DNA of 64,000 bases from Candidatus Cybelea sp. (GTDB lineage Bacteria > Vulcanimicrobiota > Vulcanimicrobiia > Vulcanimicrobiales > Vulcanimicrobiaceae), in assembly GCA_036489315.1 (NCBI GenBank), contig DASXFZ010000047.1:1-64000 (forward strand). The letters are read 5' to 3'. The position numbers and the translations under genes are program-made. Below the pieces are notes generated by a model. It was not told the origin of the DNA and did not search any database. It was given only the letters and a program-made list of their open reading frames with translations. Shown here in pieces: positions 1-64,000 of this stretch; within the stretch, counting starts at the first letter, position 1, and each line of letters begins with the position of its first letter.

Positions 1-1
1 T

Positions 2-814
2 TGGTACGGCAAATCGGTCTTTCGCTTTACGCGAAATTCCGACGGAACGCTGGCAACCCCGGCCGGCTCGTCGCTGGTGGTATCGTACAACCCTGGCCCG
101 ATCGCGATCGGCTTCGGCGGCGGCCTCTTCGTAACCGATGAGGATAACGAGTATCTCTACGTCTACGGCAAAGGCGCCAAAGCGTACGATCAGCCCAAGC
201 GCCAATTAGATCTTCCGTTCGTGCCGAGCTGCGTTGCCGTCGACCGCCAAGGACACGAGTTCGTCGGCGGCTTTACCAACGGCTACGTCGCGGTCTACGC
301 ACCGAACGCAAAGGGCAACGCGACGACGCTGCAGCGGATTGCTCTGCCCGACGGGCATATCGACATCAACGGCGTCGCGGTGGATGCATCCGGTAACCTC
401 TTCGTCTCCGACACCAACGAAATCAGCGAGTTCGCAACCCCCGTTACGAAGCCGACGCTCGTGCGCGCGATCATCGGATCGGGCGAGCAAAACGCTCCCA
501 GCGGAATGGCGCTAAGCAAAGCAACGGGCGAGCTGTACGCGGCCAATCCCGGTGACGACGACATTCTCGCCTATTCCTCGGCCGCCAACGGCTCGCAAGG
601 CCCCGATCGCGTGATCACGTCGCGGCATCCGCCCCTGATCGGGCCGGCAGGCGTCGCCCTAAACGGCTCGGTGCTCTACTCGACGAGCGGCAGCAATATC
701 CATGGACCGCCGTCGATCTTCGTTTTCGACGCGCTCCACGGGCGCCAGACTCCAAAGCAGGTCGTGACCGGAAACTACCTCGCGCTTCCGATCGGCGTCG
801 CGCTCGGCCCGTAG
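2..814 (+). CDS. NHL/beta-propeller-type secreted protein, 5' end outside window
   Basis: The frame is open from the first bases of the window, so the N-terminus and any signal peptide are missing; a GTG at 77 is only an internal candidate start. The visible part (about 270 residues) has repeating units of the type VAVDRQGHEFVGGF, VAVDASGNLFVSD and MALSKATGELYAA, spaced about 45-60 residues apart. This is the blade pattern of NHL/SMP-30-like beta-propellers. Proteins of this kind in this window are exported lipoproteins, so an extracellular or periplasmic location is likely. Ligand and role are unknown. It ends 67 bases before rpiA on the same strand. Beta-propeller assignment is good; function is open. 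Confidence 0.8.
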   Translation, partial: WYGKSVFRFTRNSDGTLATPAGSSLVVSYNPGPIAIGFGGGLFVTDEDNEYLYVYGKGAKAYDQPKRQLDLPFVPSCVAVDRQGHEFVGGFTNGYVAVYAPNAKGNATTLQRIALPDGHIDINGVAVDASGNLFVSDTNEISEFATPVTKPTLVRAIIGSGEQNAPSGMALSKATGELYAANPGDDDILAYSSAANGSQGPDRVITSRHPPLIGPAGVALNGSVLYSTSGSNIHGPPSIFVFDALHGRQTPKQVVTGNYLALPIGVALGP

Positions 815-881
815 CGCACGCCCAGAAAGAAAGAAAGTTGATCCGCGGGGCCGCGCGCCGTTGCGCCGAACGGGCCTCGCC

Positions 882-1577
882 ATGTTCGAAAACGACGATC
901 CCGCAAAACGGGCGGCCGGGTTCGCGGCCGTCGACCGTTACGTTCGCGATGGAATGTGCGTCGGTTTGGGCACGGGCACGACGGCATTCTGGGCGATCGA
1001 GCGCGTCGGGCAACGGATCGCGGCCGGCGAGAACATTAGCGCGGTTGGAACCTCGTCCGAAACCGAACGCCTCTGCCGCCGCCTCGCGATTCCGCTGGTC
1101 GAACTTTTGGCGCAGCCGATGCCGGTTGCGATCGACGGGGCGGACGAGATTGCCCCGGACTGGTCGTTGACGAAGGGCGGCGGCGGAGCGCTCTTTCGCG
1201 AGAAGGCCGTCGCGCTTTCGTGCGAACGCTATATCATCGTCGCAACCCCTTCGAAACTCGTCGCGCAGCTCGGGCGCTTCCCGCTCCCCGTCGAGGTCGT
1301 GCCCTTCGCTGCCCCATACGTACGGCGCGAGCTCGCGCGTCGCGCTCCCGGCCTCGCCGTCAGGCGGCGCGGCTCAGATTCAGAGCCCTTCCTTACGGAC
1401 AACGGCAACTGGATCTTCGACTGCGCGTTCGGCCGCATCGACGATCCTCGCGACCTTGAAAAAACACTGCGCGAAATCCACGGCGTCGTCGCGACTGGCC
1501 TTTTCTTCGACCTGGTCACCGAAGTGATCGTCGGCTACGAAGACGGGGCTACGAAAACGCCTCGTTACTCGAACTGA
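882..1577 (+). CDS. rpiA: Ribose-5-phosphate isomerase A
   Basis: Interconverts ribose 5-phosphate and ribulose 5-phosphate in the non-oxidative pentose phosphate pathway; cytoplasmic. Family signatures are in order: GLGTGTT (residues 28-34, phosphate loop), DGADE (85-89, with the catalytic aspartates), KGGGGA (98-103) and the following E-K pair that carries the catalytic glutamate. The 231-residue length is normal for RpiA. I use the ATG at 882; a TTG at 861 in the same frame would add seven residues (RRTGLAM) that the family does not need. The end overlaps the convergent frameshifted gene by 13 bases. Assignment is firm; the start is the only doubt. Confidence 0.93.
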   Translation: MFENDDPAKRAAGFAAVDRYVRDGMCVGLGTGTTAFWAIERVGQRIAAGENISAVGTSSETERLCRRLAIPLVELLAQPMPVAIDGADEIAPDWSLTKGGGGALFREKAVALSCERYIIVATPSKLVAQLGRFPLPVEVVPFAAPYVRRELARRAPGLAVRRRGSDSEPFLTDNGNWIFDCAFGRIDDPRDLEKTLREIHGVVATGLFFDLVTEVIVGYEDGATKTPRYSN

Positions 1578-2038
1578 AGCGGCGCCTGAGCCGAGCCGGT
1601 GTTCTTACCGCACGTATACTTTCCGGTCAGCACGGCAGGGCCCGAGTATTTCGGACGATTGCGAGCCAGCGCGTAGATCACGAAGCGGCCCGCACTCGTA
1701 AGGTTGAGCCTAGCGCCAAAACTATCGATCGTCTTTTTGCCGGCAGCGATGGTCCACGCAACCTTGCACTTCCCTTTATACGAAATGTCCGTAAAAGAAA
1801 TCGCGTACTGCCAAACGAAGTTCGTGCGGACGTAGCTCGAGGGCCCGGTCATCCCCGATGTTGTCGCCGGTGCTTGCTCCGTTGACGCAGTTGATGCACG
1901 GCACGCCGGCCTGATTGGGGCCGTCTGCGACGAAGTTCATCAATACCGCCGGCGTTCCGGCATCCGGATGAATCGTTAGCCGCTCGAGTAAGGCGTCCCC
2001 GCGCGTTTGGTCTCATCCCCGCGAAAGGCTTGCCGCAC
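1565..2038 (-). pseudogene. Frameshifted gene for a small secreted-type protein
   Basis: Two minus-strand frames join into one protein. The upstream part, from a possible GTG at 2038, reads through LTIHPDAGTPAVLMNFVAD and PCINCVNGASTGDNIG. At a run of four G (about 1853-1856) the frame breaks, and the downstream part continues as MTGPSSYVRTNFVWQYAISF to the stop at 1565. Removing one G gives one continuous product of about 157 residues. The N-terminus also looks incomplete: no signal peptide is visible and the stop of the next upstream gene (2060) lies in the same frame. It is either a decayed gene or a homopolymer sequencing error. Family unknown; four cysteines suggest an exported protein. 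Confidence 0.65.
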
Positions 2039-2059
2039 CTCGCCTAGTCCGAAAGACCC

Positions 2060-2281
2060 CTAGTCGAGCATTTCCGGCGGCGCACTAACCGTTCGCACCG
2101 ACGCAATATCGCCGGCGGAATGGATCGCGATGAGCGCCGGCTCCCGATCGGGGTTCGAGGGCGCCTGCTCGATCGCATACGCGCCGCCGCCCTCCTGCAA
2201 CATGCCGAGAAGTGTCTCGCCGGACGCTAAGCGGACTTCGACCAAAAGGCCGATGTATTGCTGCAAATCGTCGTCGCTCAT
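2060..2281 (-). CDS. Small conserved-looking protein, unknown function
   Basis: A 73-residue product starting MSDDDLQQYIGLLVEV; the frame can be extended to 2323 (14 more residues), but the start at 2281 gives a tidy N-terminus. The central stretch VEVRLASGETLLGMLQEG followed by a second short strand-rich segment resembles the strand pattern of small SH3-like or Sm-like barrels. That is only a shape impression; no signature residues are seen. No signal peptide or membrane segment. It lies directly upstream of the frameshifted gene on the same strand. Confidence 0.55.
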   Translation of the reverse strand: MSDDDLQQYIGLLVEVRLASGETLLGMLQEGGGAYAIEQAPSNPDREPALIAIHSAGDIASVRTVSAPPEMLD

Positions 2282-2418
2282 AGGCGTTTTTCGTTCGACG
2301 ACTGCGCGATAGAACCTTAGCAAAATTTTGGTAGGTCAAGCGACTTTGCCCTAGGAAGGGCCGTGTTGCGGCGACTAGAAGGAGGCCCTCCCTCATATCG
2401 CTTATTCGGAGGATCCCT

Positions 2419-3426
2419 ATGTTGCAGACAGTCTCGCGCCGCGCGCTGTTGAGCGTCGTGGTCCTTTCATTTGCAGCCGGTTGTTCGGGCTCTTCACTAA
2501 CGACTGGCGGTTCTTCGCTCACTCCCGCCACGCATAAGATCGGCGCAGCCGTGCGCTACATCCAAGGGCCGGCGGTATCCGGTCCCATTGCCATTCCCCT
2601 CGTCCGCGTCAAAGCCAACGCTCCCGTTGGCTGGCCGGATAAGAAGAAAAAAAGTAAATCCATCCTCTTTGTCGCCGATTGCTCCGCCGGTATTCTCATG
2701 TACGATCCGACGGTCGCTAACGGCAGCCCAACCGGCTCGATCACCAACGGTACCGACTGTCCTTTCGGCGTCGCCGTTGATGAAAACGGAAACCTCTACG
2801 TCGCGAACATTTCCAATAGCACCGTCGAAATCTACAGCAAAGGCGCAAGCTCGCCGAGCACGACGATCACGAACGGCGTCGACGGTCCGTATGGCATCAT
2901 CGTTGACTCGAAAGACAACGTCTTCGTGACCAACCTCAACAACAACACGATCACCGGCTACAAGAAGGGTAAAAAGGCGCCCTTTGAAACGATAAGCTTC
3001 AGCGCGTACGGCCAAGCCGTCGGCATCGGCGTCGATAAAGGCAATAACCTTTGGGTCGCATGCGACACCTCGAATGCCGTCTTTAAGATCGCGGCCGGAA
3101 CGCAAACCGTGACCAACGCCGGCTTAACGGGCCTGTCCGGGCCAATCGGTGTCTCGATCGGCCAGAAGGACATGATCTTCGTCTCTAGCTTCTCTGGGAA
3201 CGTGGTGCAGGTCTACAAATCCGGCTCGACGGCTCCCTTCGAAACCCTCAATAGCGGCATTTCCGGACCAACCCAAAACGGCGTAACGCACGGCGATGCG
3301 TTCTTCCAGTCGAATCAGGATCTTAACGTTGTGGGGTTCAAGAAGGGCAAGACCTCGTCGTTCTCAACCCTCAGCGGAACGAGCGCACCCGCCGGCATCG
3401 CTTCGTGGCCGCTCGTCAAGAAATAA
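2419..3426 (+). CDS. NHL-repeat lipoprotein
   Basis: 335 residues with a lipoprotein signal: basic MLQTVSRR, hydrophobic core, and a cysteine at position 22 in SFAAGC. A GGAGG ribosome-binding site lies about eight bases before the ATG. The mature part has at least five propeller blades of the form FGVAVDENGNLYVAN, YGIIVDSKDNVFVTN, VGIGVDKGNNLWVAC and IGVSIGQKDMIFVSS. Likely a membrane-anchored, outward-facing six-bladed propeller. NHL domains bind proteins, sugars or RNA, or act as lactonases; no lactonase metal-ligand set is obvious here, so a binding role is more likely. Similar in build to the proteins at 2-814 and 23973-24914. Confidence 0.85.
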   Translation: MLQTVSRRALLSVVVLSFAAGCSGSSLTTGGSSLTPATHKIGAAVRYIQGPAVSGPIAIPLVRVKANAPVGWPDKKKKSKSILFVADCSAGILMYDPTVANGSPTGSITNGTDCPFGVAVDENGNLYVANISNSTVEIYSKGASSPSTTITNGVDGPYGIIVDSKDNVFVTNLNNNTITGYKKGKKAPFETISFSAYGQAVGIGVDKGNNLWVACDTSNAVFKIAAGTQTVTNAGLTGLSGPIGVSIGQKDMIFVSSFSGNVVQVYKSGSTAPFETLNSGISGPTQNGVTHGDAFFQSNQDLNVVGFKKGKTSSFSTLSGTSAPAGIASWPLVKK

Positions 3427-3448
3427 ATCTATACTCGTAATCCGCCTT

Positions 3449-3476
3449 GGAGCGCGCGACGAAAGTCGCGCGCTCC
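3449..3476 (+). terminator. Strong hairpin terminator after the NHL lipoprotein gene
   Basis: A perfect 12-base stem (GGAGCGCGCGAC pairing with its complement) closes a GAAA tetraloop 23 bases after the stop codon at 3426, followed by CTCTTGTT. The tetraloop and GC-rich stem are typical of intrinsic terminators, although the T tract is weak. It separates the lipoprotein gene from the hydrolase gene downstream. Confidence 0.75.
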
Positions 3477-3499
3477 CTCTTGTTATGTGAGAGCAAACT

Positions 3500-4720
3500 A
3501 TGGGATTGCTTTTTAAAGACGAACTGCAGGACTCGTTTGGAACGTGGGCGCTGGGCTACATTCCCTACGGTGGCGCGGATTTCGGTGAAGTGCAAGCCGT
3601 GGCGCGTTCCGTCGGCGATGGAGACGACGAAGCCTTTTATACGGCCTGGACGTACGCCGGAGATCGGCTGGTCGAGCGGGCAAAAGAATCGCTCGCGAAA
3701 GGACGGCGCACCAGCGCGCGCGACGCGTTCTTGCGCGCCGCCTGCCACTACGGCTCGTCGTACCACCTCCTGTTCGGCGCTCCGGTCGACCCACGGCTCG
3801 TTGCGGCGTTTCGTAAGCAGATCGCGGCCTTCAACGACGGGCTCGCGCTGCTCGATCCGCCGGTGGTGCCGCTGCGTATACCCTTTGGCGAGCAAACGAT
3901 GCCGGCGTACCTTCTTCCCGCCGCCGGCGGCGGCCGCGAAGCGCGACCGCTCGTCATTCTAACCAACGGCTACGATGCGACCGTCGCCGATATGTACTTT
4001 GCCTCGGCGGTCGCCGCAACGCGGCGGGGATACCACTGCCTATTCTTCGACGGACCGGGCCAGGGTGAGATGCTGATCGAACACGGCACGCACATCCGCC
4101 CGGACTGGGAGTCGGTGATCGCGCCGGTCATCGACTTCGCGCTCAAACTCGAGTACGTCGATGCAAAACGCATCGCCCTCATCGGCTGGAGCCTCGGCGG
4201 CTACCTATCGCCGCGCGCCGCCTCAGGGGAACACCGCTTGGCGGCCTGCGTCGCCGATCCCGGACTCTTCGGAATCGCCGAGCAGGTCCGCCAGATGCTC
4301 GTCAAGTTCGGTGCGTCGCCGCACGATGTCGCGGATCTGGGCGGAATCGACGACAAACTGATCGAGCGCGTCACACAAGCGGCCAACGCAGATCGCCATC
4401 TGCACTGGTCGCTTTTTCAGCGGGGATTTTGGGTACACGGCGTCGACACGCTGCGCGACTATTTTCGCAGCGTTGGGGAGTTCACGTTGGCGGGCCGCGT
4501 GGAGTCGATCGCGTGCCCAACCCTGCTTACGGCCGCCGAAAACGACCCGCTGGGCGCCGGAGCTCAAGCATTCTACGATGCGCTCCGCTGCACGAAGCAG
4601 CTCGTTGCGTTCACCGCCGCGGAGGGAGCCGGCACGCACGTCGAGGGGTTCAATCGATCGCTTCTTAACGACCGAGTGTTCGACTGGCTTGACAGTCTGC
4701 TGGTAAGCGGGCGCCCGTGA
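3500..4720 (+). CDS. Alpha/beta hydrolase (dienelactone-hydrolase/FrsA-like esterase)
   Basis: 406 residues: a helical N-terminal region of about 120 residues, then an alpha/beta hydrolase core. The catalytic triad is visible as Ser231 in GWSLGG, Asp349 in AENDPLG and His380 in GTHVEG; LTNGYD near 155 fits the oxyanion-side loop. Architecture (helical cap before the core, about 400 residues) matches the group containing 2,6-dihydroxypseudooxynicotine hydrolase and FrsA-type esterases, which cleave C-C or ester bonds. Substrate cannot be told from the sequence. No signal peptide, so cytoplasmic. It stands alone between a terminator and the surface-protein gene. Confidence 0.85.
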   Translation: MGLLFKDELQDSFGTWALGYIPYGGADFGEVQAVARSVGDGDDEAFYTAWTYAGDRLVERAKESLAKGRRTSARDAFLRAACHYGSSYHLLFGAPVDPRLVAAFRKQIAAFNDGLALLDPPVVPLRIPFGEQTMPAYLLPAAGGGREARPLVILTNGYDATVADMYFASAVAATRRGYHCLFFDGPGQGEMLIEHGTHIRPDWESVIAPVIDFALKLEYVDAKRIALIGWSLGGYLSPRAASGEHRLAACVADPGLFGIAEQVRQMLVKFGASPHDVADLGGIDDKLIERVTQAANADRHLHWSLFQRGFWVHGVDTLRDYFRSVGEFTLAGRVESIACPTLLTAAENDPLGAGAQAFYDALRCTKQLVAFTAAEGAGTHVEGFNRSLLNDRVFDWLDSLLVSGRP

Positions 4721-4860
4721 ACTCGCCGCCCACGCCGTGCGGTCACGTAAGAATCTCGTTAGCAGCGCAGCGCCACGCTCGCATTTGGGGTATGTAAAAT
4801 TGCAGCACCGCCCCGCAAGCACCACGCCGGGCAATTTGAGCTCCGCAAAAAGGAACTACA

Positions 4861-6129
4861 ATGCGAATCCAAAGATCGCTCACCGCGCTAGTCGCGACCG
4901 TCCTCATCGCCGCCGTGCCTCTGGCCGCGTCGGCGCAGGTCGGGTTCACCGTCGGTTTCGGCGGTCCGGGCTGGGGCGTCGGCGTCTCTTCAGGCTACCC
5001 GCCGCCGGCATTACCCTATTACGCGGCGCCGGCCGCACCGTATCCGGGCTATCAGTGGATCCCGGGATACTGGGGCTGGGGATCCTACGGCTACTACTGG
5101 GTGCCGGGCTACTGGACGGCTCCTCCGGTCGTCGGCGATTACTGGACGCCGGGATATTGGGGCTACCTTAACGGCGCGTATCTCTGGAACGCCGGCTACT
5201 GGGGCCCGACCGTCGGCTTTTACGGCGGAATTAACTATGGGTACGGCTACTTCGGCACCGGGTTCGTCGGCGGATACTGGTCGGGCGGTGCGTTCAACTA
5301 CAACACGTCGGTCGTCAACGTCAACCGGACGTTTATCCACAATACGTACAACCGCACCGTCATCAGGCGGGGGACAATCCACGGCGGTTCCCGGGTAGCA
5401 TTTAATGGCGGCCGTGGCGGCATCAGTGCCCGCCCAACGCATGCCCAGCTCGTCGCGCGTCAGCGCGGCTTCGCGGCGACTCGTTCGCAGCTGGCTCATC
5501 AGCGAGTCGCCTCGCGCGATCGCGGTATGCTCGCCGCGGTAAACCACGGGCACCCGCGAACCGCTGCGGTACAGCGGCCGATGAGTGCCGCGCATCATCC
5601 AGCGAACATGCATGCAATCACCGCAGCCGATCGGCATAACGCGCAGCACCAGATGCACGGACAACTTGCGGCCGCGCATCACAACGCCCCGGCAACCGCA
5701 CATCGCAGCGGATCGGTAGCAGCTGCGCATCACAACGCCCCGGCAACCGCACATCGCAGTGGATCGGTAGCAGCCGCGCATCACAACGCCCCGGCAACCG
5801 CACATCGCAGCGGATCGGCTAGTCACTATAACTTGGGAGTGACGCGAGGCCATTCCAGCGGCGGACGTTCGCAGGTCGGTTACGGATCTCGCGCGAGCGG
5901 AGTCAGCCACGCTTATAGCGGCCGCTCCGGTGGAGGAACCTACGGTGCACGCCCGGGCGGCGGAATGTCCGGAAGGCCGGGCGGCGGATATAGCGGTCAT
6001 CCCGGCGGCGGATACGCTGGACGGCCTGGTGGCGGCGGCATGTCCAGCGGGCGGCCTCCAGGTGGCAGCGGACGGCCTGGCGGCGGCGGCGGTCACGCGG
6101 GTGGTGGCGGAAGACCACCTAGGGGCTGA
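4861..6129 (+). CDS. Exported YxWxPGYW-repeat protein with His/Ala and Gly-rich tail
   Basis: 422 residues. Residues 1-25 are a signal peptide ending ASAQ; AAGGA lies just before the ATG. The first third has repeated YQWIPGYWGWG, YYWVPGYWTAP and YWTPGYWGYLNGAY units, the WxPGxW pattern of bacterial YXWGxW/BcpO-like surface proteins. The middle third is basic and histidine-rich and carries three near-identical 17-residue repeats (AAAHHNAPATAHRSGSV). The last 90 residues are RPGGG-type low complexity. Likely an envelope or surface-exposed structural protein; the histidine-rich repeats could bind metal, which is only inference. Monocistronic, with its own terminator. Confidence 0.8.
   Translation: MRIQRSLTALVATVLIAAVPLAASAQVGFTVGFGGPGWGVGVSSGYPPPALPYYAAPAAPYPGYQWIPGYWGWGSYGYYWVPGYWTAPPVVGDYWTPGYWGYLNGAYLWNAGYWGPTVGFYGGINYGYGYFGTGFVGGYWSGGAFNYNTSVVNVNRTFIHNTYNRTVIRRGTIHGGSRVAFNGGRGGISARPTHAQLVARQRGFAATRSQLAHQRVASRDRGMLAAVNHGHPRTAAVQRPMSAAHHPANMHAITAADRHNAQHQMHGQLAAAHHNAPATAHRSGSVAAAHHNAPATAHRSGSVAAAHHNAPATAHRSGSASHYNLGVTRGHSSGGRSQVGYGSRASGVSHAYSGRSGGGTYGARPGGGMSGRPGGGYSGHPGGGYAGRPGGGGMSSGRPPGGSGRPGGGGGHAGGGGRPPRG
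5668..5820 (+). repeat. Three tandem 51-base repeats inside the surface-protein gene
   Basis: Three direct copies of a 51-base unit, each encoding AAAHHNAPATAHRSGS plus one residue. Copies differ at only a few bases, mostly third positions, which indicates recent expansion under coding constraint. Confidence 0.9.
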
Positions 6130-6145
6130 ATCAAGGCAACACGTT

Positions 6146-6172
6146 CGTGGGAACCCAAACCGGGTTCCCACG
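6146..6172. terminator. Bidirectional hairpin terminator between convergent genes
   Basis: An 11-base perfect stem (CGTGGGAACCC with its complement) around a 5-base loop lies 17 bases after the stop at 6129 and immediately beyond the stop of the minus-strand gene at 6174. The position between convergent genes suits termination in both directions. Confidence 0.75.
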
Positions 6173-6173
6173 A

Positions 6174-6542
6174 CTATTTCGAGCGCTCTCGATGCGCCGT
6201 CAGAGAGGTTACTTTCTGGCTCGCGCCTTGCTGCGCGGGCGGTTCGCCGAGCGGATCGAGCGATCCGTAATTCGCCTCGTAATACGTATCGCGAAGTTTG
6301 CCGAGCTGGAGGTCGCGGGGAATCGCGCTCCCGTCCCCTCGATAAATCGTCGCCCCCCTCACAAGCAATCGGTACGCTTCGAGGCGCGCGTTCTTCCAAT
6401 CCGAGACCTTCCACCGCTGCGGAGCCATGACCGGATACTCGTACGGCGGTAACGCGCGGCGTTTCTCATCGAGGAGCTCGAGCGCGACGCGAAATCCCTC
6501 GCACTTGAAAATCGCTTCTTGAACCTGCTCTTTGGTCGCCAT
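6174..6542 (-). CDS. Small soluble protein, unknown function
   Basis: 122 residues starting MATKEQVQEAIFKCEGFRVA; an in-frame ATG at 6668 would add 42 arginine-rich residues that read like non-coding sequence, so I chose 6542. Predicted mainly helical, with a conserved-looking middle (PPYEYPVMAPQRWKVSDW, then LLVRGATIYRGDGS). No signal peptide or membrane segment. It is head-to-head with the MFS carrier gene, so the two may share a promoter region. I do not recognise the family. Confidence 0.65.
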   Translation of the reverse strand: MATKEQVQEAIFKCEGFRVALELLDEKRRALPPYEYPVMAPQRWKVSDWKNARLEAYRLLVRGATIYRGDGSAIPRDLQLGKLRDTYYEANYGSLDPLGEPPAQQGASQKVTSLTAHRERSK

Positions 6543-6615
6543 CGGAGGGTACTTCAGGCACGTGCGCACCGCGCCTGCGGCGAGGAGCTCGCGCTTGCCC
6601 TGCGAACCTCCATGC

Positions 6616-7863
6616 GTGGCGCCGCGCGTCTTTGGCATGGTCGCCCTCCTCGGCGTCCTGATCTTCATAAATTACATCGACAGAGGAAATCTGTCGACGG
6701 CGGCGCCGCTGGTCAAGAGCGAGTTGAACTTGACGGCCTCGCAACTCGGCTTTCTTCTGACCGCCTTCTTCATTACGTACATGCCCGTGCAGCCGTTTGT
6801 CGGATGGCTCGTGGACCGGATGGGCGCGAGCCGAGTGCTCGTGACCGGCTTTCTTCTCTGGTCGCTCGCGACGATACTTAGCGGCTTCGCGGGCGGCTTT
6901 GCGGCCCTTTTCGCCTGCCGTCTGCTGCTGGGGCTCGGCGAATCGGTCACCTTTCCGGCGGTCTCGCATTCATTGGTCGAGTACATCAGCGAAACGCAGC
7001 GCGGCTTCGCTAACGGTATCGTCCTGTCGGGTATTTCGTTTGGACCGGCGTTTGGCATTTTCTTCGGCGGAATGGCGATCGCCGCGTACGGCTGGCGACC
7101 GTTCTTTATCGCGTTCGGCGCGATCAGCTTGCTGTGGGTCGCCGCTTGGCTAGCGATCGCGCAGCGGGGTCAGCATCAAGGCGCCGACGCGCACGCCCGC
7201 GCGGCGCAGTCCGCTCGAGTGGAATTTCTCCTGCGCGAGCCTTCGCTGTGGGGCGCCTCGGTGGGAGCCTTTTGCTCCAACTACCTGCTCTATTTTCTGC
7301 TGACGTGGATCCCGTACTATCTCGTGCACGAGCGTCACTGGACGCTGCCGCAAATGGCGCGCATCGGCGGCACGACGTTTCTCTTAATGGGAGTAACGAT
7401 GGTCTGTTCCGGGCTCGCGGCCGACTACTTCATTCGTCGCGGTGTGACGCCGACGGTCGCGCGCAAGACGGTCTTCGGAATCGGCGCTGTGGTTGCGGCG
7501 GTTTCGTTGCTCGGCGTCGGCTACTCGAACGATCTTGCGTCCGTGTTCTGGCTCTTCGGTGTCGGCATCGGCGACGGGTTCCTACACGCCAACAATTTCG
7601 TCGTCGGACAGACGATCGCGGGACCCGAGGCCGCGGGGCGATGGGCCGGCATCCAAAACACGCTCTCGAACATCTCGGGTATCATCGCGCCATCGCTCAC
7701 CGGCATTCTCGTCGATCGCACGGGAAGTTTTGTCATGGCCTTCACCATCGCCGCGGTGCTCGCGCTGTTCAGCGGCGCTGCCTGGATCTTCCTCGTCGGC
7801 AAGATCGCACCGATCGATTGGAGCCGTAAGCTCGTACCCTCACTTCGGCCGACGCCGACCTAG
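6616..7863 (+). CDS. MFS transporter, anion:cation symporter type
   Basis: About 415 residues with 12 membrane segments. The N-terminus INYIDRGNLSTAAPLV and the loop motif GWLVDRMGASRVL after segment 2 are hallmarks of the anion:cation symporter family, which takes up hexuronates, aldonates, phthalate-like or other organic acids with protons. The frame is open back to an ATG at 6532, but the residues before APRVFGMVALLG look non-coding; a GTG at 6616 gives a normal N-terminal tail, and an ATG at 6637 is also possible. No catabolic gene is adjacent, so the substrate is unknown. The next gene starts 15 bases after its stop. Confidence 0.87.
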   Translation: MAPRVFGMVALLGVLIFINYIDRGNLSTAAPLVKSELNLTASQLGFLLTAFFITYMPVQPFVGWLVDRMGASRVLVTGFLLWSLATILSGFAGGFAALFACRLLLGLGESVTFPAVSHSLVEYISETQRGFANGIVLSGISFGPAFGIFFGGMAIAAYGWRPFFIAFGAISLLWVAAWLAIAQRGQHQGADAHARAAQSARVEFLLREPSLWGASVGAFCSNYLLYFLLTWIPYYLVHERHWTLPQMARIGGTTFLLMGVTMVCSGLAADYFIRRGVTPTVARKTVFGIGAVVAAVSLLGVGYSNDLASVFWLFGVGIGDGFLHANNFVVGQTIAGPEAAGRWAGIQNTLSNISGIIAPSLTGILVDRTGSFVMAFTIAAVLALFSGAAWIFLVGKIAPIDWSRKLVPSLRPTPT

Positions 7864-7878
7864 CTAGAATCGGATTGC

Positions 7879-8868
7879 GTGACGACGAATTTCGTAAAAG
7901 CGACCGGCATATCGGCAATCGTGCTCCTTTTCGTGTCACCGGGTCTCGCACGCGCGCAATCGGCCTCACCGTCGCCCTCACCTGCGGCTGCGGCACCGGC
8001 GCCAAGCAGAGGTTCAAACGCCGATACCGCCGGCTTCGACGCGAGTAAGCTGACGCCCGAGCAGCAAGAAGCGCTGCGCCTGGCAATAATCAAGACGTCG
8101 CAAAACCCCGTGGGCAACATCACCGTCTTTCCGTTTCAGAACAACTTCAACAACGGATATGGGCCCTACACGCGCCTGCAGTACAACCTCAACGTGCAGC
8201 CGGTCTTTCCGATCATGCTGAGTCCGAAGCTGACGCTGATCGCGAGAACGATCCTCCCGCTCATCAATCAGCCGTCGCCGGAGTCGCCGGTCGTCTGCAC
8301 GTCACCCCTCGGATGTCCGTCGAGCCTCGGCCTGAGCGACGTTCAAGAGCAGCTCTTCTTCGCGCCAAAGACGAAGCCCGGACAGCTGATCTGGGGCGCC
8401 GGACCGATCTTCCAGTTCCCGACGGCAACGCCGAACACGCTCGGTTCGGGCAAGTGGTCCGCCGGGCCCGACGTGGTGGCATTGGTGATGCCGGGAAAAT
8501 GGGTTCTCGGCTCGCTCGTAACCCAGCTCTGGTCGGTTGCCGGCCTGCCGAATCGCCCGAGCGTTAACACTTTCCTCGTTCAGCCGTTTGTGAACTACAA
8601 CTTAAAGGACGGCTGGGCGATCAGCTCCGCACCAATACTGACGTCGAATGCGAACGTACCGGGAACCAAGTGGATCGTCCCTCTGGGCGGGGGTGTTGCG
8701 AAAACCTTTAAGGACGGCGACCAGCTGATGCAGCTGACGGCTGTGTACTACACCAACGTGATTCGACCGTTAGCCGCACCCCAGACGACGTTGCGCATCA
8801 CGTGGAGCCTGCTGTGGCCGGTGAAGCGGGGCATCGATATCCAACAGCTCTTACAGGAATCAAAGTAA
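7879..8868 (+). CDS. Outer-membrane-type beta protein (MetA-pathway/neuromedin-U-like annotation class)
   Basis: 329 residues starting at a GTG. Residues 1-26 are a signal peptide (ending LARAQS), followed by a Ser-Pro-Ala linker and a short helical segment (ASKLTPEQQEALRLA). The rest alternates short strands: LQYNLNVQPVFPIML, LIARTILPLINQP, LIWGAGPIFQFPTAT, WVLGSLVTQLWSVAG, FVNYNLKDGWAISS. It ends in LRITWSLLWPVKR. This resembles proteins annotated as neuromedin U or phenol-degradation MetA-like outer-membrane proteins. The GTG lies just eight bases after TAGAAT, so the mRNA could be leaderless. Role unknown; it may share transcription with the MFS gene just upstream. Confidence 0.75.
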   Translation: MTTNFVKATGISAIVLLFVSPGLARAQSASPSPSPAAAAPAPSRGSNADTAGFDASKLTPEQQEALRLAIIKTSQNPVGNITVFPFQNNFNNGYGPYTRLQYNLNVQPVFPIMLSPKLTLIARTILPLINQPSPESPVVCTSPLGCPSSLGLSDVQEQLFFAPKTKPGQLIWGAGPIFQFPTATPNTLGSGKWSAGPDVVALVMPGKWVLGSLVTQLWSVAGLPNRPSVNTFLVQPFVNYNLKDGWAISSAPILTSNANVPGTKWIVPLGGGVAKTFKDGDQLMQLTAVYYTNVIRPLAAPQTTLRITWSLLWPVKRGIDIQQLLQESK

Positions 8869-8869
8869 T

Positions 8870-9457
8870 CTATCGCTTCGCAGTGCGAGCCAAGAACAGA
8901 ACGCCTTGTCCGTTATAAAGGTTCTCCTCGAAGACTTCGTAGCCGCATTTTTCCGCGACGCGCCTGGACGCGAGGTTTTGCGGATTCACTAAGCACACGC
9001 TCCTGGGCTGCGCGATGTTTGCGTCGGCCCAAGAGAGAGCTCCGCGCACGGCCTCCGTCGCGTAGCCTTTTCCGTGAACGCTCGGGATCAGCGCAAACCC
9101 AAGCTCGGGACTCCCCTTCATCGATGGCGCGATATCGCGTTTGAAGTCGGCGAGGCCGACCTCTCCAACGAAATCGCCCGTGCTCTTCTCCTCGATCGCC
9201 CAGTAGCCAAAGCCCATGAGGTCCCAATGTCCGATGTAGGTAAGCAGCCGCGACCACGTCTGCTGCTCGGTCGACGGGCGCCCGCTGATGTATCTCGTTA
9301 CGATTGGCTCGGTCCACATCGCGACGCAAGCGGCAAGGTCGTCTTTTCGGTGGCCGCGCAGGCGCAGCCGCACCGTTTCGACGATCGGAATGGAAATCGG
9401 GGATCGCGCGCTTCGACCAGCCACAATTTCGGGTTCTTCCTCAGCGGGCGCCGGCAT
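8870..9457 (-). CDS. GNAT N-acetyltransferase, RimJ/RimL type
   Basis: 195 residues. The GNAT fold is shown by ETVRLRLRGHRKDDL (strand 1), YWAIEEKSTGDFVGEVGL (strands 2-4), the acetyl-CoA loop VHGKGYATEA (motif A) and VNPQNLASRRVAEKCGYE (motif B), as in the ribosomal-protein or small-molecule acetyltransferases of the RimJ/RimL group. Acceptor unknown. The first 25 residues are acidic and outside the fold, so the true start may be further in. It is convergent with the outer-membrane-type gene, one base apart. Confidence 0.88.
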   Translation of the reverse strand: MPAPAEEEPEIVAGRSARSPISIPIVETVRLRLRGHRKDDLAACVAMWTEPIVTRYISGRPSTEQQTWSRLLTYIGHWDLMGFGYWAIEEKSTGDFVGEVGLADFKRDIAPSMKGSPELGFALIPSVHGKGYATEAVRGALSWADANIAQPRSVCLVNPQNLASRRVAEKCGYEVFEENLYNGQGVLFLARTAKR

Positions 9458-9503
9458 ACCGGCGAAACTGCGCCCTCGATCCGCGGTTTAAGATAATTGG
9501 ACC

Positions 9504-9686
9504 ATGAAGCTCAAAAAAGGCCTCTCAGGCGGTTTGGATTTCACTCCGGCGTTATTCGCGGTTCTCATCGCCTTCGTCGCGATGGGGGCCTTCGAGTTCT
9601 TCGGGAGCTGGCCCGCGGCGCAGCACGGCCTGCTCATATTCGAAAAGGCCTGCCCGATCTACGCCGCCCCTTCGAACCACGCTTAA
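9504..9686 (+). CDS. Possible small membrane protein
   Basis: 60 residues, MKLKKGLSGGLDFTPALF, with one membrane segment (about residues 13-32: FTPALFAVLIAFVAMGAFEF) and a short tail containing one cysteine. GATAAT lies six bases before the ATG, which could be a -10 box giving a leaderless mRNA; there is no ribosome-binding site. A start with basic residues before a single hydrophobic helix is plausible, but the gene is short and unsupported by homology I can recall. Confidence 0.4.
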   Translation: MKLKKGLSGGLDFTPALFAVLIAFVAMGAFEFFGSWPAAQHGLLIFEKACPIYAAPSNHA

Positions 9687-9720
9687 GTCACACGTTGCCC
9701 CGCGCGCGCGTTGAGGGTGC

Positions 9721-10476
9721 ATGAGAGCGCCGTTGTACGGACGGATTGTTTTCGGCGCATCGGCGGTGCTGTTCGGCGTCGTTGCCCTCATGTGGCACGA
9801 CGCCGATACCTGGCAAACCCTTATCAGGATTTGGAGCCTGCCGTTTGGCGCGATCGTCGGCAACATCCTCATGATTGCGCAGATCGCCGGCGGCCTCGCC
9901 CTGCTCTATCCGCGCAGCCTCCGCGCGGCGTCCGTAATACTCGGCGTCGTCTACCTGCTGTTCTCGTTGGCCTGCATTCCCGACATCATCGCCGCGCCGC
10001 GCGCCTACGAACACTACGGCAGCTTTTTCGAACAGTTCTCTCTGCTCTGCGGAGCAGTCGCGCTCATCGCGATCGCCGGCGTGAACGCCGCGAGATCGGC
10101 CGCGCTCGCGCAGGCGGCGCGCGTTGGGCTTGGGCTCTGCGCGATCTCCTTTACGCTCGCGCAGATATTCTATCTGCGCTTCACTGCGAGTTTGGTGCCG
10201 CACTGGATCCCTCCTAATCAAATGTTTTGGGCGGTGCTCACGACGGTCGCTTTTGCGGTCGCGGCCGCCGCCATTCTCGTGAATCGCCGGACGCGGCTCG
10301 CGATAAGATTGATGAGCCTGATGATCGCGCTCTTTGGAGTCCTGGTGTGGATCCCGCTGCTGATCGCCCACCCGCAGGCTCATCTCAACTGGTCTGAGTT
10401 CGCGCTGAACTTCCTGATTGCGGGAGCCTCTTGGATCGTCGCCGATTCACCGTTCCGGACAGCCTCCGAGGTGTAG
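9721..10476 (+). CDS. Multi-pass membrane protein, unknown function
   Basis: 251 residues with about seven or eight hydrophobic segments (roughly 8-25, 41-62, 68-88, 102-122, 132-150, 165-187, 195-217, 225-240). No transporter or enzyme signature is visible; the pattern of paired helices with RAASVILGVVYLLFSLACIP resembles DoxX-like or small uncharacterised inner-membrane proteins. No operon partner is evident except the possible small membrane protein upstream and the exported protein 60 bases downstream. Confidence 0.75.
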   Translation: MRAPLYGRIVFGASAVLFGVVALMWHDADTWQTLIRIWSLPFGAIVGNILMIAQIAGGLALLYPRSLRAASVILGVVYLLFSLACIPDIIAAPRAYEHYGSFFEQFSLLCGAVALIAIAGVNAARSAALAQAARVGLGLCAISFTLAQIFYLRFTASLVPHWIPPNQMFWAVLTTVAFAVAAAAILVNRRTRLAIRLMSLMIALFGVLVWIPLLIAHPQAHLNWSEFALNFLIAGASWIVADSPFRTASEV

Positions 10477-10536
10477 AGCGCCTGCCGGCCTAACCTACCT
10501 CGCGGAACCCTACGCTACCGAAGAGGAGGTCATGCC

Positions 10537-10953
10537 ATGCGTCCTGTTGCTCTTTCTACCTCGGCCTTACTGCTGTTTCTTATCATCCAGCCGCTGTCGG
10601 CGCTCAGCGCTCCGGCCTGGGAGCCGGCGACCGCGAGCAGCGTTACCGCCGGAGCCCACCACTCGACGTTCATCGTCGAAGCCGCGGTTACGCTTCCGCA
10701 GAATTGCTATGCCGCGCGGATCCGCTCGACACCGATTTCGCTCCACACGCCGCGCTCGTTCTACGTCGAACAGCTCGCCCCGTCGTCGCCGTGCGCAAAC
10801 AAGGCGGCGTATAAGTGCACCCTCGTGAGTCCCGATTTTCCCCTGCCGATCCCGCACCAGATCGAAGTCGTGTCGAAGGGCCCGCAGCGATGGAAGGTAG
10901 CGGTCAGCACGGAGGAGCCGAACCCGGCTCCGCCGCTCTGCCGCAAAGGCTAG
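10537..10953 (+). CDS. Small exported protein, unknown function
   Basis: 138 residues with a signal peptide (MRPVALSTSALLLFLIIQ, cleavage likely near SAPA at 25) and a strong GAGGAGG ribosome-binding site. The mature part has four cysteines (NCYAARI, SSPCANK, YKCTLVS, PPLCRKG) that could form two disulfides, and a strand-rich pattern. It looks like a compact periplasmic or secreted domain; I do not know the family. Confidence 0.72.
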   Translation: MRPVALSTSALLLFLIIQPLSALSAPAWEPATASSVTAGAHHSTFIVEAAVTLPQNCYAARIRSTPISLHTPRSFYVEQLAPSSPCANKAAYKCTLVSPDFPLPIPHQIEVVSKGPQRWKVAVSTEEPNPAPPLCRKG

Positions 10954-11043
10954 CAACGCCCGCCGCGCACCGCCGAACGTCGCCCATGGCAAAACCGGAG
11001 ACGGAAACCGATGAGTTTTCGCTCCGGTTGGGGTCGTGTCGGC

Positions 11044-11190
11044 ATGAAGACTTTAAACGAAAAAAACGTCGCGATCGTCGGGGGCAGCCAAGGAACCGGG
11101 CGTGAGACGGTTCGCGCCGCAGCCGCGGCCGGCGCGAAGGTCCTCGCGGTCGCTCGGCGAGAGGAGTCTCCGCTCCAAGCTCCGCGAGCG
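11044..11190 (+). pseudogene. N-terminal fragment of a short-chain dehydrogenase (SDR)
   Basis: From ATG 11044 the frame reads MKTLNEKNVAIVGGSQGTGR and continues ETVRAAAAAGAKVLAVARRE. This is the first strand, the GGSQGTG dinucleotide loop (TGxxxGxG type) and the second strand of an SDR. Similarity stops after about 45 residues; the rest of the enzyme (NNAG, YxxxK) is absent and the sequence passes into a sigma-factor remnant. It is a relic, not a working oxidoreductase. Confidence 0.65.
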
Positions 11191-11397
11191 AACGAGAGCT
11201 GCTCGATCGCTACATCATCGCCTGGCAAAAGGCCGATATTACGGGGCTCGTTGCAATGCTCAAAGGGGACGCGATCTTCAGCATGCCGCCGCGCAGCGAG
11301 TGGTCACGTGCTGACCGTGGCGAACGGCGAAATCGCCGTCCTCAATAATTTCATGGACCCTGCGCTCTTTGCGCTGTTCGACGCGCCAACTACTTGA
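11190..11397 (+). pseudogene. C-terminal remnant of an ECF sigma factor (SnoaL-tail type)
   Basis: In one frame from about 11196 the sequence reads ELLDRYIIAWQKADITGLVA and then MLKGDAIFSMPPRSEW. In another frame from about 11307 it reads VLTVANGEIAVLNNFMDPAL and ends FALFDAPTT. These are the start and end of the SnoaL-like C-terminal domain of large ECF sigma factors; the middle is deleted and the two parts are out of frame. With the SDR fragment it forms a patch of gene debris between two intact genes. Confidence 0.6.
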
Positions 11398-11427
11398 CGC
11401 TGATGGTCCGCCGCCTAAAGGTGACCG

Positions 11428-12648
11428 CTACTCAAGCCGCTCCATAGTGCGCAGCGACGGAAACAGCCACATCCAGAGAAACGCGATCGCGACGCTAGCA
11501 ATGCCGCCGAGCAACACCGACGGCACCGCCCCGAGAAACGCCGCCACCGTTCCGCTCTCAAATGCGCCGAGTTGATTCGACGCGTTGATGAACAGGAAGT
11601 TGACGGCGCCGACGCGTCCCCGCATGGCGTCGGGTGTTCGGAGCTGCACGAGCGACGAGCGAATGACGACGCTGATCGTGTCGGCCGCGCCCAGTACCGC
11701 CAAGGCGAAGAGCGAAAGCCAGAACGAGTGTGAAAGTGCGAAGACGATCGTGGCAAGCCCGAAGACGATCACCGCGCCGAACATCCGCCGCCCCGCACGC
11801 CGCGAAATCGTACGTCGCGCCAGCGCCACGGTCATCAGGAGGGCCCCGACGGCGGGTGCGGCGCGAAGGATGCCCAGGCCGAGCGGCCCGACGTGCAGGA
11901 TGTCGCGCGCGTAGATCGGCAGCAGCGCCGTCGCGCCGCCGAAAAGAACTGCGAAGAGATCCAGCGAGATCGTGCCCAGGATCGCCGGCTCGCTGCGCAC
12001 GAACGCGACGCCCGCCCAAAGCTCGCGAAACGTGCGCGATTCGCGCGATGGCGCGGCAACGCTTCGGGCCGCGGCGATCGACCCGCTGAGGACTGCAGCA
12101 ACCGCCCAGAAGGCGAACATCAGTCCATACGGCACGGCGGGCGAGATCGCGTAGAGCAGTCCGCCCAGTGCAGGCCCGGCGATCGTGGCGAACTGTAGCC
12201 CGCCCGACGAAAGTGCGGCGCCGCGCTGCAGCGTGCCGCGTTCGGTAACGGCCGAGAGTAAGGCCGCCGTCGCCGGGCTTTCGAAAGCGTCCGCGACACC
12301 GAGCACCGCAAGCGCCGCGAAGATTGCCGGCACGGTCAACCAGTGCTCGAGACTTCCCAATGTCAGAAACGCTGCGACGAGGCCCTGCGCGACCTGACAC
12401 GCTTGCATCACGCGGCGGCGGCTGAAGCGGTCGGCTGCCGAGCCCGTGACGAAAACGAGCAGCGCCGTCGGGAGGAACTGCACCAGCCCCGCCATGCCAA
12501 GATCGAAGGCGCTATGCGTGAGCGCGTAGATGTTCCAACCGATAACGACGGCCCCCACCTGGTACGAAAACTCCGAGAAAAACCGCGCGCCCAGATAAAC
12601 GAGAAACGGCGGATGGCGGAGAGGATTCTTCAGATTCGGTGCCTGCAC
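11428..12648 (-). CDS. MFS exporter, EntS-like (MFS_3)
   Basis: 406 residues, 12 membrane segments. The N-terminus FLVYLGARFFSEFSYQVGAV and the loop GSAADRFSRRRVM after segment 2, plus TPDAMRGRVGAVNFLFINAS in the second half, match the MFS_3 group that includes the enterobactin exporter EntS and multidrug carriers. Probably proton-driven efflux of a small molecule; no biosynthetic genes are adjacent to name it. The start MQAPNLKNPLRHPPF is usual for the group. It is divergent from the epoxide hydrolase gene across about 180 bases. Confidence 0.88.
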   Translation of the reverse strand: MQAPNLKNPLRHPPFLVYLGARFFSEFSYQVGAVVIGWNIYALTHSAFDLGMAGLVQFLPTALLVFVTGSAADRFSRRRVMQACQVAQGLVAAFLTLGSLEHWLTVPAIFAALAVLGVADAFESPATAALLSAVTERGTLQRGAALSSGGLQFATIAGPALGGLLYAISPAVPYGLMFAFWAVAAVLSGSIAAARSVAAPSRESRTFRELWAGVAFVRSEPAILGTISLDLFAVLFGGATALLPIYARDILHVGPLGLGILRAAPAVGALLMTVALARRTISRRAGRRMFGAVIVFGLATIVFALSHSFWLSLFALAVLGAADTISVVIRSSLVQLRTPDAMRGRVGAVNFLFINASNQLGAFESGTVAAFLGAVPSVLLGGIASVAIAFLWMWLFPSLRTMERLE

Positions 12649-12828
12649 GTGCGCATGTCGAGCCGAGTGGTGCTCGAATCTGATTGCGCCGCCCTGCCTA
12701 AAAAAGCGCTGAAAGCAAGCGGGTGCTCGCAGGGTCAGCGCGGTCGATTGCCGCGAGAGGAACCGCTGGGCCCCGCGGGAATCGAGTCCGCCCGCCTAGG
12801 AGGCAAGCTGTATGCAAAGAGATCCGCA

Positions 12829-14157
12829 GTGATCCGTCGTCATTTCGTCAATGGCGCCACAGTTAGTCTCGCAGCAACGCAGCTCGCGCTCGCCGGCTGC
12901 GCGCGATCCACCAAAAATGCATCTGAGAGGACTGCCAACATGACGCAGGTTCAGGAACCGGGCACTGCCGGCACGGCCGTCCGCGCTTTTCCGAAGCTCA
13001 ACGTTCCCGACGCGCAGCTCGCGGATCTGCGCGCGCGCATAAAGGCGACGCGCTGGCCCACGCGCGAGCTGGTTCCCGACGACTCGCAAGGTATTCAGCT
13101 GGCGACGACACAGGCGCTCGCAACCTATTGGGCGGGTGATTACGATTGGCGCAGGGCCGAAGCAAAGTTGAATGCGATACCGCAATTCCTCACGGAAATC
13201 GACGGACAGGACATCCACTTCATCCACGTTCGCTCGCCGCACGATAACGCGTTGCCGCTGATCGTTACGCACGGGTGGCCGGGATCGTACATCGAGCAGA
13301 CCAAGATCATCGATCTGCTCACCAACCCCACCGCGCACGGTGCGAGCGCAGCCGACGCTTTTCATTTAGTCATTCCCTCGATACCGGGCTACGGCTATTC
13401 ACCCGAACCGGCGACCCTCGGCTGGGACCCGGTGCGCATCGCCAAGGCGTGGGTCCCCTTGATGGAGCGGCTCGGCTACCCGAAATTCGTAGCGCAAGGC
13501 GGCGACTGGGGCGCCTCCGTGACTCAAGAGCTCGCGCTGCTCGCGCCGGGTCAAGTGATGGCGATTCACAGCAACATGCCGGGTACGGTACCCGCAGACA
13601 TTCTGGCAAAAGCGAAGTCGAACCAACCGGCGCCGGCCGCCCTTTCGGGTGACGAACTGCACGCGTACCAACAGCTCGCGGATTTCTACACGCACCATCT
13701 CGGTTATGCCGTCGAGATGAGCAACCGCCCGCAGACCCTCTATGCCTTGATGGATTCGCCGGTTGGCCTTGCGGCTTGGATCCTCGATCACGACAAGGAT
13801 AGCTACGAGATGATCGCACCGGCCTTTGCCGGGAACCCCGGCGGCCTCTCGCGCGACGACGTGCTCGACAACATCACGATGTACTGGTTGACGAAGACCG
13901 CCATCTCGTCCGCTCGCCTCTACTGGGAGAATAAGCTCGACTTCTTCGACGTCAAGGGGGTCACGATTCCGACCGGCGTCAGCGCATTTCCCCACGAGAT
14001 CTACACGGCGCCGCAAAGCTGGGCGCAGAAAGCCTACCCGAAGCTCGTGTATTACAAGAAGCACGACGTGGGCGGCCACTTCGCGGCCTGGGAGCAGCCG
14101 CAGCTCTTCTCGGAAGACGTTCGCGCGACGTTCCGCTCGGTACGCAGCGGCGCCTAA
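12829..14157 (+). CDS. Epoxide hydrolase with a Tat-lipoprotein-like leader
   Basis: Opens epoxides to diols. From GTG 12829 there are 442 residues: a leader IRRHFVNGATVSLAATQLAL ending in a lipobox-like LAGC (twin arginine, then cysteine 24), an EHN domain (DAQLADLRARIKATRWPTRE) and an alpha/beta hydrolase core. HGWPGS is at 148-153, nucleophile Asp226 is in GGDWGA, and His417 is in GGHFAAWEQP. The start is unsure. AGGAGG at 12798 points to an ATG at 12812 that is out of frame and stops after six codons, while GAGAGG before ATG 12940 would give a 405-residue cytoplasmic enzyme. The Tat-like leader argues for export, unless the first bases carry a frameshift. Confidence 0.87.
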   Translation: MIRRHFVNGATVSLAATQLALAGCARSTKNASERTANMTQVQEPGTAGTAVRAFPKLNVPDAQLADLRARIKATRWPTRELVPDDSQGIQLATTQALATYWAGDYDWRRAEAKLNAIPQFLTEIDGQDIHFIHVRSPHDNALPLIVTHGWPGSYIEQTKIIDLLTNPTAHGASAADAFHLVIPSIPGYGYSPEPATLGWDPVRIAKAWVPLMERLGYPKFVAQGGDWGASVTQELALLAPGQVMAIHSNMPGTVPADILAKAKSNQPAPAALSGDELHAYQQLADFYTHHLGYAVEMSNRPQTLYALMDSPVGLAAWILDHDKDSYEMIAPAFAGNPGGLSRDDVLDNITMYWLTKTAISSARLYWENKLDFFDVKGVTIPTGVSAFPHEIYTAPQSWAQKAYPKLVYYKKHDVGGHFAAWEQPQLFSEDVRATFRSVRSGA

Positions 14158-14207
14158 CGACCGCCCCTTCCAGGTCACATTCTGCCGGGACATCTCGTCA
14201 GAGTGGC

Positions 14208-14687
14208 ATGACTACTCACACGATCGAACTCAAAGCCCGCATCAAACACCCCGTGGCGATCTTTCCCGAGGCGATGCGGGCGCTCCAGGCCCTAGGAAAG
14301 GTCGCGCACAACTCCGCCGTGCCGCTGCCGACGCTGCTGCTGGTCGAACTGCGCGCGAGCCAAATCAACGGCTGCAGCGTCTGCGTCGATATGCACTCGC
14401 GCGAGCTCAAACGCCACGGCGCGACCGACGAACGCATCTTCGGCGTGGCTGCCTGGCGTGATAATCCGGCTTTCGACCAAGCCGAGCGCGCCGCACTCGC
14501 GCTCACCGAGGCGCTGACGCGCATCAGCGACGGCTCAGAGCCCGTCTCCGACGACGTCTGGGACGAAGCCGCCCGTCATTACGATGAAGCCGGCCTCGCG
14601 ACGCTGGTCATTGCGATTGCGAATATCAACGTCTGGAACCGGCTCAACGCCGCCGTACGACAGGTCGTAGGCGACTGGAAGGTTTAG
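14208..14687 (+). CDS. Carboxymuconolactone-decarboxylase-family (AhpD-like) protein
   Basis: 159 residues. The CSVCVDMHSRELKRHGATDE segment is the AhpD-like CxxC...H motif, with helices before and after as in the CMD fold. Such proteins act as alkylhydroperoxidase-type thiol reductants or are of unknown substrate. Its stop codon overlaps the GTG of the next gene by one base, so translation is probably coupled. CMD-family genes are the classic partners of ECF41-type sigma factors, where the sigma factor controls the CMD gene. Confidence 0.9.
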   Translation: MTTHTIELKARIKHPVAIFPEAMRALQALGKVAHNSAVPLPTLLLVELRASQINGCSVCVDMHSRELKRHGATDERIFGVAAWRDNPAFDQAERAALALTEALTRISDGSEPVSDDVWDEAARHYDEAGLATLVIAIANINVWNRLNAAVRQVVGDWKV

Positions 14688-15550
14688 TGTCATCGGGGAT
14701 GGCGGATTGGCTGACGGAAAGGTTTGAAGAAAACCGCTCGCATTTGCGAAGCGTTGCGTATCGAATGCTGGGTTCGCTCGACGACGCCGACGACGCGGTG
14801 CAAGAAGCGTGGCTGCGCCTCAGTCAGCGAGAGAACGGCGGCATCGAAAATGTCGGCGGCTGGCTCACGACGGTCGTGGCGCGGATCTGCGTGGACATGC
14901 TGCGCACGCGCCGGGCCAAACGCGAGGAATCGCTCGAGCTTGGCATTCCGGACTTCATCGTGAGCCGCGAGGAGAGCCCCGAAGAGGAAGTGGTGACGGC
15001 CGATTCGGTCGGCCTGGCTCTCCTGGTCGTTCTCGACAGTCTCACGCCCTCCGAGCGCCTTGCGTTTGTGCTGCACGATATGTTTGCGATGCCGTTTGAG
15101 GAGATCGCATCGGTCGTCGGCAAATCGCCGGCGGCCGCGCGTCAACTCGCGAGCCGCGCGCGCCGGCGCGTGCAGGGAGCAACCCCGCCCAACGCCGGCT
15201 TCGCGCAACGGCGCGCCGTCGTCGACGCCTTTCTCGCCGCGGCTCGTGAAGGTGACTTCGAAGCGCTCGTAGCGGTGCTCGACCCCGACGTTCTGCTGCT
15301 CGCCGATCGCGAACCGGCGGCAAAGGGCATTCGCGGCGCGCACGCCGTCGCTTCACAGGCGGTTACCTTCTCCACCAAGGTCGTTGCGCGGATCGAACCC
15401 GTGGTCGTCAACGGATCGCCGGGGGTACTGTCGTGGCTCGCCAATGGCCAGCCGCTCTCGATCATGGGATTTGTCGTCGGCGGCGGGCGCATCCGCGAGA
15501 TGTACGTTATCTCACGACCCGAACGCGTTCGGCAGCTCCTTGGGCTTTAA
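14687..15550 (+). CDS. ECF sigma factor with SnoaL-like C-terminal domain (ECF41/SigJ-like)
   Basis: 287 residues. Region 2: FEENRSHLRSVAYRMLGSLD then DADDAVQEAWLRL; region 4: TPSERLAFVLHDMFAMPFEE with a helix-turn-helix ending in AAARQLASRARRRV; from about 178 a SnoaL/NTF2-like domain (VVDAFLAAAREGDFEALVAV). This build matches ECF41/SigJ sigma factors, which lack a classical anti-sigma factor and are controlled by their own tail. Motifs described for ECF41 (WLPEP linker, DGGGK, NPDKL) are replaced here by LGIPDF, DREPAA and RPERV, so it is a divergent member. GTG 14687 overlaps the previous stop; ATG 14699 is an alternative start. The CMD gene upstream is the likely target. Confidence 0.9.
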   Translation: MSSGMADWLTERFEENRSHLRSVAYRMLGSLDDADDAVQEAWLRLSQRENGGIENVGGWLTTVVARICVDMLRTRRAKREESLELGIPDFIVSREESPEEEVVTADSVGLALLVVLDSLTPSERLAFVLHDMFAMPFEEIASVVGKSPAAARQLASRARRRVQGATPPNAGFAQRRAVVDAFLAAAREGDFEALVAVLDPDVLLLADREPAAKGIRGAHAVASQAVTFSTKVVARIEPVVVNGSPGVLSWLANGQPLSIMGFVVGGGRIREMYVISRPERVRQLLGL

Positions 15551-15560
15551 GGCCCGGTAG

Positions 15561-15956
15561 TCACTTCTTCTTCGCCAGGTTGAGTGCTACGGCGGCGCGG
15601 ATCAGATCCTTGAACGCGGCCTCGTCGACCTTCTCTTCCTGATGGATGTCGATAGCGCGCCGGACGTTACCCTCGAGGCTGGAATTGAAGAGCTTCGACG
15701 GGTCTGCAACGGCGGCACCTTTTGCGAACGTGAGTTTCACCACGTTCTTGTACGTTTCGCCCGTACAGATGATTCCGCCGTGCGACCACACCGGAACACC
15801 CCTCCACTTCCACTCCTCAATCACATCGGGGTCGGCCTGTTTTATAAGGGCGCGCAGACGCGAAAGCATCTTACCTCGCCAGTCGCCGAGCTCTTTAATC
15901 CTTGCGTGGATCAGCTTCGACGGCGACTCACTTTTCGCTGCATTGCTATCCTTCAT
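15561..15956 (-). CDS. DUF1801 family protein
   Basis: 131 residues. The pattern WRGKMLSRLRALIKQADPDV followed by EEWKWRGVPVWSHGGIICTG, then KLTFAKGA and a lysine-rich helical end, is that of DUF1801 (YdhG-like) proteins, small cytoplasmic alpha/beta proteins distantly like the iron-chaperone frataxin fold. No biochemical role is established for this subgroup. Convergent with the sigma factor gene, 10 bases apart. Confidence 0.85.
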   Translation of the reverse strand: MKDSNAAKSESPSKLIHARIKELGDWRGKMLSRLRALIKQADPDVIEEWKWRGVPVWSHGGIICTGETYKNVVKLTFAKGAAVADPSKLFNSSLEGNVRRAIDIHQEEKVDEAAFKDLIRAAVALNLAKKK

Positions 15957-15984
15957 GGTTTCAGCCTTTTCGCGATCGGTGCGG

Positions 15985-16533
15985 CTACGAGACCAGGATC
16001 GCTTCGACGTCGACGATGATATCGACGAGACGGCTGACGACTACGCCGCCGCCGGCCATCGCGTCGTTCCAGCTGATTCCGAAGTCATAACGATCGATCT
16101 GCGTTTTCGCGGCGAAACCGGCTCGCTTCTTGGGGCCTTTGTCGACGCCGTCTTCCCACCACGGAGTCTCCCAGGTACCGTGGAAGTGCACGCTCAGCGT
16201 GACCGGCCGCGTAACGCCGCGCAGCGTAAGGTCGCCCGTAACCCGATAGTCCGTGGGACCGACTTCCTCAACGCTCGTGCTGCTGAAGCTGATCTTTGGA
16301 AACTGCTCGCAGTGCAAGAAGTCGGCGCTGCGCAGGTGATTGTCGCGCGCTTCGACCCCCGTCCAACACGTGGATGCGCCGATCTCCGTTGAGACCGATA
16401 GTTTCCGCGGATCGTCGGGATCAAACTCCAGCGTTCCCTCAACGTTTCTGAAGGAGCCGCGCACCCAAGTGACCATCATATGCCGTGCTCGGAAGTGAGC
16501 TGCGCTGTGTCCCGGTTCAAAGGCCCATTTCAT
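15985..16533 (-). CDS. YceI family protein
   Basis: 182 residues. W-x-F-E-P-G-H-S-A-A-H-F at the start and VRGSFRNVEGTLEFDPDDP, HLRSADFLHCEQFPKISFSS and GDLTLRGVTRPVTLSV are the standard YceI lipocalin-like motifs. The family binds isoprenoid lipids such as polyprenols. This copy has no signal peptide, so it is probably cytoplasmic. It lies 28 bases downstream of nothing on its own strand and just upstream of the DUF1801 gene, with which it may be cotranscribed. Confidence 0.92.
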   Translation of the reverse strand: MKWAFEPGHSAAHFRARHMMVTWVRGSFRNVEGTLEFDPDDPRKLSVSTEIGASTCWTGVEARDNHLRSADFLHCEQFPKISFSSTSVEEVGPTDYRVTGDLTLRGVTRPVTLSVHFHGTWETPWWEDGVDKGPKKRAGFAAKTQIDRYDFGISWNDAMAGGGVVVSRLVDIIVDVEAILVS

Positions 16534-16787
16534 CGGCTCGTACCCCCGTCGTATCTATCGCTCGCGCCCCGGGCGAACTCCTGGGCATAGCATCTGCCGG
16601 CATAACCCCGAAGCGTTGTTCGCGCAATCCTCCGGAGATCGGCGAGCAGGCGGGCGTTCCCTCGCGAGCCCCTTGCCGTGCAAAATGCGTTACTCTCATC
16701 AGGGTCGAAGGAAACTTTGGTACGCTCACGACGAACGTGCGACCCCTCGTGAGCGTTTACATCTTCGGGAAGAGAGGACCGCGTAGA

Positions 16788-17441
16788 TTGAAGCGTTCTT
16801 TATGGCTATTCGCCGCCTTCGTCGGAGCAAGCTGCGTCGCTGCGAGCGCGACCAAAGAGAACCCGGCGATTGCTGCGTTCGACCGGACGTTCGCCGACGT
16901 GAGCGACTACACGTGCGTTTTGCACTCGCACGAAGTCAACGGGGCGAAGTCGCAGGACCGCGTCTACGAATATTCTTTCATGAAGCCGCACTACTTAAAG
17001 ACGCTGATCGTCAGCGGCGACGGCAGAGGGGGCGGTGCGGTGTGGGTTGGCGGCGACCAAATCAGCGGCCATATGGGCGGCATTCTTTCGGGTATCCACG
17101 TGAAGATCAATCTGGACGACCCGCGCGCCCTTTCGCTGCACGGCGTAACGATTCCGAACGGTCTGCTGCCTGGTATCATCGACAATTATCAGACCATTCC
17201 CGGAACGCTCACGCAGAGCGACGGCGGCAGAGTCGGGGGCACCGAGACCATTCGCCTGGACCTCAAGGTCGCAGATCCGGCATCGAATCACGCCATCACA
17301 GAACAAATCGTCTACCTTTCGGCAGCGACTCACTGGCCGATCCGCCAGGTGATGTATTCGGGATCGCAGGTCGTGCTCGATGAATCGGTCGACGATCTGA
17401 AGTTCAACGTTGGCCTGACGAAGAACGACTTTCCCTTCTGA
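16788..17441 (+). CDS. Exported LolA-like (DUF1571-type) protein
   Basis: I start at TTG 16788, preceded by AGAGAGGA, which gives a signal peptide (MKRSLWLFAAFVGASCVAAS) and 217 residues; the frame is open further upstream to 16485 but that stretch reads as non-coding. The mature part (FDRTFADVSDYTCVLHSHEV, then YSFMKPHYLKTLIVSGDGRG, VTIPNGLLPGIIDNYQTIPG) has the beta-barrel pattern of DUF1571/LolA-like outer-membrane lipoprotein-sorting domains. Likely a periplasmic lipid- or lipoprotein-binding protein. The small gene at 17444 follows two bases later. Confidence 0.78.
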   Translation: MKRSLWLFAAFVGASCVAASATKENPAIAAFDRTFADVSDYTCVLHSHEVNGAKSQDRVYEYSFMKPHYLKTLIVSGDGRGGGAVWVGGDQISGHMGGILSGIHVKINLDDPRALSLHGVTIPNGLLPGIIDNYQTIPGTLTQSDGGRVGGTETIRLDLKVADPASNHAITEQIVYLSAATHWPIRQVMYSGSQVVLDESVDDLKFNVGLTKNDFPF

Positions 17442-17443
17442 AT

Positions 17444-17779
17444 ATGCATTTCAACGAGCGTATCGACCAGTCGACCGTCCAGGATCTGGAACTGGTTGCC
17501 GAGTCGGACCTATTCGCGATCTACGCGCTCGGCAGTCAGACGTACCTCTTGGTGCAGCGGCATCAAGGCACTCCGTGGATGGCGCTGCGCGTATCGGGCG
17601 ACGGCCTGTTCCGAATCTCCGCGCTTCTCAACGACGCGATGCGCCATCTGTACCGCGGCCTAGCCTCGCGCCTTTCACCAAACCATGTTGACGAGGAGGA
17701 CCGCGCTTCCGCTGGGGTCAGTGCACCACTGGGACCGGCGGACCCGGTGAACCGTCCGACCACCGACGGACCGGAATGA
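17444..17779 (+). CDS. Small protein, unknown function
   Basis: 111 residues, starting two bases after the LolA-like gene, so probably in the same operon. The first 75 residues look like a compact alpha/beta domain (TVQDLELVAESDLFAIYALG, then TPWMALRVSGDGLFRISAL); the tail is polar and disordered. The last 62 bases overlap the 3' end of the convergent gene at 17718, an unusually long overlap, so either the tail or the neighbour's end could be mis-set. Confidence 0.6.
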   Translation: MHFNERIDQSTVQDLELVAESDLFAIYALGSQTYLLVQRHQGTPWMALRVSGDGLFRISALLNDAMRHLYRGLASRLSPNHVDEEDRASAGVSAPLGPADPVNRPTTDGPE

Positions 17780-18428
17780 AGATCGTCATCGGTTCGTACG
17801 GGCGCATATGCGGCCCAGCAATGACCGGCGATCCATCCCAGCCGGCGGCCCAGGTCGATACTTGGTTGTACGCGATGAACGGCATCACGTGCGGTAGCCA
17901 CGGCCCCGCGACCTCATCGTTGAGGAAGCCCCCTTTCGAGAGCATGAACGCAAACGAGGCGGGTGCGGGGTCGGTGAAATGATGACTCGCGTACGCTGCT
18001 TGTGCCTTCTTCGCGATCTGTTCGCGAGTGTCGCCTGCTAACGCCCACTTCGTTCGCTCCACATACTGCGGCAGCACGCTTCGCACGGCCGGGGGATTGA
18101 AACAGCTCGGACCGCGCCCCTTCGGATTCCAGAACTCGGGGTCGTCGAGTCCAGCCGTCCAAGAGCGTTCGACAAGACAGACCCAGCCGTTGTCACCCTT
18201 GAGGGCGACGTAGTACCCCTGCTTGCCGAGCACCAGCACCGAGGCGTGCGCCGAGACCGAGGCCGGACCTGCGCTGCGCGCGAGTGCGATTTCCCCGGCG
18301 GACTCCATAAGGTACTTCCCGACCGGTGCCATTGTTGGGTATTTCGATGCTGCTTGCGTCGTTTGGCCTTCCGCCGAAGCGTAAGAGGCGAGCAGCATGG
18401 TAAGAGACAGGCACGCAATGTATTTCAC
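17718..18428 (-). CDS. Exported protein, unknown function
   Basis: 236 residues from GTG 18428, with a signal peptide (MKYIACLSLTMLLASYASAE). The frame is open further up to 18683, but that part has no coding look. Conserved-looking features are a central domain with strands (ASVLVLGKQGYYVALKGDNG, WVCLVERSWTAGLDDPEFWN), three cysteines and a C-terminal half with several aromatic residues (VMPFIAYNQVSTWAAGWDGS). Probably periplasmic. No family recognised. Confidence 0.7.
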   Translation of the reverse strand: MKYIACLSLTMLLASYASAEGQTTQAASKYPTMAPVGKYLMESAGEIALARSAGPASVSAHASVLVLGKQGYYVALKGDNGWVCLVERSWTAGLDDPEFWNPKGRGPSCFNPPAVRSVLPQYVERTKWALAGDTREQIAKKAQAAYASHHFTDPAPASFAFMLSKGGFLNDEVAGPWLPHVMPFIAYNQVSTWAAGWDGSPVIAGPHMRPYEPMTIFIPVRRWSDGSPGPPVPVVH

Positions 18429-18576
18429 GGAACCCCCCAAAAGCAGTCGTCGATCTATAATCGAACGGGAGTGGCCGAAAGTGACAGCCCCGCCTTTGGC
18501 TGCCGCCGCACAACCTAGCCATCGAGTGATCCCATTCGGGGCACTGGCGTGGTGGCTTTCGAACGCGCAGGCTAGC

Positions 18577-19224
18577 CTACCATATGTCTTGTTCGGTCCA
18601 CTGAGATTGGTAGACTGCACGGGTGAAATCAGCAAATAGCATAAGTATCTTCGAGTCGTAAGCGTCCCCCGCCAAAGACCCAAAGGGGATACTCAGGGCT
18701 AATATGGACGTATTGGGTTTTGCTTGCGGTGTCCCGACGAACGCGATGCTAATGTTCTTGTCATGAGGCTGAGCGGCGCAGCGCATGACGGCAAGGAGAT
18801 ACAGTGCCGCGCCATTTGAGGGAAATGTTTGCGATGAAGGCGCGATGTCATAGAAGTGATCCTTCTCCAGCACCGCCAGCAGTCGATCGAAGATGACCGG
18901 TGGCGAATCCTCTGTCGTTGAGTCCGTCGCTCCGCAGCAGGCGTGCTGCACTTCGCCGAAGCGGCTTTTGAGACAGGCGGGACCTCCGCCCTTAGCCACG
19001 TCGTTTAGCGAAACGTAGAGGGCAACCGTAACAGGACAGGCTCCACGCTGGACGCGATGGCCGCGACGGACTGCAACAGGTTCCGTGACCCCCTCTGATC
19101 GGAAATAGATGGCCGAGATGTCATGATAGGACGGCTTGGCTCCGGGCACGCACGATGCACTCGAAAAACTCGGAAGCGTAGCGAATCCTAGCGCAATCAG
19201 CGGCCCGCACACTGAGCCCTTCAT
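18577..19224 (-). CDS. Exported protein, unknown function
   Basis: 215 residues from ATG 19224 with a signal peptide (MKGSVCGPLIALGFATLPSF); an upstream extension to 19596 is antisense to the next gene and not credible. The mature part has cysteines in SSASCVPG, RGACPVTV, GPACLKS and HACCGATD, and a later domain LLAVLEKDHFYDIAPSSQTF. The cysteine content suggests disulfides and a periplasmic or secreted location. Family unknown. Confidence 0.65.
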   Translation of the reverse strand: MKGSVCGPLIALGFATLPSFSSASCVPGAKPSYHDISAIYFRSEGVTEPVAVRRGHRVQRGACPVTVALYVSLNDVAKGGGPACLKSRFGEVQHACCGATDSTTEDSPPVIFDRLLAVLEKDHFYDIAPSSQTFPSNGAALYLLAVMRCAAQPHDKNISIAFVGTPQAKPNTSILALSIPFGSLAGDAYDSKILMLFADFTRAVYQSQWTEQDIW

Positions 19225-19422
19225 GACTAGAAGAACTTTCGGAAAGGGCGGAACGTGACGAAAGGAGCTTCGCGCTAGGCTCGCCGGCCCCCGCGCGGTG
19301 AACCGCAATGGAACTAAGCCGGCGAGGCCGAACTCCTCATGCCGGTCTTTTCGTGCTACGAGGAGTAAGGCGAGATGGCATGCTGCTCTCGGTCGAAGAA
19401 TAACCGGTGAAATAGTGAGATC

Positions 19423-20331
19423 GTGAAAGCGGCGGTTCTGCACCGGTACGGCGGACCAGAAAATCTCATGTACGAAGAGCTTCCGGATCCCGTTCCGGGT
19501 GCGGGCGAAGTGCTCGTCAAAGTTGCCGCGGCCGGGATCAATCCGATCGACGTGCATTGGATCAGCGGGGCGACGGAAGCTTGGCGTACGCTGCAATTCC
19601 CCGCCGTGCTCGGTTGGGATGTTTCGGGAACGGTCGCGCAGCTGGGGAGCGGCGTAAACGAACTTTCAGTGGGCGACCGAGTTGCTGCCTGGGCGGATCA
19701 CACGTTCGCCGAGCTCGTGGTCGCGAAAGCGGAACTCTTCGCGCAGGTTCCCAGCGGGCTCGACCTCGTTGATGCGGCGGCACTGCCGCTCGTCACGCTG
19801 ACCGGCAGCCAGCTGATCTCGATGGGGAGCGGTATGAAGCCGGGCGATACGGTAATCGTCGCAGGGGCCGCCGGCGGAGTCGGCCGTTCTGCCGTGTATA
19901 TGGCCAAGAAGCTCGGCGGCACCGTCATCGCAGGGGTCCTTCAGAGCCAGCTTGATCAGGCGCAAAGCATCGGCGCGCATCGCACCGTTGCACTGGACGA
20001 TCCTGCCGCGTTTGCAGCGCTGCCGCAAGTCGAGATCGTCGCGAACTGTGTGGGCGGTGCGACGGCGTCCGAACTGATGGGCAAAGTCAAAGCCGGCGGG
20101 ACCTTCGCATCGGTCACGGGTCCGCCGGGCAACGCCGACGCGTATCCAGCGGTCAAGGTCGTCTCGTTCCGCTCTAAATCGAACAGCGCGCAACTTCGCG
20201 CGATAATGGAGGCCGTCGCCACTGGCGAGCTTACGATTCCAATCGACCGGCGGATTCCGCTGCGGGACGCAGCCGCTGGAGTGGCTGCGGAGGCGAAGGG
20301 CGGCATCGGCAAAGTGCTGCTTGTCCCCTAA
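19423..20331 (+). CDS. Zinc-independent MDR NADP-dependent oxidoreductase (quinone-oxidoreductase-like)
   Basis: 302 residues starting at GTG 19423. N-terminal GroES-like domain (MKAAVLHRYGGPENLMYEEL, AAAGINPIDVHWISG), then a Rossmann domain with the AGAAGGVGRSAVYMAKKLG nucleotide loop. No structural-zinc cysteine cluster and no zinc ligands are seen, so it belongs with quinone-oxidoreductase-like MDR enzymes, which reduce quinones or activated double bonds with NADPH. Convergent overlap of four bases with the VOC gene. Confidence 0.9.
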   Translation: MKAAVLHRYGGPENLMYEELPDPVPGAGEVLVKVAAAGINPIDVHWISGATEAWRTLQFPAVLGWDVSGTVAQLGSGVNELSVGDRVAAWADHTFAELVVAKAELFAQVPSGLDLVDAAALPLVTLTGSQLISMGSGMKPGDTVIVAGAAGGVGRSAVYMAKKLGGTVIAGVLQSQLDQAQSIGAHRTVALDDPAAFAALPQVEIVANCVGGATASELMGKVKAGGTFASVTGPPGNADAYPAVKVVSFRSKSNSAQLRAIMEAVATGELTIPIDRRIPLRDAAAGVAAEAKGGIGKVLLVP

Positions 20332-20786
20332 AGCACGTCGGTTGGATCCGGCTTGCTCTGTCCGACCTCGATAATGTAACCGTCGGGATCCCGAATGTAG
20401 CAGCGAATCTCGCCGTACTTATCTTTCGGCTCCGTGATGAACTCGGCGCCTCGGCTCTTCCATAATTCATAGCATGCCTGAATATCGGCAACGCGGATAT
20501 TCAAAAAGCTGCTCACCGTATCTGGGTCGGCGGGAACGCTGAGCGTTACCGAGGGCTTATCCGGAGTTGGGCCGCCCCCAACGTTGACAATGAGCCACGT
20601 ATTCGCGATCTGAATGTGCCCAGACGCGCCCTTGCTGTCGCCTCTGCTCAGAACGCGGCCGCCGAAGACCTTTTCGTAGAAGCGAGCCGATCGGTCGATG
20701 TCGGCGACGGTGATAAAATGTGTGACGGTGAACCCGTCCCGCGGGGGCATCTCATAGCTTTTCTGTTCGATTTGTACGCTGTTCAT
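20328..20786 (-). CDS. VOC (glyoxalase/bleomycin-resistance) family protein
   Basis: 152 residues from ATG 20786. The fold is shown by FITVADIDRSARFYEKVFGG at the start and GEIRCYIRDPDGYIIEVGQS at the end, with the usual D-P-D-G turn and metal-ligand positions (His28 in THFI and Glu near the end). Such enzymes are metal-dependent dioxygenases, isomerases or resistance proteins; the substrate is not deducible. An upstream extension to 21194 exists but has no homology to the fold. Confidence 0.88.
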   Translation of the reverse strand: MNSVQIEQKSYEMPPRDGFTVTHFITVADIDRSARFYEKVFGGRVLSRGDSKGASGHIQIANTWLIVNVGGGPTPDKPSVTLSVPADPDTVSSFLNIRVADIQACYELWKSRGAEFITEPKDKYGEIRCYIRDPDGYIIEVGQSKPDPTDVL

Positions 20787-20989
20787 TTGATGACTCCAAT
20801 TCCGATCCAGTGCTGATCTGGTATCCGCCGGGATCGACCAGGAATTTATTATAGATAGAGAGGGGAACCGGTGCATCCGAGATGCCTTTGTCTTTGTCCT
20901 TCCAACTCGCCGGGAGCCACGCGCAACGCAAGACACGCATCTCAGTTCTGCGCTAGCATTGGGTCGATCTCGGCGTCGTTGATTTTTGG

Positions 20990-21469
20990 CTACCGCGACA
21001 AGTTCGCCGGAGAAGCGAATGCGGGTGCGCCATTCTCGGTGCCCTTGATAGGGCAAGGCATACGGCCGATATCGTATCTGATGTCCGCTGACACCGCGGC
21101 CGGGGCAGCTCTTGTCGTGAAGACCTCGCCATCCCATTTGAAATATGTGCCAGTCGTCCAAAAGACGTGCGTCAAGTGGGTTGGGCTGATCCACGGCTCA
21201 AAGAAGACGACGAACGGTATACCAAGTCTTGGATTCGAAGGGAAAGCATACCGCACCATATCTTCTTGGCAAGACTTCACTCTTCGAAGCGCCTCGCGGA
21301 TCATTGAAATCTCTTTGGATGTTAGCCCAGGCTGCCCGGGCTCGTTGTAGTCTTTGGCCACGTACGATGGCCACTGCGGCGGTGTGGATGGCAAGGTCCC
21401 AGGCGGGCAGGTGGGCTCACTTGGGTCTGCATAATGATTCGCTCGCCGGCTCGACATCGGAGCCTTCAT
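20990..21469 (-). CDS. Unnamed protein family, paralogue of the gene at 59644
   Basis: 159 residues. The middle segment AKDYNEPGQPGLTSKEISMI followed by REALRRVKSCQEDMVRYA aligns with ALDYGKPGQPRLGALAARQI and RGVLREVKPCQRRLLRYI of the protein at 59644-60108; the next part (PFVVFFEPW against DLFFAVQSK) also fits. That relative has a lipoprotein signal; this one has none, so its 5' end may be lost or mis-set (ATG 21457 is an alternative start). Function unknown. Confidence 0.65.
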   Translation of the reverse strand: MKAPMSSRRANHYADPSEPTCPPGTLPSTPPQWPSYVAKDYNEPGQPGLTSKEISMIREALRRVKSCQEDMVRYAFPSNPRLGIPFVVFFEPWISPTHLTHVFWTTGTYFKWDGEVFTTRAAPAAVSADIRYDIGRMPCPIKGTENGAPAFASPANLSR

Positions 21470-21484
21470 TTTGTTGTCTGTGCC

Positions 21485-22447
21485 CTACCAGGAAATGACG
21501 ATTTTCCCGTTGCCGGATGCGGCCGCGCCTCGGCGATTCGAAATCTGCTTCGCCTTGGACGTGACGTAGGAAGAACCGCCCCCGCCCCCGCCTCCGGAGC
21601 CGTCATAGGAGCCGCTGTAACGACCGCCTCCGCCGCCGCCGCCACCACCGAAGTAACCACCGGCGCCGCGACCGCCCCCGCCGCCGAACGCCGACCCACA
21701 GCCCTGACCGCCTGCGCCACCCTTGCCGAGCGTTCCGCTCGTTCCATCATTAGAACAGCTGCCGTGGCTCGCGCCTTCGCCGCCCGAGCCGCCGGCGCTC
21801 TGCGCGCCTCCCCGACCACCGTCACCGTCGCTTCGGCCGTAGCAGCATCCGTTCGCGCCGTGTTTGCCGGTTTCGCCGCCGCCGGCGCCGCCGCCACCGC
21901 TCTTGCTGCCGCTGCAGCAGCCACCGTAGACGCCGGCGCCCGCACCGCCGGCCGCGACCACGATGCGATCCGCAATTTTGTCACCACTCTGCCGGACATC
22001 CGAAGCGCCACCTCCACCGCCGCCCGCGCCAACGTACGCTGGGCCGCCGCTCGGCGCGCCGCCATCGCCGCCGCCGTTAAAACCGCCGGAGCCGGGCCCG
22101 GCAATACCGCCCTCCCCGCCAACGAAGATCCGAAGCGTCTCGTCCGGTGTGACGCCGACCTTCGCCTTTACCAAACCGCCGGCGCCGCCCCTTGAATCGG
22201 GACTCGTCCCTTCGCCGCTCGCACCGCTCGCCGTCACCGTGACGCTTGTGACGCCGCTCGGCACCGTAAAGCTCTGTTTGCTGCCTGTGTAGGTAAAGCT
22301 CTGCGAGTGTTTTTCGCCGCGCGGTACTGTCGCGGGATTGACTTCGCTGCTCGTACCGGCCGCGAACTGCGATCCGCCACAGCCCGCCAACATCGCAATT
22401 GCAAAGCCGCTGGTAAACGCCGCGCGGCTCAAACCTAAAATCTTCAT
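21485..22447 (-). CDS. Glycine-rich lipoprotein
   Basis: 320 residues from ATG 22447, which has a GGGGAGGG ribosome-binding site. The signal peptide ends in a lipobox MLAGC followed by GGSQFAAG. The first part of the mature protein, SQSFTYTGSKQSFTVPSGVT followed by SVTVTASGA, is the strand motif that opens many bacterial glycine-rich surface proteins. Then about 230 residues are mostly GGGG blocks with scattered cysteines (GGCCSGSK, NGCCYGRS, HGSCSND, GQGCGS) and a short C-terminal strand (GKIVISW). Likely an outer-surface or matrix protein; the cysteine doublets are unusual for such low complexity. Confidence 0.8.
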   Translation of the reverse strand: MKILGLSRAAFTSGFAIAMLAGCGGSQFAAGTSSEVNPATVPRGEKHSQSFTYTGSKQSFTVPSGVTSVTVTASGASGEGTSPDSRGGAGGLVKAKVGVTPDETLRIFVGGEGGIAGPGSGGFNGGGDGGAPSGGPAYVGAGGGGGGASDVRQSGDKIADRIVVAAGGAGAGVYGGCCSGSKSGGGGAGGGETGKHGANGCCYGRSDGDGGRGGAQSAGGSGGEGASHGSCSNDGTSGTLGKGGAGGQGCGSAFGGGGGRGAGGYFGGGGGGGGGRYSGSYDGSGGGGGGGSSYVTSKAKQISNRRGAAASGNGKIVISW

Positions 22448-22563
22448 ACACCCTCCCCTCGCTCCGTAACCAGAGCGCCCGTCAAGAACGTTCGGCTCGC
22501 GGCCTGCGGTTCCCATGGCAGCGAGGCTCAGGGATTCAGGGATTGCGGCAATGGCCGTGCGGA

Positions 22564-22612
22564 GTCACCGGGGCTCGGCTGAGGCAAGGCCGAAATTCCC
22601 GAGAGCCGTGAC
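22564..22612 (+). promoter_or_regulatory. Conserved hairpin-closed leader element, copy 1
   Basis: The 49 bases begin GTCACCGGGGCT and end GCCGTGAC; GTCAC and GTGAC pair to close the element, and CAAGGCCGAAA sits in the middle. A second copy with the same ends and core is at 33235-33285. Both lie 24-38 bases upstream of a gene for an exported protein on the same strand. It could be a structured 5' leader, an operator or a mobile palindromic repeat; I cannot match it to a known riboswitch class. Confidence 0.5.
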
Positions 22613-22649
22613 GTTACGGAGCAAGGGGTACAGTGATGAAAAGTGACTC

Positions 22650-23891
22650 ATGATCTCTCTCATCGCCGCAGCGGTGTATGCGTTGCACGCCATCTCGCTT
22701 CCGTCAGGATGGTCGTTAGTTACACCAACGTCCGGCTTCGACGTTTCGACCGAGCCGACGTCCGAAGCGATCGCTCGAAACGGCGCCGTTGCCGTCTTAT
22801 TAACGCGGACAGGTAACCCTGGAGGCGCAGCGCGGCGTCTACTAATTGTTCGAGCAAATGGTACGCGCCTGATCCTGCAACCGCGATCCCTTGACATCGC
22901 AAATGCCTTTCCGCATTCCACTAAGCCGTCAGACTGTATGGCCGATGTCGATTCCTGCCCGTACTTCGAACGCGTCACGCTGGCGCCGGATGGCACGCCA
23001 TTTGTTACGCTGACCTCCGACTTCAGCGGCGCCTACTCGGGATCAGAGCGACGAGGTTTCGTATGGAATGGCAGATGGCACCCGGTGCCGCCCGGCAAGG
23101 CATTTAGCGGAGTTGGGAAGCCGGATGATCCTGAGAACGTTTCGATTTCGGCAGCTGACGGCGGATTGATATTTGCTTTCGTGGGCGACTACCAAGACAG
23201 GTTTCCTAACGAGGATCTGGACCTGGCGTTGCAAGATCGGTATTACATGGCCGAGGTATCAGGCGTGAGCTACGAGGGCGTAACCGTTGCACTCGGCATC
23301 GGCAATGCGACCGCCATGAGCGGAGCATTCGTAGCTGGATTCGACGGAGACCTCAAACTTGTACCGTCCAGAAATCACGATTTGGTCGCAGTCGCTTGGC
23401 GTTGCGCATTCAACAAACTCGCCAACGCTCGCGCATGCGCGAGAAACACGCTCGGCCCCGGGATTGCATACGGCATCGACTCATACGGAGAGGCGGTCGG
23501 CGACAATGAGTCGTCGGTGCCCGACTTGGGGTCGTTGCCGCTGCATAGCGCTGGTTTCCCGGTGCTCTGGCGCCATGGGCATACGCTGATGCTTTCCAAA
23601 GACGATCGGGGTGCGGCGTACGCAATCTCGGGAAGCGGCGTCATAGCGGGCACATTAACCACCGGACCAGGCTCGGACGCTCTACTAAGTGGCTTCGTCG
23701 CAAATGCGCGTGAGAAAACACCTCGAGCCTTCCCGCTTGACGAGCTCGTTCAGAATGACCGAGGGCGGCACGTAGAAGCCGCTTTAGGGGTAGCCGACGA
23801 TGGCCGCATTCTCGCCTTTGTCACCGACCGCGATGGTCGGAGCGAGCTTGCCGTGTTAGCGCCGGCACCCGCCGTTAGAAAGTCTCGATAA
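22650..23891 (+). CDS. Exported protein, HAF-like repeats
   Basis: 413 residues. An in-frame TGA six bases before the ATG fixes 22650 as the first possible start. The N-terminus ISLIAAAVYALHAISLP is signal-like. The body has extended beta repeats (RVTLAPDGTPFVTLTSDFSG, then RRGFVWNGRWHPVPP; later IAYGIDSYGEAVGDNESS and GAAYAISGSGVIAGTL), the last two being of the type seen in HAF/YD-poor extracellular propeller proteins. Likely extracellular and of unknown ligand. A five-codon upstream frame (ATG 22636) with its own ribosome-binding site ends overlapping this start. Confidence 0.75.
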   Translation: MISLIAAAVYALHAISLPSGWSLVTPTSGFDVSTEPTSEAIARNGAVAVLLTRTGNPGGAARRLLIVRANGTRLILQPRSLDIANAFPHSTKPSDCMADVDSCPYFERVTLAPDGTPFVTLTSDFSGAYSGSERRGFVWNGRWHPVPPGKAFSGVGKPDDPENVSISAADGGLIFAFVGDYQDRFPNEDLDLALQDRYYMAEVSGVSYEGVTVALGIGNATAMSGAFVAGFDGDLKLVPSRNHDLVAVAWRCAFNKLANARACARNTLGPGIAYGIDSYGEAVGDNESSVPDLGSLPLHSAGFPVLWRHGHTLMLSKDDRGAAYAISGSGVIAGTLTTGPGSDALLSGFVANAREKTPRAFPLDELVQNDRGRHVEAALGVADDGRILAFVTDRDGRSELAVLAPAPAVRKSR

Positions 23892-23972
23892 TTGCGCACC
23901 TGCGAATGCGCCGGCCCGTTCGCCGCTCCGCCGCTGAGTGGGCGCAGCCTGCCAAGACCGCGCGGTGACGCG

Positions 23973-24914
23973 TTATGGCAGCAGGGGCGGCCAGTACGCT
24001 GATCCCTCCGGCGTATGGAGATCTTTGCCGATTTGTCTCTTGGACGGCTTAAGTGAGCCGGGTGCGAATTCGGCGATCGAGCTGCTGCCGTAGTTAACAA
24101 CATAAAGCCAGCCTTGCTCGTTGACCGTGACGTTCACGGGGCCATCTAGTCCTTGCGTGATCGTTTGATCTGGCTCGCTGGCGCCGGATTTAAACTCAGC
24201 GACCGTGTTTTGCAATTCATTGGCGACGTATAGCGTCCCGTTCGCATCGACCGCGATGCCGAATGGTGACGTTACACCATCGGTGATGGTGCGGAATGGG
24301 GCCTTCTTGCCGGACGCGTAAACAACGACATTTCCACTGCCTGAGCTCGCGCGATTTGCAACGTAAATATTTCCCGACCGATCAATCGCGACGCCGAGCG
24401 GGTTGGTCAGACCCTTCATGATTATCGTCGCCGGTTTTCTCGAACCCGGCGCATATTCGGTTAGGCTTGGACCCGAGCGCCGTTTGAAGCGAAATACGTA
24501 AGGGTCCGTTACCCAAAGATTGCCCTCGCTGTCAATCGCGCAGAACACCGGCTCCCCGAGGCCCTTTTTTATGATCCTTGTGGGGCGGCTTCGACCGGCT
24601 GGGTATTCCGAGATCCAACCCGCAGCGTTCATTACGTACAACGTTCCGTTCCCGTCAATGCAATCTCCGGATGGCTCCTCCAAGCCGATCGTGACCTGCC
24701 TTTCGGGGCTCGGGCTCTTTCCGGAAGCATCGTACACCAAGATGCTGTTGCTGGCGTACTCCGTGACGAACAAGCGCGGCTGGGAGGGAGCTCGCACCCC
24801 GGAGGTATTTTGCCTCATCGCCTCCGGCGCGGCGAACGTAGCCTGCGAGTCGCATCCTGAGAGCAAGGCCGCAGCCGCACCGATGCTAAGCGCAAAGCGA
24901 TCCAAGTCTGCCAT
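23973..24914 (-). CDS. NHL-repeat lipoprotein
   Basis: 313 residues from ATG 24914, which has GGGAGGGAG upstream; seven extra codons to 24935 are unlikely. Lipobox LLSGC at about position 20. The mature part carries NHL blades: SGDCIDGNGTLYVMNA, VFCAIDSEGNLWVTDP, LGVAIDRSGNIYVANR, FGIAVDANGTLYVANE, VNVTVNEQGWLYVVNY. Expected to be a lipid-anchored beta-propeller facing the periplasm or outside. Its start is 40 bases after the stop of the paralogous lipoprotein gene upstream, so they may be cotranscribed. Confidence 0.85.
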   Translation of the reverse strand: MADLDRFALSIGAAAALLSGCDSQATFAAPEAMRQNTSGVRAPSQPRLFVTEYASNSILVYDASGKSPSPERQVTIGLEEPSGDCIDGNGTLYVMNAAGWISEYPAGRSRPTRIIKKGLGEPVFCAIDSEGNLWVTDPYVFRFKRRSGPSLTEYAPGSRKPATIIMKGLTNPLGVAIDRSGNIYVANRASSGSGNVVVYASGKKAPFRTITDGVTSPFGIAVDANGTLYVANELQNTVAEFKSGASEPDQTITQGLDGPVNVTVNEQGWLYVVNYGSSSIAEFAPGSLKPSKRQIGKDLHTPEGSAYWPPLLP

Positions 24915-24954
24915 GAACACTCCCTCCCCAAGCACAATGGATTTGCAGAACGGA

Positions 24955-25971
24955 CTATTTCTTCGCTGCTGTCACCCCGAGCGGCTCATCGAAGCTCCCC
25001 GTGAAGACCGCAAGCGGCGAACCGCCGGCCGGGTATTTGAACACCTCGCCGCCATTATTTCCCGCGTCGCCGCAATACAGCAGGCTTTTAACGATCCACG
25101 TCTGGGCGCAATCGCCGGCCCCAGTGTACTGTATCGTGTTCTTCAACGTCGCCGTCGTTCCACTAAGCGAGTACTGGTACGTCTGGCTGGTGATCTGGTC
25201 AAACACGGTAACGTTGGTGCCATCCCACTGCACCGAGCCGGGGAAGACCGGAGAGTTGCTTGTCTTGATCGTAACGAATTTGCTGCTGCCCTTCGGAAGC
25301 TCGACCAGTCCGAAGCTGCCGCTCTCAAAAAACCCGTCGGCAAAGAGATTGCCTTTGGCATCGTAGCCGTTAAAGAACTCTTCGGATAACGGAGTATTGT
25401 ACACCGTACCCGAGCCGGTCGCGTTCTTGAAGATCACGACCTGACCGCCGGAACTGCCAGAATTACCTATTAGGACCCCGACCGCAAGATCGCCGCTAGT
25501 GTTCATAGCACAGCTGGACGTGTACATGTAGTCAAGAGAAAGCGATCTGAGCAGCTTCTTTGGAACCTTGTACTCGGTAATCAGGTCGTTCGTACGCCCG
25601 GCGTTCCAGAAAATCTTCTTCCCGTAGCCGTACAAAACGTTGGTGCACCCCTGGCCGCCAAGGCCATTGATCTGACCGATCATTGCGTCACTTTTTGGAT
25701 AGTTGAAAATGCTGCCGTACGAGCCGTAATCGTTGAAGATGAACTCGTAGTCCTTCGACTTCGCTTTATCCGGTACAAGTTCCGCATAACGCGGTAGTGG
25801 ATTCAGCCTCGCCGCCGTTACCGGCCTCCCATTCACGAACAGCGTCCTACCGACGTGGGTCGTAGTGAAGGTCGCGGCTGACGGCGTCACCGTCGAGCCG
25901 CTCCCGCACGCCGAAACAATGGCGAGCGCTACGACAGCGCCGGCGCACTTAAGTAAACCAACGGTGTTCAT
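24955..25971 (-). CDS. Lipoprotein of an unnamed family, tandem copy 2
   Basis: 338 residues with signal and lipobox (LLKCAGAVVALAIVSACGSG) and an AAGGAG ribosome-binding site. By eye about 90% identical (33 differences) to the gene at 26216-27232, with the same length. The body has propeller-like segments: IFNYPKSDAMIGQINGLGGQ, ITEYKVPKKLL, FNGYDAKGNLFADGF, ELPKGSSKFVTI, FPGSVQWDG, VFKYPAGGSPLAVF. Each ends a beta unit with a Y-P or L-P-K-G turn, as in NHL-like proteins without the strict NHL consensus. Probable surface or periplasmic binding protein. Confidence 0.82.
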   Translation of the reverse strand: MNTVGLLKCAGAVVALAIVSACGSGSTVTPSAATFTTTHVGRTLFVNGRPVTAARLNPLPRYAELVPDKAKSKDYEFIFNDYGSYGSIFNYPKSDAMIGQINGLGGQGCTNVLYGYGKKIFWNAGRTNDLITEYKVPKKLLRSLSLDYMYTSSCAMNTSGDLAVGVLIGNSGSSGGQVVIFKNATGSGTVYNTPLSEEFFNGYDAKGNLFADGFFESGSFGLVELPKGSSKFVTIKTSNSPVFPGSVQWDGTNVTVFDQITSQTYQYSLSGTTATLKNTIQYTGAGDCAQTWIVKSLLYCGDAGNNGGEVFKYPAGGSPLAVFTGSFDEPLGVTAAKK

Positions 25972-26170
25972 TAACCTTGCTCCTTTGAAGTAGATATCAG
26001 GCGTCGCGCTCGGTCTCTTGACAAGGCTTAGTTAGCGATCGGCACCCCGAGCAGCGATACTGGTGTTCACTTGGTCTTCTACCGGCGTTGGAGCCGCGCC
26101 TTCACGGTGCGTCCGTCGTCGGGGACCGCCCTGCCGCTTTGCACGGCGTCACGCCAAGCTTCGACGTTGG

Positions 26171-26201
26171 GCTCGCTGGGGTGCGGCGCACCCCAGCGAG
26201 C
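26171..26201. terminator. 14-base perfect inverted repeat after the first tandem lipoprotein gene
   Basis: GCTCGCTGGGGTGC and its exact complement flank a three-base loop, 15 bases beyond the stop codon of the minus-strand gene at 26216. No T tract follows on the minus strand, so it is either a terminator of the stem-only type, an mRNA 3'-end stabiliser or a remnant of the duplication that made the two copies. Confidence 0.6.
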
Positions 26202-26215
26202 ACGTGCGTTAAAGA

Positions 26216-27232
26216 CTATTTCTTCGCTGCCGTCACCCCGAGCGGCTCATCGAACTCTCCCGTGAAGACCGCAAGCGGCGAACCGCCGGCCGGATATTTG
26301 AAGACCTCACCGCCGTTATTTCCCGCGTCGCCGCAGTAGAGCAGGCCCTTAACGATCCACGTCTGGGCGCAATCGCTAGCCCCGGTGTACTGTATCGTGG
26401 TCTTCAACGTCGCCGTCGTTCCGCTAACCGTGTACTGGTACGTCTGAGCTGTGCCCTGGTCAAACACGGTGACATAGGTGCCATCCCACTGCACCGAGCC
26501 GGGAAAGTCCGGAGAGTTGCTCGTCTTGATCGTAACGAACTTGCTGCTGCCCTTTGGAAGCTCGACCAGTCCGAAGCTGCCGCTCTCGAGAAACCCGTCG
26601 GCAAAGAGATTGCCTTTGGCGTCGTAGCCGTTAAAGAACTCTTCGGATAACGGAGTGTTGTACACCGTACCCGAGCCCTTCGCGTTCTTGAAGATCACGA
26701 CTTGACCGGCGGAACCGCCGGAATTACCTATTAGCACGCCTACCGCAAGATCGCCGCTAGTGTTCATGCCGCAGCTGGATGTGTAGGTGTAGTCAAGAGA
26801 AAGAGACCTGAGCAGCTTCTCTGGAACCTTGTATTCGGTAATCAGGTCGTTCGTACGCCCGGCGTTCCAGAAAATCTTCTTCCCGTAGCCGTACAAAACG
26901 TTGGTGCACCCTTGGCCGCCAAGGCCATCAATCTGACCGATCATCGCCTTGCTTTTTGGATAGTTGAAAATGCTGGCGTACGAGCCGTAATAGCTGAAGA
27001 CAAACTCGTAGTCCTTCGACTTCGCTTTATCCGGTACAAGTTCTGCGAAAGGCGGCAGGGGACTCAGCCTCTCCGCCGTTACCGGCCTCCCACTCACGAA
27101 CAGCGTCCTACCGACGTGGGTCGTATTGAGCGTCGCGGCCGACGGCGTCACCGTCGAGCCGCTCCCGCACGCCGAGACGACGGCGAGCGCAACGACGGCG
27201 CCGGCGCACTTAAGTAAACCAGGGGTCTTCAT
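26216..27232 (-). CDS. Lipoprotein of an unnamed family, tandem copy 1
   Basis: 338 residues, signal MKTPGLLKCAGAVVALAVVS with lipobox SACGSG and an AAGGAG ribosome-binding site. It is the tandem partner of the gene at 24955-25971, repeating with a period of 1261 bases; some similarity continues into the 5' flank (a GCCGCGCC...GTCGG-GACCGC pattern upstream of both). A third, much more divergent relative is at 33309-34256. Function unknown; likely extracytoplasmic propeller-like binding protein. Copy differences are clustered in the first 100 residues, which hints at relaxed or diversifying change near the exposed N-terminus. Confidence 0.82.
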   Translation of the reverse strand: MKTPGLLKCAGAVVALAVVSACGSGSTVTPSAATLNTTHVGRTLFVSGRPVTAERLSPLPPFAELVPDKAKSKDYEFVFSYYGSYASIFNYPKSKAMIGQIDGLGGQGCTNVLYGYGKKIFWNAGRTNDLITEYKVPEKLLRSLSLDYTYTSSCGMNTSGDLAVGVLIGNSGGSAGQVVIFKNAKGSGTVYNTPLSEEFFNGYDAKGNLFADGFLESGSFGLVELPKGSSKFVTIKTSNSPDFPGSVQWDGTYVTVFDQGTAQTYQYTVSGTTATLKTTIQYTGASDCAQTWIVKGLLYCGDAGNNGGEVFKYPAGGSPLAVFTGEFDEPLGVTAAKK

Positions 27233-27498
27233 TAATTCTTTGCTCCTTTGAAGCGGAAATCAGGGGTCAGCCCGCTTTTCGACCGCCATAGAGGCCGCGC
27301 CTCCGTAAGCACAGTCGGAGACCGCTTTGTAAGCAGCTCGGTACGCGCACACCGACAAGACGCAGACGCTGACGTTCGGCACTCCCGCTTCTTGGTCCGT
27401 AATGCACTCGGTGGTTTGAGCTTACGGTCCGCCGCTAATCACATAGCGAAGGAAAACGGCTGCTTTTCTGCTCCATTAGGGGCTCATCTGTTCTTGCG

Positions 27499-28788
27499 CT
27501 ACAACGGCATTCGGAAGAGCGTTCCGCATGCTACCTCAAAGTCGAGGCAGTCTGAGAAGTTGCCCCCCGCGTGCGTCGTTCCGTACAAGGAGCCGTTCAG
27601 CTCAAAGAGCGCGTCGGGCGCGGTGCCGTCGGTGCCGCCCTTGAAGCTATAGAGGACGCTCTCGTGACCAGAACCGTCGATCTTGAAGATCGTGCCGTCA
27701 CCGTTTGCGCCGCCGGTAGCAGTTGTGCCGTAGATTTCGCCGTTCACACTGATAAGCGCTGCGCCGGGATTCTTACCGTCGAGGCCGCCGGCGAAGCTGT
27801 AAACGACGCGCTCATCCCCGGACGGGGTTATCGAAAAGACCGTACCTAGCTCGTGTTCTCCGCCCCAGTAGGTCGTGCCGTACAGTCTGCCGCCGACGTA
27901 GATCATCTTGGCAAACGGCTGCACGCCATCGGGCACACCGCTTCCATCGGTGCCGCCGAATTGGTGCAGTACCGTTTCAACACCCGAGGTGGTGATTTTG
28001 AAGACGGTACCGGATCCGTACGGCTGGCCTTCCGTCGTGCCGTAGAGCATCCCGTCGACGTCGGTGAGTCCAGCCTCAGGACGTTCGCCGTCGGAACCGC
28101 CTTTGAAGCTGTAGATGGCGTTTACCTGGCCGGATGACGAAGCGGCGAAGACGGTCCCGTAACCCTCACTTCCGCCGAGCGCCGCGGTACCGTATAACGT
28201 GCCGCCTTCGTCGACAAGGTCGCCATTCGGATCGCTGCCGATTCCGGATCCATTGAAGCTCTGGAGCACGGTTTCCGAACATTTTCCCGCGTGACAGGAG
28301 AGGCTGAACATCGTACCAGCCAGTCCCCGACCGCCGCCGGCAGTTGTGCCGTAGAACGTACCGTTGCGATCGATCAGACCGCCATTGGGTAACTCGCCGT
28401 CTTTGTACTCACCGTTCTTGTTATGCGAGAACTGATAGAGGACCCGTTCGCGCTTTCCTGACGGGCTTATTGTATAAACGGTGCCGCAGCCCGTGTCCAA
28501 GCTGCAAAAGCTTCGGCCCCCTCCGTTGGTCGCACCGAAGAACCTGCCGTCTACATACGTCAGGGCGCCGGCAGGGAATGCGGCGTTCGGGCGCCCCTTG
28601 AAGCGATAAAGGATTGCGATCGATCCTTTGCCGCTCGGTGACGCGGTCATCGATGGCCTCTTCGCTGTTGATGAAGCCGCTTCGTACGAAGTCGCAGCTA
28701 GGTTGGATTCGGGAAGACTCGCTCTCGCCCCGCAGCCTGCGATTGCAATAGCCGCGATGGTCCAGAGGTAACGGAGACATCTGCACAT
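27499..28788 (-). CDS. GloVer-repeat (TIGR03803-type) lipoprotein
   Basis: 429 residues; signal peptide with lipobox IAIAGCGA. The mature part has about seven tandem units of about 45-50 residues built as LYGTTxxGGxxGxGTVFxIxxxGxExVLYSFxGGxDGxxP, for example GLTDVDGMLYGTTEGQPYGS and AALISVNGEIYGTTATGGAN. This is the Gloeobacter/Verrucomicrobia (GloVer) tandem repeat, predicted to form a beta-propeller with unknown ligand. Four cysteines near the C-terminus and in unit 2 may add disulfides. Two more genes of this family lie at 29654 and 31153. Confidence 0.88.
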   Translation of the reverse strand: MCRCLRYLWTIAAIAIAGCGARASLPESNLAATSYEAASSTAKRPSMTASPSGKGSIAILYRFKGRPNAAFPAGALTYVDGRFFGATNGGGRSFCSLDTGCGTVYTISPSGKRERVLYQFSHNKNGEYKDGELPNGGLIDRNGTFYGTTAGGGRGLAGTMFSLSCHAGKCSETVLQSFNGSGIGSDPNGDLVDEGGTLYGTAALGGSEGYGTVFAASSSGQVNAIYSFKGGSDGERPEAGLTDVDGMLYGTTEGQPYGSGTVFKITTSGVETVLHQFGGTDGSGVPDGVQPFAKMIYVGGRLYGTTYWGGEHELGTVFSITPSGDERVVYSFAGGLDGKNPGAALISVNGEIYGTTATGGANGDGTIFKIDGSGHESVLYSFKGGTDGTAPDALFELNGSLYGTTHAGGNFSDCLDFEVACGTLFRMPL

Positions 28789-28986
28789 GTCAAAAGCGCC
28801 TTTCGCATAGTTGAATGGTCCGTTTAGGACCGACGCTTACCTCGGCCTCCCCTCCAGAGTTTATTTCGACATGAATTGGGACATTCGGCTCATAGCGATA
28901 GAGCGAAACTCCCATTCAACTGACCGGACGGCACGGTGGTAGAGAGTCTATGTTTTAGACTGTCGCAGCGGGGCAAGCGAGTATCG

Positions 28987-29289
28987 CTAATAACCACTCT
29001 GCTCGTAAATCAACTCGCCATCTACGAACACACGGTAGGTGTGTGGCCGAATCCCAGCAATGATTAACGGGCGCTCCCTTTCAATCACAACTCGGTGCTT
29101 CTCGACCTTGCCAACTCCAAACTCGTGGCGTCGTTTTCGTGCAAAGCCGAAATGGGTAGAAGGCAAGAGCCAACTCTGCCGCGCCACTTGTTCACCATTC
29201 ACAAGGATCTGCATAGCGCCAGTGAACCAATTCCGAGAAAGCTCAATCCTTGATCTTTCTTTGTAACCGACTTCAACCGTAAATCTCAT
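28987..29289 (-). CDS. Small soluble protein, unknown function
   Basis: 100 residues, MRFTVEVGYKERSRIELSRN, strand-rich throughout: MQILVNGEQVARQSWLLPST, FEFGVG-type turn, HRVVIERERPLIIAGIRPHT, YRVFVDGELIYEQ. The two NGE/DGE turns mark a small beta-sandwich. No signal peptide. Codon use is like its neighbours. I do not recognise a named family. Confidence 0.7.
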   Translation of the reverse strand: MRFTVEVGYKERSRIELSRNWFTGAMQILVNGEQVARQSWLLPSTHFGFARKRRHEFGVGKVEKHRVVIERERPLIIAGIRPHTYRVFVDGELIYEQSGY

Positions 29290-29653
29290 AATCGCTCCGA
29301 GCTCTCTGGACCACCTGAATTCCGGATAGCGTAATACTTCGGTATTTCCGTTCGCGGGCCTCGAGCCGATGCCGGGCCGCGGGGCTTTTGAAAGATGCGA
29401 GTGGCTCGTTCATTCTTGCAGAACTGCCCAAAGGGAGTTCCACCTTTACCGCGATCACTTTGGATCGCGTGATACAGAGCCTATCGCGCGCGGCCTGCTC
29501 GCGCGTCCGTGCCGTGTAAAGACGCCGCCTGCGAGGCACTGAGAGGCGCTGCGCAAGCTCGCGGGCTCGTAGTGCTCGACTCGCTGGGGAAGCGCAGAGA
29601 CGCGGCGAACGTTCCTAGGCACCCACCCTTTCGTGCGTCAAGGAGAAAGGCAA
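29290..29653. other. 364-base stretch without a supported gene
   Basis: Upstream of two divergent genes (28987 minus, 29654 plus). It contains a short hairpin at 29450-29469 (CGCGATC with its complement) and, at 29641-29645, the AGGAG ribosome-binding site of the next gene. A minus-strand frame at 29273-29539 is arginine-rich and does not look coding. I see no RNA gene. Confidence 0.5.
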
Positions 29654-30874
29654 GTGAAGATTCTCGATTCCGGCCCCTGCGCATTAACCTGCGTGGCTGT
29701 CGCGTTGCTCGCAGGCTGCGGCGGGTCGCAGCCGCCGATCGGCGCACCGGGCGCCATGCCGGTGGGCGGCGCGCTCACCACGCGCAGCAATAGCTCGAAC
29801 TACGAAGTTCTGCACGTATTCCGCGGAAGGCCCGATGGTTGGGACGTCCAAGCGTCGCTGCTTGACGTGGACGGTACGCTCTATGGCACATCGATTCAAG
29901 GCGGCCGATTCAATAAGGGGACGGTGTACACTATCACGACAAGCGGCGCGGAGCAGGTTCTATACAATTTTCCGCCGGTCGGTCGCGGCCGCCACCCTTG
30001 GTCGAATCTGATCGACGTGAAGGGCACGCTCTACGGAACCACCTATCGGGGCGGCAAGTATCAACTTGGAACGGTATTCAGCATCGGCACGAACGGCGGG
30101 GAACATGTGATTTACAGCTTTGGGCCGGACTCCGACGGTGAAAACCCCGAGGCAGGTTTAGTCGACGTGCACGACACGCTCTACGGTACGACGGTGTTCC
30201 AAGGCGAAGACGGCGCGCCCCCTGGATGTACGTTCCACGGCGGAACGGTTGGATGCGGAACCGTGTTCAGTGTAACGCCGTCGGGTACTGAACGCGTGCT
30301 GCACTACTTTGGCAGCGGCTCTGACGGTATATCGCCGTCGGGCCTGATCGACGTGAAGGGTACGCTCTACGGAACCACAGGCGGCGGCGCACACGGCTAC
30401 GGCACCGTCTTTAGCATCACGACCGGAGGTTCGGAAAAAATACTCTACAGTTTCGCCGGCGGCGACGACGGCGCACAACCCTCGGCGAGCTTGATCTCCG
30501 CGAACCGCAGGTTGTACGGCGTTACAGACGAGGGAGGTACGTCCGGCAACGGGACGGTCTTCAGCATCACGAGGAGCGGCTCGAAAAAGATAATCTATAG
30601 CTTCGGGCCGCCGGACGACGGCAGATTTCCGCTGGGGGGCTTGATCGACGTCGACGGCGTGCTCTACGGCACGACATCTCAAGGAGGCACGGCCGGGTTG
30701 GGGACAATTTTTCGCATCGGCTCTTCCGGCAAGGAGCAGATCGTGCACAGTTTCGGCGGTAGCACCGACGGTGTCGTTCCTACGGCGGCTCTGATCGACG
30801 TGAACGGCACGCTGTACGGCACGACATCCGGTGCGGGTGGCCCGTTCTCAACCGTCTACTCGTTCACTCCCTAG
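29654..30874 (+). CDS. GloVer-repeat lipoprotein
   Basis: 406 residues from GTG 29654 (AGGAG eight bases upstream); an upstream in-frame start at 29633 lacks a ribosome-binding site. Lipobox LLAGC is followed by GGSQPPIGAPGAMP, a linker almost identical to that of the unrelated lipoprotein at 33309. The mature part has about eight GloVer units (DVDGTLYGTSIQGGRFNKGT, DVKGTLYGTTYRGGKYQLGT, and so on), each with a VLYSF/VIYSF strand. Likely a membrane-anchored propeller on the cell surface. Same strand and similar build as the gene at 31153. Confidence 0.87.
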   Translation: MKILDSGPCALTCVAVALLAGCGGSQPPIGAPGAMPVGGALTTRSNSSNYEVLHVFRGRPDGWDVQASLLDVDGTLYGTSIQGGRFNKGTVYTITTSGAEQVLYNFPPVGRGRHPWSNLIDVKGTLYGTTYRGGKYQLGTVFSIGTNGGEHVIYSFGPDSDGENPEAGLVDVHDTLYGTTVFQGEDGAPPGCTFHGGTVGCGTVFSVTPSGTERVLHYFGSGSDGISPSGLIDVKGTLYGTTGGGAHGYGTVFSITTGGSEKILYSFAGGDDGAQPSASLISANRRLYGVTDEGGTSGNGTVFSITRSGSKKIIYSFGPPDDGRFPLGGLIDVDGVLYGTTSQGGTAGLGTIFRIGSSGKEQIVHSFGGSTDGVVPTAALIDVNGTLYGTTSGAGGPFSTVYSFTP

Positions 30875-30924
30875 TGCTCCCCTGCGTTCAGGGGCTTAGC
30901 GCAAAGACCGCCCCCTCGGTGCAC
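30874..30924 (+). promoter_or_regulatory. Possible degenerate copy of the conserved leader element
   Basis: Begins GTGC and ends GCAC (pairing arms), with GGGGCTTAGC and CAAAGACCG inside, similar to GGGGCTGAGC and CAAGACCG of the copy at 33235. It starts at the last base of the preceding stop codon and lies upstream of the gene at 31153. Similarity is weaker than between the two clear copies. Confidence 0.3.
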
Positions 30925-31018
30925 TAACCATATGCGCCACCAGATACCGGCTCCGCTGGAGTTCAACGACGCAGCGGCGAACGTACTGAACCACCATTTT
31001 CCCGGGGGAGCACCACAG

Positions 31019-31156
31019 ATGGGACGGTTCGTCGTAAAGCGTCTTGCGCTGAGCCTAAGCATCGCCGCGGCGTTGCTCACTGAGTTCGGGTTAACCAATC
31101 CCCCAGTCGCCAGTGGCCTAAAAATGGGCTCAGACCCAGGAAGCGAGATCCTATGA
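31019..31156 (+). CDS. Possible 45-residue exported peptide or leader overlapping the next gene
   Basis: ATG 31019 has GGGGGAG eight bases upstream. The product (MGRFVVKRLALSLSIAAALL, then TEFGLTNPPVASG) has a basic start and a hydrophobic core like a signal peptide but no lipobox cysteine. Its TGA overlaps the ATG of the lipoprotein gene at 31153, so translation could be coupled. It may be a translated leader or the remnant of a lost lipoprotein gene. Confidence 0.4.
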   Translation: MGRFVVKRLALSLSIAAALLTEFGLTNPPVASGLKMGSDPGSEIL

Positions 31157-32475
31157 TGCGTTGCTACGTTCTAACCATTCTGGTAATTGGATTTTTTTCA
31201 CTAACCGCGTGCGGAGGCGCTTCGAACGGCTCCTTCGCTCCACGTCTTGCGGGCACGAACGCCCAGCCTTTGAGCAGTGTGCTTCACAGCTTTGGCTCGT
31301 TTCCCGACGCCGAGAGCCCACTCGCCGGGATGCTCGCCGGTAAGAACGGCGAGTACTACGGAACCACTCAGAGCGGCGGTAACCCAGGCAACGGGGCGAT
31401 TTACGAGGTCACGGCTGCCGGCAGCGAGCAAGTAATTTACAGTTTCCAAAGCGGCACAGACGGCGCGGATCCGGTATCCACGTTGATTATGGACAAGAAG
31501 GGCGCACTCTACGGTACGAGCGACACCGGCGGCTCATCCGGCTGCGAAGGGCCCGGCTGCGGCACCGTCTTCAAACTCACACCCAACCAACAAGGTTGGA
31601 CCGAAAGCGTACTCTACCGGTTCACGGGAGGCAACGACGGCGGATCACCGATCGGCGGTCTGCTGATGACCAAGCGCGGAGCACTTCTCGGTACGACGGT
31701 TGGTGGTGGGAGCGGCGGGGGCGTCGTCTTCGAGCTTATGCCGTCGGGCTCTACCTACACCGAGACGGTCGTCCACGAGTTTTCAGGCTCTCCCGACGGC
31801 CTCGATCCGACCGACGCCCTCGTTTCCGATAGCGCCGGGAACCTATACGGTACCACGTCCGAGGGCGGTCTCACGACGTGCCCGTCTCGGTCAAGCTCAC
31901 CCGGCTGCGGCACCGTCTTCAAACTGGCTCCGTCGGGTTCGAAGTATTCCTATTCCGTGATCTACCGTTTCAAGGGTGACGCGGACGGAATCGCGCCCTG
32001 GGCAAGTCTTCTTCGCGGATCTAACGGTGTATTTTACGGCCTGACTATGGAGGGCGGCGCCCTCGGTAAGGGCACGGCCTTCGAACTGACGCCGAAGGGT
32101 TCGCGGTACCGCGAAACGGTGCTCTATTCATTTAAAGGCCGCAGTCACGGCGCGTATCCGCGCTCGGACCTGGTGGAAGACCGCGGCGGAAACCTCTATG
32201 GGACGACGCCGTTCGGTGGCGGCGCGCATTGCCGAGATGGCTGTGGCACCGTCTTCACGCTGGCTCCCTCCGGAAAGACTTTCACCGAACACGTGCTCTA
32301 TACGTTCCAAGGCCCTCGCGCGGGCGACGGCGCGATTCCCCTCGGAGGCGTTCTAATCGACCGCCATCGCAACTTGCTCGGAACCACTTTCAACGGCGGC
32401 GCTTCGCATTATGGCACGATCTTCAGCGTTTGTTGCGCGGCGTCGTCCCCGACACTCCGGGAAGCATCACCGTAA
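31153..32475 (+). CDS. GloVer-repeat lipoprotein
   Basis: 440 residues; ATG 31153 is followed directly by a second ATG. Signal and lipobox: CYVLTILVIGFFSLTACGGA. About eight repeat units, longer than those of the two sister genes and more regular, with SVLYRFTGGNDGGSPIGGLL, LYGTTSEGG, GCGTVFKLAPSG. Several units include an extra CxxxGCGTVF insert (SGCEGPGCGTVFKL, SSPGCGTVFKL, HCRDGCGTVFTL), putting paired cysteines at one propeller position. Likely surface-anchored propeller, ligand unknown. Confidence 0.88.
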   Translation: MMRCYVLTILVIGFFSLTACGGASNGSFAPRLAGTNAQPLSSVLHSFGSFPDAESPLAGMLAGKNGEYYGTTQSGGNPGNGAIYEVTAAGSEQVIYSFQSGTDGADPVSTLIMDKKGALYGTSDTGGSSGCEGPGCGTVFKLTPNQQGWTESVLYRFTGGNDGGSPIGGLLMTKRGALLGTTVGGGSGGGVVFELMPSGSTYTETVVHEFSGSPDGLDPTDALVSDSAGNLYGTTSEGGLTTCPSRSSSPGCGTVFKLAPSGSKYSYSVIYRFKGDADGIAPWASLLRGSNGVFYGLTMEGGALGKGTAFELTPKGSRYRETVLYSFKGRSHGAYPRSDLVEDRGGNLYGTTPFGGGAHCRDGCGTVFTLAPSGKTFTEHVLYTFQGPRAGDGAIPLGGVLIDRHRNLLGTTFNGGASHYGTIFSVCCAASSPTLREASP

Positions 32476-32605
32476 GCGTGGCGCCGTGAATTATCGTTTT
32501 TTTCGAATCTCGTCCGCGCTATGCACGCTCACGCTCGCCATCGCTTGCGCACAGATGCGCCCGCGAGACCGCATCGCCTTTGCCGGCTGTATATTTTGAG
32601 GTGCT

Positions 32606-33121
32606 ATGGACAAGTGGTTTCCTATCCGAACTGCGCGACTGCTGCTGCGTGAGTTTAGAGAGACTGATGAATCGGACTTGCATGAATATGGGGGCGATCT
32701 AGAGGTCTCCAGGTACGTGGCCTGGGGCCCCAACACACCGAAAGACACGCGCCACGTGCTAAGCAATCGTATTGAGAAACAGCGCATATGGCCGCGTAAT
32801 GAGGTCGAGCTTGCGATCGAGCTATCCAAGGAGGAAAAAATAATCGGCAGCATCAGCCTTGTTATCCAGTGCGACGACGACCGTATAGCTTCTTTTGGGT
32901 ATGTGGTAAATCGACGATATTGGGGGCAAGGTTATGCAACGGAAGCCGCCGCCGCACTTCTTAGCCGCGCGTTCCAGGAGCTAGGCCTTCACCGTGTTTG
33001 GGCAACCTGCGATGTTCGCAATGTGCCGTCCTGGCGGGTGATGGAGAAAGTCGGCATGAAGCGTGAGGCGGCCTTCCGACGTGATGTTTTCCAAAAGGGT
33101 GAGTGGCGCGATTCACTGTGA
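32606..33121 (+). CDS. GNAT N-acetyltransferase, RimJ/RimL type, short C-terminus
   Basis: 171 residues; GAGGTG lies just before the ATG. Strand 1 is FPIRTARLLLREFRETDESD; motif A is YWGQGYATEAAAALL; motif B region is TCDVRNVPSWRVMEKVGMKR. It ends at FQKGEWRDSL, where family members normally continue with a final strand (DSLLYA-type). The last strand is therefore probably missing or reduced, perhaps by a nearby frameshift. Acetylates an unknown amine. Stands alone among lipoprotein genes. Confidence 0.83.
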   Translation: MDKWFPIRTARLLLREFRETDESDLHEYGGDLEVSRYVAWGPNTPKDTRHVLSNRIEKQRIWPRNEVELAIELSKEEKIIGSISLVIQCDDDRIASFGYVVNRRYWGQGYATEAAAALLSRAFQELGLHRVWATCDVRNVPSWRVMEKVGMKREAAFRRDVFQKGEWRDSL

Positions 33122-33234
33122 AAGGAACCGCTGATGCCAGCACCAGTAGAGCAGGGCGTTCATTAGTACGTTGAGATACGTAGCGCAGTCATGGAATCCT
33201 GGATGAGAGAATGCGCCCGCCGTAGCTATGCGAA

Positions 33235-33285
33235 GTCACCGGGGCTGAGCCAGGTCAAGACCGAAACAATGCCTCGCGCCGTGAC
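33235..33285 (+). promoter_or_regulatory. Conserved hairpin-closed leader element, copy 2
   Basis: 51 bases starting GTCACCGGGGCTGAGCC, with GGTCAAGACCGAAA inside and ending GCCGTGAC. Arms GTCAC/GTGAC pair, and GGTC...GACC or GGT...ACC makes an inner stem. It shares the ends and the core with the copy at 22564-22612 while the bases between differ, as expected for a selected structure. It ends 24 bases before the lipoprotein start at 33309. Confidence 0.5.
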
Positions 33286-33308
33286 GTGCCCGGCCTCGGA
33301 GGATGGAA

Positions 33309-34256
33309 ATGCCGACCTTTGGACTCATCCGGTACCCGCTGAGTAGCTGCGTCGCTGCCGCATTGCTGGTGGGCTGCGGCGGATCGCAGCCGCCGATCGG
33401 TGCGCCCGCAGCAGCGCAGCAAAGCCCCACTACTATCAGACATGCGCAGCACGGCGGATTCTGGATGAAGCCCGAATCAGCGAGCGGCGACCTCATTTAT
33501 GCAGTAGGCGGTTGCGGTGGAGCGTGCGTCCTAACCTATCCCGGCGGAGAACAGGTGGGACAGATCACTCTGTCTATTGCGTATGCTGCATGCTCCGATA
33601 CCCAGGGCAATGTTTTCATAACGGGCGGAAGCACGGTCGATGAATTTGTGCATGGCGGCGTGACGTCCGTGAATACCTTAACCTTGCCAGGCAACCAAGC
33701 ATCCGGCTGTGCCGTTGACCCGGCGACAAACGATCTTGCCGTTGTCTACGACGAAGTCAGAGTTGCTGTCTTTCCAAATGAAAGCGGTTCGCCGCTAATC
33801 TATTCCACGAAACTGTCGGCAAACTATTGCGGGTACGATAACGAAAGCAATCTTTTCGTTTCCGGAGATAATGAGCAATCGCATACGATTTCCGAGTTGC
33901 CTCACGGGATGACGAAATTTACTATTCTTTCCGTAAAGGGTAAGCTCGGTAATCCAGGGCAGGTGCAGTGGGACGGATCGCATCTCACATATGAAAGCCG
34001 CGACCCCATCAACATCGCGCGATTGTCGATACGTGGCTCTATCGCAAAAGTCATAGGAACGACCTCATTCAAGGGCCACGGCAATGCGGCAATGGCCTCG
34101 TGGATCTATGATGGCAGCGTTTTATTGCCGTACGGCGGAAAAGTAGAAAAACTAAATAAGATCGGATTGTGGCCATATCCTGGAGATGGCAAGCGGACAA
34201 ATAGCATTAACTTTTCGAGTCGCATCTCCGCGGTTACCGTAAGCTCCGTGCCATAG
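33309..34256 (+). CDS. Lipoprotein, divergent member of the tandem family at 24955-27232
   Basis: 315 residues from ATG 33309 (GGAGG six bases upstream; ATG 33303 is too close to it). Lipobox LLVGC, then GGSQPPIGAPAAAQ, the same tether as the GloVer protein at 29654. The body aligns with the tandem pair: NLFVSGDNEQSHTISELPHG against NLFADGFFESGSFGLVELPK, NPGQVQWDG against FPGSVQWDG, and a similar GNAA.ASWIYDG stretch. It lacks the AxGC...NVLYGYGKK part. Likely extracytoplasmic propeller-like binding protein. Confidence 0.82.
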   Translation: MPTFGLIRYPLSSCVAAALLVGCGGSQPPIGAPAAAQQSPTTIRHAQHGGFWMKPESASGDLIYAVGGCGGACVLTYPGGEQVGQITLSIAYAACSDTQGNVFITGGSTVDEFVHGGVTSVNTLTLPGNQASGCAVDPATNDLAVVYDEVRVAVFPNESGSPLIYSTKLSANYCGYDNESNLFVSGDNEQSHTISELPHGMTKFTILSVKGKLGNPGQVQWDGSHLTYESRDPINIARLSIRGSIAKVIGTTSFKGHGNAAMASWIYDGSVLLPYGGKVEKLNKIGLWPYPGDGKRTNSINFSSRISAVTVSSVP

Positions 34257-34566
34257 AAGCGCCCAGCTAGACCCCGGGTGATTTGAGGCCGCCAGGCGGC
34301 GCGCCTGGAGAAACAACCCCTTGCAACGCTCGTTCTATTGAGAAAGCGTGCACCTGCAACCAGTTCATGATTTTCCGATACGGCTCGCCCACTCTGCGAT
34401 CGCAGCATCACTGCCGAGCCGCTGAGCTGGGTTTTGCGCGCCTAGCGGCCGCGCCAGCCTAGCCGCCTAGCCCTGCAGATCGGCACGGCAGCCACGCCAG
34501 CTGAACGCGGCCCAGCAGCCCGGCCGGCTGGGGTGTCTCGTCTTAGCCTCGCCAACTCCTTACCCC
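34257..34566. other. 310-base stretch without a gene, downstream of two convergent genes
   Basis: Lies between the stops of the lipoprotein gene (plus) and secA (minus). It is GC-rich and full of short inverted repeats, for example CCCAGC at 34511-34516 pairing with GCTGGG at 34527-34532, which may terminate secA. I see no coding frame or RNA gene. Confidence 0.55.
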
Positions 34567-37215
34567 TTAGGCTGCGGCCCCGTGGCAGCGTTTGAATTTT
34601 TTTCCGCTGCCGCAGGGGCACATTTCGTTTCTGCCGACTTTCGGTTGATCGCGTTGGACCGGTTTCGCCGGTTCTTCGTCGTCTTTGTTGGTGTGGAACT
34701 GCGCAACGCGGCGCCCGGTGCCGGGAGCGGGTCCCAGGATTTGCTCGAGGCCCGATGATGATACGTTGCCGCCGACCGTGACCGGTTGGGGGATGACTTC
34801 GCCCGAGGGAATCGGTTCGAACTGCGGGCCTTGCGGATACGGCTGAAGCTCTTGCGGCGGCGGCCCTTGCTCGATAACGACGCGGAAGACACCTTTGATC
34901 GCTTCGTCGGCGATGTTGTTCTTCAGCGATTCGAAGATTTCGAAGGCTTCCTTCTCATACTCGACGCGTGGATCTTTTTGACCGTAGCCGCGTAGGCCGA
35001 TTCCGGTTTTGAGGTGATCCATCACGTACAGGTGATCGACCCACTGGCGATCGATGATCGGCAACAGCAGATACTTCTGCTCGACCGCCCGCAGAATCTC
35101 GGGCGTTACTTCCTTCTCCTTGGCCTCGTAGGCTTCGATCGCTTTGCCGTGCAGCAACCGGCGAATTTCTTCGCGGTCCTTCCCCGCCAAGTCGGAGACG
35201 CTGGTCGAGCGCTTTAGCGGAAAGACCAGTTCGAGCGCGTTGAGCATCTCCTCGAAATCCCACTCGCTCGGGTGCGCGTTTTCCGGCGCGTTCTCTTCGA
35301 CGGCCTCATCGACTTTCGCCTCGAGCGTCTGCAGCATGAAGGTGCGCGAGTCGAAGGTTCCTTCGAGATTCGCTCGACGGTCCGCGTAGATCACGCCGCG
35401 CTGTTTGTTCATCACGTCGTCGTACTCGAGGACGTGCTTTCGAATCTCGTAGTTGTGCGCTTCGACCTTGCCCTGAGCCCGCTGAATCGATTTCGACACG
35501 AGGCCGGATTCGATCGGCTGTTCGTCGGTGAATCCCACACGCTCCATGATGTTGGTCATGCGCTCGCCGCCGAAGAGACGCATCACTTCGTCCTCGAGCG
35601 ATACGTAAAAGCGCGACGACCCTGGGTCGCCTTGCCGGCCCGAGCGGCCGCGCAGCTGATTGTCGATCCGCCGCGACTCGTGCCGTTCCGTACCGATGAT
35701 GTGCAGGCCGCCATTTTGCGCGACCCCCTCGCCGAGCTTGATGTCGGTGCCGCGGCCCGCCATGTTGGTGGCAATCGTCACCTGGGCGTCCTGCCCGGCA
35801 TCTTTGATGATCTCGGCTTCCTGTTCGTGGTACTTGGCGTTGAGGACGTTGCATTCCACGCCCTTACGCCGCAGCATGGTAGCGAGCAGTTCGCTCTTCT
35901 CGATCGAGCGCGTGCCGACGAGCACGGGGCGGCCCTTCTTATACTCCTCGATGATCTCGTCGACGACCGCCTCGAACTTGGCGCGCTCCGACTTGTAAAC
36001 GATATCGGAGTTATCTTTGCGAACCATCGGCATGTTCGTCGGCACGACGACGACGTCCAAGCCGTAGATGTCGCGGAATTCGCGTTCTTCCGTCTTGGCC
36101 GTACCGGTCATTCCGGCGAGGTGTTCGTAGAGGCGAAAAAGATTCTGGAAGGTGATCGTCGCGAGCGTCTGGTCCTCGCCGCGAACCTTAATGCCTTCCT
36201 TCGCCTCGATCGCCTGATGGATGCCGTCGGAGTAGCGCCGGCCGAGCATCAGCCGGCCCGTAAACTCGTCGACGATGATCACTTCGCCGTCTTTGACGAT
36301 GTACTGCTGGTCGCGATGGAAGAGGTTCCAGGCGCGCAGCGCGGCGTTGAGCTGATGGGTCAGCTCGATGTTGCGCTGATCGTACAGGTTCTGGATGCCG
36401 AGCATCTTCTCGACGCGCGCGACGCCGGCTTCGGTAATCGGAACCGCGTGCGCCTTCTCGTCTACCGTAAAGTCTTCGGTCTTCTTCAGCCGCGGAATAA
36501 TTTGGGCGAACTTCTCGTAGAGCTCGGTAGCCTCTTGCGACGGGCCGCTGATAATCAGCGGCGTCCGCGCCTCATCGATGAGGATCGAATCGACCTCGTC
36601 AACGAGTGCGAAGTACAGCTCGCGCTGTACCAAGTCTTCGACCTGCCACGCCATGTTGTCGCGCAGGTAGTCGAAGCCGACTTCGTTGTTCGTCGCGTAG
36701 GTGACGTCACAGTTGTACGCGGCGCGGCGCTCACCGGAGTCGAGCCCGTGCTGGATCACGCCGACGCTCAGCCCGAGATATTGGTAGATCGCGCCCATCC
36801 AGTCGGCGTCGCGGCGAGCAAGGTAATCGTTGACGGTCACGACGTGCACGCCGCGCCCTTCCAGCGCGCGCGCGTAGACGGGCAGCGTTGCGACCAGCGT
36901 CTTGCCTTCGCCGGTCTTCATCTCGGCGATCCGGCCCTCGTAGAGCACCTGGCCGCCCATGATCTGAACGTCGAAGTGGCGCATGCCGACCGTGCGTTTG
37001 CCGGCCTCGCGCACGACGGCGAAGACTTCGGGCAGCATCGCATCGAGCGATTCACCCTGCTCGAGCCGGTTCTTGAACTCGGCGGTCTTGGCTTGCAGCT
37101 CGGCATCGGGCAGCGCCGAGAACTGCTCGTCGAACACATTGACGGCACGGGCGGTGCGCCGGAGGCGCGCCACTTCCCGTTCGTTACCGTCAACTAGAGT
37201 CTTGAGAAATGCCAT
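34567..37215 (-). CDS. secA: SecA preprotein translocase ATPase
   Basis: 882 residues. Drives Sec-dependent export by pushing unfolded precursors through SecYEG. Walker A MKTGEGKT (99-106), [19 protein letters not shown] (DEAD-like motif), the second nucleotide-binding fold with [20 protein letters not shown], and a C-terminal zinc motif (C866, C868, C877, H878 in [13 protein letters not shown]) that binds SecB or phospholipid. Length and domain order are normal. It is the last gene of a long minus-strand run, 16 bases after the propeller lipoprotein gene. Firm. Confidence 0.98.
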
Positions 37216-37231
37216 GGGGGTACGAAAGGTT

Positions 37232-38410
37232 CTACGGAATGATTCCTAATCCAGTTACGGCGCCCGGCGAAGTGTACATCGTCGGGACAACGTCGTGGAC
37301 GCTCCCGGCTCCCGAACCCGCCGCGAAGACCAAGACGACTCCCCCGCCGCCGGCGCCGGTATCGGCCACGTAGATCAGGCCGTCTTTGTTGACCTTGATG
37401 TCGGTCGGCGAGTTGAGCAGCGTGTGGCAACCCTGGATCTTGCGAATCGGCTTCGTATACGGAATCTTCTTATTGTACGGCGGGAAGACGAGGATAGCCG
37501 CCGACGCGGTCGAGCTGCAGCTGGCCTTGGGCTGCCCCTGATCGACGATATAGATGTTGCCGCTCGAATCGAGCGCTACGCTGGTCGGCGTGATCACTTC
37601 GTTCTTCGCCGTGATCGAAAAGCGCGGGGCGATGTTGACGGGCGTGGGCGTCGGCGAGGGCGTCGGGCTGGGGCTCGGGCTTCCCGTCGGCGTCGGCGTC
37701 GGTTTTGGGGTCGGCGTCGGCTTGGGCGTCGGCGTCGGCTTAGGGGTTGGAGAGGGTGTCGGCAGGACGAACTGCGAGACGGTGGCGCCGTTGATGTTGG
37801 CCACGTAAATGTGGCCGAACCGGTCGAGTGCGATGCCGCCCGGCACGTTCAATCTCGGGCGCGGACCGGCAATCGACTGATACGGCGACGACGCACCGGC
37901 CTGAAAAAGCAGAATTTCGCTCGGATAGATCGACGTCGAGATGTTATCGGCGATAACCATGATCGGCGGCGGCGGACCGGCCGAACTCGAAGGCAACGGC
38001 GTGGGGCCCTTCGGCGTAAAAGCGATGCCGCGCGGGTGCCCCGGCACAGCGGTCGTCCCGAGCGGAACAACGTTGCCCGTCGCCAACGCGGCAAACTCCA
38101 CCAAAACGGCGTTGTGCGTGCTCTGGTTATAGTTGGTCACCCAGAGGTTCTGCCGGCGATCGAACGCCAGATACTGCGGACCGTCGAGCCCCGTGTTACC
38201 GCCGCCGATGTTGAAGGAAGGCCCGCTACCATTCTTGAGGCCATTGCCGTAGATGCTGATCGCGTTTTGGTTCGTATTCGTTGCGTACAGCGTCTTCGAC
38301 GGGAAGTTCGGCCCGACGTCAACCCCGGTCGTCTGACCGAGATTGCTGCACGCGACGGTCGCGGCAGTCGCAGCAAGGGCAACAAAAGCTAAAGCACGCT
38401 TAGACAGCAT
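37232..38410 (-). CDS. Beta-propeller lipoprotein with Pro-Thr linker
   Basis: 392 residues; lipobox TVACSNLG near position 21. Blades of NHL type: [73 protein letters not shown]. Between blades 3 and 4 is a linker of about 40 residues of PTPKPTPTP repeats, as in cell-wall-spanning or surface-exposed proteins. Its 5' end overlaps the small membrane gene by 22 bases. Placement inside an envelope operon with an LCP ligase and a deacetylase suggests a wall- or envelope-associated role, inferred only from position. Confidence 0.83.
37636..37756 (-). repeat. Pro-Thr coding repeat (PTPxPTPTP)
   Basis: Tandem short units on the minus strand encoding [14 protein letters not shown] and [12 protein letters not shown]. 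It is a low-complexity linker within the propeller lipoprotein gene, prone to length change. Confidence 0.8.
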
Positions 38411-38586
38411 TCTCTCTCCAGGGTTCCCGCAGCGACGTGAGTTTCCTCGGCACGTACGCGCTGGGCAAGGAACCAGACGGCGGCCGCAACGATCAGCACG
38501 ATCGCCAGGAAGATGATGATTCGGCGCAACCGGCGCCGCTCGTAAGCAGGCCGGCTGGACTCGACGTCGATGATCTGGCGCGGCAC
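38389..38586 (-). CDS. Small single-pass membrane protein
   Basis: 65 residues: a basic N-terminus (SRPAYERRRLRR), one membrane helix (IIIFLAIVLIVAAAVWFLAQ, about 23-42) and a short outside tail with a CC pair. Starts six bases after the deacetylase stop and overlaps the lipoprotein gene, so it fits the operon. No family recognised; possibly an envelope-assembly accessory protein. Confidence 0.6.
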   Translation of the reverse strand: MPRQIIDVESSRPAYERRRLRRIIIFLAIVLIVAAAVWFLAQRVRAEETHVAAGTLERECCLSVL

Positions 38587-38592
38587 GAGGGC

Positions 38593-39408
38593 TTAAACGC
38601 CCTTTCGCAATGGGTGGTTGAGATCGCTCGTCTCAACGAGCTTGAGCATCTGGCCGACGGTCACGAAGCGGTAGCCGGCCTTGCGGAACCGGTCCACCAC
38701 GAACGGCAAAGCTTCAATTGTCGCAAGCTTCCCGCTGTGGAGCAGCACGATTTCCGGCGCGGTCGCGTGCTCGACGAGGTGGCGCTCCAACTCGTCGACG
38801 GTTACGCTGCGCCAGTCACCGCCGTCGTCGGTCCAGAGCACGACGGAATAGCCGAGGCTCTGCGCGACCTGCAGCGTCCGCTCGTTGTAACGTCCGTGCG
38901 GCGGGCGCATCAGCGTGCGCACCGACGGATCGCGCGTGAGATCCCACAGTACGTCACGCCCTCTTAGAATCTCCTCGCGAACCTGTTCGTCCGATTCCTG
39001 ATCCAAATTCGGATGCGTAAAGGTGTGATTGCCGACCTCGTTACCTTCGGCCTCGATGCGTCGCGTGAGCTCCGGCCACGTCTCCGCATCGCGTCCGATC
39101 AAAAAGAACGTCGCCGGCACACGCAGGTCGCGCAGCACGTCGAGCAGCATCGGCGTGTAGACCGGATACGGCCCGTCGTCAAAGGTCAGTGCGATCAAGC
39201 GCGGCCGGTGCGAGCGATCTTCGGGAAGCTCGTGCGTGACGCGATAGAGTCGCGCGACGACGTCGTTCGAGAACTCGAGGTGTACGTTGGTCTCGGGCGT
39301 GACCAACGACGGCACCAGATTGCTCTTGTGCTCGACGAAGCGCCAGCCGCCTGCAATCAGAGCGACGACCGCGAAAAATGCCAGCATGCCCCTCACGGCC
39401 GGCGACAC
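38593..39408 (-). CDS. Polysaccharide deacetylase (NodB/CE4)
   Basis: 271 residues. An N-terminal membrane anchor (residues 6-22) is followed by a NodB domain. Motif 1 TFDDGPYP has the catalytic and metal aspartates (D77, D78); motif 2 HTFTHP has metal histidines H128 and H132; motif 3 is RPPHGRYNERT; motif 5 is LLHSG. Removes acetyl groups from peptidoglycan or another N-acetylated glycan, outside the inner membrane. Sits one base after the LCP gene, which fits wall-polymer work. Confidence 0.95.
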   Translation of the reverse strand: MSPAVRGMLAFFAVVALIAGGWRFVEHKSNLVPSLVTPETNVHLEFSNDVVARLYRVTHELPEDRSHRPRLIALTFDDGPYPVYTPMLLDVLRDLRVPATFFLIGRDAETWPELTRRIEAEGNEVGNHTFTHPNLDQESDEQVREEILRGRDVLWDLTRDPSVRTLMRPPHGRYNERTLQVAQSLGYSVVLWTDDGGDWRSVTVDELERHLVEHATAPEIVLLHSGKLATIEALPFVVDRFRKAGYRFVTVGQMLKLVETSDLNHPLRKGV

Positions 39409-39409
39409 G

Positions 39410-40777
39410 TCACAATGGGCGATCCTGCGCGGCGGTCAGCGACAGGCTCGTCGCCAAATCGTTGCCGACGATCACGGTCACATCGCTCGCGGTCGTCGCG
39501 GGGTCGGTCGGCGCCGCGCTCGGCGCTGCCGACGAGTCCGCAACGACGACCGCCTCGTGCACGCCCGCCGGCAGCGCTTCACGAACGCGTGCTCCGGCAT
39601 AAACGACGCTGGAGTGTTCGTGGATCTCGGTCGTGGAGTAATCGGAACGATCGGCATTGCCCACCTCACCAATCGCAAATCCGGCGTGTTTGAGTTTCGC
39701 GGCGACACGGCGGGCCGCGCCGCTGACCGCGCTGCCGTTCTCGACGTCCACGCGCAGCGTCGAGGGCGGAATCGCCGCGAGCGCCATCGCACTCGGCGAG
39801 GCGATCGGTTCCGCCGCGGGCGTCAGCATCTGCGCGACCAGCTGAGCGCGCGCCTTCGTATCGGGAACCAGCGAGTCGCCGTACCCGGGCAAGTTCACGT
39901 CATCGGTGTACGGCACTTGTTTGCTGACGATCGATCCATTCGCGACCCCTTGGAAATGCGTCGCGAGCGAGATCAGCTCTTGATTGGTGAAATCGGTCTG
40001 CACGTACTTCTGGAAGACCGCCAAGAGGTCGCCGAGGTGCATCAGCGTGTTGAGGCGGTCGCCGCGGACTTTATCGGCCACCGCGCGCATCACTTGCTGC
40101 TGGCGCATGATGCGGCACGGATCGCTGCACCAGTCGTGGCGATACCGCATGTACGCGACGGCCTGCTCGCCGCTGAGGTGCTGCATTCCCTCCTTGAGGT
40201 GGATGTGCAGATGCCCCCAGGTATCGTCGTAGTCGAGCGTGCCGCCGGTGCAGCCCGTCTTGTGCCACAGACAGTCCGAGGTCTTCACGTACAGATTGAC
40301 GCCGCCGATCGCGGTAATGAACTCTTTGGACGCGTCGATGCGCAGCACTACGTAGCGGTCGAAGCCGGGAATCCCTAGCCACTGCGCGATGACGGTCTTG
40401 GCCTCTTTGACGCCGCCGTCCGATTGCGCCTGATTGATCTTCGCCTGCGTGCCGTTGGGCATCGTCGCGATCATGTCGCGCGGAATCGAGAGCTGGTAGA
40501 TGCGCTTGTTCGCGAAATCGAGATTGACCGCCCAGATGACGTCGCTGCGCGAATTGGTGGAAAACTCTTCGTCTTTAGCGGTGTAGTCGTAGTCGAGGCC
40601 CTCGACAAGCACGAGCAGGTTATCTTTTCCGAAAACCTGTTCCGGCGGCGGCACGAAGATCTGCGTCAGCGCCGTGACCGGATTGCGATGTTCGACGACC
40701 GAGTAGCCCGTCACCGTCGAGATCAGCGCGAGCACGATCAAACCGGCGACGATCGCGATTTTGACTTTAATACTCAA
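39410..40777 (-). CDS. LytR-CpsA-Psr (LCP) family protein with LytR_C domain
   Basis: 455 residues. One N-terminal membrane segment (5-24), then the LCP domain: NSRSDVIWAVNLDFANKRIYQ, LSIPRDMIATMPNGTQAKIN, YMRYRHDWCSDPCRIMRQQQ, with the D, R and R residues used for Mg-pyrophosphate binding. From about 345 a LytR_C domain (STLRVDVENGSAVSGAARRV). LCP enzymes transfer lipid-linked glycopolymers to peptidoglycan or another acceptor. Start overlaps the rimO stop by four bases (ATGA). Confidence 0.93.
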   Translation of the reverse strand: MSIKVKIAIVAGLIVLALISTVTGYSVVEHRNPVTALTQIFVPPPEQVFGKDNLLVLVEGLDYDYTAKDEEFSTNSRSDVIWAVNLDFANKRIYQLSIPRDMIATMPNGTQAKINQAQSDGGVKEAKTVIAQWLGIPGFDRYVVLRIDASKEFITAIGGVNLYVKTSDCLWHKTGCTGGTLDYDDTWGHLHIHLKEGMQHLSGEQAVAYMRYRHDWCSDPCRIMRQQQVMRAVADKVRGDRLNTLMHLGDLLAVFQKYVQTDFTNQELISLATHFQGVANGSIVSKQVPYTDDVNLPGYGDSLVPDTKARAQLVAQMLTPAAEPIASPSAMALAAIPPSTLRVDVENGSAVSGAARRVAAKLKHAGFAIGEVGNADRSDYSTTEIHEHSSVVYAGARVREALPAGVHEAVVVADSSAAPSAAPTDPATTASDVTVIVGNDLATSLSLTAAQDRPL

Positions 40778-42111
40778 ACTGCGCAGCGCTCCGCGGATGC
40801 TGCCCGGCCGTAGAAATCGAAGGGTCCATGCTCTTCCAACCTAACGTCAGAAAACGCGCCAACCTTAGCATTTCCTGTGAAATAGACACCGCCATCGACT
40901 CCCGGCGCTTCACCTTGCGAGCGCCCGAACCATGCTCGCTTTCCATTAAGATACTCTTCGACCAGCACGCGAACCGTCGTCCCGCAGCGCGCGCCGCGCG
41001 TCTGCTCCGAGGCAAGCCGCTGCGCCTCACGCAAGCGGATCAAGCGCCGGCGACGCCCAGCGGCACCGATTCGTCCGGAAAGCTCGGCTGCCGGCGTGCC
41101 CTCCTCGGCGCTGTACTCGAAAAACCCGACGCGATCGAGCCGCGCGCGTTCGATCCAGCCCTCTAGATACTCGACGTGCGCTTCGGTCTCGCCGGGGAAG
41201 CCGACGATGAAGGTCGAGCGCATCGTGATGCCCGGAACGCGCGAGCGGAAGTCGTCGATGATTTCGAGATAGCGTTCGCCGTTGCCGGGGCGGCGCATCG
41301 CCCGCAGCATCTCGGGATGCGCGTGCTGCAGCGGCATATCCATGTACTTGCAGACCTTCGGCAGGTTCGCGATCGCGTCGATCAGCTCGCGATCGACGGT
41401 CGCCGGATAGAGATAGAGCAGGCGAATCCACTCGAGCGCGTCGACTTCGTGCAGCCGCTCGAGCAGACGCGCGAGGCCGCCGCGGCGCTCTCCGCGATCG
41501 CGGGCCCACATCGAGGTGTCCTGCGCGATCAGGATCAGCTCTTTTGCCCCGCCGTCGACCAGCGCGCGGGCTTCGGCGAGAATCGATTCTTCGCTTCGGC
41601 TGCGAAACGCGCCGCGCAGCTGTGGGATGATGCAAAACGTGCACGGATGATCGCAGCCTTCGGCGATCTTCAGATACGCGGTGGCACGCGGCGTCGTAAC
41701 CAGGCGTGGCAGAAAGTCGTGCTCGGGCTCGGCGATCAAATCGAGGCGTACCGGCCGGCGCCCCGCCTCGACGTCATCGAGCAGCTCGACGATGCTCGAG
41801 TACGCTCCCGTGCCGACGACGCCGTCGATCTCGGGAACCAGACTCTGCAGCTGCGAGCCGTAGCGCTGCGCGAGGCAGCCGGCGACGATCAGATGCTGGT
41901 CGCGCCGCTTACGCGAGGCGTGCTCGAGGATAACCTCGGTGGATTCTTCTTTGGCCGGGTCGATGAACGCGCAGGTATTGATCACGACCGTGTCCGCGCG
42001 CTCCGACTCGGGCTCCAGGCGCCAGCCGGCGCCTGCGAGCTTCGCGATCATCACCTCGGTGTCGACCAGGTTTTTCGCACAGCCCAAACTCACGAACGCG
42101 ACGCTTCGCAT
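40774..42111 (-). CDS. rimO: Ribosomal protein S12 methylthiotransferase RimO
   Basis: 445 residues. Radical-SAM enzyme that adds a methylthio group to Asp88 of ribosomal protein S12. N-terminal MTTase cluster cysteines C11 (SLGCAKN), C47 and C79 (AGCLAQ); radical-SAM cluster C153, C157, C160 in GCDHPCTFCIIPQLRG; C-terminal TRAM domain with GEAPGVDGGVYFTG. The PQLRG sequence after the cluster favours RimO over MiaB, which has PFTRG. Translation-linked to the LCP gene; starts 12 bases after the yajQ stop. Confidence 0.96.
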   Translation of the reverse strand: MRSVAFVSLGCAKNLVDTEVMIAKLAGAGWRLEPESERADTVVINTCAFIDPAKEESTEVILEHASRKRRDQHLIVAGCLAQRYGSQLQSLVPEIDGVVGTGAYSSIVELLDDVEAGRRPVRLDLIAEPEHDFLPRLVTTPRATAYLKIAEGCDHPCTFCIIPQLRGAFRSRSEESILAEARALVDGGAKELILIAQDTSMWARDRGERRGGLARLLERLHEVDALEWIRLLYLYPATVDRELIDAIANLPKVCKYMDMPLQHAHPEMLRAMRRPGNGERYLEIIDDFRSRVPGITMRSTFIVGFPGETEAHVEYLEGWIERARLDRVGFFEYSAEEGTPAAELSGRIGAAGRRRRLIRLREAQRLASEQTRGARCGTTVRVLVEEYLNGKRAWFGRSQGEAPGVDGGVYFTGNAKVGAFSDVRLEEHGPFDFYGRAASAERCAV

Positions 42112-42123
42112 CGAACCCTGCGC

Positions 42124-42615
42124 TTACCGGTAGTTGACGAACTGCAGCGGAGCTTCGAAATCCATCGCGCGCAGCGATGTAATGACCTTCTGCAGATCGT
42201 CCTTGTTCTTGGCGGAGACGCGCACTTGCTCGTCCTGGTATTGTGCGTTTACTTTGAGCTTCAAATCCTTGATGTGCGCGATCAGCGCTCTGCTTTGATC
42301 CTTCGATATGCCGCTGCGCGGCGTGACGACCTGGCGAACCGTGCTGCCCGCAGCTGGTTCCACTTCGCCGTACTCGAACGCTTTGAGATCGATTCCGCGC
42401 CGTACGGCCTTGGCCCCGAAGACGTCGACGACGTTGCGCATCTTGAGCTCGTCGTCGGAGATCAGCGTGATCTTCTTGCCGTCGTATTCGATGCTGGTCT
42501 TGCTGTTCTTGAAATCGAAGCGGTTCTCGATCTCTTTTCGCGTCTGATTGAGCGCGTTATCGAGTTCCTGCGGATCCACACGCGAGACCACGTCGAACGA
42601 AGACTCGCTCGCCAA
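42124..42615 (-). CDS. yajQ: YajQ family cyclic-di-GMP/nucleotide-binding protein
   Basis: 163 residues, the usual length. SSFDVVSRVDPQELDNALNQ at the start, ENRFDFKNSKTSIEYDGKKI, and INTERNAL KDQSRALIAHIKDLKLKVNA and ISKDQ with DEQVRVSAKNKDDLQKVI fit the two ferredoxin-like domains of YajQ. The family binds nucleic acid or cyclic di-GMP and affects gene expression in some species. Located between rodZ and rimO, 12-13 base gaps. Confidence 0.95.
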   Translation of the reverse strand: MASESSFDVVSRVDPQELDNALNQTRKEIENRFDFKNSKTSIEYDGKKITLISDDELKMRNVVDVFGAKAVRRGIDLKAFEYGEVEPAAGSTVRQVVTPRSGISKDQSRALIAHIKDLKLKVNAQYQDEQVRVSAKNKDDLQKVITSLRAMDFEAPLQFVNYR

Positions 42616-42627
42616 TCGTTACTCCTC

Positions 42628-43359
42628 TCAAAGGGTGAAAGCTTGCTCAACGACGTCCCCCGATTTCCCGAGCGTTCCGCGGGCCTTACCGTCGATATAG
42701 ATCTCTACGCCGCCGGCATTCCCGATGCGCACGAGCGCCGTCTTGCCGTGAAACGTCTTCGACGTGCCGGCCGGAAACGTTCCCTCCATGCTAACACTCC
42801 CGTCAACGGTGACCCGCAGCCACGAAGGGGCCGAGAGGACGACGGCCAGCGAGTTGGCGCCCCCTGGCCCTGCCGCCGGGGTGGCGGCCGGGCGCGGCGC
42901 GACCGGGGCGGTAGAAGCGCCGAAGCTCGGCGTGGGGCTCGCGCTGGCCTCGACGGCGACCGGCTGACGATTCATGGTCAGCTCGTTGTAGACGACGAAA
43001 GCGACCAAGACGACGGCGATCGTGCCGGCGATCCAGAGCACGAGGCTGCTCCGCCAGGGCGCCGAGCCTCGCTCCGGCTCCGATCCGGAGGCGCCGGTTG
43101 GCGCGGCCGGCTCGGGCTGGGTGAGGTTGAAGGCGGCCACCGCCTCCTCGGGATCGAGCGCGAGAAAGCGCGCGTAGGTGCGCAGAAAGCCGCGAATATA
43201 GACGGGAGCGCCGATCGTGTTCCAGTTCTCTTCCTCGATGGCGGCCAAGTAGACCGCGCGAATGCGGACCTTCTCGGCGGCGTCGGAGAGCAAGAGCCCG
43301 CGGGCTTCGCGCGCGGCGCGAAACCGCTCGCCCAGATTCTCAGGTCCAGCGTCGCTCAT
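42628..43359 (-). CDS. rodZ: RodZ-like membrane protein with HTH and DUF4115 domain
   Basis: 243 residues. N-terminal helix-turn-helix of the Xre/HTH_25 kind (LGERFRAAREARGLLLSDAA then RIRAVYLAAIEEENWNTIG), a single membrane helix (about 104-122), a Pro-Ser-Ala linker and an outside beta domain (SAPSWLRVTVDGSVSMEGTF). This matches RodZ, which links MreB to the elongation machinery. No mreB lies nearby. First gene of the minus-strand run that ends with secA; it is divergent from mnmA. Confidence 0.88.
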   Translation of the reverse strand: MSDAGPENLGERFRAAREARGLLLSDAAEKVRIRAVYLAAIEEENWNTIGAPVYIRGFLRTYARFLALDPEEAVAAFNLTQPEPAAPTGASGSEPERGSAPWRSSLVLWIAGTIAVVLVAFVVYNELTMNRQPVAVEASASPTPSFGASTAPVAPRPAATPAAGPGGANSLAVVLSAPSWLRVTVDGSVSMEGTFPAGTSKTFHGKTALVRIGNAGGVEIYIDGKARGTLGKSGDVVEQAFTL

Positions 43360-43368
43360 CGGTGACGT

Positions 43369-43397
43369 TTGAGTTGGCCCCGCCTTAGTGTTATCCT
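43369..43397 (+). promoter_or_regulatory. Sigma70-type promoter of mnmA
   Basis: TTGAGT at 43369-43374 and TATCCT at 43392-43397, spaced 17 bases, the optimum. Start of transcription is expected near 43404, only about four bases before the mnmA ATG at 43408, and no ribosome-binding site is present. The mRNA should be leaderless or nearly so. Confidence 0.7.
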
Positions 43398-43407
43398 GTC
43401 CGTTTAG

Positions 43408-44487
43408 ATGGTCAAGGAACGCGTGGTTGCAGCAATGAGCGGGGGCGTGGATTCAGCCGTTGCTGCCGGTTTGCTGCTCGAAAGCGGGTACGACGTCGTC
43501 GGCATTACGATGCGGATGTACGCACCCTCGCATCCCGCCCACGCGAAAAGCTGCTGCGGCAGCAGCGACTTCGACGACGCGCGGCGCAGCGCCGCCGTAC
43601 TCGGCATTCCGCACTACGTGCTCGATTTCGAGGAAGCGTTTCGCCGCACGGTCATCGAGCGCTTCGTCAGCGACTACGCTGCCGGGCGAACGCCGAACCC
43701 GTGCGTCTCGTGCAACAACTTCGTCAAGCTCGGAACGCTGGCGCAATACGCCGATCGTTTGGGCGCGCGCTACGTCGCGACCGGCCACTACGCGCGCATC
43801 GAACGGCGCGAAGACGGCGCGCATCTCTTTCGCAGTCCCAGCTCAAAGGATCAGGCCTATGCGCTCGCCCAGTTGGCGCCGGCGCAGCTCGAGCGTCTGC
43901 TTCTCCCGTTGGGCGACCTCGACAAAGCGGCGACCCGCTCGCACGCGCGCCGTTTCGCATTGCCGGTGCACGATAAAACCGAATCGCAAGACATCTGCTT
44001 CGCGGAGGGGCGAAGTTACCGCGAGGTCGTCATGCGCCTGCGCCCGGCCCTGCGCGACGACGGCGCCGTCGTCGCGAGCGGCGGTGAGCGGCTCGGCAAG
44101 CACGCCGGGATCGCCAACTATACGATTGGGCAGCGCGCGCTCGTGCCCGCGAGCAGCGACGGTCCGCGCTACGTTACGCGCATCGATCCGGCGACCAACA
44201 CGATCGTCGTCGGCCGAGAAGACGAGCTGCTCTCCCACGAGCTGCGCGCCGGCGAACTCAACTTCATTCGGCCGGAGCGCTTCGACGGCGAAAACGAGGT
44301 GCCGGTGCGCGCGATGATCCGCTATCGCGCGACCCCCGCACCGGCGAAGGCTTCAATCGATGGCGAGGGTCTGCTGAAGCTGCGCTTCCAGCAAGCGCAG
44401 CGCGCCGTCTCGCCGGGTCAGCTGGTCGCGCTGCTCGATTCCGAAACCGACGAAGTGCTAGGCGGCGCAACCATCCTGCCGCCCTAA
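43408..44487 (+). CDS. mnmA: tRNA-specific 2-thiouridylase MnmA
   Basis: 359 residues. Thiolates U34 of tRNA-Lys, Glu and Gln. The PP-loop SGGVDS is at 11-16; catalytic cysteines are C99 (NPCVSCN) and C197 (QDICFAEG), the pair that carries and releases the persulfide; TGHYAR binds tRNA. Ends with the usual beta-barrel ([20 protein letters not shown]). The start at 43408 has a -10 box ten bases upstream, hence a leaderless message. Convergent with mqnC, six bases apart. Confidence 0.97.
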
Positions 44488-44493
44488 GGAGAG

Positions 44494-45582
44494 TTACGAC
44501 GCCGTCGCGAGCGCGAGATCGTTACGAAGATTCCAGTACGTGTCGCGTACGACGGGGCGAAAACCGGCGCCGATGATGACGTTCTCGATGTCGCGGCGCG
44601 TCGCTTCGTTGGTGCTGCCGGCGTCGTGGACGACCTGCTCTTCGATGATCGTGCCGCCCATGTCGTCGCAGCCGTAGAAGAGCGCGAGCTGCCCCATCTT
44701 GAGGCCCGGCGTCAGCCACGATGCCTGCAGGTGCGGGAAGTTGTCGAGATAGAGCCGGGAGACCGCGAGCACCCGCAAATACTCGAGCCCGGTCGATTCT
44801 TTGCCGCGCAGCGGCGTCTTGAACGGAACGTAGTACCAGGGGATGAAGGCGGTGAAGCCGCCGGTCTCGTCTTGCAGCTCGCGCAGCACGTGCAGATGCT
44901 CGATACGTTCCGCCGGCGTTTCGATCGAGCCGAACATCATCGTGGCCGTGGTCGGCATGCCGAGCAGCTGCGCTTCGCGCATGACGCCGAGCCACTCGTG
45001 CGGCTTGACCTTGCGTGCCGAGATGCGCTTGCGAACCCGTTCGACGAGGATCTCGGCGCCCGCACCCGGCAGCGATTTCATGCCGGCATCTTTGAGCCGC
45101 GCGAGCACGTCGCGCGTCGAGATGCCCTCGACGTGCGCCAGCCCAACGATCTCCGAGACCGAGAGCGAGTGGATGTCGGCCTGGGGGTACTCGCGACGCA
45201 CGCGATCGAAAAGCTCTTCGAACCAGGAGATGCCGAGTTCGGGATTCACGCCGCCCTGAATCATGATCTGCGTCGCACCTTGGTCGACCGCGTACTTGAC
45301 GCGTTCCAGCACCTTGTCGTGCGACATCGTGTAGCCTTCTTTGTGCTGCTCGGGCCGAAAGAAGGCGCAGAAGGTGCAGTGCACGTTGCAGACGTTCGTG
45401 TAGTTGATCGTTGTATCGACGACGTAGGTGACGATCTCGGGCGAATACATCGCTACGCGCCGCGCGTGCGCGGCCGCGCCCAGCTCGTGCAGATCGGCCT
45501 CCGCGTAGAGGCGCACGCCTTCGTCGAACGAAAGCCGGCCGCCCGAGGCGGCGCGCTCGAGTAGGCTAGCGAGTCCCGGCAC
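44494..45582 (-). CDS. mqnC: Cyclic dehypoxanthinyl futalosine synthase MqnC
   Basis: 362 residues. Radical-SAM enzyme that cyclises dehypoxanthinyl futalosine in the futalosine route to menaquinone. Cluster cysteines C65, C69, C72 in CNVHCTFCAF; MIQGGVNPELGISWFEELF and SVSEIVGLAHVEGIS follow. I start at GTG 45582, which has GAGGAGG six bases upstream; the frame is open to 45618 but without a site. It overlaps the mqnA stop by 17 bases. Genes order mqnE-mqnA-mqnC supports the assignment. Confidence 0.95.
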   Translation of the reverse strand: MPGLASLLERAASGGRLSFDEGVRLYAEADLHELGAAAHARRVAMYSPEIVTYVVDTTINYTNVCNVHCTFCAFFRPEQHKEGYTMSHDKVLERVKYAVDQGATQIMIQGGVNPELGISWFEELFDRVRREYPQADIHSLSVSEIVGLAHVEGISTRDVLARLKDAGMKSLPGAGAEILVERVRKRISARKVKPHEWLGVMREAQLLGMPTTATMMFGSIETPAERIEHLHVLRELQDETGGFTAFIPWYYVPFKTPLRGKESTGLEYLRVLAVSRLYLDNFPHLQASWLTPGLKMGQLALFYGCDDMGGTIIEEQVVHDAGSTNEATRRDIENVIIGAGFRPVVRDTYWNLRNDLALATAS

Positions 45583-46402
45583 CGGCGACCTCCTCGAAAC
45601 GTTCCGGGATCGACCCAATCGCGCCGATCTCGAACAGCTCGCGGCAGTACGCGCGCAGGCCGTTCTGCGCCGCGGCGTGGAGCATGAAGTTCAGCTTGGC
45701 ATAGTAGTGCTCGTAAAATCCGGCCGGCCGGGCGATCGCGTTCTGCGCCAGCGCCACGACGTCGGCCAAGTGCGCGCGCGACCAAGTATACGAATCGGTG
45801 AGCGCGTGCATGCAATCGGCGATGGCCGCGGGGTCGCGCTCGAAGGCGTCGCGGCGTGCCGCCCAGACGGCAAAGACCGTCTGCTGCCCGGTCCACTCGT
45901 GCCACAGGCGCCCGAGATCGTAGACCTGCTCCGCGGGAAACCGCTCGATCGCGTCGATCGCGTTGTCGCCGATCAGCAGCGTGGGGTCGCCGCCGCGCGC
46001 GCGTTGCAGCGGATCGGGTTCCGGAAAATACCGCGGAGTCAAACCGAAGCGCCGCTCGAGCAGGACGCGCAGCAGATTGCGCCCGCTGGCCGACTCCTCG
46101 GAGACGTAGACCGGGCCGCCGTCGATCGCGGAAGGCGGAATCGGCGAGACGAGTACGACCGAGACGACCTCGTCGCGCGCGCCGATGCACAGATCGGGCA
46201 AGAGCACGAGTTGCTGCCAGTTCGCGGCCCACGTAAACGCGCTGATCGGGCTCAGATCGAGATCGCCCTGGAGCAGCATCGCGTTCAATCGGGCGGGTAC
46301 ATCGGCGTGCAGCGTTCCAGGATAGGCGATAACGCCGGCATCGAACGCCGCGTAGATCGGCAGATCGTTGGTGTATTTGATCCTGCCGCAGCGAAGGGTC
46401 AT
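45566..46402 (-). CDS. mqnA: Chorismate dehydratase MqnA
   Basis: 278 residues from ATG 46402. Converts chorismate to 3-enolpyruvylbenzoate, the first step of the futalosine menaquinone route. Periplasmic-binding-protein fold: GRIKYTNDLPIYAAFDAG, LNAMLLQGDLDLSPISAFTW, YVSEESASGRNLLRVLLERR, LLIGDNAIDA, DLGRLWHEWTGQQTVFAVWA. The ribosome-binding GAAGGA is contributed by the short palindromic repeat that fills the gap to mqnE. Start upstream of this at 46486 is only repeat-encoded. Confidence 0.93.
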   Translation of the reverse strand: MTLRCGRIKYTNDLPIYAAFDAGVIAYPGTLHADVPARLNAMLLQGDLDLSPISAFTWAANWQQLVLLPDLCIGARDEVVSVVLVSPIPPSAIDGGPVYVSEESASGRNLLRVLLERRFGLTPRYFPEPDPLQRARGGDPTLLIGDNAIDAIERFPAEQVYDLGRLWHEWTGQQTVFAVWAARRDAFERDPAAIADCMHALTDSYTWSRAHLADVVALAQNAIARPAGFYEHYYAKLNFMLHAAAQNGLRAYCRELFEIGAIGSIPERFEEVAGAGTR

Positions 46403-46407
46403 CGCGT

Positions 46408-46428
46408 CCTTCGACAAGCTCAGGATGA
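46408..46428. repeat. Short dispersed palindromic repeat at the mqnE-mqnA junction
   Basis: CCTTCGACAAGCTCAGGATG and one more base; related copies are at 58598-58622 and 63706-63742. It overlaps the last codons and stop of mqnE and provides the ribosome-binding bases of mqnA. Confidence 0.7.
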
Positions 46429-47580
46429 TACCGTCACTACGGCCTCGCGTCCCGCCATCGGCGAGGCGGGGGGCGTCCAGTCCCAAGCAAACTCATCGTA
46501 GGTCGAGTTGCGCCGCACCGGCATGTAGCCCGCCTCTTCGATCAAGCGCCGGAACTCGCGGTCGTCGACGTACTGGCCCGACTGCGTTCCGGCGGAGTGG
46601 TAGATCATCTCCTCATCGGTGGAGCCGTGCGTGCCGTCCATGTCGTCGGCGCCGAATTGAAGCGCGACCTGGCAGGCTTTCAGCCCTTGAATCATCCAGT
46701 ACGCCTTGATGTGATCGAAGTTGTGCAGCATCAGGCGCGCCACCGCGAAGGTGCGGATATCGTCGAGGCCGGTCGTCCAGCCGCAGTACGAAAGTTCGTT
46801 GCCGTCGGGGTGAAACGCCAGCGGAATGAATGCGTTGAAGCCCGGCGAGCGGTCCTGCGATTCGCGTAGCCGGATCATGTGGTCGACGCGGTCTTCGAGC
46901 GACTCGATGTGCCCGTAGAGCATCGTCGCGTTGCTGGCGACGCCTTGGCGGTGCAGCTCCTCGTGCAGCGCCAGCCAGTTCGCCGCCGAGACTTTGTTCG
47001 GGCAGATTTTGGCGCGCGTCTCGTCGGCGAAGATCTCCGCGGCACCGCCGTTGACGTTATCGAGCCCCGCCGCTTTCAGCTCGGCGACGATCTGCGGAAA
47101 GGTCATGCGGTGGCGCTTGGCCATGTACTCGATCTCGGCTGCCGTGAACAGCGAGAGCTGCACGTGCGGCAGCGCCGCTTTGAAGCGCCGCATCAGCGGC
47201 AGCCAGTAGTCGAGCGAGAGCTGTCGCGGGTCGTGTCCGCCGACGATGTGAATCTGATTGAAGTTCGCGCCGGTCTCCATCGCCTTGGCGAAGACCTGAT
47301 CGGCCGTCATGCGAAAGACGCGATGCGCCTCCTTGAACTCGTCGGCCGCGAACGAACAGAACGTGCAGCCGGCGTAGCACACGTTGGTCGAGTTGATGTA
47401 GCGATTGAGGACGTAGAAGACTTTTTTGCCGCTCTTGCGTTCTTTTTGCCGGCGCGCGAGCCGCCCAAGTGAGTGAATATCCCAAGTGCGATACAGTGCG
47501 AGCCCGTCTTGCGCCGAAAGCGGGGTCCCCGCATCGAGCTTGCGCTCGATCTCTACCATGATCGGGTCCGCGTAAATCAT
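46420..47580 (-). CDS. mqnE: Aminofutalosine synthase MqnE
   Basis: 386 residues from ATG 47580 (ATG 47559 is an alternative). Radical-SAM enzyme that joins 3-enolpyruvylbenzoate and SAM to aminofutalosine. Cluster cysteines C68, C72, C75 in CYAGCTFCSF; QIHIVGGHDPRQLSLDYWLP; LDNVNGGAAEIFADETRAKI; GADDMDGTHGSTDEEMIYHS. Use of aminofutalosine implies a separate deaminase or MTAN step, not in this window. Last residues VVTVSS and the stop lie in the palindromic repeat. Second step after mqnA, encoded just before it. Confidence 0.96.
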   Translation of the reverse strand: MIYADPIMVEIERKLDAGTPLSAQDGLALYRTWDIHSLGRLARRQKERKSGKKVFYVLNRYINSTNVCYAGCTFCSFAADEFKEAHRVFRMTADQVFAKAMETGANFNQIHIVGGHDPRQLSLDYWLPLMRRFKAALPHVQLSLFTAAEIEYMAKRHRMTFPQIVAELKAAGLDNVNGGAAEIFADETRAKICPNKVSAANWLALHEELHRQGVASNATMLYGHIESLEDRVDHMIRLRESQDRSPGFNAFIPLAFHPDGNELSYCGWTTGLDDIRTFAVARLMLHNFDHIKAYWMIQGLKACQVALQFGADDMDGTHGSTDEEMIYHSAGTQSGQYVDDREFRRLIEEAGYMPVRRNSTYDEFAWDWTPPASPMAGREAVVTVSS

Positions 47581-47587
47581 CGGCGTT

Positions 47588-48241
47588 CTATTCTGCCGCA
47601 CCGGAGACCCGACCCCCAACGCCGCCGAAGGCGCCGCCCGCCAGCACCCCCAGCATGAGGCTGGCCGCGACCAGGCCTAGCAGCACGCCGCCAAGGAGGT
47701 CGGTAATGTAGTGCGCGCCGAGCGCCACGCGCGACCAACAGATTCCCACGGCAAGCAGCAATAGCAGCGCGCCTGCGACAATTCGCGTCGTCTTCGGAAG
47801 GTCGGAAGCAAAGATCATCAATGCCAAGAGGGCGTAGAATCCGGTTGCGATCGCCGCGTGCGAGCTCGGATACGAGAACGTCGTTTCGTGCTTGACGACC
47901 CACTCGAGCGGCCGATGGCGCGCGAACACGTGCTGGAAGTAGTCGGCGCCTCGCCAAGAGATCAAAAGCGAAACGACGCTGAGAATCAGCCGCAACCTCC
48001 ATTCGGGGTAGCGCCAGGCGAGGAACAAGACGACGACGCAGATCGGGATCAGGACCCCAGGGTAGCAGGCCCAGGTCAGCCACCATGCGACAAGAGTCGA
48101 GTGATCGAAGAGCGACTGCTCCCACGGCACGAAGATCGCCGGCTCGCCGTTTGCGACGACCGATCCGCCCAGCTCGACAAACGCCCCAAACGCCACCAGT
48201 GCGAGGGCGAAGCAGAACGCCACGATCAGCAGACGCGTCAC
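47588..48241 (-). CDS. PAP2 phosphatase, undecaprenyl-diphosphatase type
   Basis: 217 residues, about six membrane helices. The three PAP2 motifs are present: RHRPLEW (reduced KxxxxxxRP), YPSSHAA (PSGH-type, Ser-His) and SRVALGAHYITDLLGG (SRxxxxxHxxxD). Enzymes of this type recycle undecaprenyl diphosphate or dephosphorylate phosphatidate. Begins two bases after the ftsK stop and ends eight bases before mqnE, so cotranscribed. Confidence 0.88.
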   Translation of the reverse strand: MTRLLIVAFCFALALVAFGAFVELGGSVVANGEPAIFVPWEQSLFDHSTLVAWWLTWACYPGVLIPICVVVLFLAWRYPEWRLRLILSVVSLLISWRGADYFQHVFARHRPLEWVVKHETTFSYPSSHAAIATGFYALLALMIFASDLPKTTRIVAGALLLLLAVGICWSRVALGAHYITDLLGGVLLGLVAASLMLGVLAGGAFGGVGGRVSGAAE

Positions 48242-48242
48242 G

Positions 48243-50369
48243 CTACTCTCCGCTCGCGAAGAGATCTTGCTGCGCGTCTTGCGCGCGCCCCAGCCGCGGC
48301 GCCATGATCTCCAGTTCCGGCAATCCGACGAGAATCTTGCGGGGTTTCGTTCCTTCGTGCTGCCCCACGACTTTGAAGTCTTCGAGCTGCTTCATCAAAC
48401 GCACCGCGCGGGGGTGGCCGATCGAAAACTGCGACTGCAGCGCCGCCGTCGACGCGTAGTTCGCATCGATGAGAAACTTCGCAGCCTCGTAGCAGAGCGG
48501 ATCGGAATCTTTGCGCGAGTCTTCGTCGCCGACCGGAACGACCTCGACGTCGAGCAGGTTATCGGGACGCGACTGACGCGCCCAAAACTCGACGAGGCGA
48601 TTGACCTCAGAGCCCGTGATCAGCGCACCCTGCGCGCGAATCGGTTTCGGCGCGTCGATCGGAAGGTAGAGCATGTCGCCTCGCCCGAGGAGCCGCTCGG
48701 CACCGCCCATGTCGAGCACGACGCGTGAATCGGTCTGCGAGCTCACCGCGAAGGCGATCCGCGACGGAATGTTCGCCTTGATCAGACCCGTGATCACGTC
48801 GACGGAGGGACGTTGAGTCGCCACGACGAGGTGGATTCCGGTCGCGCGCGCGAGCTGCGCGAGGCGCATGATCGTCGTCTCGACCTTGCTCGGCGCGACG
48901 AGCATCAGATCGGCAAGTTCGTCGATCGCCACCACGACGTAGGGAAGGTGCTCGTCGGGATACTTCGCGTTGTACTCCTCGATCTTGCGGACGCCGGCCT
49001 TGGCAAACCGCTCGTAGCGAACGTCCATCTCCTTGGTCATCTCGAACAGGGCTCCGGCGGCCAGCCGCGGATCGGCGATCACATCCTTGATGAGATGTGG
49101 AATGCCGTTATACGAGGTGAGCTCGACGCGCTTGGGGTCGATCATCAGAAGCTGCACTTGATCGGGTGTCGCGCTGACCAGCAGCGACGCGATGATCGTG
49201 TTCAAGCAGACCGATTTGCCGGCGCCCGTCGCGCCGGCGATGAGCAGGTGCGGCATCTTGCCGAGATCGCCGAAGACGGGACGCCCGGTGATATCTTTGC
49301 CGAGCGCCATCCAGAGCGGTGGAACCTGGCCGCGATTCGGCAGCGCTTCGAGGATCTCGCGAATCGCGACGACCGAAACCGTCTTGTTCGGAACCTCGAT
49401 GCCGATCGCCGATTTGCCGGGAATCGGCGCTTCGATACGTACCGTGGTCGCAGCCAGCGCGAGCGCGAGATCGTCGGCGAGCGACGAAATGCGCGAAATC
49501 TTGACCCCGCGTTCGGGCCTAAGCTCGTAGCGCGTAATTGACGGTCCGCGCTCGGTGTGCACGACCTTTGCCCCGACGCCGAAGCTCGCCAGCGTATCTT
49601 CGAGCACATGCGAACGGCTCGACTCGTCGACGTGCTCGCTCGGCGGCACGTCGAAGATCGCCAAATCCGGCAGCCGGTACGCCTTGGTCCCCGGATAGGC
49701 TATCGCATTGTCGGGCCGGGTGGGGGCGCGCTGCACGACCTTTGCGGGACGCGCTACTTCCTCGCCTTCTTCGTCTTCGGGGTCTTCAGTCGGATCGAAA
49801 ACGGCCGGAACGGAGACGACCGGCGCGGCCTTTAACTCGACCGTTTCGCCCGTGGGTTTGGGAAGGCGGGCGGGGGGCTTGAGTTTTCCGACCCAAAGTA
49901 CGAGCATGCCGATCATCCTCTTCAAGCTCGCATTGGTGAGCCAGAGGAAGAGGGAGAGCGCGGCGACGCTGAGGACGATCGTCGAACCGGCGTTGCCAAC
50001 CAGCGAGCGCAACGCCCACCAGATGTCGTCGCCGACGACGCCGCCCGGCTTGCCCCCGGGAACGCCGAAGAACGCCGTGATGATCAGGAAATAGGCAAGC
50101 GCGCTCGTCCCGAGCGTCCCGACCATGCGCGGGACGTTAATTTCAAGGAAGACGATCGCGCCGACAAACGCCACCAGGGCCGGAAACAGGCCTGCGGAGT
50201 CGCCGAAGAGGTAGCGAAGCCCGTTAGAAGTCCAGCTCCCCACGCTGCCCGAGTGGTGCGGGAAAGCCAAAGCGATGCCGCAGAGTACGGCGGTTGCGAT
50301 CGCGGCGATTCCCACGATCTCGAGATTGAGCCGATTCTTCGCATTCGCCCGCCGGCGAGAGCGCGCCAT
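48243..50369 (-). CDS. ftsK: FtsK/SpoIIIE DNA translocase
   Basis: 708 residues from ATG 50369 (the GTG at 50375 is too close to its GAGGT site). Four N-terminal membrane helices (about 18-145), a linker with an acidic stretch, then the beta and alpha motor domains: Walker A AGATGAGKS near 380, Walker B VVAIDELADLML, and a C-terminal gamma winged helix (FSIGHPRAVRLMKQLEDFKV) that reads KOPS-like sites. Pumps chromosome ends through the septum and promotes dimer resolution. Shorter than E. coli FtsK and like SpoIIIE in size. Confidence 0.96.
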   Translation of the reverse strand: MARSRRRANAKNRLNLEIVGIAAIATAVLCGIALAFPHHSGSVGSWTSNGLRYLFGDSAGLFPALVAFVGAIVFLEINVPRMVGTLGTSALAYFLIITAFFGVPGGKPGGVVGDDIWWALRSLVGNAGSTIVLSVAALSLFLWLTNASLKRMIGMLVLWVGKLKPPARLPKPTGETVELKAAPVVSVPAVFDPTEDPEDEEGEEVARPAKVVQRAPTRPDNAIAYPGTKAYRLPDLAIFDVPPSEHVDESSRSHVLEDTLASFGVGAKVVHTERGPSITRYELRPERGVKISRISSLADDLALALAATTVRIEAPIPGKSAIGIEVPNKTVSVVAIREILEALPNRGQVPPLWMALGKDITGRPVFGDLGKMPHLLIAGATGAGKSVCLNTIIASLLVSATPDQVQLLMIDPKRVELTSYNGIPHLIKDVIADPRLAAGALFEMTKEMDVRYERFAKAGVRKIEEYNAKYPDEHLPYVVVAIDELADLMLVAPSKVETTIMRLAQLARATGIHLVVATQRPSVDVITGLIKANIPSRIAFAVSSQTDSRVVLDMGGAERLLGRGDMLYLPIDAPKPIRAQGALITGSEVNRLVEFWARQSRPDNLLDVEVVPVGDEDSRKDSDPLCYEAAKFLIDANYASTAALQSQFSIGHPRAVRLMKQLEDFKVVGQHEGTKPRKILVGLPELEIMAPRLGRAQDAQQDLFASGE

Positions 50370-50423
50370 GGGCACTACCTCTTCTTCGTCACTACCTCAG
50401 TTCATTTTGCGCGGCTCACCGTT

Positions 50424-51404
50424 TTAAGGCCCGTCGGCGCACGCGTGATACTTGTTCGAGTACATCGGCTGAATGCTGTACCGCGTTGGACCGACCTCGA
50501 TCTTCCATTGAAGCGCCTCGCATAAGTCGGCCATCTCATCGTCGTAGATGAAGTTGAACCAGGCGAAGGCCGGCCCGGGATCGGTGATCGACTCGAAGAT
50601 CTCATGCCCGAGGGTCGACGCGGTCGAGTTCGTGAGGGCACTCGCGCCCGGCGAAGAGCGCGACGCGCAAAAGCTGATCTTCTGATAGGGCTCGACGCTG
50701 ACGACCACGTTTTGACGCACGTCCTCAAACTTGACGATCTCGTGGTAGGCGCAGAAGTCGAAGTCCCGCGGATGATCGGGCGAGTAACACGAGCGCGACC
50801 GGTCAAAACACGTATCGTATCCCGCCGGCAAGAAGATATGATACAAGTTCTTATAGCCGGCAAGCCGGCCGTTGCGGATCAGCGCGGCGTGAAGCACGGC
50901 CATCAAGTCATTGCTGTAAAGCAGCTTCGTGAAAGTACGATACTTGACGCTGAACGACCCGCCGAACGTGTAGCCCCTCGGCGACGAGCCGGTGTACTGC
51001 TTCAGGAGTGCCGTAAAACGGCTGCCAGTGAGATTCTTCTCGAAGTCTTCCACGTCGCCCCAGCAGCTCTGGCCCCCGGCCTTGCAGTTCACGTAGATAT
51101 TGAACGACGCTGCCGTCGTCATGATCGGGCCCTTCTTGCGAATCAGATCGCCCGGATACTGGATCTTCGTGTCGCCGGCGACTCGCGCAAGCGGCGGCCG
51201 CGAGCGCGGACGCATCAGGTGGTACGACAGGATCTTGGCGTTCTGCGCGCTGTCAACGTCGCTCGCTGCGACGCCAAACTCTTGCGCAGCGGGCGCGTTC
51301 GATCCGGACACGGCCGGCAGCGACGGTTGACTCGGGGCGGCGCATCCGCCTGCGATCAGGCTCAAAGTGATTGCCGCGGCGACTCTTGTCGGAACAAAGC
51401 TCAT
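50424..51404 (-). CDS. EXORDIUM-like lipoprotein with HExxx motif
   Basis: 326 residues; lipobox IAGGC near position 20. STLGHEIFESITDPGPAFAW followed by FNFIYDDEMADLC matches the SHELAEAxTDP...GEIGDLC motif of bacterial EXORDIUM/phosphate-induced-protein homologues; His267, Glu268, Asp275 and Glu290 are candidate zinc ligands or catalytic residues, but no second HExxH histidine is seen. Three cysteines in VNCKAGGQSC and others elsewhere suggest disulfides. Likely an extracytoplasmic wall- or zinc-associated protein. Divergent from the next gene. Confidence 0.75.
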   Translation of the reverse strand: MSFVPTRVAAAITLSLIAGGCAAPSQPSLPAVSGSNAPAAQEFGVAASDVDSAQNAKILSYHLMRPRSRPPLARVAGDTKIQYPGDLIRKKGPIMTTAASFNIYVNCKAGGQSCWGDVEDFEKNLTGSRFTALLKQYTGSSPRGYTFGGSFSVKYRTFTKLLYSNDLMAVLHAALIRNGRLAGYKNLYHIFLPAGYDTCFDRSRSCYSPDHPRDFDFCAYHEIVKFEDVRQNVVVSVEPYQKISFCASRSSPGASALTNSTASTLGHEIFESITDPGPAFAWFNFIYDDEMADLCEALQWKIEVGPTRYSIQPMYSNKYHACADGP

Positions 51405-51493
51405 AGCAACTCCTCCTTACGGTACAGTTGCGCGACCCTACGCTCCGCTCCTCATAGGAACGGCCACCGTGCGCGAGAAGCGGACGCTCTACT

Positions 51494-52561
51494 TTGGCTA
51501 CGCCGACGCTCGTCGTTCTCGAGGGCGACCAGACCGGGCAAGAGTTGCTGCGCGAAGCGCTGCGCGTGCTCGACCGCCGCGCAATCGGCGTCGAGCTCGT
51601 TCTCGTACCGTATGACCTGTCGCTGGAGAACCGGCGCAAAACGAGCAATCGCGTCGTTCTCGAGGCCGCGCAGGCAATAAAGGAACATCGCCTCGGCCTA
51701 AAGGCCGCAACGATCACGCCCGAAGGCAAGGGCGACGTCGGCTCTCCGAATCGCCTCCTGCGCGAAGCGATCGGCGGCAGCGTCATCGTGCGCACGGGGC
51801 GCAAGCTGCCCCGCGTGCGGCCGGTCGGCGGAATTCACGCGCCGATCTCGGTCGTGCGCATGGCCGTCGGCGATGCGTACGGTGCCAAGGAGTGGCGCGA
51901 AGGCGAAGGCCTCGACGAGGTGGCGCTGCGCACCGAGAAGATTTCTAGGCGCATCTGCCGCTACGTTGCCGAATACGCATTCCAGCACGCGCAAAAAACC
52001 GCAGCGGTCGTCTTCGGTGGGCCGAAGTTCACCGTCAGCCCCGTTTACGAGGGCATGCTCAAGGAAGAGATGGATGCCGCGGCCGCCCGCCATCCCGAGG
52101 TTGACTACGATCCCCAGCTCATCGATGCGACCTACGCGCTGCTGCTTTCGGCACCGGGCGACAAGCCGCTGGTCATCCCGTCACTCAATCGTGACGGCGA
52201 CTGCCTCTCCGATCTGGTGATGCAGCTCTTCGGCTCGATCGCGGGCGCCGAATCCGTGCTGCTCGCCTTCGACGAATCGCTGCGGCCGTCGGCGGTCATG
52301 GCGGAAGCGCCGCACGGCACGGCGCCGCGGCTCGAAGGGAAGAACGTCGCCAACCCGCTCGCGATGATTCTCGCGGCGGCAGCCGTGCTCTCCTATGTCG
52401 AGGAAGAACGCGCTAAAAAGGCGTCGCGCGCAATTTACGAGGCGGCAGTCGGGGCGGTGGGAGAGGGAATCGCCACCGCAGATCTCGGCGGCCACGCGAC
52501 GACCAGCGAGTTTACCGACGCGGTAATTGCGAGAATCAAATCTCCATCACGACGGGAATGA
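51494..52561 (+). CDS. Isocitrate/isopropylmalate dehydrogenase family protein, divergent
   Basis: 355 residues from TTG 51494. The fold is shown by VVLEGDQTGQELLREALRVL at the start, LKAATITPEGKGDVGSPNRL, SPVYEGMLKEEMDAAAARHP, LIDATYALLL, NRDGDCLSDLVMQLFGSIAG and EAPHGTAPRLEGKNVANPLA. These parallel the NLYGDILSD metal motif and the EPVHGSAPDIAGKG coenzyme loop. Several standard substrate residues (RSxNVxLRxxLDLYANVRP) are replaced by GSPNRLLREAIGGSVIVRTG, so the substrate may be another beta-hydroxyacid. Could also be a tartrate- or homoisocitrate-type member. Overlaps the convergent rnj end by 26 bases. Confidence 0.82.
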   Translation: MATPTLVVLEGDQTGQELLREALRVLDRRAIGVELVLVPYDLSLENRRKTSNRVVLEAAQAIKEHRLGLKAATITPEGKGDVGSPNRLLREAIGGSVIVRTGRKLPRVRPVGGIHAPISVVRMAVGDAYGAKEWREGEGLDEVALRTEKISRRICRYVAEYAFQHAQKTAAVVFGGPKFTVSPVYEGMLKEEMDAAAARHPEVDYDPQLIDATYALLLSAPGDKPLVIPSLNRDGDCLSDLVMQLFGSIAGAESVLLAFDESLRPSAVMAEAPHGTAPRLEGKNVANPLAMILAAAAVLSYVEEERAKKASRAIYEAAVGAVGEGIATADLGGHATTSEFTDAVIARIKSPSRRE

Positions 52562-54230
52562 CGACCGGCCGGCGTTTGGTGCGCTCGTAGACCGCCTTCG
52601 CCAACGCGCTGCGAATGTGTTCTTTCACCGAATCGGCGTCGCGCATCGCGTCGACGGAGATGCCCTCGATCGCTGAAGCGAGTTCGGCGCGCAGCTCGTC
52701 GAGCACGCCGCCGGCTTCGGGAAGGTAGAATACGCCCTTCGAGATGAGATCCGGCCCCGCGATGACGCGCGCCTCTTCGCCGTCGATCGCCACGACTACC
52801 ATCATGATGCCGTCGTTCGAAAGCGCCTTGCGATCGCGCAATACCGCTTCGCCGACGTCGCCGATACCGGAGCCGTCGACGAAAACGTGGCCGCCGTACG
52901 TCCGCCCGACCTTGTCGCCGTACTCGTTGGTGAACTCGAGCACGTCGCCGTTCTCGACGATGAACACGTTCCCGGGCTCGACCCCGGTTTCGACGGCGAG
53001 CTTTCCGTGTGCGGCCAGCATCCGGTACTCCCCATGCACCGGGACGAAGAACTCGGGGCGCACCAGATTGAGCATCAGCAGCAGCTCCTCTTGCGAGGCA
53101 TGCCCTGAAACGTGCGAACGCCCGTCGGTCCCATGAATGACCGTCGCCCCGAGCTTACAAAGATTGTTGATCGTTTTGTGTACGCTCTTTTCGTTGCCGG
53201 GAATTGGCGTCGCGCTGATGACGACCGTATCGCCGGGAACGATTTTGAACTGCTTGTGGTCGCGCACCGACATCCGCGCCAGCCCGCTCATCGGCTCGCC
53301 CTGCGAACCGGTCGTCATTACGACGACGCGTTCGGGCGGATACGCATCGATCTCTTCGATGCGCAGCACGGAGGCCGCGGGTACACGCAGGTGACCCAGC
53401 TCGCTGGCGAAGTGGACGACGTTGCGCATCGAGCGCCCTAAGAACGCAACTTTGCGGCCGAAACGCACGGCGTGATCGACGGTCTGTTGGATGCGCGGAA
53501 CGTTGGAGGCGAACGACGCGACCACGATCCGCCCCTTCGCGTGCGAGAATATCGAGGTAAAGGCTTCGCCCACCATTCGCTCCGAGCGCGTGTGGCCGGG
53601 CCGCTCGGCATTGGTCGAGTCCGAGAGCATACAGAGCACGCCCTCGTCGCCGATGCGTGCGATGCGCGCGAAATCGGCAGGCTCGCCGTCGATCGGCGTC
53701 TGGTCGAATTTGAAGTCGCCGGTGTGGAAGACGGTGCCGACGGGCGTCCGCAGCGCCAGCGCGCAAGCACCCGCCACCGAGTGATTGACGTGGACGAACT
53801 CCGCCTCGATCGAGCCGTAGCGAACGCGGCTCCCCGGTTTAACCTGCGTAAATTCCGCGTCTCCGACCCGCTGCTCGCGCGACTTCGCCTTGATCAGCGC
53901 GATCGTTAGTGCCGTGCCGACGATCGGCACGCCCTTGAACTCGCGCGCGAAGTAGGGGATCCCGCCGATGTGGTCTTCGTGCCCGTGCGTGACCAACAGC
54001 GCGCGCAGCTTGCCGGCCCGCTCGCGAACGTACGTGAAGTCGTTGATGACGATATCGACGCCGTACATCTCGTCGTCGGGGAACATGAGGCCGCAGTCGA
54101 CGACCACGAGATCCTCATTGGTCTCGATCACGGTCATGTTCCGGCCGATCTCGCCGCAGCCGCCCAGCGGGGCGATACGAAGGTAGGGTACGTCGGGCGG
54201 CGCGGGCAGCGTCAATGTGTCGGAGCTCAC
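52536..54230 (-). CDS. rnj: Ribonuclease J
   Basis: 564 residues from GTG 54230, the normal length; an extension to 54440 is Arg/Pro-rich and unlikely. Metallo-beta-lactamase/beta-CASP nuclease that turns over and matures RNA, with endo- and 5'-exonuclease action. HxHxDH is at 82-87 (HGHEDH), other metal histidines in HVNHSVAG, and beta-CASP motifs TTGSQGEP and GHASQEEL; C-terminal domain ends VVIPVVMEI. Cytoplasmic. Divergent from the small exported protein gene at 54302. Confidence 0.96.
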   Translation of the reverse strand: MSSDTLTLPAPPDVPYLRIAPLGGCGEIGRNMTVIETNEDLVVVDCGLMFPDDEMYGVDIVINDFTYVRERAGKLRALLVTHGHEDHIGGIPYFAREFKGVPIVGTALTIALIKAKSREQRVGDAEFTQVKPGSRVRYGSIEAEFVHVNHSVAGACALALRTPVGTVFHTGDFKFDQTPIDGEPADFARIARIGDEGVLCMLSDSTNAERPGHTRSERMVGEAFTSIFSHAKGRIVVASFASNVPRIQQTVDHAVRFGRKVAFLGRSMRNVVHFASELGHLRVPAASVLRIEEIDAYPPERVVVMTTGSQGEPMSGLARMSVRDHKQFKIVPGDTVVISATPIPGNEKSVHKTINNLCKLGATVIHGTDGRSHVSGHASQEELLLMLNLVRPEFFVPVHGEYRMLAAHGKLAVETGVEPGNVFIVENGDVLEFTNEYGDKVGRTYGGHVFVDGSGIGDVGEAVLRDRKALSNDGIMMVVVAIDGEEARVIAGPDLISKGVFYLPEAGGVLDELRAELASAIEGISVDAMRDADSVKEHIRSALAKAVYERTKRRPVVIPVVMEI

Positions 54231-54301
54231 GGGCCTTGCTTTTGCCGCCCGCCCTTGCTCCCCCGCGCAATCGCGTGAATTACGCCCAGGAGGGACTGAT
54301 A

Positions 54302-54616
54302 ATGCATCTCGTTGCGCTCTCGGTCTTGGTTGGCTTGGCGTCGCCGGCGTCGGGCGGCGCCGGCCGCCCGCCGGCGCACGCCTCGCCCGAACCGCTCTCG
54401 GCCGACGCCCTGTTCTCGCGCCGGGCGCTGCGCCGGGCACGCCTGCTTATCCAAATGCGCGTGATGCAGCTGCGCGACGAACGGCTTGAATGCATCCGGG
54501 CCGTACTCGAGCGCCGGCTGCCCGGCGCGCTTTGGCAGGAAGTCCCTAGCGCGTCGCGCGGCGCCGCCGACGCACGAGCCGGTGTCGAAGAGTGTGAGGG
54601 AATGCGCAAGTTCTAA
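54302..54616 (+). CDS. Small exported protein, unknown function
   Basis: 104 residues from ATG 54302 with AGGAGGG nine bases upstream. The signal-like start MHLVALSVLVGLASPASGG is followed by a Pro/Ala segment, an arginine-rich helix (RRALRRARLLIQMRVMQLRD) and a C-terminal part with two cysteines. Could be a periplasmic or peptide-like protein. Not recognised. Confidence 0.55.
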   Translation: MHLVALSVLVGLASPASGGAGRPPAHASPEPLSADALFSRRALRRARLLIQMRVMQLRDERLECIRAVLERRLPGALWQEVPSASRGAADARAGVEECEGMRKF

Positions 54617-54672
54617 AGCCGCGGCCGCCTTCTTGGTAACTTTTCCCCGGCAGCCTGGTAGGATGGCTGCGT

Positions 54673-55947
54673 ATGACAAATCGCGTTTTGCCCACTCTCA
54701 TCGTCGGGCTGGTTGGGGCCGTTATCGGCAGCTTTCTTATGATGCTCTATGCGAGCGGTCACTTCGGCGGGGCGACCGGCCCGGCCGGCACGCCGTCCGC
54801 GATGGCAGCCGTTCCGTTGAGCGGCGTCAGCGATCAGGATCGAATCGTCAGCGCGGTCAAGCGCACGAAATCGTCGGTCGTCGCCATTACCGAAGAGGTT
54901 AACGGCCAGGAAGTGATCCCCGCCGACCCGTTCTTTCAGCAGTTCTTCGGCGGACAGGGGCCGGGCATCGTCCAGCCCTATCGCGGCGAGGCATCCGGCT
55001 CGGGCTTTGTCATCGATTCGCGCGGCGATATCGTCACGAACGCGCACGTCCTGCAGCCCCCGCAGGGAGGTAAGGTGACGAAGTTAACGGTCGTCTTTGC
55101 CAACGGCGATCGCGTCCCCGCGCACGTACTCGCCTACAATATTGCCGCCGACGTCGGCATTCTGCGCGTCGATAACTACCACAAGCTCCCGCCGCCGCTC
55201 GAGCTGGCCGATTCGACCAGGCTCGAACAAGGGCAGTGGGCGATCGCCATCGGCGAACCGCTGCAGCTCCAGCAGACGGTTACGGTCGGCGTCGTCTCGG
55301 GCTTCAACCGTTCGGAACCGATTCCGACGGAGAACGGATCCGAGATCGATTTCAAGGGCCTGCTGCAGACCAGCGCCCCGATCAATCCGGGTAACTCGGG
55401 CGGCCCGTTGATCGACATCAACGGCCAGGTGATCGGGATGAACCAGTCGACCGTCAAGTCGGCCTACGCCCAAGGCATCGGCTTTGCGATACCCTCGAAC
55501 ACGATTCGGAGCGTCGTCGCCTCGCTCCAGAAGAACCCCGGCGCCCACCAGGGCACGTCGACGGGCTTCCTCGGCATCTACATGGCCGACCTGACGGCCG
55601 GCATCAAGAATCAAATCGGCTACAACGGCAGCGGCGGTATCGCCGTGCAGCAGGTCTTCTCCGGATCGCCCGCCGATTCGGCCGGCATCCAGCCGGGCGA
55701 CGTGATCCTTCAAGCCGACGGCAAGACGTTCAATAACGTCAAGGATCTCCACGACTATATCGCCTCCAAGAAGCCCGGCGACACAATTCGGCTCAACGTC
55801 TGGTCGCAAGGCATGAAGAAGTTCGTCGCCATCAAGCTCGGCGAGACGCCGGCGGCGCAGCCGCAAGCGCTCGTGCAGCAGCAGCAACAGCAACAGCAGC
55901 AGGGGCAGCAGCCGCAGGGCCAGCAGCCCGAGGAGCAGCAGCCCTAG
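54673..55947 (+). CDS. htrA: HtrA/DegP-type serine protease
   Basis: 424 residues. N-terminal membrane anchor (5-25). Trypsin-like domain with His125 (TNAHVL), Asp160 (AADVGIL) and Ser242 (GNSGGPL), then one PDZ domain (about 295-395: GGIAVQQVFSGSPADSAGIQ). The last 35 residues are a glutamine-proline tail (QQQQQQQQQ, QGQQP) without known role. A periplasmic quality-control protease. TAGGAT at 54659-54664 puts the start of transcription only about two bases from the ATG. Precedes dnaK on the same strand. Confidence 0.94.
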   Translation: MTNRVLPTLIVGLVGAVIGSFLMMLYASGHFGGATGPAGTPSAMAAVPLSGVSDQDRIVSAVKRTKSSVVAITEEVNGQEVIPADPFFQQFFGGQGPGIVQPYRGEASGSGFVIDSRGDIVTNAHVLQPPQGGKVTKLTVVFANGDRVPAHVLAYNIAADVGILRVDNYHKLPPPLELADSTRLEQGQWAIAIGEPLQLQQTVTVGVVSGFNRSEPIPTENGSEIDFKGLLQTSAPINPGNSGGPLIDINGQVIGMNQSTVKSAYAQGIGFAIPSNTIRSVVASLQKNPGAHQGTSTGFLGIYMADLTAGIKNQIGYNGSGGIAVQQVFSGSPADSAGIQPGDVILQADGKTFNNVKDLHDYIASKKPGDTIRLNVWSQGMKKFVAIKLGETPAAQPQALVQQQQQQQQQGQQPQGQQPEEQQP

Positions 55948-56020
55948 AGGGCTCCGAAAAGGGGGGGCCTGCAACCAGCGGGCCCTCAGCCGTGTTTTGA
56001 GCAATTCGAAACAACTTTGC

Positions 56021-56047
56021 TACCGCATCGTGTATCATGGTGCGGTA
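56021..56047. promoter_or_regulatory. Inverted repeat upstream of dnaK
   Basis: TACCGCA and TGCGGTA flank a 13-base spacer that contains TATCAT, a possible -10 box. It lies about 140 bases before the dnaK start. This is not a CIRCE element. It may be an operator or an mRNA hairpin controlling the chaperone cluster. Confidence 0.4.
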
Positions 56048-56183
56048 CTCCCAATCTTGGTTCGTTTGTAAGCGGCAAGGCGCCGCCGGCCTCGCATTAG
56101 GCTCATAACCTCGGCCCAATCGCGACCCCGGCTTAGCTGGTCCGGAGCGGCCAAGAAATTTAAAAAACGAGGTAAGAACGTTC

Positions 56184-58040
56184 ATGGCTAAGACGGTCGG
56201 CATCGACCTCGGCACGACGAATTCCGTCGTCGCCGTAATGGAGGGCACTTCGCCCGCCGTTATCCCCAACGCCGAAGGGTCGCGTACGACGCCTTCGGTC
56301 GTCGCATTCACAAAGACCGGCGAGCGTCTCGTCGGCCAACTCGCAAAGCGTCAGGCGATCACCAATCCCGAGCGCACGATCAGCTCGATCAAGCGGCACA
56401 TGGGTGAGGCCGATTATCACGTCAAGATCGACGGCAAAGATTACACGCCGCAAGAGATCTCGGCGATGATTCTTCAGAAGCTGGTCAACGACGCCAGCAA
56501 CTATCTCGGCGAACGCGTGACCAAAGCGGTGATCACCGTGCCCGCCTACTTCAACGATTCGCAGCGGCAGGCTACCAAAGACGCCGGCAAGATCGCCGGG
56601 CTGGACGTGCTGCGCATCATCAACGAGCCGACGGCGGCGGCGCTCGCCTACGGGCTCGAAAAGAAAGGCAACGAGACGATTCTCGTCTGGGATCTCGGCG
56701 GCGGCACGTTCGACGTCTCGATCCTTGAAGTCGGCGACGGCGTCTTCGAAGTGAAGGCGACCAATGGCGACACGCACCTCGGCGGCGACGATTACGACCA
56801 GCGCATCGTCGACTGGCTCGTCGATCAGTTCCGCCGCGATCAAGGCATCGACCTCGCCAAGGATAAGCAGGCGATGCAGCGGCTCACCGAAGCCGCCGAA
56901 AAAGCGAAGATCGAGCTCTCGTCGGTCGTTCAGACCGGCATCAATCTGCCGTTCATCACGGCCGATCAGGAAGGCCCCAAGCACCTCGACTACACGCTGA
57001 CCCGTGCGAAGTTCGAGGAGCTGACGGGCGATCTCACCGATCGTTGCGTGGGTCCGTTCCACAGCGCGATCGCCGATGCCAAGCTCGACGTCTCGAAGAT
57101 CGACGAAGTGATCATGGTCGGCGGCGCGACGCGCATGCCGGTCATCCAAGAGCTCGTGCGCAAGCTCACCGGTAAGGAACCGAACCTGACGGTCAATCCC
57201 GACGAAGTCGTCGCGATCGGCGCCGCGATTCAGGCCGGCGTTCTCTCTGGTGAAGTCCGCGACGTCGTATTGCTCGACGTTACGCCGCTCTCGCTCGGTC
57301 TGGAGACGCTCGGCGGCGTCATGACCAAGCTGATCGATCGCAACACGACGATTCCGACGAAGAAATCGCAGATCTTCACGACCGCCGAAGACGGCCAAAC
57401 GTCGGTCGACATCCACGTGCTGCAAGGCGAACGCCCGATGGCACAGGATAACAAGACGCTCGGACGTTTTCGCTTAGAAGGGATCCCGCCCGCGCCGCGC
57501 GGCGTGCCGCAGATCGAGGTAGCGTTCAACATCGATGCCAACGGCATCGTGAACGTCAGCGCCAAGGATCTGGGCACCGGTAAGGAGCAGGCGATCACGA
57601 TCACCGCTTCGACCAACCTTAATAAGGATGAGGTCGACCGGATGGTGCGTGAGGCAGAAGCGCAATCGGCGGAAGATACCGCCAAGCGCGAAGAAGCCGA
57701 AGTGCGCAACAACGGGTCGAGCCTGATCTACTCAACCGAGAAATCGCTCAAGGAAGTCGGCGACAAGCTCGATGCCGGCGCGCGCGCCGACGTCGAGAGC
57801 AAACTCTCCGAGCTCAAGCGCGTCAGCGAGAACGGGACGGTCGCCGAGATCAAGCCCGCGATCGAAGCGCTGCAGCAGGCGAGCTACAAGATGGCCGAGC
57901 TGCTCTATAAAGCGGCCGCGCCGCAGGGCGAGTCTTCCGAAGCCGGAGCCGGCGACGGAGGGGCGAGCGGCAATGGCGCGAGCAGCGGAGCCGCTGCCTC
58001 AGAAGACGTCATTGACGCCGAGTTCAAGGAAGCGCAGTAG
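56184..58040 (+). CDS. dnaK: Chaperone DnaK (Hsp70)
   Basis: 618 residues. ATP-dependent chaperone. N-terminal [17 protein letters not shown] phosphate loop; [32 protein letters not shown]; connecting [14 protein letters not shown]; linker [17 protein letters not shown]; substrate-binding domain [20 protein letters not shown]. The lid ends in a Gly/Ala-rich tail (EVIDAEF-like end [11 protein letters not shown]), as usual. GAGGT lies 11 bases before the ATG. Starts the cluster dnaK-grpE-dnaJ. Confidence 0.98.
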
Positions 58041-58063
58041 ACGTCTACGTGCTGAGCTGAACG

Positions 58064-58597
58064 ATGTTTGACGATCAATCGGTTCTCAAAACAGAAGCCG
58101 GAGAGGCCATCATCGAAGAGCAGGCGCCGCAGCAAGACTCCCTCGAGGAGCAACTTGCTGCGGCCAATGCTCGTGCCGACGAAAACTACGGCAAGTTCTT
58201 GTTGGCCGTTGCCGACTTCGATAACTACAAGAAACGCACGCAGCGCGACTTCGACTCGCTCGTCGCCACACGGCGGCGAATGCTGCTCGAACGCTTCCTG
58301 CCAGTGCTCGACAATCTTCAGCGCGCCTTGGAGTCGAAGGCCGAAGGCGACACGCTGCGCGGCGGACTCGAACAGACGCTGCGCGGCTTCGAAGCCTTGC
58401 TCGCCGGCGAGGGCGTGAAAACGATCGAGATCAAAGGCAAGCCGTTCGATCCGCGGCTCGCGGAAGCGATCGGCACGTCGGCAACCAACGGCGCCGCCGA
58501 AGATACGGTGGTCGAGGTCGCCGAAAAAGGGTACACGCTCGGCGAAGAGGTGTTGCGGCCCGCGAAAGTCATCGTCGCCAAAACCGCAGTCGAATGA
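58064..58597 (+). CDS. grpE: Nucleotide exchange factor GrpE
   Basis: 177 residues. A long N-terminal coiled coil (DSLEEQLAAANARADENYGK then FLLAVADFDNYKKRTQRDFD) and a C-terminal beta domain (EGVKTIEIKGKPFDPRLAEA, AEKGYTLGEEVLRPAKVIVA). Releases ADP from DnaK. 24 bases after dnaK; the junction to dnaJ is filled by a dispersed repeat. Confidence 0.96.
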   Translation: MFDDQSVLKTEAGEAIIEEQAPQQDSLEEQLAAANARADENYGKFLLAVADFDNYKKRTQRDFDSLVATRRRMLLERFLPVLDNLQRALESKAEGDTLRGGLEQTLRGFEALLAGEGVKTIEIKGKPFDPRLAEAIGTSATNGAAEDTVVEVAEKGYTLGEEVLRPAKVIVAKTAVE

Positions 58598-58622
58598 CCC
58601 TTCGACGCCGCTCGGGATGACA
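58598..58622 (+). repeat. Dispersed palindromic repeat between grpE and dnaJ
   Basis: CCCTTCGACGCCGCTCGGGA followed by TGACA. Same family as the copies at 46408 and 63706 (CTTCGAC arms and a GGATGAC end). It fills the intergenic gap and brings GGGA close to the dnaJ start. Confidence 0.6.
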
Positions 58623-58623
58623 A

Positions 58624-59640
58624 ATGAACTTTAAGGACTACTATGCCGTCTTGGGCGTTCCGAAGAACGCCGCTGAGAAAGACATCAAGTCCGCGTATCG
58701 CAAGCTCGCGCGCAAGTGGCACCCCGACGCGAATCTGAATAATCCCAAAGAGGCCGAGGAGAAGTTCAAAGAGATCTCCGAGGCCTACGAAGTGCTGGGC
58801 GACCCAGAGAAGCGCCAAAAATACGACGTTCTCGGGCCGAACTGGCAGCAAGCAGCGCAACAGGCCGAGCAGCAGCGCCGCTATCGCACGACCGTCAACG
58901 GTCAAGAGTTCGAGTTCGATCTTGGCGGCCCGGGTGAGAGCCCGAGCGGCTTTTCCGACTTCTTCGACATCTTCTTCTCGGGCGTCGGCCGCCGTCAAAC
59001 GACGCGGCCGAACCCGGGCCGCGCGCGCCAGATGCGCGGCCAAGATCTCGAGACGACCATCGAACTCAACCTTCGCGACATCTTCGACGGCGGCAAGAAA
59101 GCCGTCTCGCTGCAGATCGAAGATATCTGTCCCCGCTGCCACGGAACGGGCACCGAAGGCGGACACCTCTGCCCGCAATGCCACGGCACCGGTCACGTGA
59201 TCCTCAACAAGAAGTTCGAAGTCACGATTCCGCGCGGGATCAGCGAGGGGCAGCGCATTCGTCTCGCCGGGCAGGGCGGCGCGGGAATCAACGGCGGCCC
59301 CAACGGCGACCTGTACCTCATCGTGCATTTGCAAGACGACCCGACCTACAAACGCAAAGGCGACGACCTGTACGTCGATTTGCCGGTAAGCATTTACGAC
59401 CTATTGCTGGGCGGCGACGTGAACGTTCCCACGCTGAGCGGGCAGGTTGCAATGACGATCCCCGCCGGAACGCAGAACAACCGTTTGCTTCGCCTCGCCG
59501 GACGCGGCCTTCCGCAAGTCAAGGGAAGAAGCAGCGGCGATCAATATGTCCGGCTCATCGGCCAACTCCCGCAGAATCTTTCCGACGCGGAAAAGAAGCT
59601 TTTCGCCGAGCTCGCGGCGATGCGCAACGGAAAAGCGTAA
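58624..59640 (+). CDS. dnaJ: DnaJ-type co-chaperone with reduced zinc domain
   Basis: 338 residues. J domain with HPD at 33-35 ([12 protein letters not shown]), a linker with [15 protein letters not shown], then only two CxxCxGxG units (C169/C172 and C183/C186 in CPRCHGTG and CPQCHGTG), then the two client-binding barrels and the dimer helix ([12 protein letters not shown]). Typical DnaJ has four units and CbpA none, so this is an intermediate. It still should bind one zinc. Acts with DnaK and GrpE, encoded next to them. Confidence 0.93.
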
Positions 59641-59643
59641 GCG

Positions 59644-60108
59644 CTAACTACTGCACGCCCGATCTTCGATTGCTTGCCGGTCGGTTACGGTTTGCATCGT
59701 CGCGATGACCTGCCCTTCGTTTTGATAGTAGACTTCATTATGGCTGCCGAAAATGTGCGGGCCGGAAAACCAACTCCCCTTCGACTGCACGGCGAAGAAA
59801 AGGTCTACCCCCTGTCCGTTCGCTTCGTCAACGATGTACCGTAGGAGCCTTCGCTGGCAAGGCTTAACCTCGCGCAAAACACCGCGAATCTGCCGGGCCG
59901 CGAGTGCACCCAATCGAGGCTGTCCCGGCTTGCCGTAGTCGAGCGCAGCATAGATCGCAGTCGTGGCCTCGGGGGTGGGCGTCCTGACTAAGGCAGACGC
60001 CGTCGTTACCGCTGCCGGTGCCTGCGACGTCTTGCCCGGCGACGCGCTGTGACAACTAGATGCGGCGAACGCGCAGGCGAGCAGAACTGCCCGGACCGAA
60101 GCCTTCAC
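59644..60108 (-). CDS. Lipoprotein, paralogue of the gene at 20990
   Basis: 154 residues from GTG 60108, with GGAGG eight bases upstream; the frame is open to 60741 but the extra part overlaps the VOC gene. Lipobox AFAASSC near 17. The conserved core is ALDYGKPGQPRLGALAARQI, RGVLREVKPCQRRLLRYI and DLFFAVQSKGSW, shared with the protein at 20990. The last part has a C near the stop (DRACSS) that could pair. Function unknown. Ends four bases after dnaJ, convergent. Confidence 0.75.
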   Translation of the reverse strand: MKASVRAVLLACAFAASSCHSASPGKTSQAPAAVTTASALVRTPTPEATTAIYAALDYGKPGQPRLGALAARQIRGVLREVKPCQRRLLRYIVDEANGQGVDLFFAVQSKGSWFSGPHIFGSHNEVYYQNEGQVIATMQTVTDRQAIEDRACSS

Positions 60109-60180
60109 TTTGGCAACCTCCGGCGGGGGGACGCGGTCTAAAGTGGGCACCAGATCCACTACATGAAAATGGGGGGACAG

Positions 60181-60549
60181 ATGATCAAAGACATCGCCTT
60201 TACCGTATATCCAGCGAAAGACGTCGCAGGCCTGCGAAAATGGTACGAGGATACGCTTGGCCTGAAGTTCACGGGCCCGTACGAAGAGGAAGGCGTCGAA
60301 AAGTACAACGAAGCGACCATCGGCGCCGGCACGTTCAGCGTGATGACGACCGATTGGGCCGAGCGCGATCCGGGAAGCGCCTCGGGAATCGTCTTCGAGG
60401 TCGACGATATCGATAAGAGCATCGCCGATTTGCGAGGCAAGGGCATCGAGGTCGAGGATGCCTACGAGACGCCCGTCTGCAAGATTACGTCTTTCGCCGA
60501 CCGCGACGGGAACAAGGTCTCGTTCCATCAGGTAACGGTACCGCACTAA
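60181..60549 (+). CDS. VOC family (glyoxalase-like) protein
   Basis: 122 residues from ATG 60181 (GGGGG at 60170; an ATG at 60163 adds six codons). MIKDIAFTVYPAKDVAGLRK with the DTLGLKFTGPY segment, IVFEVDDIDKSIADLRGKGI and SFADRDGNKVSFHQV fit a VOC dimerising domain. Metal and substrate not deducible. Six bases before the ABC gene, so they may be cotranscribed. Confidence 0.86.
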   Translation: MIKDIAFTVYPAKDVAGLRKWYEDTLGLKFTGPYEEEGVEKYNEATIGAGTFSVMTTDWAERDPGSASGIVFEVDDIDKSIADLRGKGIEVEDAYETPVCKITSFADRDGNKVSFHQVTVPH

Positions 60550-60555
60550 CTCGTG

Positions 60556-62358
60556 ATGGCCGGCCACGGGCTGATGTGGTCGAACATCTATCAGCCCGAA
60601 AAACCAACCGTAAAGCGGCGCGTCAACTGGAAACGGCTTGGCGCGCTCTTTGCGCCGTACTGGCGCCAACAGGCCACGGTGCTCGCCTGCATCGTGGCCG
60701 CTTCGGCGCTCGGGCTCGTCCCCGGCTTCGTTATCGCGCACATCATCGACGTGACGATTCCGCGCCGCAATCTCGGCGATCTCGCGATCGACGTCGGCGC
60801 GATCCTAATTTCGGCGCTGGTCGCCGCCGGCATCGGCGTCTTGCAGGGCTACCTCAACTCGCTCGTCGGCGAAGGGATCATGCGCGACCTTCGCACGACG
60901 CTGGTCGGGCACTTGCACCGCATGCCGCTGCAGTTCTTCAGCGGAACAAAGACGGGCGAGATCATGAACCGAGTGAGCAACGACGTCGACAACGTCGACA
61001 ACGTCGTCACCGGAACGCTGACCTCGATCGTCACCAGCGTCGTCATCATCGGCACGACGCTGGTCGCGATGTTCGTCTGGAACTGGCGCCTAGCGCTGAT
61101 CTCGGTCGCGATCGTGCCGCTGATGGTGCTTCCGCTCGGACCCGTCGGGCGGCGGATGTATCTGATTCGCAAGAAGACGCGCGAGAGCCGCGACGAGATC
61201 GAGTCAATTACTCAGGAGACGCTTTCGATCTCCGGCATCACGCTCGTCAAGTCGTTTGCGCGCGAGGCGCTGGAGCGCGCGCGCTTCTATCAAGCCGGTA
61301 CGCGCTTGATGCAGCTCGAGATCGACCTCGCGATGGTCGGGCGCTGGTTTCTCGCCTCGGTCACCGCGATGATCGTCGTCGGCCCGGCGCTGGTCTGGTT
61401 CGGCGGCGGGTGGCTGGCGATTCTGGGCAGCCTGCAGGTTGGCGTGATCGTCGCGTTCGTCTCCTTCATACAAGGCCGTCTGTACGGGCCCGCGGCAACG
61501 CTCGCCGGAATTCAGGTGCAGATCGTCAGCGCGCTCGCAGTATTCGAGCGCATCTTCGAGTACCTCGACATGACGCCCGAAGAGTACGACCCGCCGGGGG
61601 CAATCGCACTGCCGGAGGTCGCGGGAGAGATCCAATTCGAGGAGGTCACCTTTTCGTACGACGGAACGCGCAACGTGCTCGACGGCGTCTCGTTCCACGT
61701 GCGGCCGGGGGAGGTCGCTGCGTTCGTGGGCCCGTCAGGCGCCGGAAAAACGACGATCACCGCGCTCGTGCCGCGCTTTTACGATCCGCAGAGCGGCCGG
61801 ATCCTCGTCGACGGACACGATCTGCGCGGCGTCACGCTCGAATCGCTGCGCGGCAATATCGGCATCGTCACGCAGGAGACCTATCTCTTCCACGACACCG
61901 TCGCCGCCAATCTTCGCTACGGCAAACCCGACGCGACCGACGCCGAGCTCGAGGCCGCGGCACGCGCGGCGAACATCGCCGACTTCATCGCGGCCCTGCC
62001 GCTGCGGTACGAAACGATCGTCGGGGAGCGCGGACATAAACTCTCCGGCGGCGAGCGCCAGCGCCTCGCCATCGCCCGCGTACTGTTGAAGGATCCGAGG
62101 ATTCTGATTCTCGACGAAGCGACGAGCTCGCTCGATTACGAGAACGAAGCCGCGATTCAGAAGGCGTTGGAGGTCGCGATGCGCGGGCGCACGAGCTTGG
62201 TAATCGCGCACCGTCTGTCGACGGTGCTGGCCGCCGACATCATCTTCGTCGTCGATAACGGGCGCATCGTAGAACAAGGCCGCCACGCGACGTTGCTGGC
62301 GCGCGGCGGCCTCTATGCTCGCCTCTATCGAACGCAGTTCGCCGGTATATCGGCGTAA
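60556..62358 (+). CDS. ABC exporter, MsbA-like half transporter
   Basis: 600 residues from ATG 60556 (GTG 60553 is just before). Six membrane helices in residues 30-310, then a nucleotide-binding domain: Walker A GPSGAGKT (392-399), Q-loop (VTQETYLF), signature LSGGE (496-500), Walker B ILILDE (516-521) and H-switch AHRLS. Homodimeric type-IV exporter of lipids, peptides or drugs. No adjacent substrate gene. Ends at a hairpin. Confidence 0.95.
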   Translation: MAGHGLMWSNIYQPEKPTVKRRVNWKRLGALFAPYWRQQATVLACIVAASALGLVPGFVIAHIIDVTIPRRNLGDLAIDVGAILISALVAAGIGVLQGYLNSLVGEGIMRDLRTTLVGHLHRMPLQFFSGTKTGEIMNRVSNDVDNVDNVVTGTLTSIVTSVVIIGTTLVAMFVWNWRLALISVAIVPLMVLPLGPVGRRMYLIRKKTRESRDEIESITQETLSISGITLVKSFAREALERARFYQAGTRLMQLEIDLAMVGRWFLASVTAMIVVGPALVWFGGGWLAILGSLQVGVIVAFVSFIQGRLYGPAATLAGIQVQIVSALAVFERIFEYLDMTPEEYDPPGAIALPEVAGEIQFEEVTFSYDGTRNVLDGVSFHVRPGEVAAFVGPSGAGKTTITALVPRFYDPQSGRILVDGHDLRGVTLESLRGNIGIVTQETYLFHDTVAANLRYGKPDATDAELEAAARAANIADFIAALPLRYETIVGERGHKLSGGERQRLAIARVLLKDPRILILDEATSSLDYENEAAIQKALEVAMRGRTSLVIAHRLSTVLAADIIFVVDNGRIVEQGRHATLLARGGLYARLYRTQFAGISA

Positions 62359-62361
62359 CCG

Positions 62362-62384
62362 GCCGCCGAAATCTATTCGGCGGC
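62362..62384. terminator. Hairpin between convergent ends, with a stop codon in its loop
   Basis: GCCGCCGAA and TTCGGCGGC form a perfect 9-base stem around the loop ATCTA. It begins four bases after the ABC gene's stop. The minus-strand gene's last codons (Ala-Ala-Glu) make one arm and its stop codon lies in the loop. Confidence 0.7.
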
Positions 62385-62618
62385 TTGGATTCCGAGGTTG
62401 ACTTCGTTGATGGCTTGTTTAACGAGGTTGATCGCGTTTACGCGATGCCCGCTCTTATTCGCCTGAGCGGAATTGAGCTCGTTGAGCGCGGTTTCCAGAT
62501 CATGCTTCGCGTTGACCATGTGGGTCTGGACCGCGAGGGCCGTCCCGGCGCCGATGACGCCGAAGAAGATCGCACAGAGCAGGAAGAGCGCCGCGAATCT
62601 CGTTTTTGAAAGCGTCAT
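62373..62618 (-). CDS. Small exported protein, unknown function
   Basis: 81 residues. Signal peptide (MTLSKTRFAALFLLCAIFFG, cleavage near ALAVQ), then a helical mature part of about 50 residues (HMVNAKHDLETALNELNSAQ, NAINLVKQAINEVNLGIQAA) resembling small helical periplasmic proteins. Starts two bases after the stop of the gene at 62621, so the two are cotranscribed. Confidence 0.72.
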   Translation of the reverse strand: MTLSKTRFAALFLLCAIFFGVIGAGTALAVQTHMVNAKHDLETALNELNSAQANKSGHRVNAINLVKQAINEVNLGIQAAE

Positions 62619-62620
62619 TG

Positions 62621-62974
62621 CTACGGGGCGCTTCCCATTGAAGACTTGAGCGAGGCTTTGAACTTTGCTTGCTGATCGGGCGTCATCACGCCGTAGATGC
62701 CCTTGAGCAGCTGCTCCTTAGCCGATTTCTTTGTCGCTGCGTCGGCGTTGGCCGTCTGCTGCTGATACTGCTCGATCATCGGCTTGATCTTCAGCTTCTG
62801 CCGCGGCGAAAGGCCGGCCGCCTGAATCGCGTTTTTTACAGCCGTCTGGACCTGCTGCGAGTTTGGCTGGCTCGCCTGGGCAACGACCAAGCCCGTATTG
62901 TTGTGGGTGGAAGCGGCGGCCGGGGCTATCGCCGCCGAGAATAACAATGCCGCAAGAAATCCGAATGTGCGCAT
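62621..62974 (-). CDS. Small exported protein, Spy/CpxP-like
   Basis: 117 residues with a signal peptide (MRTFGFLAALLFSAAIAPAA) and AAAGGAG before the ATG. The mature part has LSPRQKLKIKPMIEQYQQQT and LLKGIYGVMTPDQQAKFKAS, two LTxxQ-like motifs typical of Spy/CpxP envelope chaperones, although length and motif match are loose. Probably periplasmic. Confidence 0.68.
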   Translation of the reverse strand: MRTFGFLAALLFSAAIAPAAASTHNNTGLVVAQASQPNSQQVQTAVKNAIQAAGLSPRQKLKIKPMIEQYQQQTANADAATKKSAKEQLLKGIYGVMTPDQQAKFKASLKSSMGSAP

Positions 62975-63013
62975 AGTGCTCCTTTAGTAGGAAAGGGTGG
63001 TTGCTGCGGATTT

Positions 63014-63691
63014 CTAGGCGGGCGGCCGCAAGCCTGGCAAATCCATGATCATCGGCTCGACAGGAACGTGCAGCGCCGGCTCGGTTGCCGCCTGGATCTC
63101 TTCGACGCTGACTCCCGGCGCCAGCTCGCGCAGGATCAAGCCTTCCGCGCCGACGTCGATCGTGCCGAGGTCGGTGATGATGCGGTTGACGACGCGCCGC
63201 CCGGTCAGGGGGAGCGAGCACTCGCGCACGATCTTGTGCGCGTTGCCCTTCGCAACGTGCTCCATCATCACGATGACGCGCTTTGCGCCATGAACCAAGT
63301 CCATCGCCCCGCCCATTCCCTTGACCATCTTGCCCGGGATCATCCAGTTCGCGAGATCGCCGCGCTCCGAGACCTGCATCGCGCCGAGCACCGCGAGATC
63401 GATGTGTCCGCCGCGAATCATTCCGAAGGAGAGCGACGAATCGAAAAACGACGCGCCCGGCAGAACGGTCACCGTCTCCTTGCCGGCGTTGATCAAATCG
63501 GCGTCCTCCTGCCCTTCGTACGGATAGGGGCCCATGCCGAGGATACCGTTCTCACTCTGCAGCGTCACCGTTACGTCCGACGGCACGTAGTTTGGAACGA
63601 GCGTCGGCAGGCCGATGCCGAGGTTCACATATTGCCCGTCGCGCAGTTCTTGCGCCACGCGCGCAGCAAGCTGCGTCCTCGTTAATGCCAT
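63014..63691 (-). CDS. scoB: 3-oxoacid CoA-transferase subunit B
   Basis: 225 residues. [20 protein letters not shown] with catalytic Glu47 in [25 protein letters not shown] and [19 protein letters not shown] are the beta-subunit signatures of succinyl-CoA:3-ketoacid CoA-transferase and 3-oxoadipate CoA-transferase. Makes acetoacetyl-CoA (or 3-oxoadipyl-CoA) from succinyl-CoA with subunit A. Six bases after scoA. The precise acid is not certain. Confidence 0.93.
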
Positions 63692-63697
63692 GCCGAA

Positions 63698-64000
63698 CTA
63701 CCCCGTGTCACCCTGAGCCTGTCGAAGGGCTGTCGAAGGACGGGTGGTCACGCGTTCGATGCGCTTGCCTTGCGCCCCGACGTGCACGATGCGCTGCACG
63801 AAGACGCCCGGCAGGTGGACGCTCTCCGGGTCGAGCGCACCGGGCTCGACCAGCTCCTCGACTTCCGCAATCGTAGTTTTGCCGGCCATCGCGCAGAGCG
63901 GATTGAAATTGCGCGTCGACTTGTGGAAGATCAAGTTGCCGGCACGATCGGCGATCGAGGCACGCACCAGTGCGTAGTCGCAGACGATTCCGGCTTCGAG
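63698..64000 (-). CDS. scoA: 3-oxoacid CoA-transferase subunit A, 5' end outside window
   Basis: Visible C-terminal 100 residues: VCDYALVRASIADRAGNLIF, KSTRNFNPLCAMAGKTTIAE, VEELVEPGALDPESVHLPGV, FVQRIVHVG; these match ScoA. The last residues (RPSTALRQAQGDTG) are coded by the dispersed palindromic repeat, so the natural end was probably extended by its insertion. Partner of scoB. Confidence 0.92.
   Translation of the reverse strand, partial: LEAGIVCDYALVRASIADRAGNLIFHKSTRNFNPLCAMAGKTTIAEVEELVEPGALDPESVHLPGVFVQRIVHVGAQGKRIERVTTRPSTALRQAQGDTG
63706..63742. repeat. Dispersed palindromic repeat in the 3' end of scoA
   Basis: TGTCACCCTGAGCCTGTCGA, then AGGGCTGTCGAAGGACG: one full unit plus a partial second copy of TGTCGAAGG. 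Related to the units at 46408 and 58598. Confidence 0.65.

Follow-up and report, generated by a model that had tools for sequence, protein, structure and literature searches.

Known promoters of ECF sigma factors carry an AAC motif in the -35 box and a CGT motif in the -10 box (PMC8103513). Among them, the EcfG promoters of the general stress response in Alphaproteobacteria read GGAAC-N16-CGTT (PMC7083833), the SigH promoters of Mycobacterium tuberculosis read GGAACA and GTT with a spacer optimum of 17 bp (PMC6411747), and the ECF41 promoters read TGTCACA-N16-CGTC (PMC3426412). In the SigW-type ECF promoters of Bacillus subtilis, the -35 box lies within ATTGAAACCTTT (PMC8103513).

We analyzed a window of 64,000 nucleotides from Candidatus Cybelea sp. 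(positions below are those of this whole stretch), in which an earlier note had described two hairpin-closed leader elements before genes for lipoproteins or other exported proteins. Our analysis indicates that the element most likely combines an ECF-sigma-type promoter with a ribosome-binding site and stands before genes of a large family of lipoprotein paralogues. The promoter architecture itself is of a known kind, the ECF layout of a -35 AAC, a -10 CGT, and a rigid spacer of 16 to 17 bp. Like EcfG promoters, the elements pair an AAC-type -35 box with a CGTT -10 box at a near-identical rigid spacing, but the -35 box here is (G)CCGAA(A)C, the spacer is 17 nt, and the boxes stand before lipoprotein paralogues. 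With SigH promoters they share a GAAC-type -35 box, a GTT in the -10 box, and the 17-bp spacer, whereas the organism, the genes, and the flanking bases (here GCCGAAAC in the class of elements that we term class A) are different. The GAAAC of the SigW-type -35 box recurs in class A, whereas the spacer of the elements here is GC-rich. The SigW -10 box is CGTA. An ECF architecture is common to the ECF41 promoters and the elements described here, but the -35 boxes of the two differ.

Both elements, E1 and E2, were present letter for letter at the positions given in the earlier note, and both lie on the plus strand and are homologous to each other. The features of the two loci are as follows, with the two -35 boxes and the CGGAGG motif assigned from the sequence.

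22564..22612, plus strand: E1, predicted class A promoter region (E 9e-11 with a three-copy model, 2.4e-13 with a seven-copy model, R2)
22569..22578, plus strand: upstream block of class A in E1 (CGGGGCTCGG), a putative activator site; the block is conserved in class A only
22589..22596, plus strand: -35 box of E1, GCCGAAAT (consensus GCCGAAAC)
22612..22615, plus strand: -10 box of E1, CGTT, with a spacer of 15 nt from GAAAT against the usual 17
22618..22628, plus strand: Shine-Dalgarno-like GGAGCAAGGGG of E1, which aligns with the conserved GGAGCGAGGAG of relatives
22650..23891, plus strand: exported-protein ORF after E1, without a Pfam or NCBIfam match
33235..33285, plus strand: E2, predicted class A promoter region (E 1.5e-8 with the three-copy model, 1.2e-14 with R2)
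33260..33267, plus strand: -35 box of E2, ACCGAAAC
33285..33288, plus strand: -10 box of E2, CGTG, one off the consensus CGTT and 17 nt past the -35 box
33297..33302, plus strand: Shine-Dalgarno CGGAGG of E2
33303..34256, plus strand: gene of the lipoprotein that follows E2, with ATG 33309 as the probable start; the product has about 60 matches to paralogues across the genome

The short distance to a start codon that had been claimed also held, with 23 nt from 33285 to the ATG at 33309 and 23 or 37 nt from 22612 to the ATG at 22636 or 22650, respectively. The two-arm pattern of the proposed hairpin did not occur in 100 shuffles of the window, and the strict pattern of arms plus core occurred twice in the 3.09-Mb genome and not at all in its reversed control. 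A third copy, E3, was found on another contig of the same genome (G000:C26:4703-4752). The weaker copies suspected at 30874 and 23929-23967 were not recovered, as a model built from the sequences of the confirmed copies gave no match at either place up to E = 10 with filters off. In 40 relatives, the strict pattern had no match beyond the window genome, and a looser core pattern searched in 60 genomes matched beyond the window genome about as often as in the reversed control. When the two arms alone were scanned with a variable gap across approximately 85,000 genomes, none of the 33 matches carried the core, so that the arms by themselves occur at chance level.

Relatives were found with sequence models. 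A sequence-only model of the three copies recovered four more copies from two congeneric genomes, and R2, built from all seven, yielded 37 sites with E < 0.005, located in 7 of the 18 genus genomes. At two weak matches (L217 and L218), both from a different genus of this family, there was no box pair with a spacer of 15 to 20. At 28 of the 37 sites, an ORF of 50 or more amino acids began 3 to 13 nt past the end of the model (control rate, 0.13), and 24 of these 28 ORFs contained a lipobox. These counts support the position claimed in the earlier note, in gene orientation before genes for lipoproteins or exported proteins and with many relatives. The same comparison of 28/37 with a 13% control contradicts its alternative of a mobile or neutral palindromic repeat, the copies of which would be scattered independently of strand and gene starts; because position and strand are strongly constrained, a neutral palindromic repeat is excluded. 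Among the other nine sites are some with disrupted or truncated lipoprotein genes and one before an apparent IS gene. At L182 (G009:C75, approximately 963-1100), an intact class A element is followed by the start of an apparent IS transposase gene in place of a lipoprotein.

Conservation centered on two short boxes, GCCGAAAC (or GCCGAAC) and CGTTC, with 17 nt between them and a Shine-Dalgarno sequence after them. In the ungapped alignment of class A, identity was 0.97 at the boxes, 0.67 in the 17-nt spacer, and 0.76 in the Shine-Dalgarno region, and it was 54% just upstream and 29% farther upstream. By reading the paralogues without class A, we found a second set of lipoprotein upstream regions, class B, that contain GCCGAAC and CGTT at the same 17-nt spacing; the sequence of the spacer differs, and the upstream block is absent. 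The -35 box with its AAC, as GCCGAAAC or GCCGAAC, is nearly invariant across classes A and B with the exception of E1 (GAAAT), and the -10 CGTTC is 97% identical in class A, from which E2 (CGTG) departs. In a set of 169 regions upstream of lipoprotein genes, the pattern CGAA(A)C-N(k)-CGTT occurred 28 times at k = 17 and 0 to 3 times at any other k from 6 to 30, and the coding sequence of the same loci, taken as a control, contained none at k = 17. When all 4-mer dyads were counted with no preset consensus, AACG-N17-GTTC and AACG-N16-CGTT were among the best. The end of the -10 box lay 17 to 24 nt upstream of the start codon in most scored sites. Since the scoring matrix was trained on the very sequences that it scored, the spacing histogram, the dyad count, and the controls weigh more than the matrix scores. 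Likewise, the site counts overstate independence because paralogues share descent, and what carries the argument is how far the boxes differ in conservation from their flanks, together with class B. A same-strand gene within 80 nt upstream was found for 3 of the 36 promoter-bearing genes versus 29 of 93 others (p = 0.006), a difference that is partly trivial because the element itself needs that space.

The boxes, their spacing, their distance to the start codon, and a conservation that peaks at the boxes with no conserved helix are thus properties of the aligned sequences, and they suggest the following mechanism. An ECF sigma factor would direct RNA polymerase to the -35 box (G)CCGAA(A)C and, across the rigid 17-nt spacer, to the -10 box CGTTC, and transcription would start approximately 6 to 8 nt past the -10 box, leaving a predicted 5' UTR of about 10 to 18 nt with little beyond the Shine-Dalgarno sequence. 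We infer that the family may be co-regulated in this way. In class A, the upstream block GGGGCTNAGC lies 5' of the -35 box, contains a conserved CTNAG palindrome (e.g., in L128), and may be an activator site. The shared core and the 3' arm of the earlier note would correspond to the -35 and -10 regions, with the differing bases between them as the spacer. Because the RNA would begin after most of the element, little of the element would be transcribed, and if the promoter assignment is right, the supposed leader would act as DNA rather than RNA. A sigma-70-like promoter was looked for upstream of either window copy, and none was found.

Several results count against the promoter reading. The two window copies are off consensus: in E1 the spacer measures 15 nt and the -35 box has GAAAT rather than AAC, and in E2 the -10 box reads CGTG. 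Their matrix scores were 9.0 each, which 1% and 2.5% of shuffles reached, respectively. E3, with a spacer of 18 nt, is likewise an exception to the 17-nt rule. E1 and E2 are members of the class by homology, and as promoters they may be weak or decaying. In addition, the spacer (0.67) and the block 5' of the -35 box are also conserved in part, which exceeds what a bare promoter would need. A genome-wide scan for the box pattern was noisy, and the patterns gave no clear wider regulon because matches at all spacings were common and the reversed control was biased in composition.

An RNA explanation, in which the element is a structured cis-regulatory leader (riboswitch-like or a protein-binding hairpin) whose covarying arms control translation of the lipoprotein, had several observations in its favor. 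The elements sit just 5' of start codons, the outer arms GTCAC/GTGAC of E1 and E2 pair at 5 of 5 positions, three relatives pair 5 of 5 with the different letters GCCGC/GTGGC, and the outer stem was 84% paired over the first seven sequences and dropped when slid. This stem was lost with the 23 class A relatives, whose arms in fixed register pair at 2.39 of 5 positions versus 2.34 for shuffled arms. A tree-aware covariation test gave no significant pair in 39 gapped or 25 ungapped sequences, the only helix that RNAalifold predicted was a 4-bp hairpin that overlaps the -10 box and hardly varies in sequence, and single-sequence folding gave z-scores near zero. The hairpin closure proposed in the earlier note therefore did not survive the addition of relatives, and the covarying GTGC/GCAC arms that it had drawn from 30874 came from a non-homologue. 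Its proposed checks were answered in part, with many relatives before lipoprotein genes and no covarying helices in the tree-aware test. In an Rfam search, the elements had no match to a described RNA family. Furthermore, if the elements are indeed promoters, the 5' UTR that remains between the -10 box and the start codon would be short. Considering these results together, we regard an RNA leader as quite improbable.

The boxes could also be protein-binding sites of another sort, a transcription factor operator beside a promoter of a different type. Some class A copies carry two GGCTNAGCC units approximately 11 bp apart that are absent from class B and could form such palindromic sites, and the conserved upstream block GGGGCTNAGC and the partly conserved spacer are consistent with this idea. 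Class B, however, lacks the upstream block yet keeps the two boxes and their 17-nt spacing. The sequences of the boxes agree with the -35 and -10 consensus of ECF promoters, and they lie as far from the start codon as expected of a promoter, so that we consider an operator unlikely. The least probable explanation, in our assessment a very remote one, is that the stretch has no function and was copied along with the start of the lipoprotein gene in a recent family expansion or as a mobile repeat. In its favor, the signal-peptide module of these lipoproteins reaches 87 matches in one related genome and 120 in another, conservation runs on into the signal-peptide codons, and a few copies stand before unrelated or broken genes; yet identity far upstream is near random (0.29) against 0.97 at the boxes, orientation and start-codon distance are fixed, and class B has diverged almost everywhere but at the boxes. 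These comparisons favor the ECF-type promoter and its ribosome-binding site.

As for a sigma factor that might read the element, the genome contains 31 matches to sigma region 4 (PF08281), many of them in ECF-type genes. One ECF sigma gene, L296 (region of G000:C1:94272), has GAAC-N16-CGTC approximately 30 nt upstream of its ATG and may be autoregulated from this candidate ECF promoter, the spacing of which differs from the 17 nt of the element. The window itself encodes, at 14687-15550, an ECF41/SigJ-like sigma factor with a SnoaL-like C-terminal domain; a carboxymuconolactone decarboxylase/AhpD-type gene (14208-14687) directly precedes it, a neighborhood as described for ECF41. This sigma factor is an unlikely reader because the ECF41 promoter pattern, with its different -35 box, was looked for at the elements and was absent.

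The gene after E2 (33303-34256) encodes a predicted all-beta product that matches beta-propellers in the PDB, and some of its paralogues match NHL or SMP-30-like families. The shared N-terminal module is found on different protein bodies, including GloVer repeat proteins. We tentatively raise the possibility that one dedicated ECF sigma factor activates dozens of paralogous surface lipoproteins of this lineage simultaneously through a portable cassette, proposed to consist of the promoter, the ribosome-binding site, and the lipoprotein signal peptide, that has repeatedly been set before new bodies. If so, these beta-propeller lipoproteins would be a rapidly evolving group whose expression is coordinated. 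More generally, the analysis removes a candidate new RNA class and puts a testable promoter assignment in its place, and the two-box motif and its site list provide a regulatory handle on a lipoprotein family of the genus that has from tens to more than 100 signal-peptide matches per genome.

Further observations concern the lipoprotein genes themselves. The signal-peptide module, CGGSQPPIGAPGAMPQ, occurs in related genomes in tandem arrays on differing bodies, for example at L241 (G003:C20) and L246 (G016:C77). The lipoprotein N-termini presumably resemble those of Eremiobacterota (WPS-2). After E1, a five-codon ORF at 22636-22653 (ATGAAAAGTGACTCATGA, encoding MKSDS) overlaps the start of the exported-protein ORF at 22650 by ATGA, and it may be a remnant of a lipoprotein start, as relatives begin MKSLD, or a coupling peptide. 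Finally, two near-identical tandem lipoprotein genes of the same family lie on the minus strand at 24955-25971 and 26216-27232, a recent duplication.
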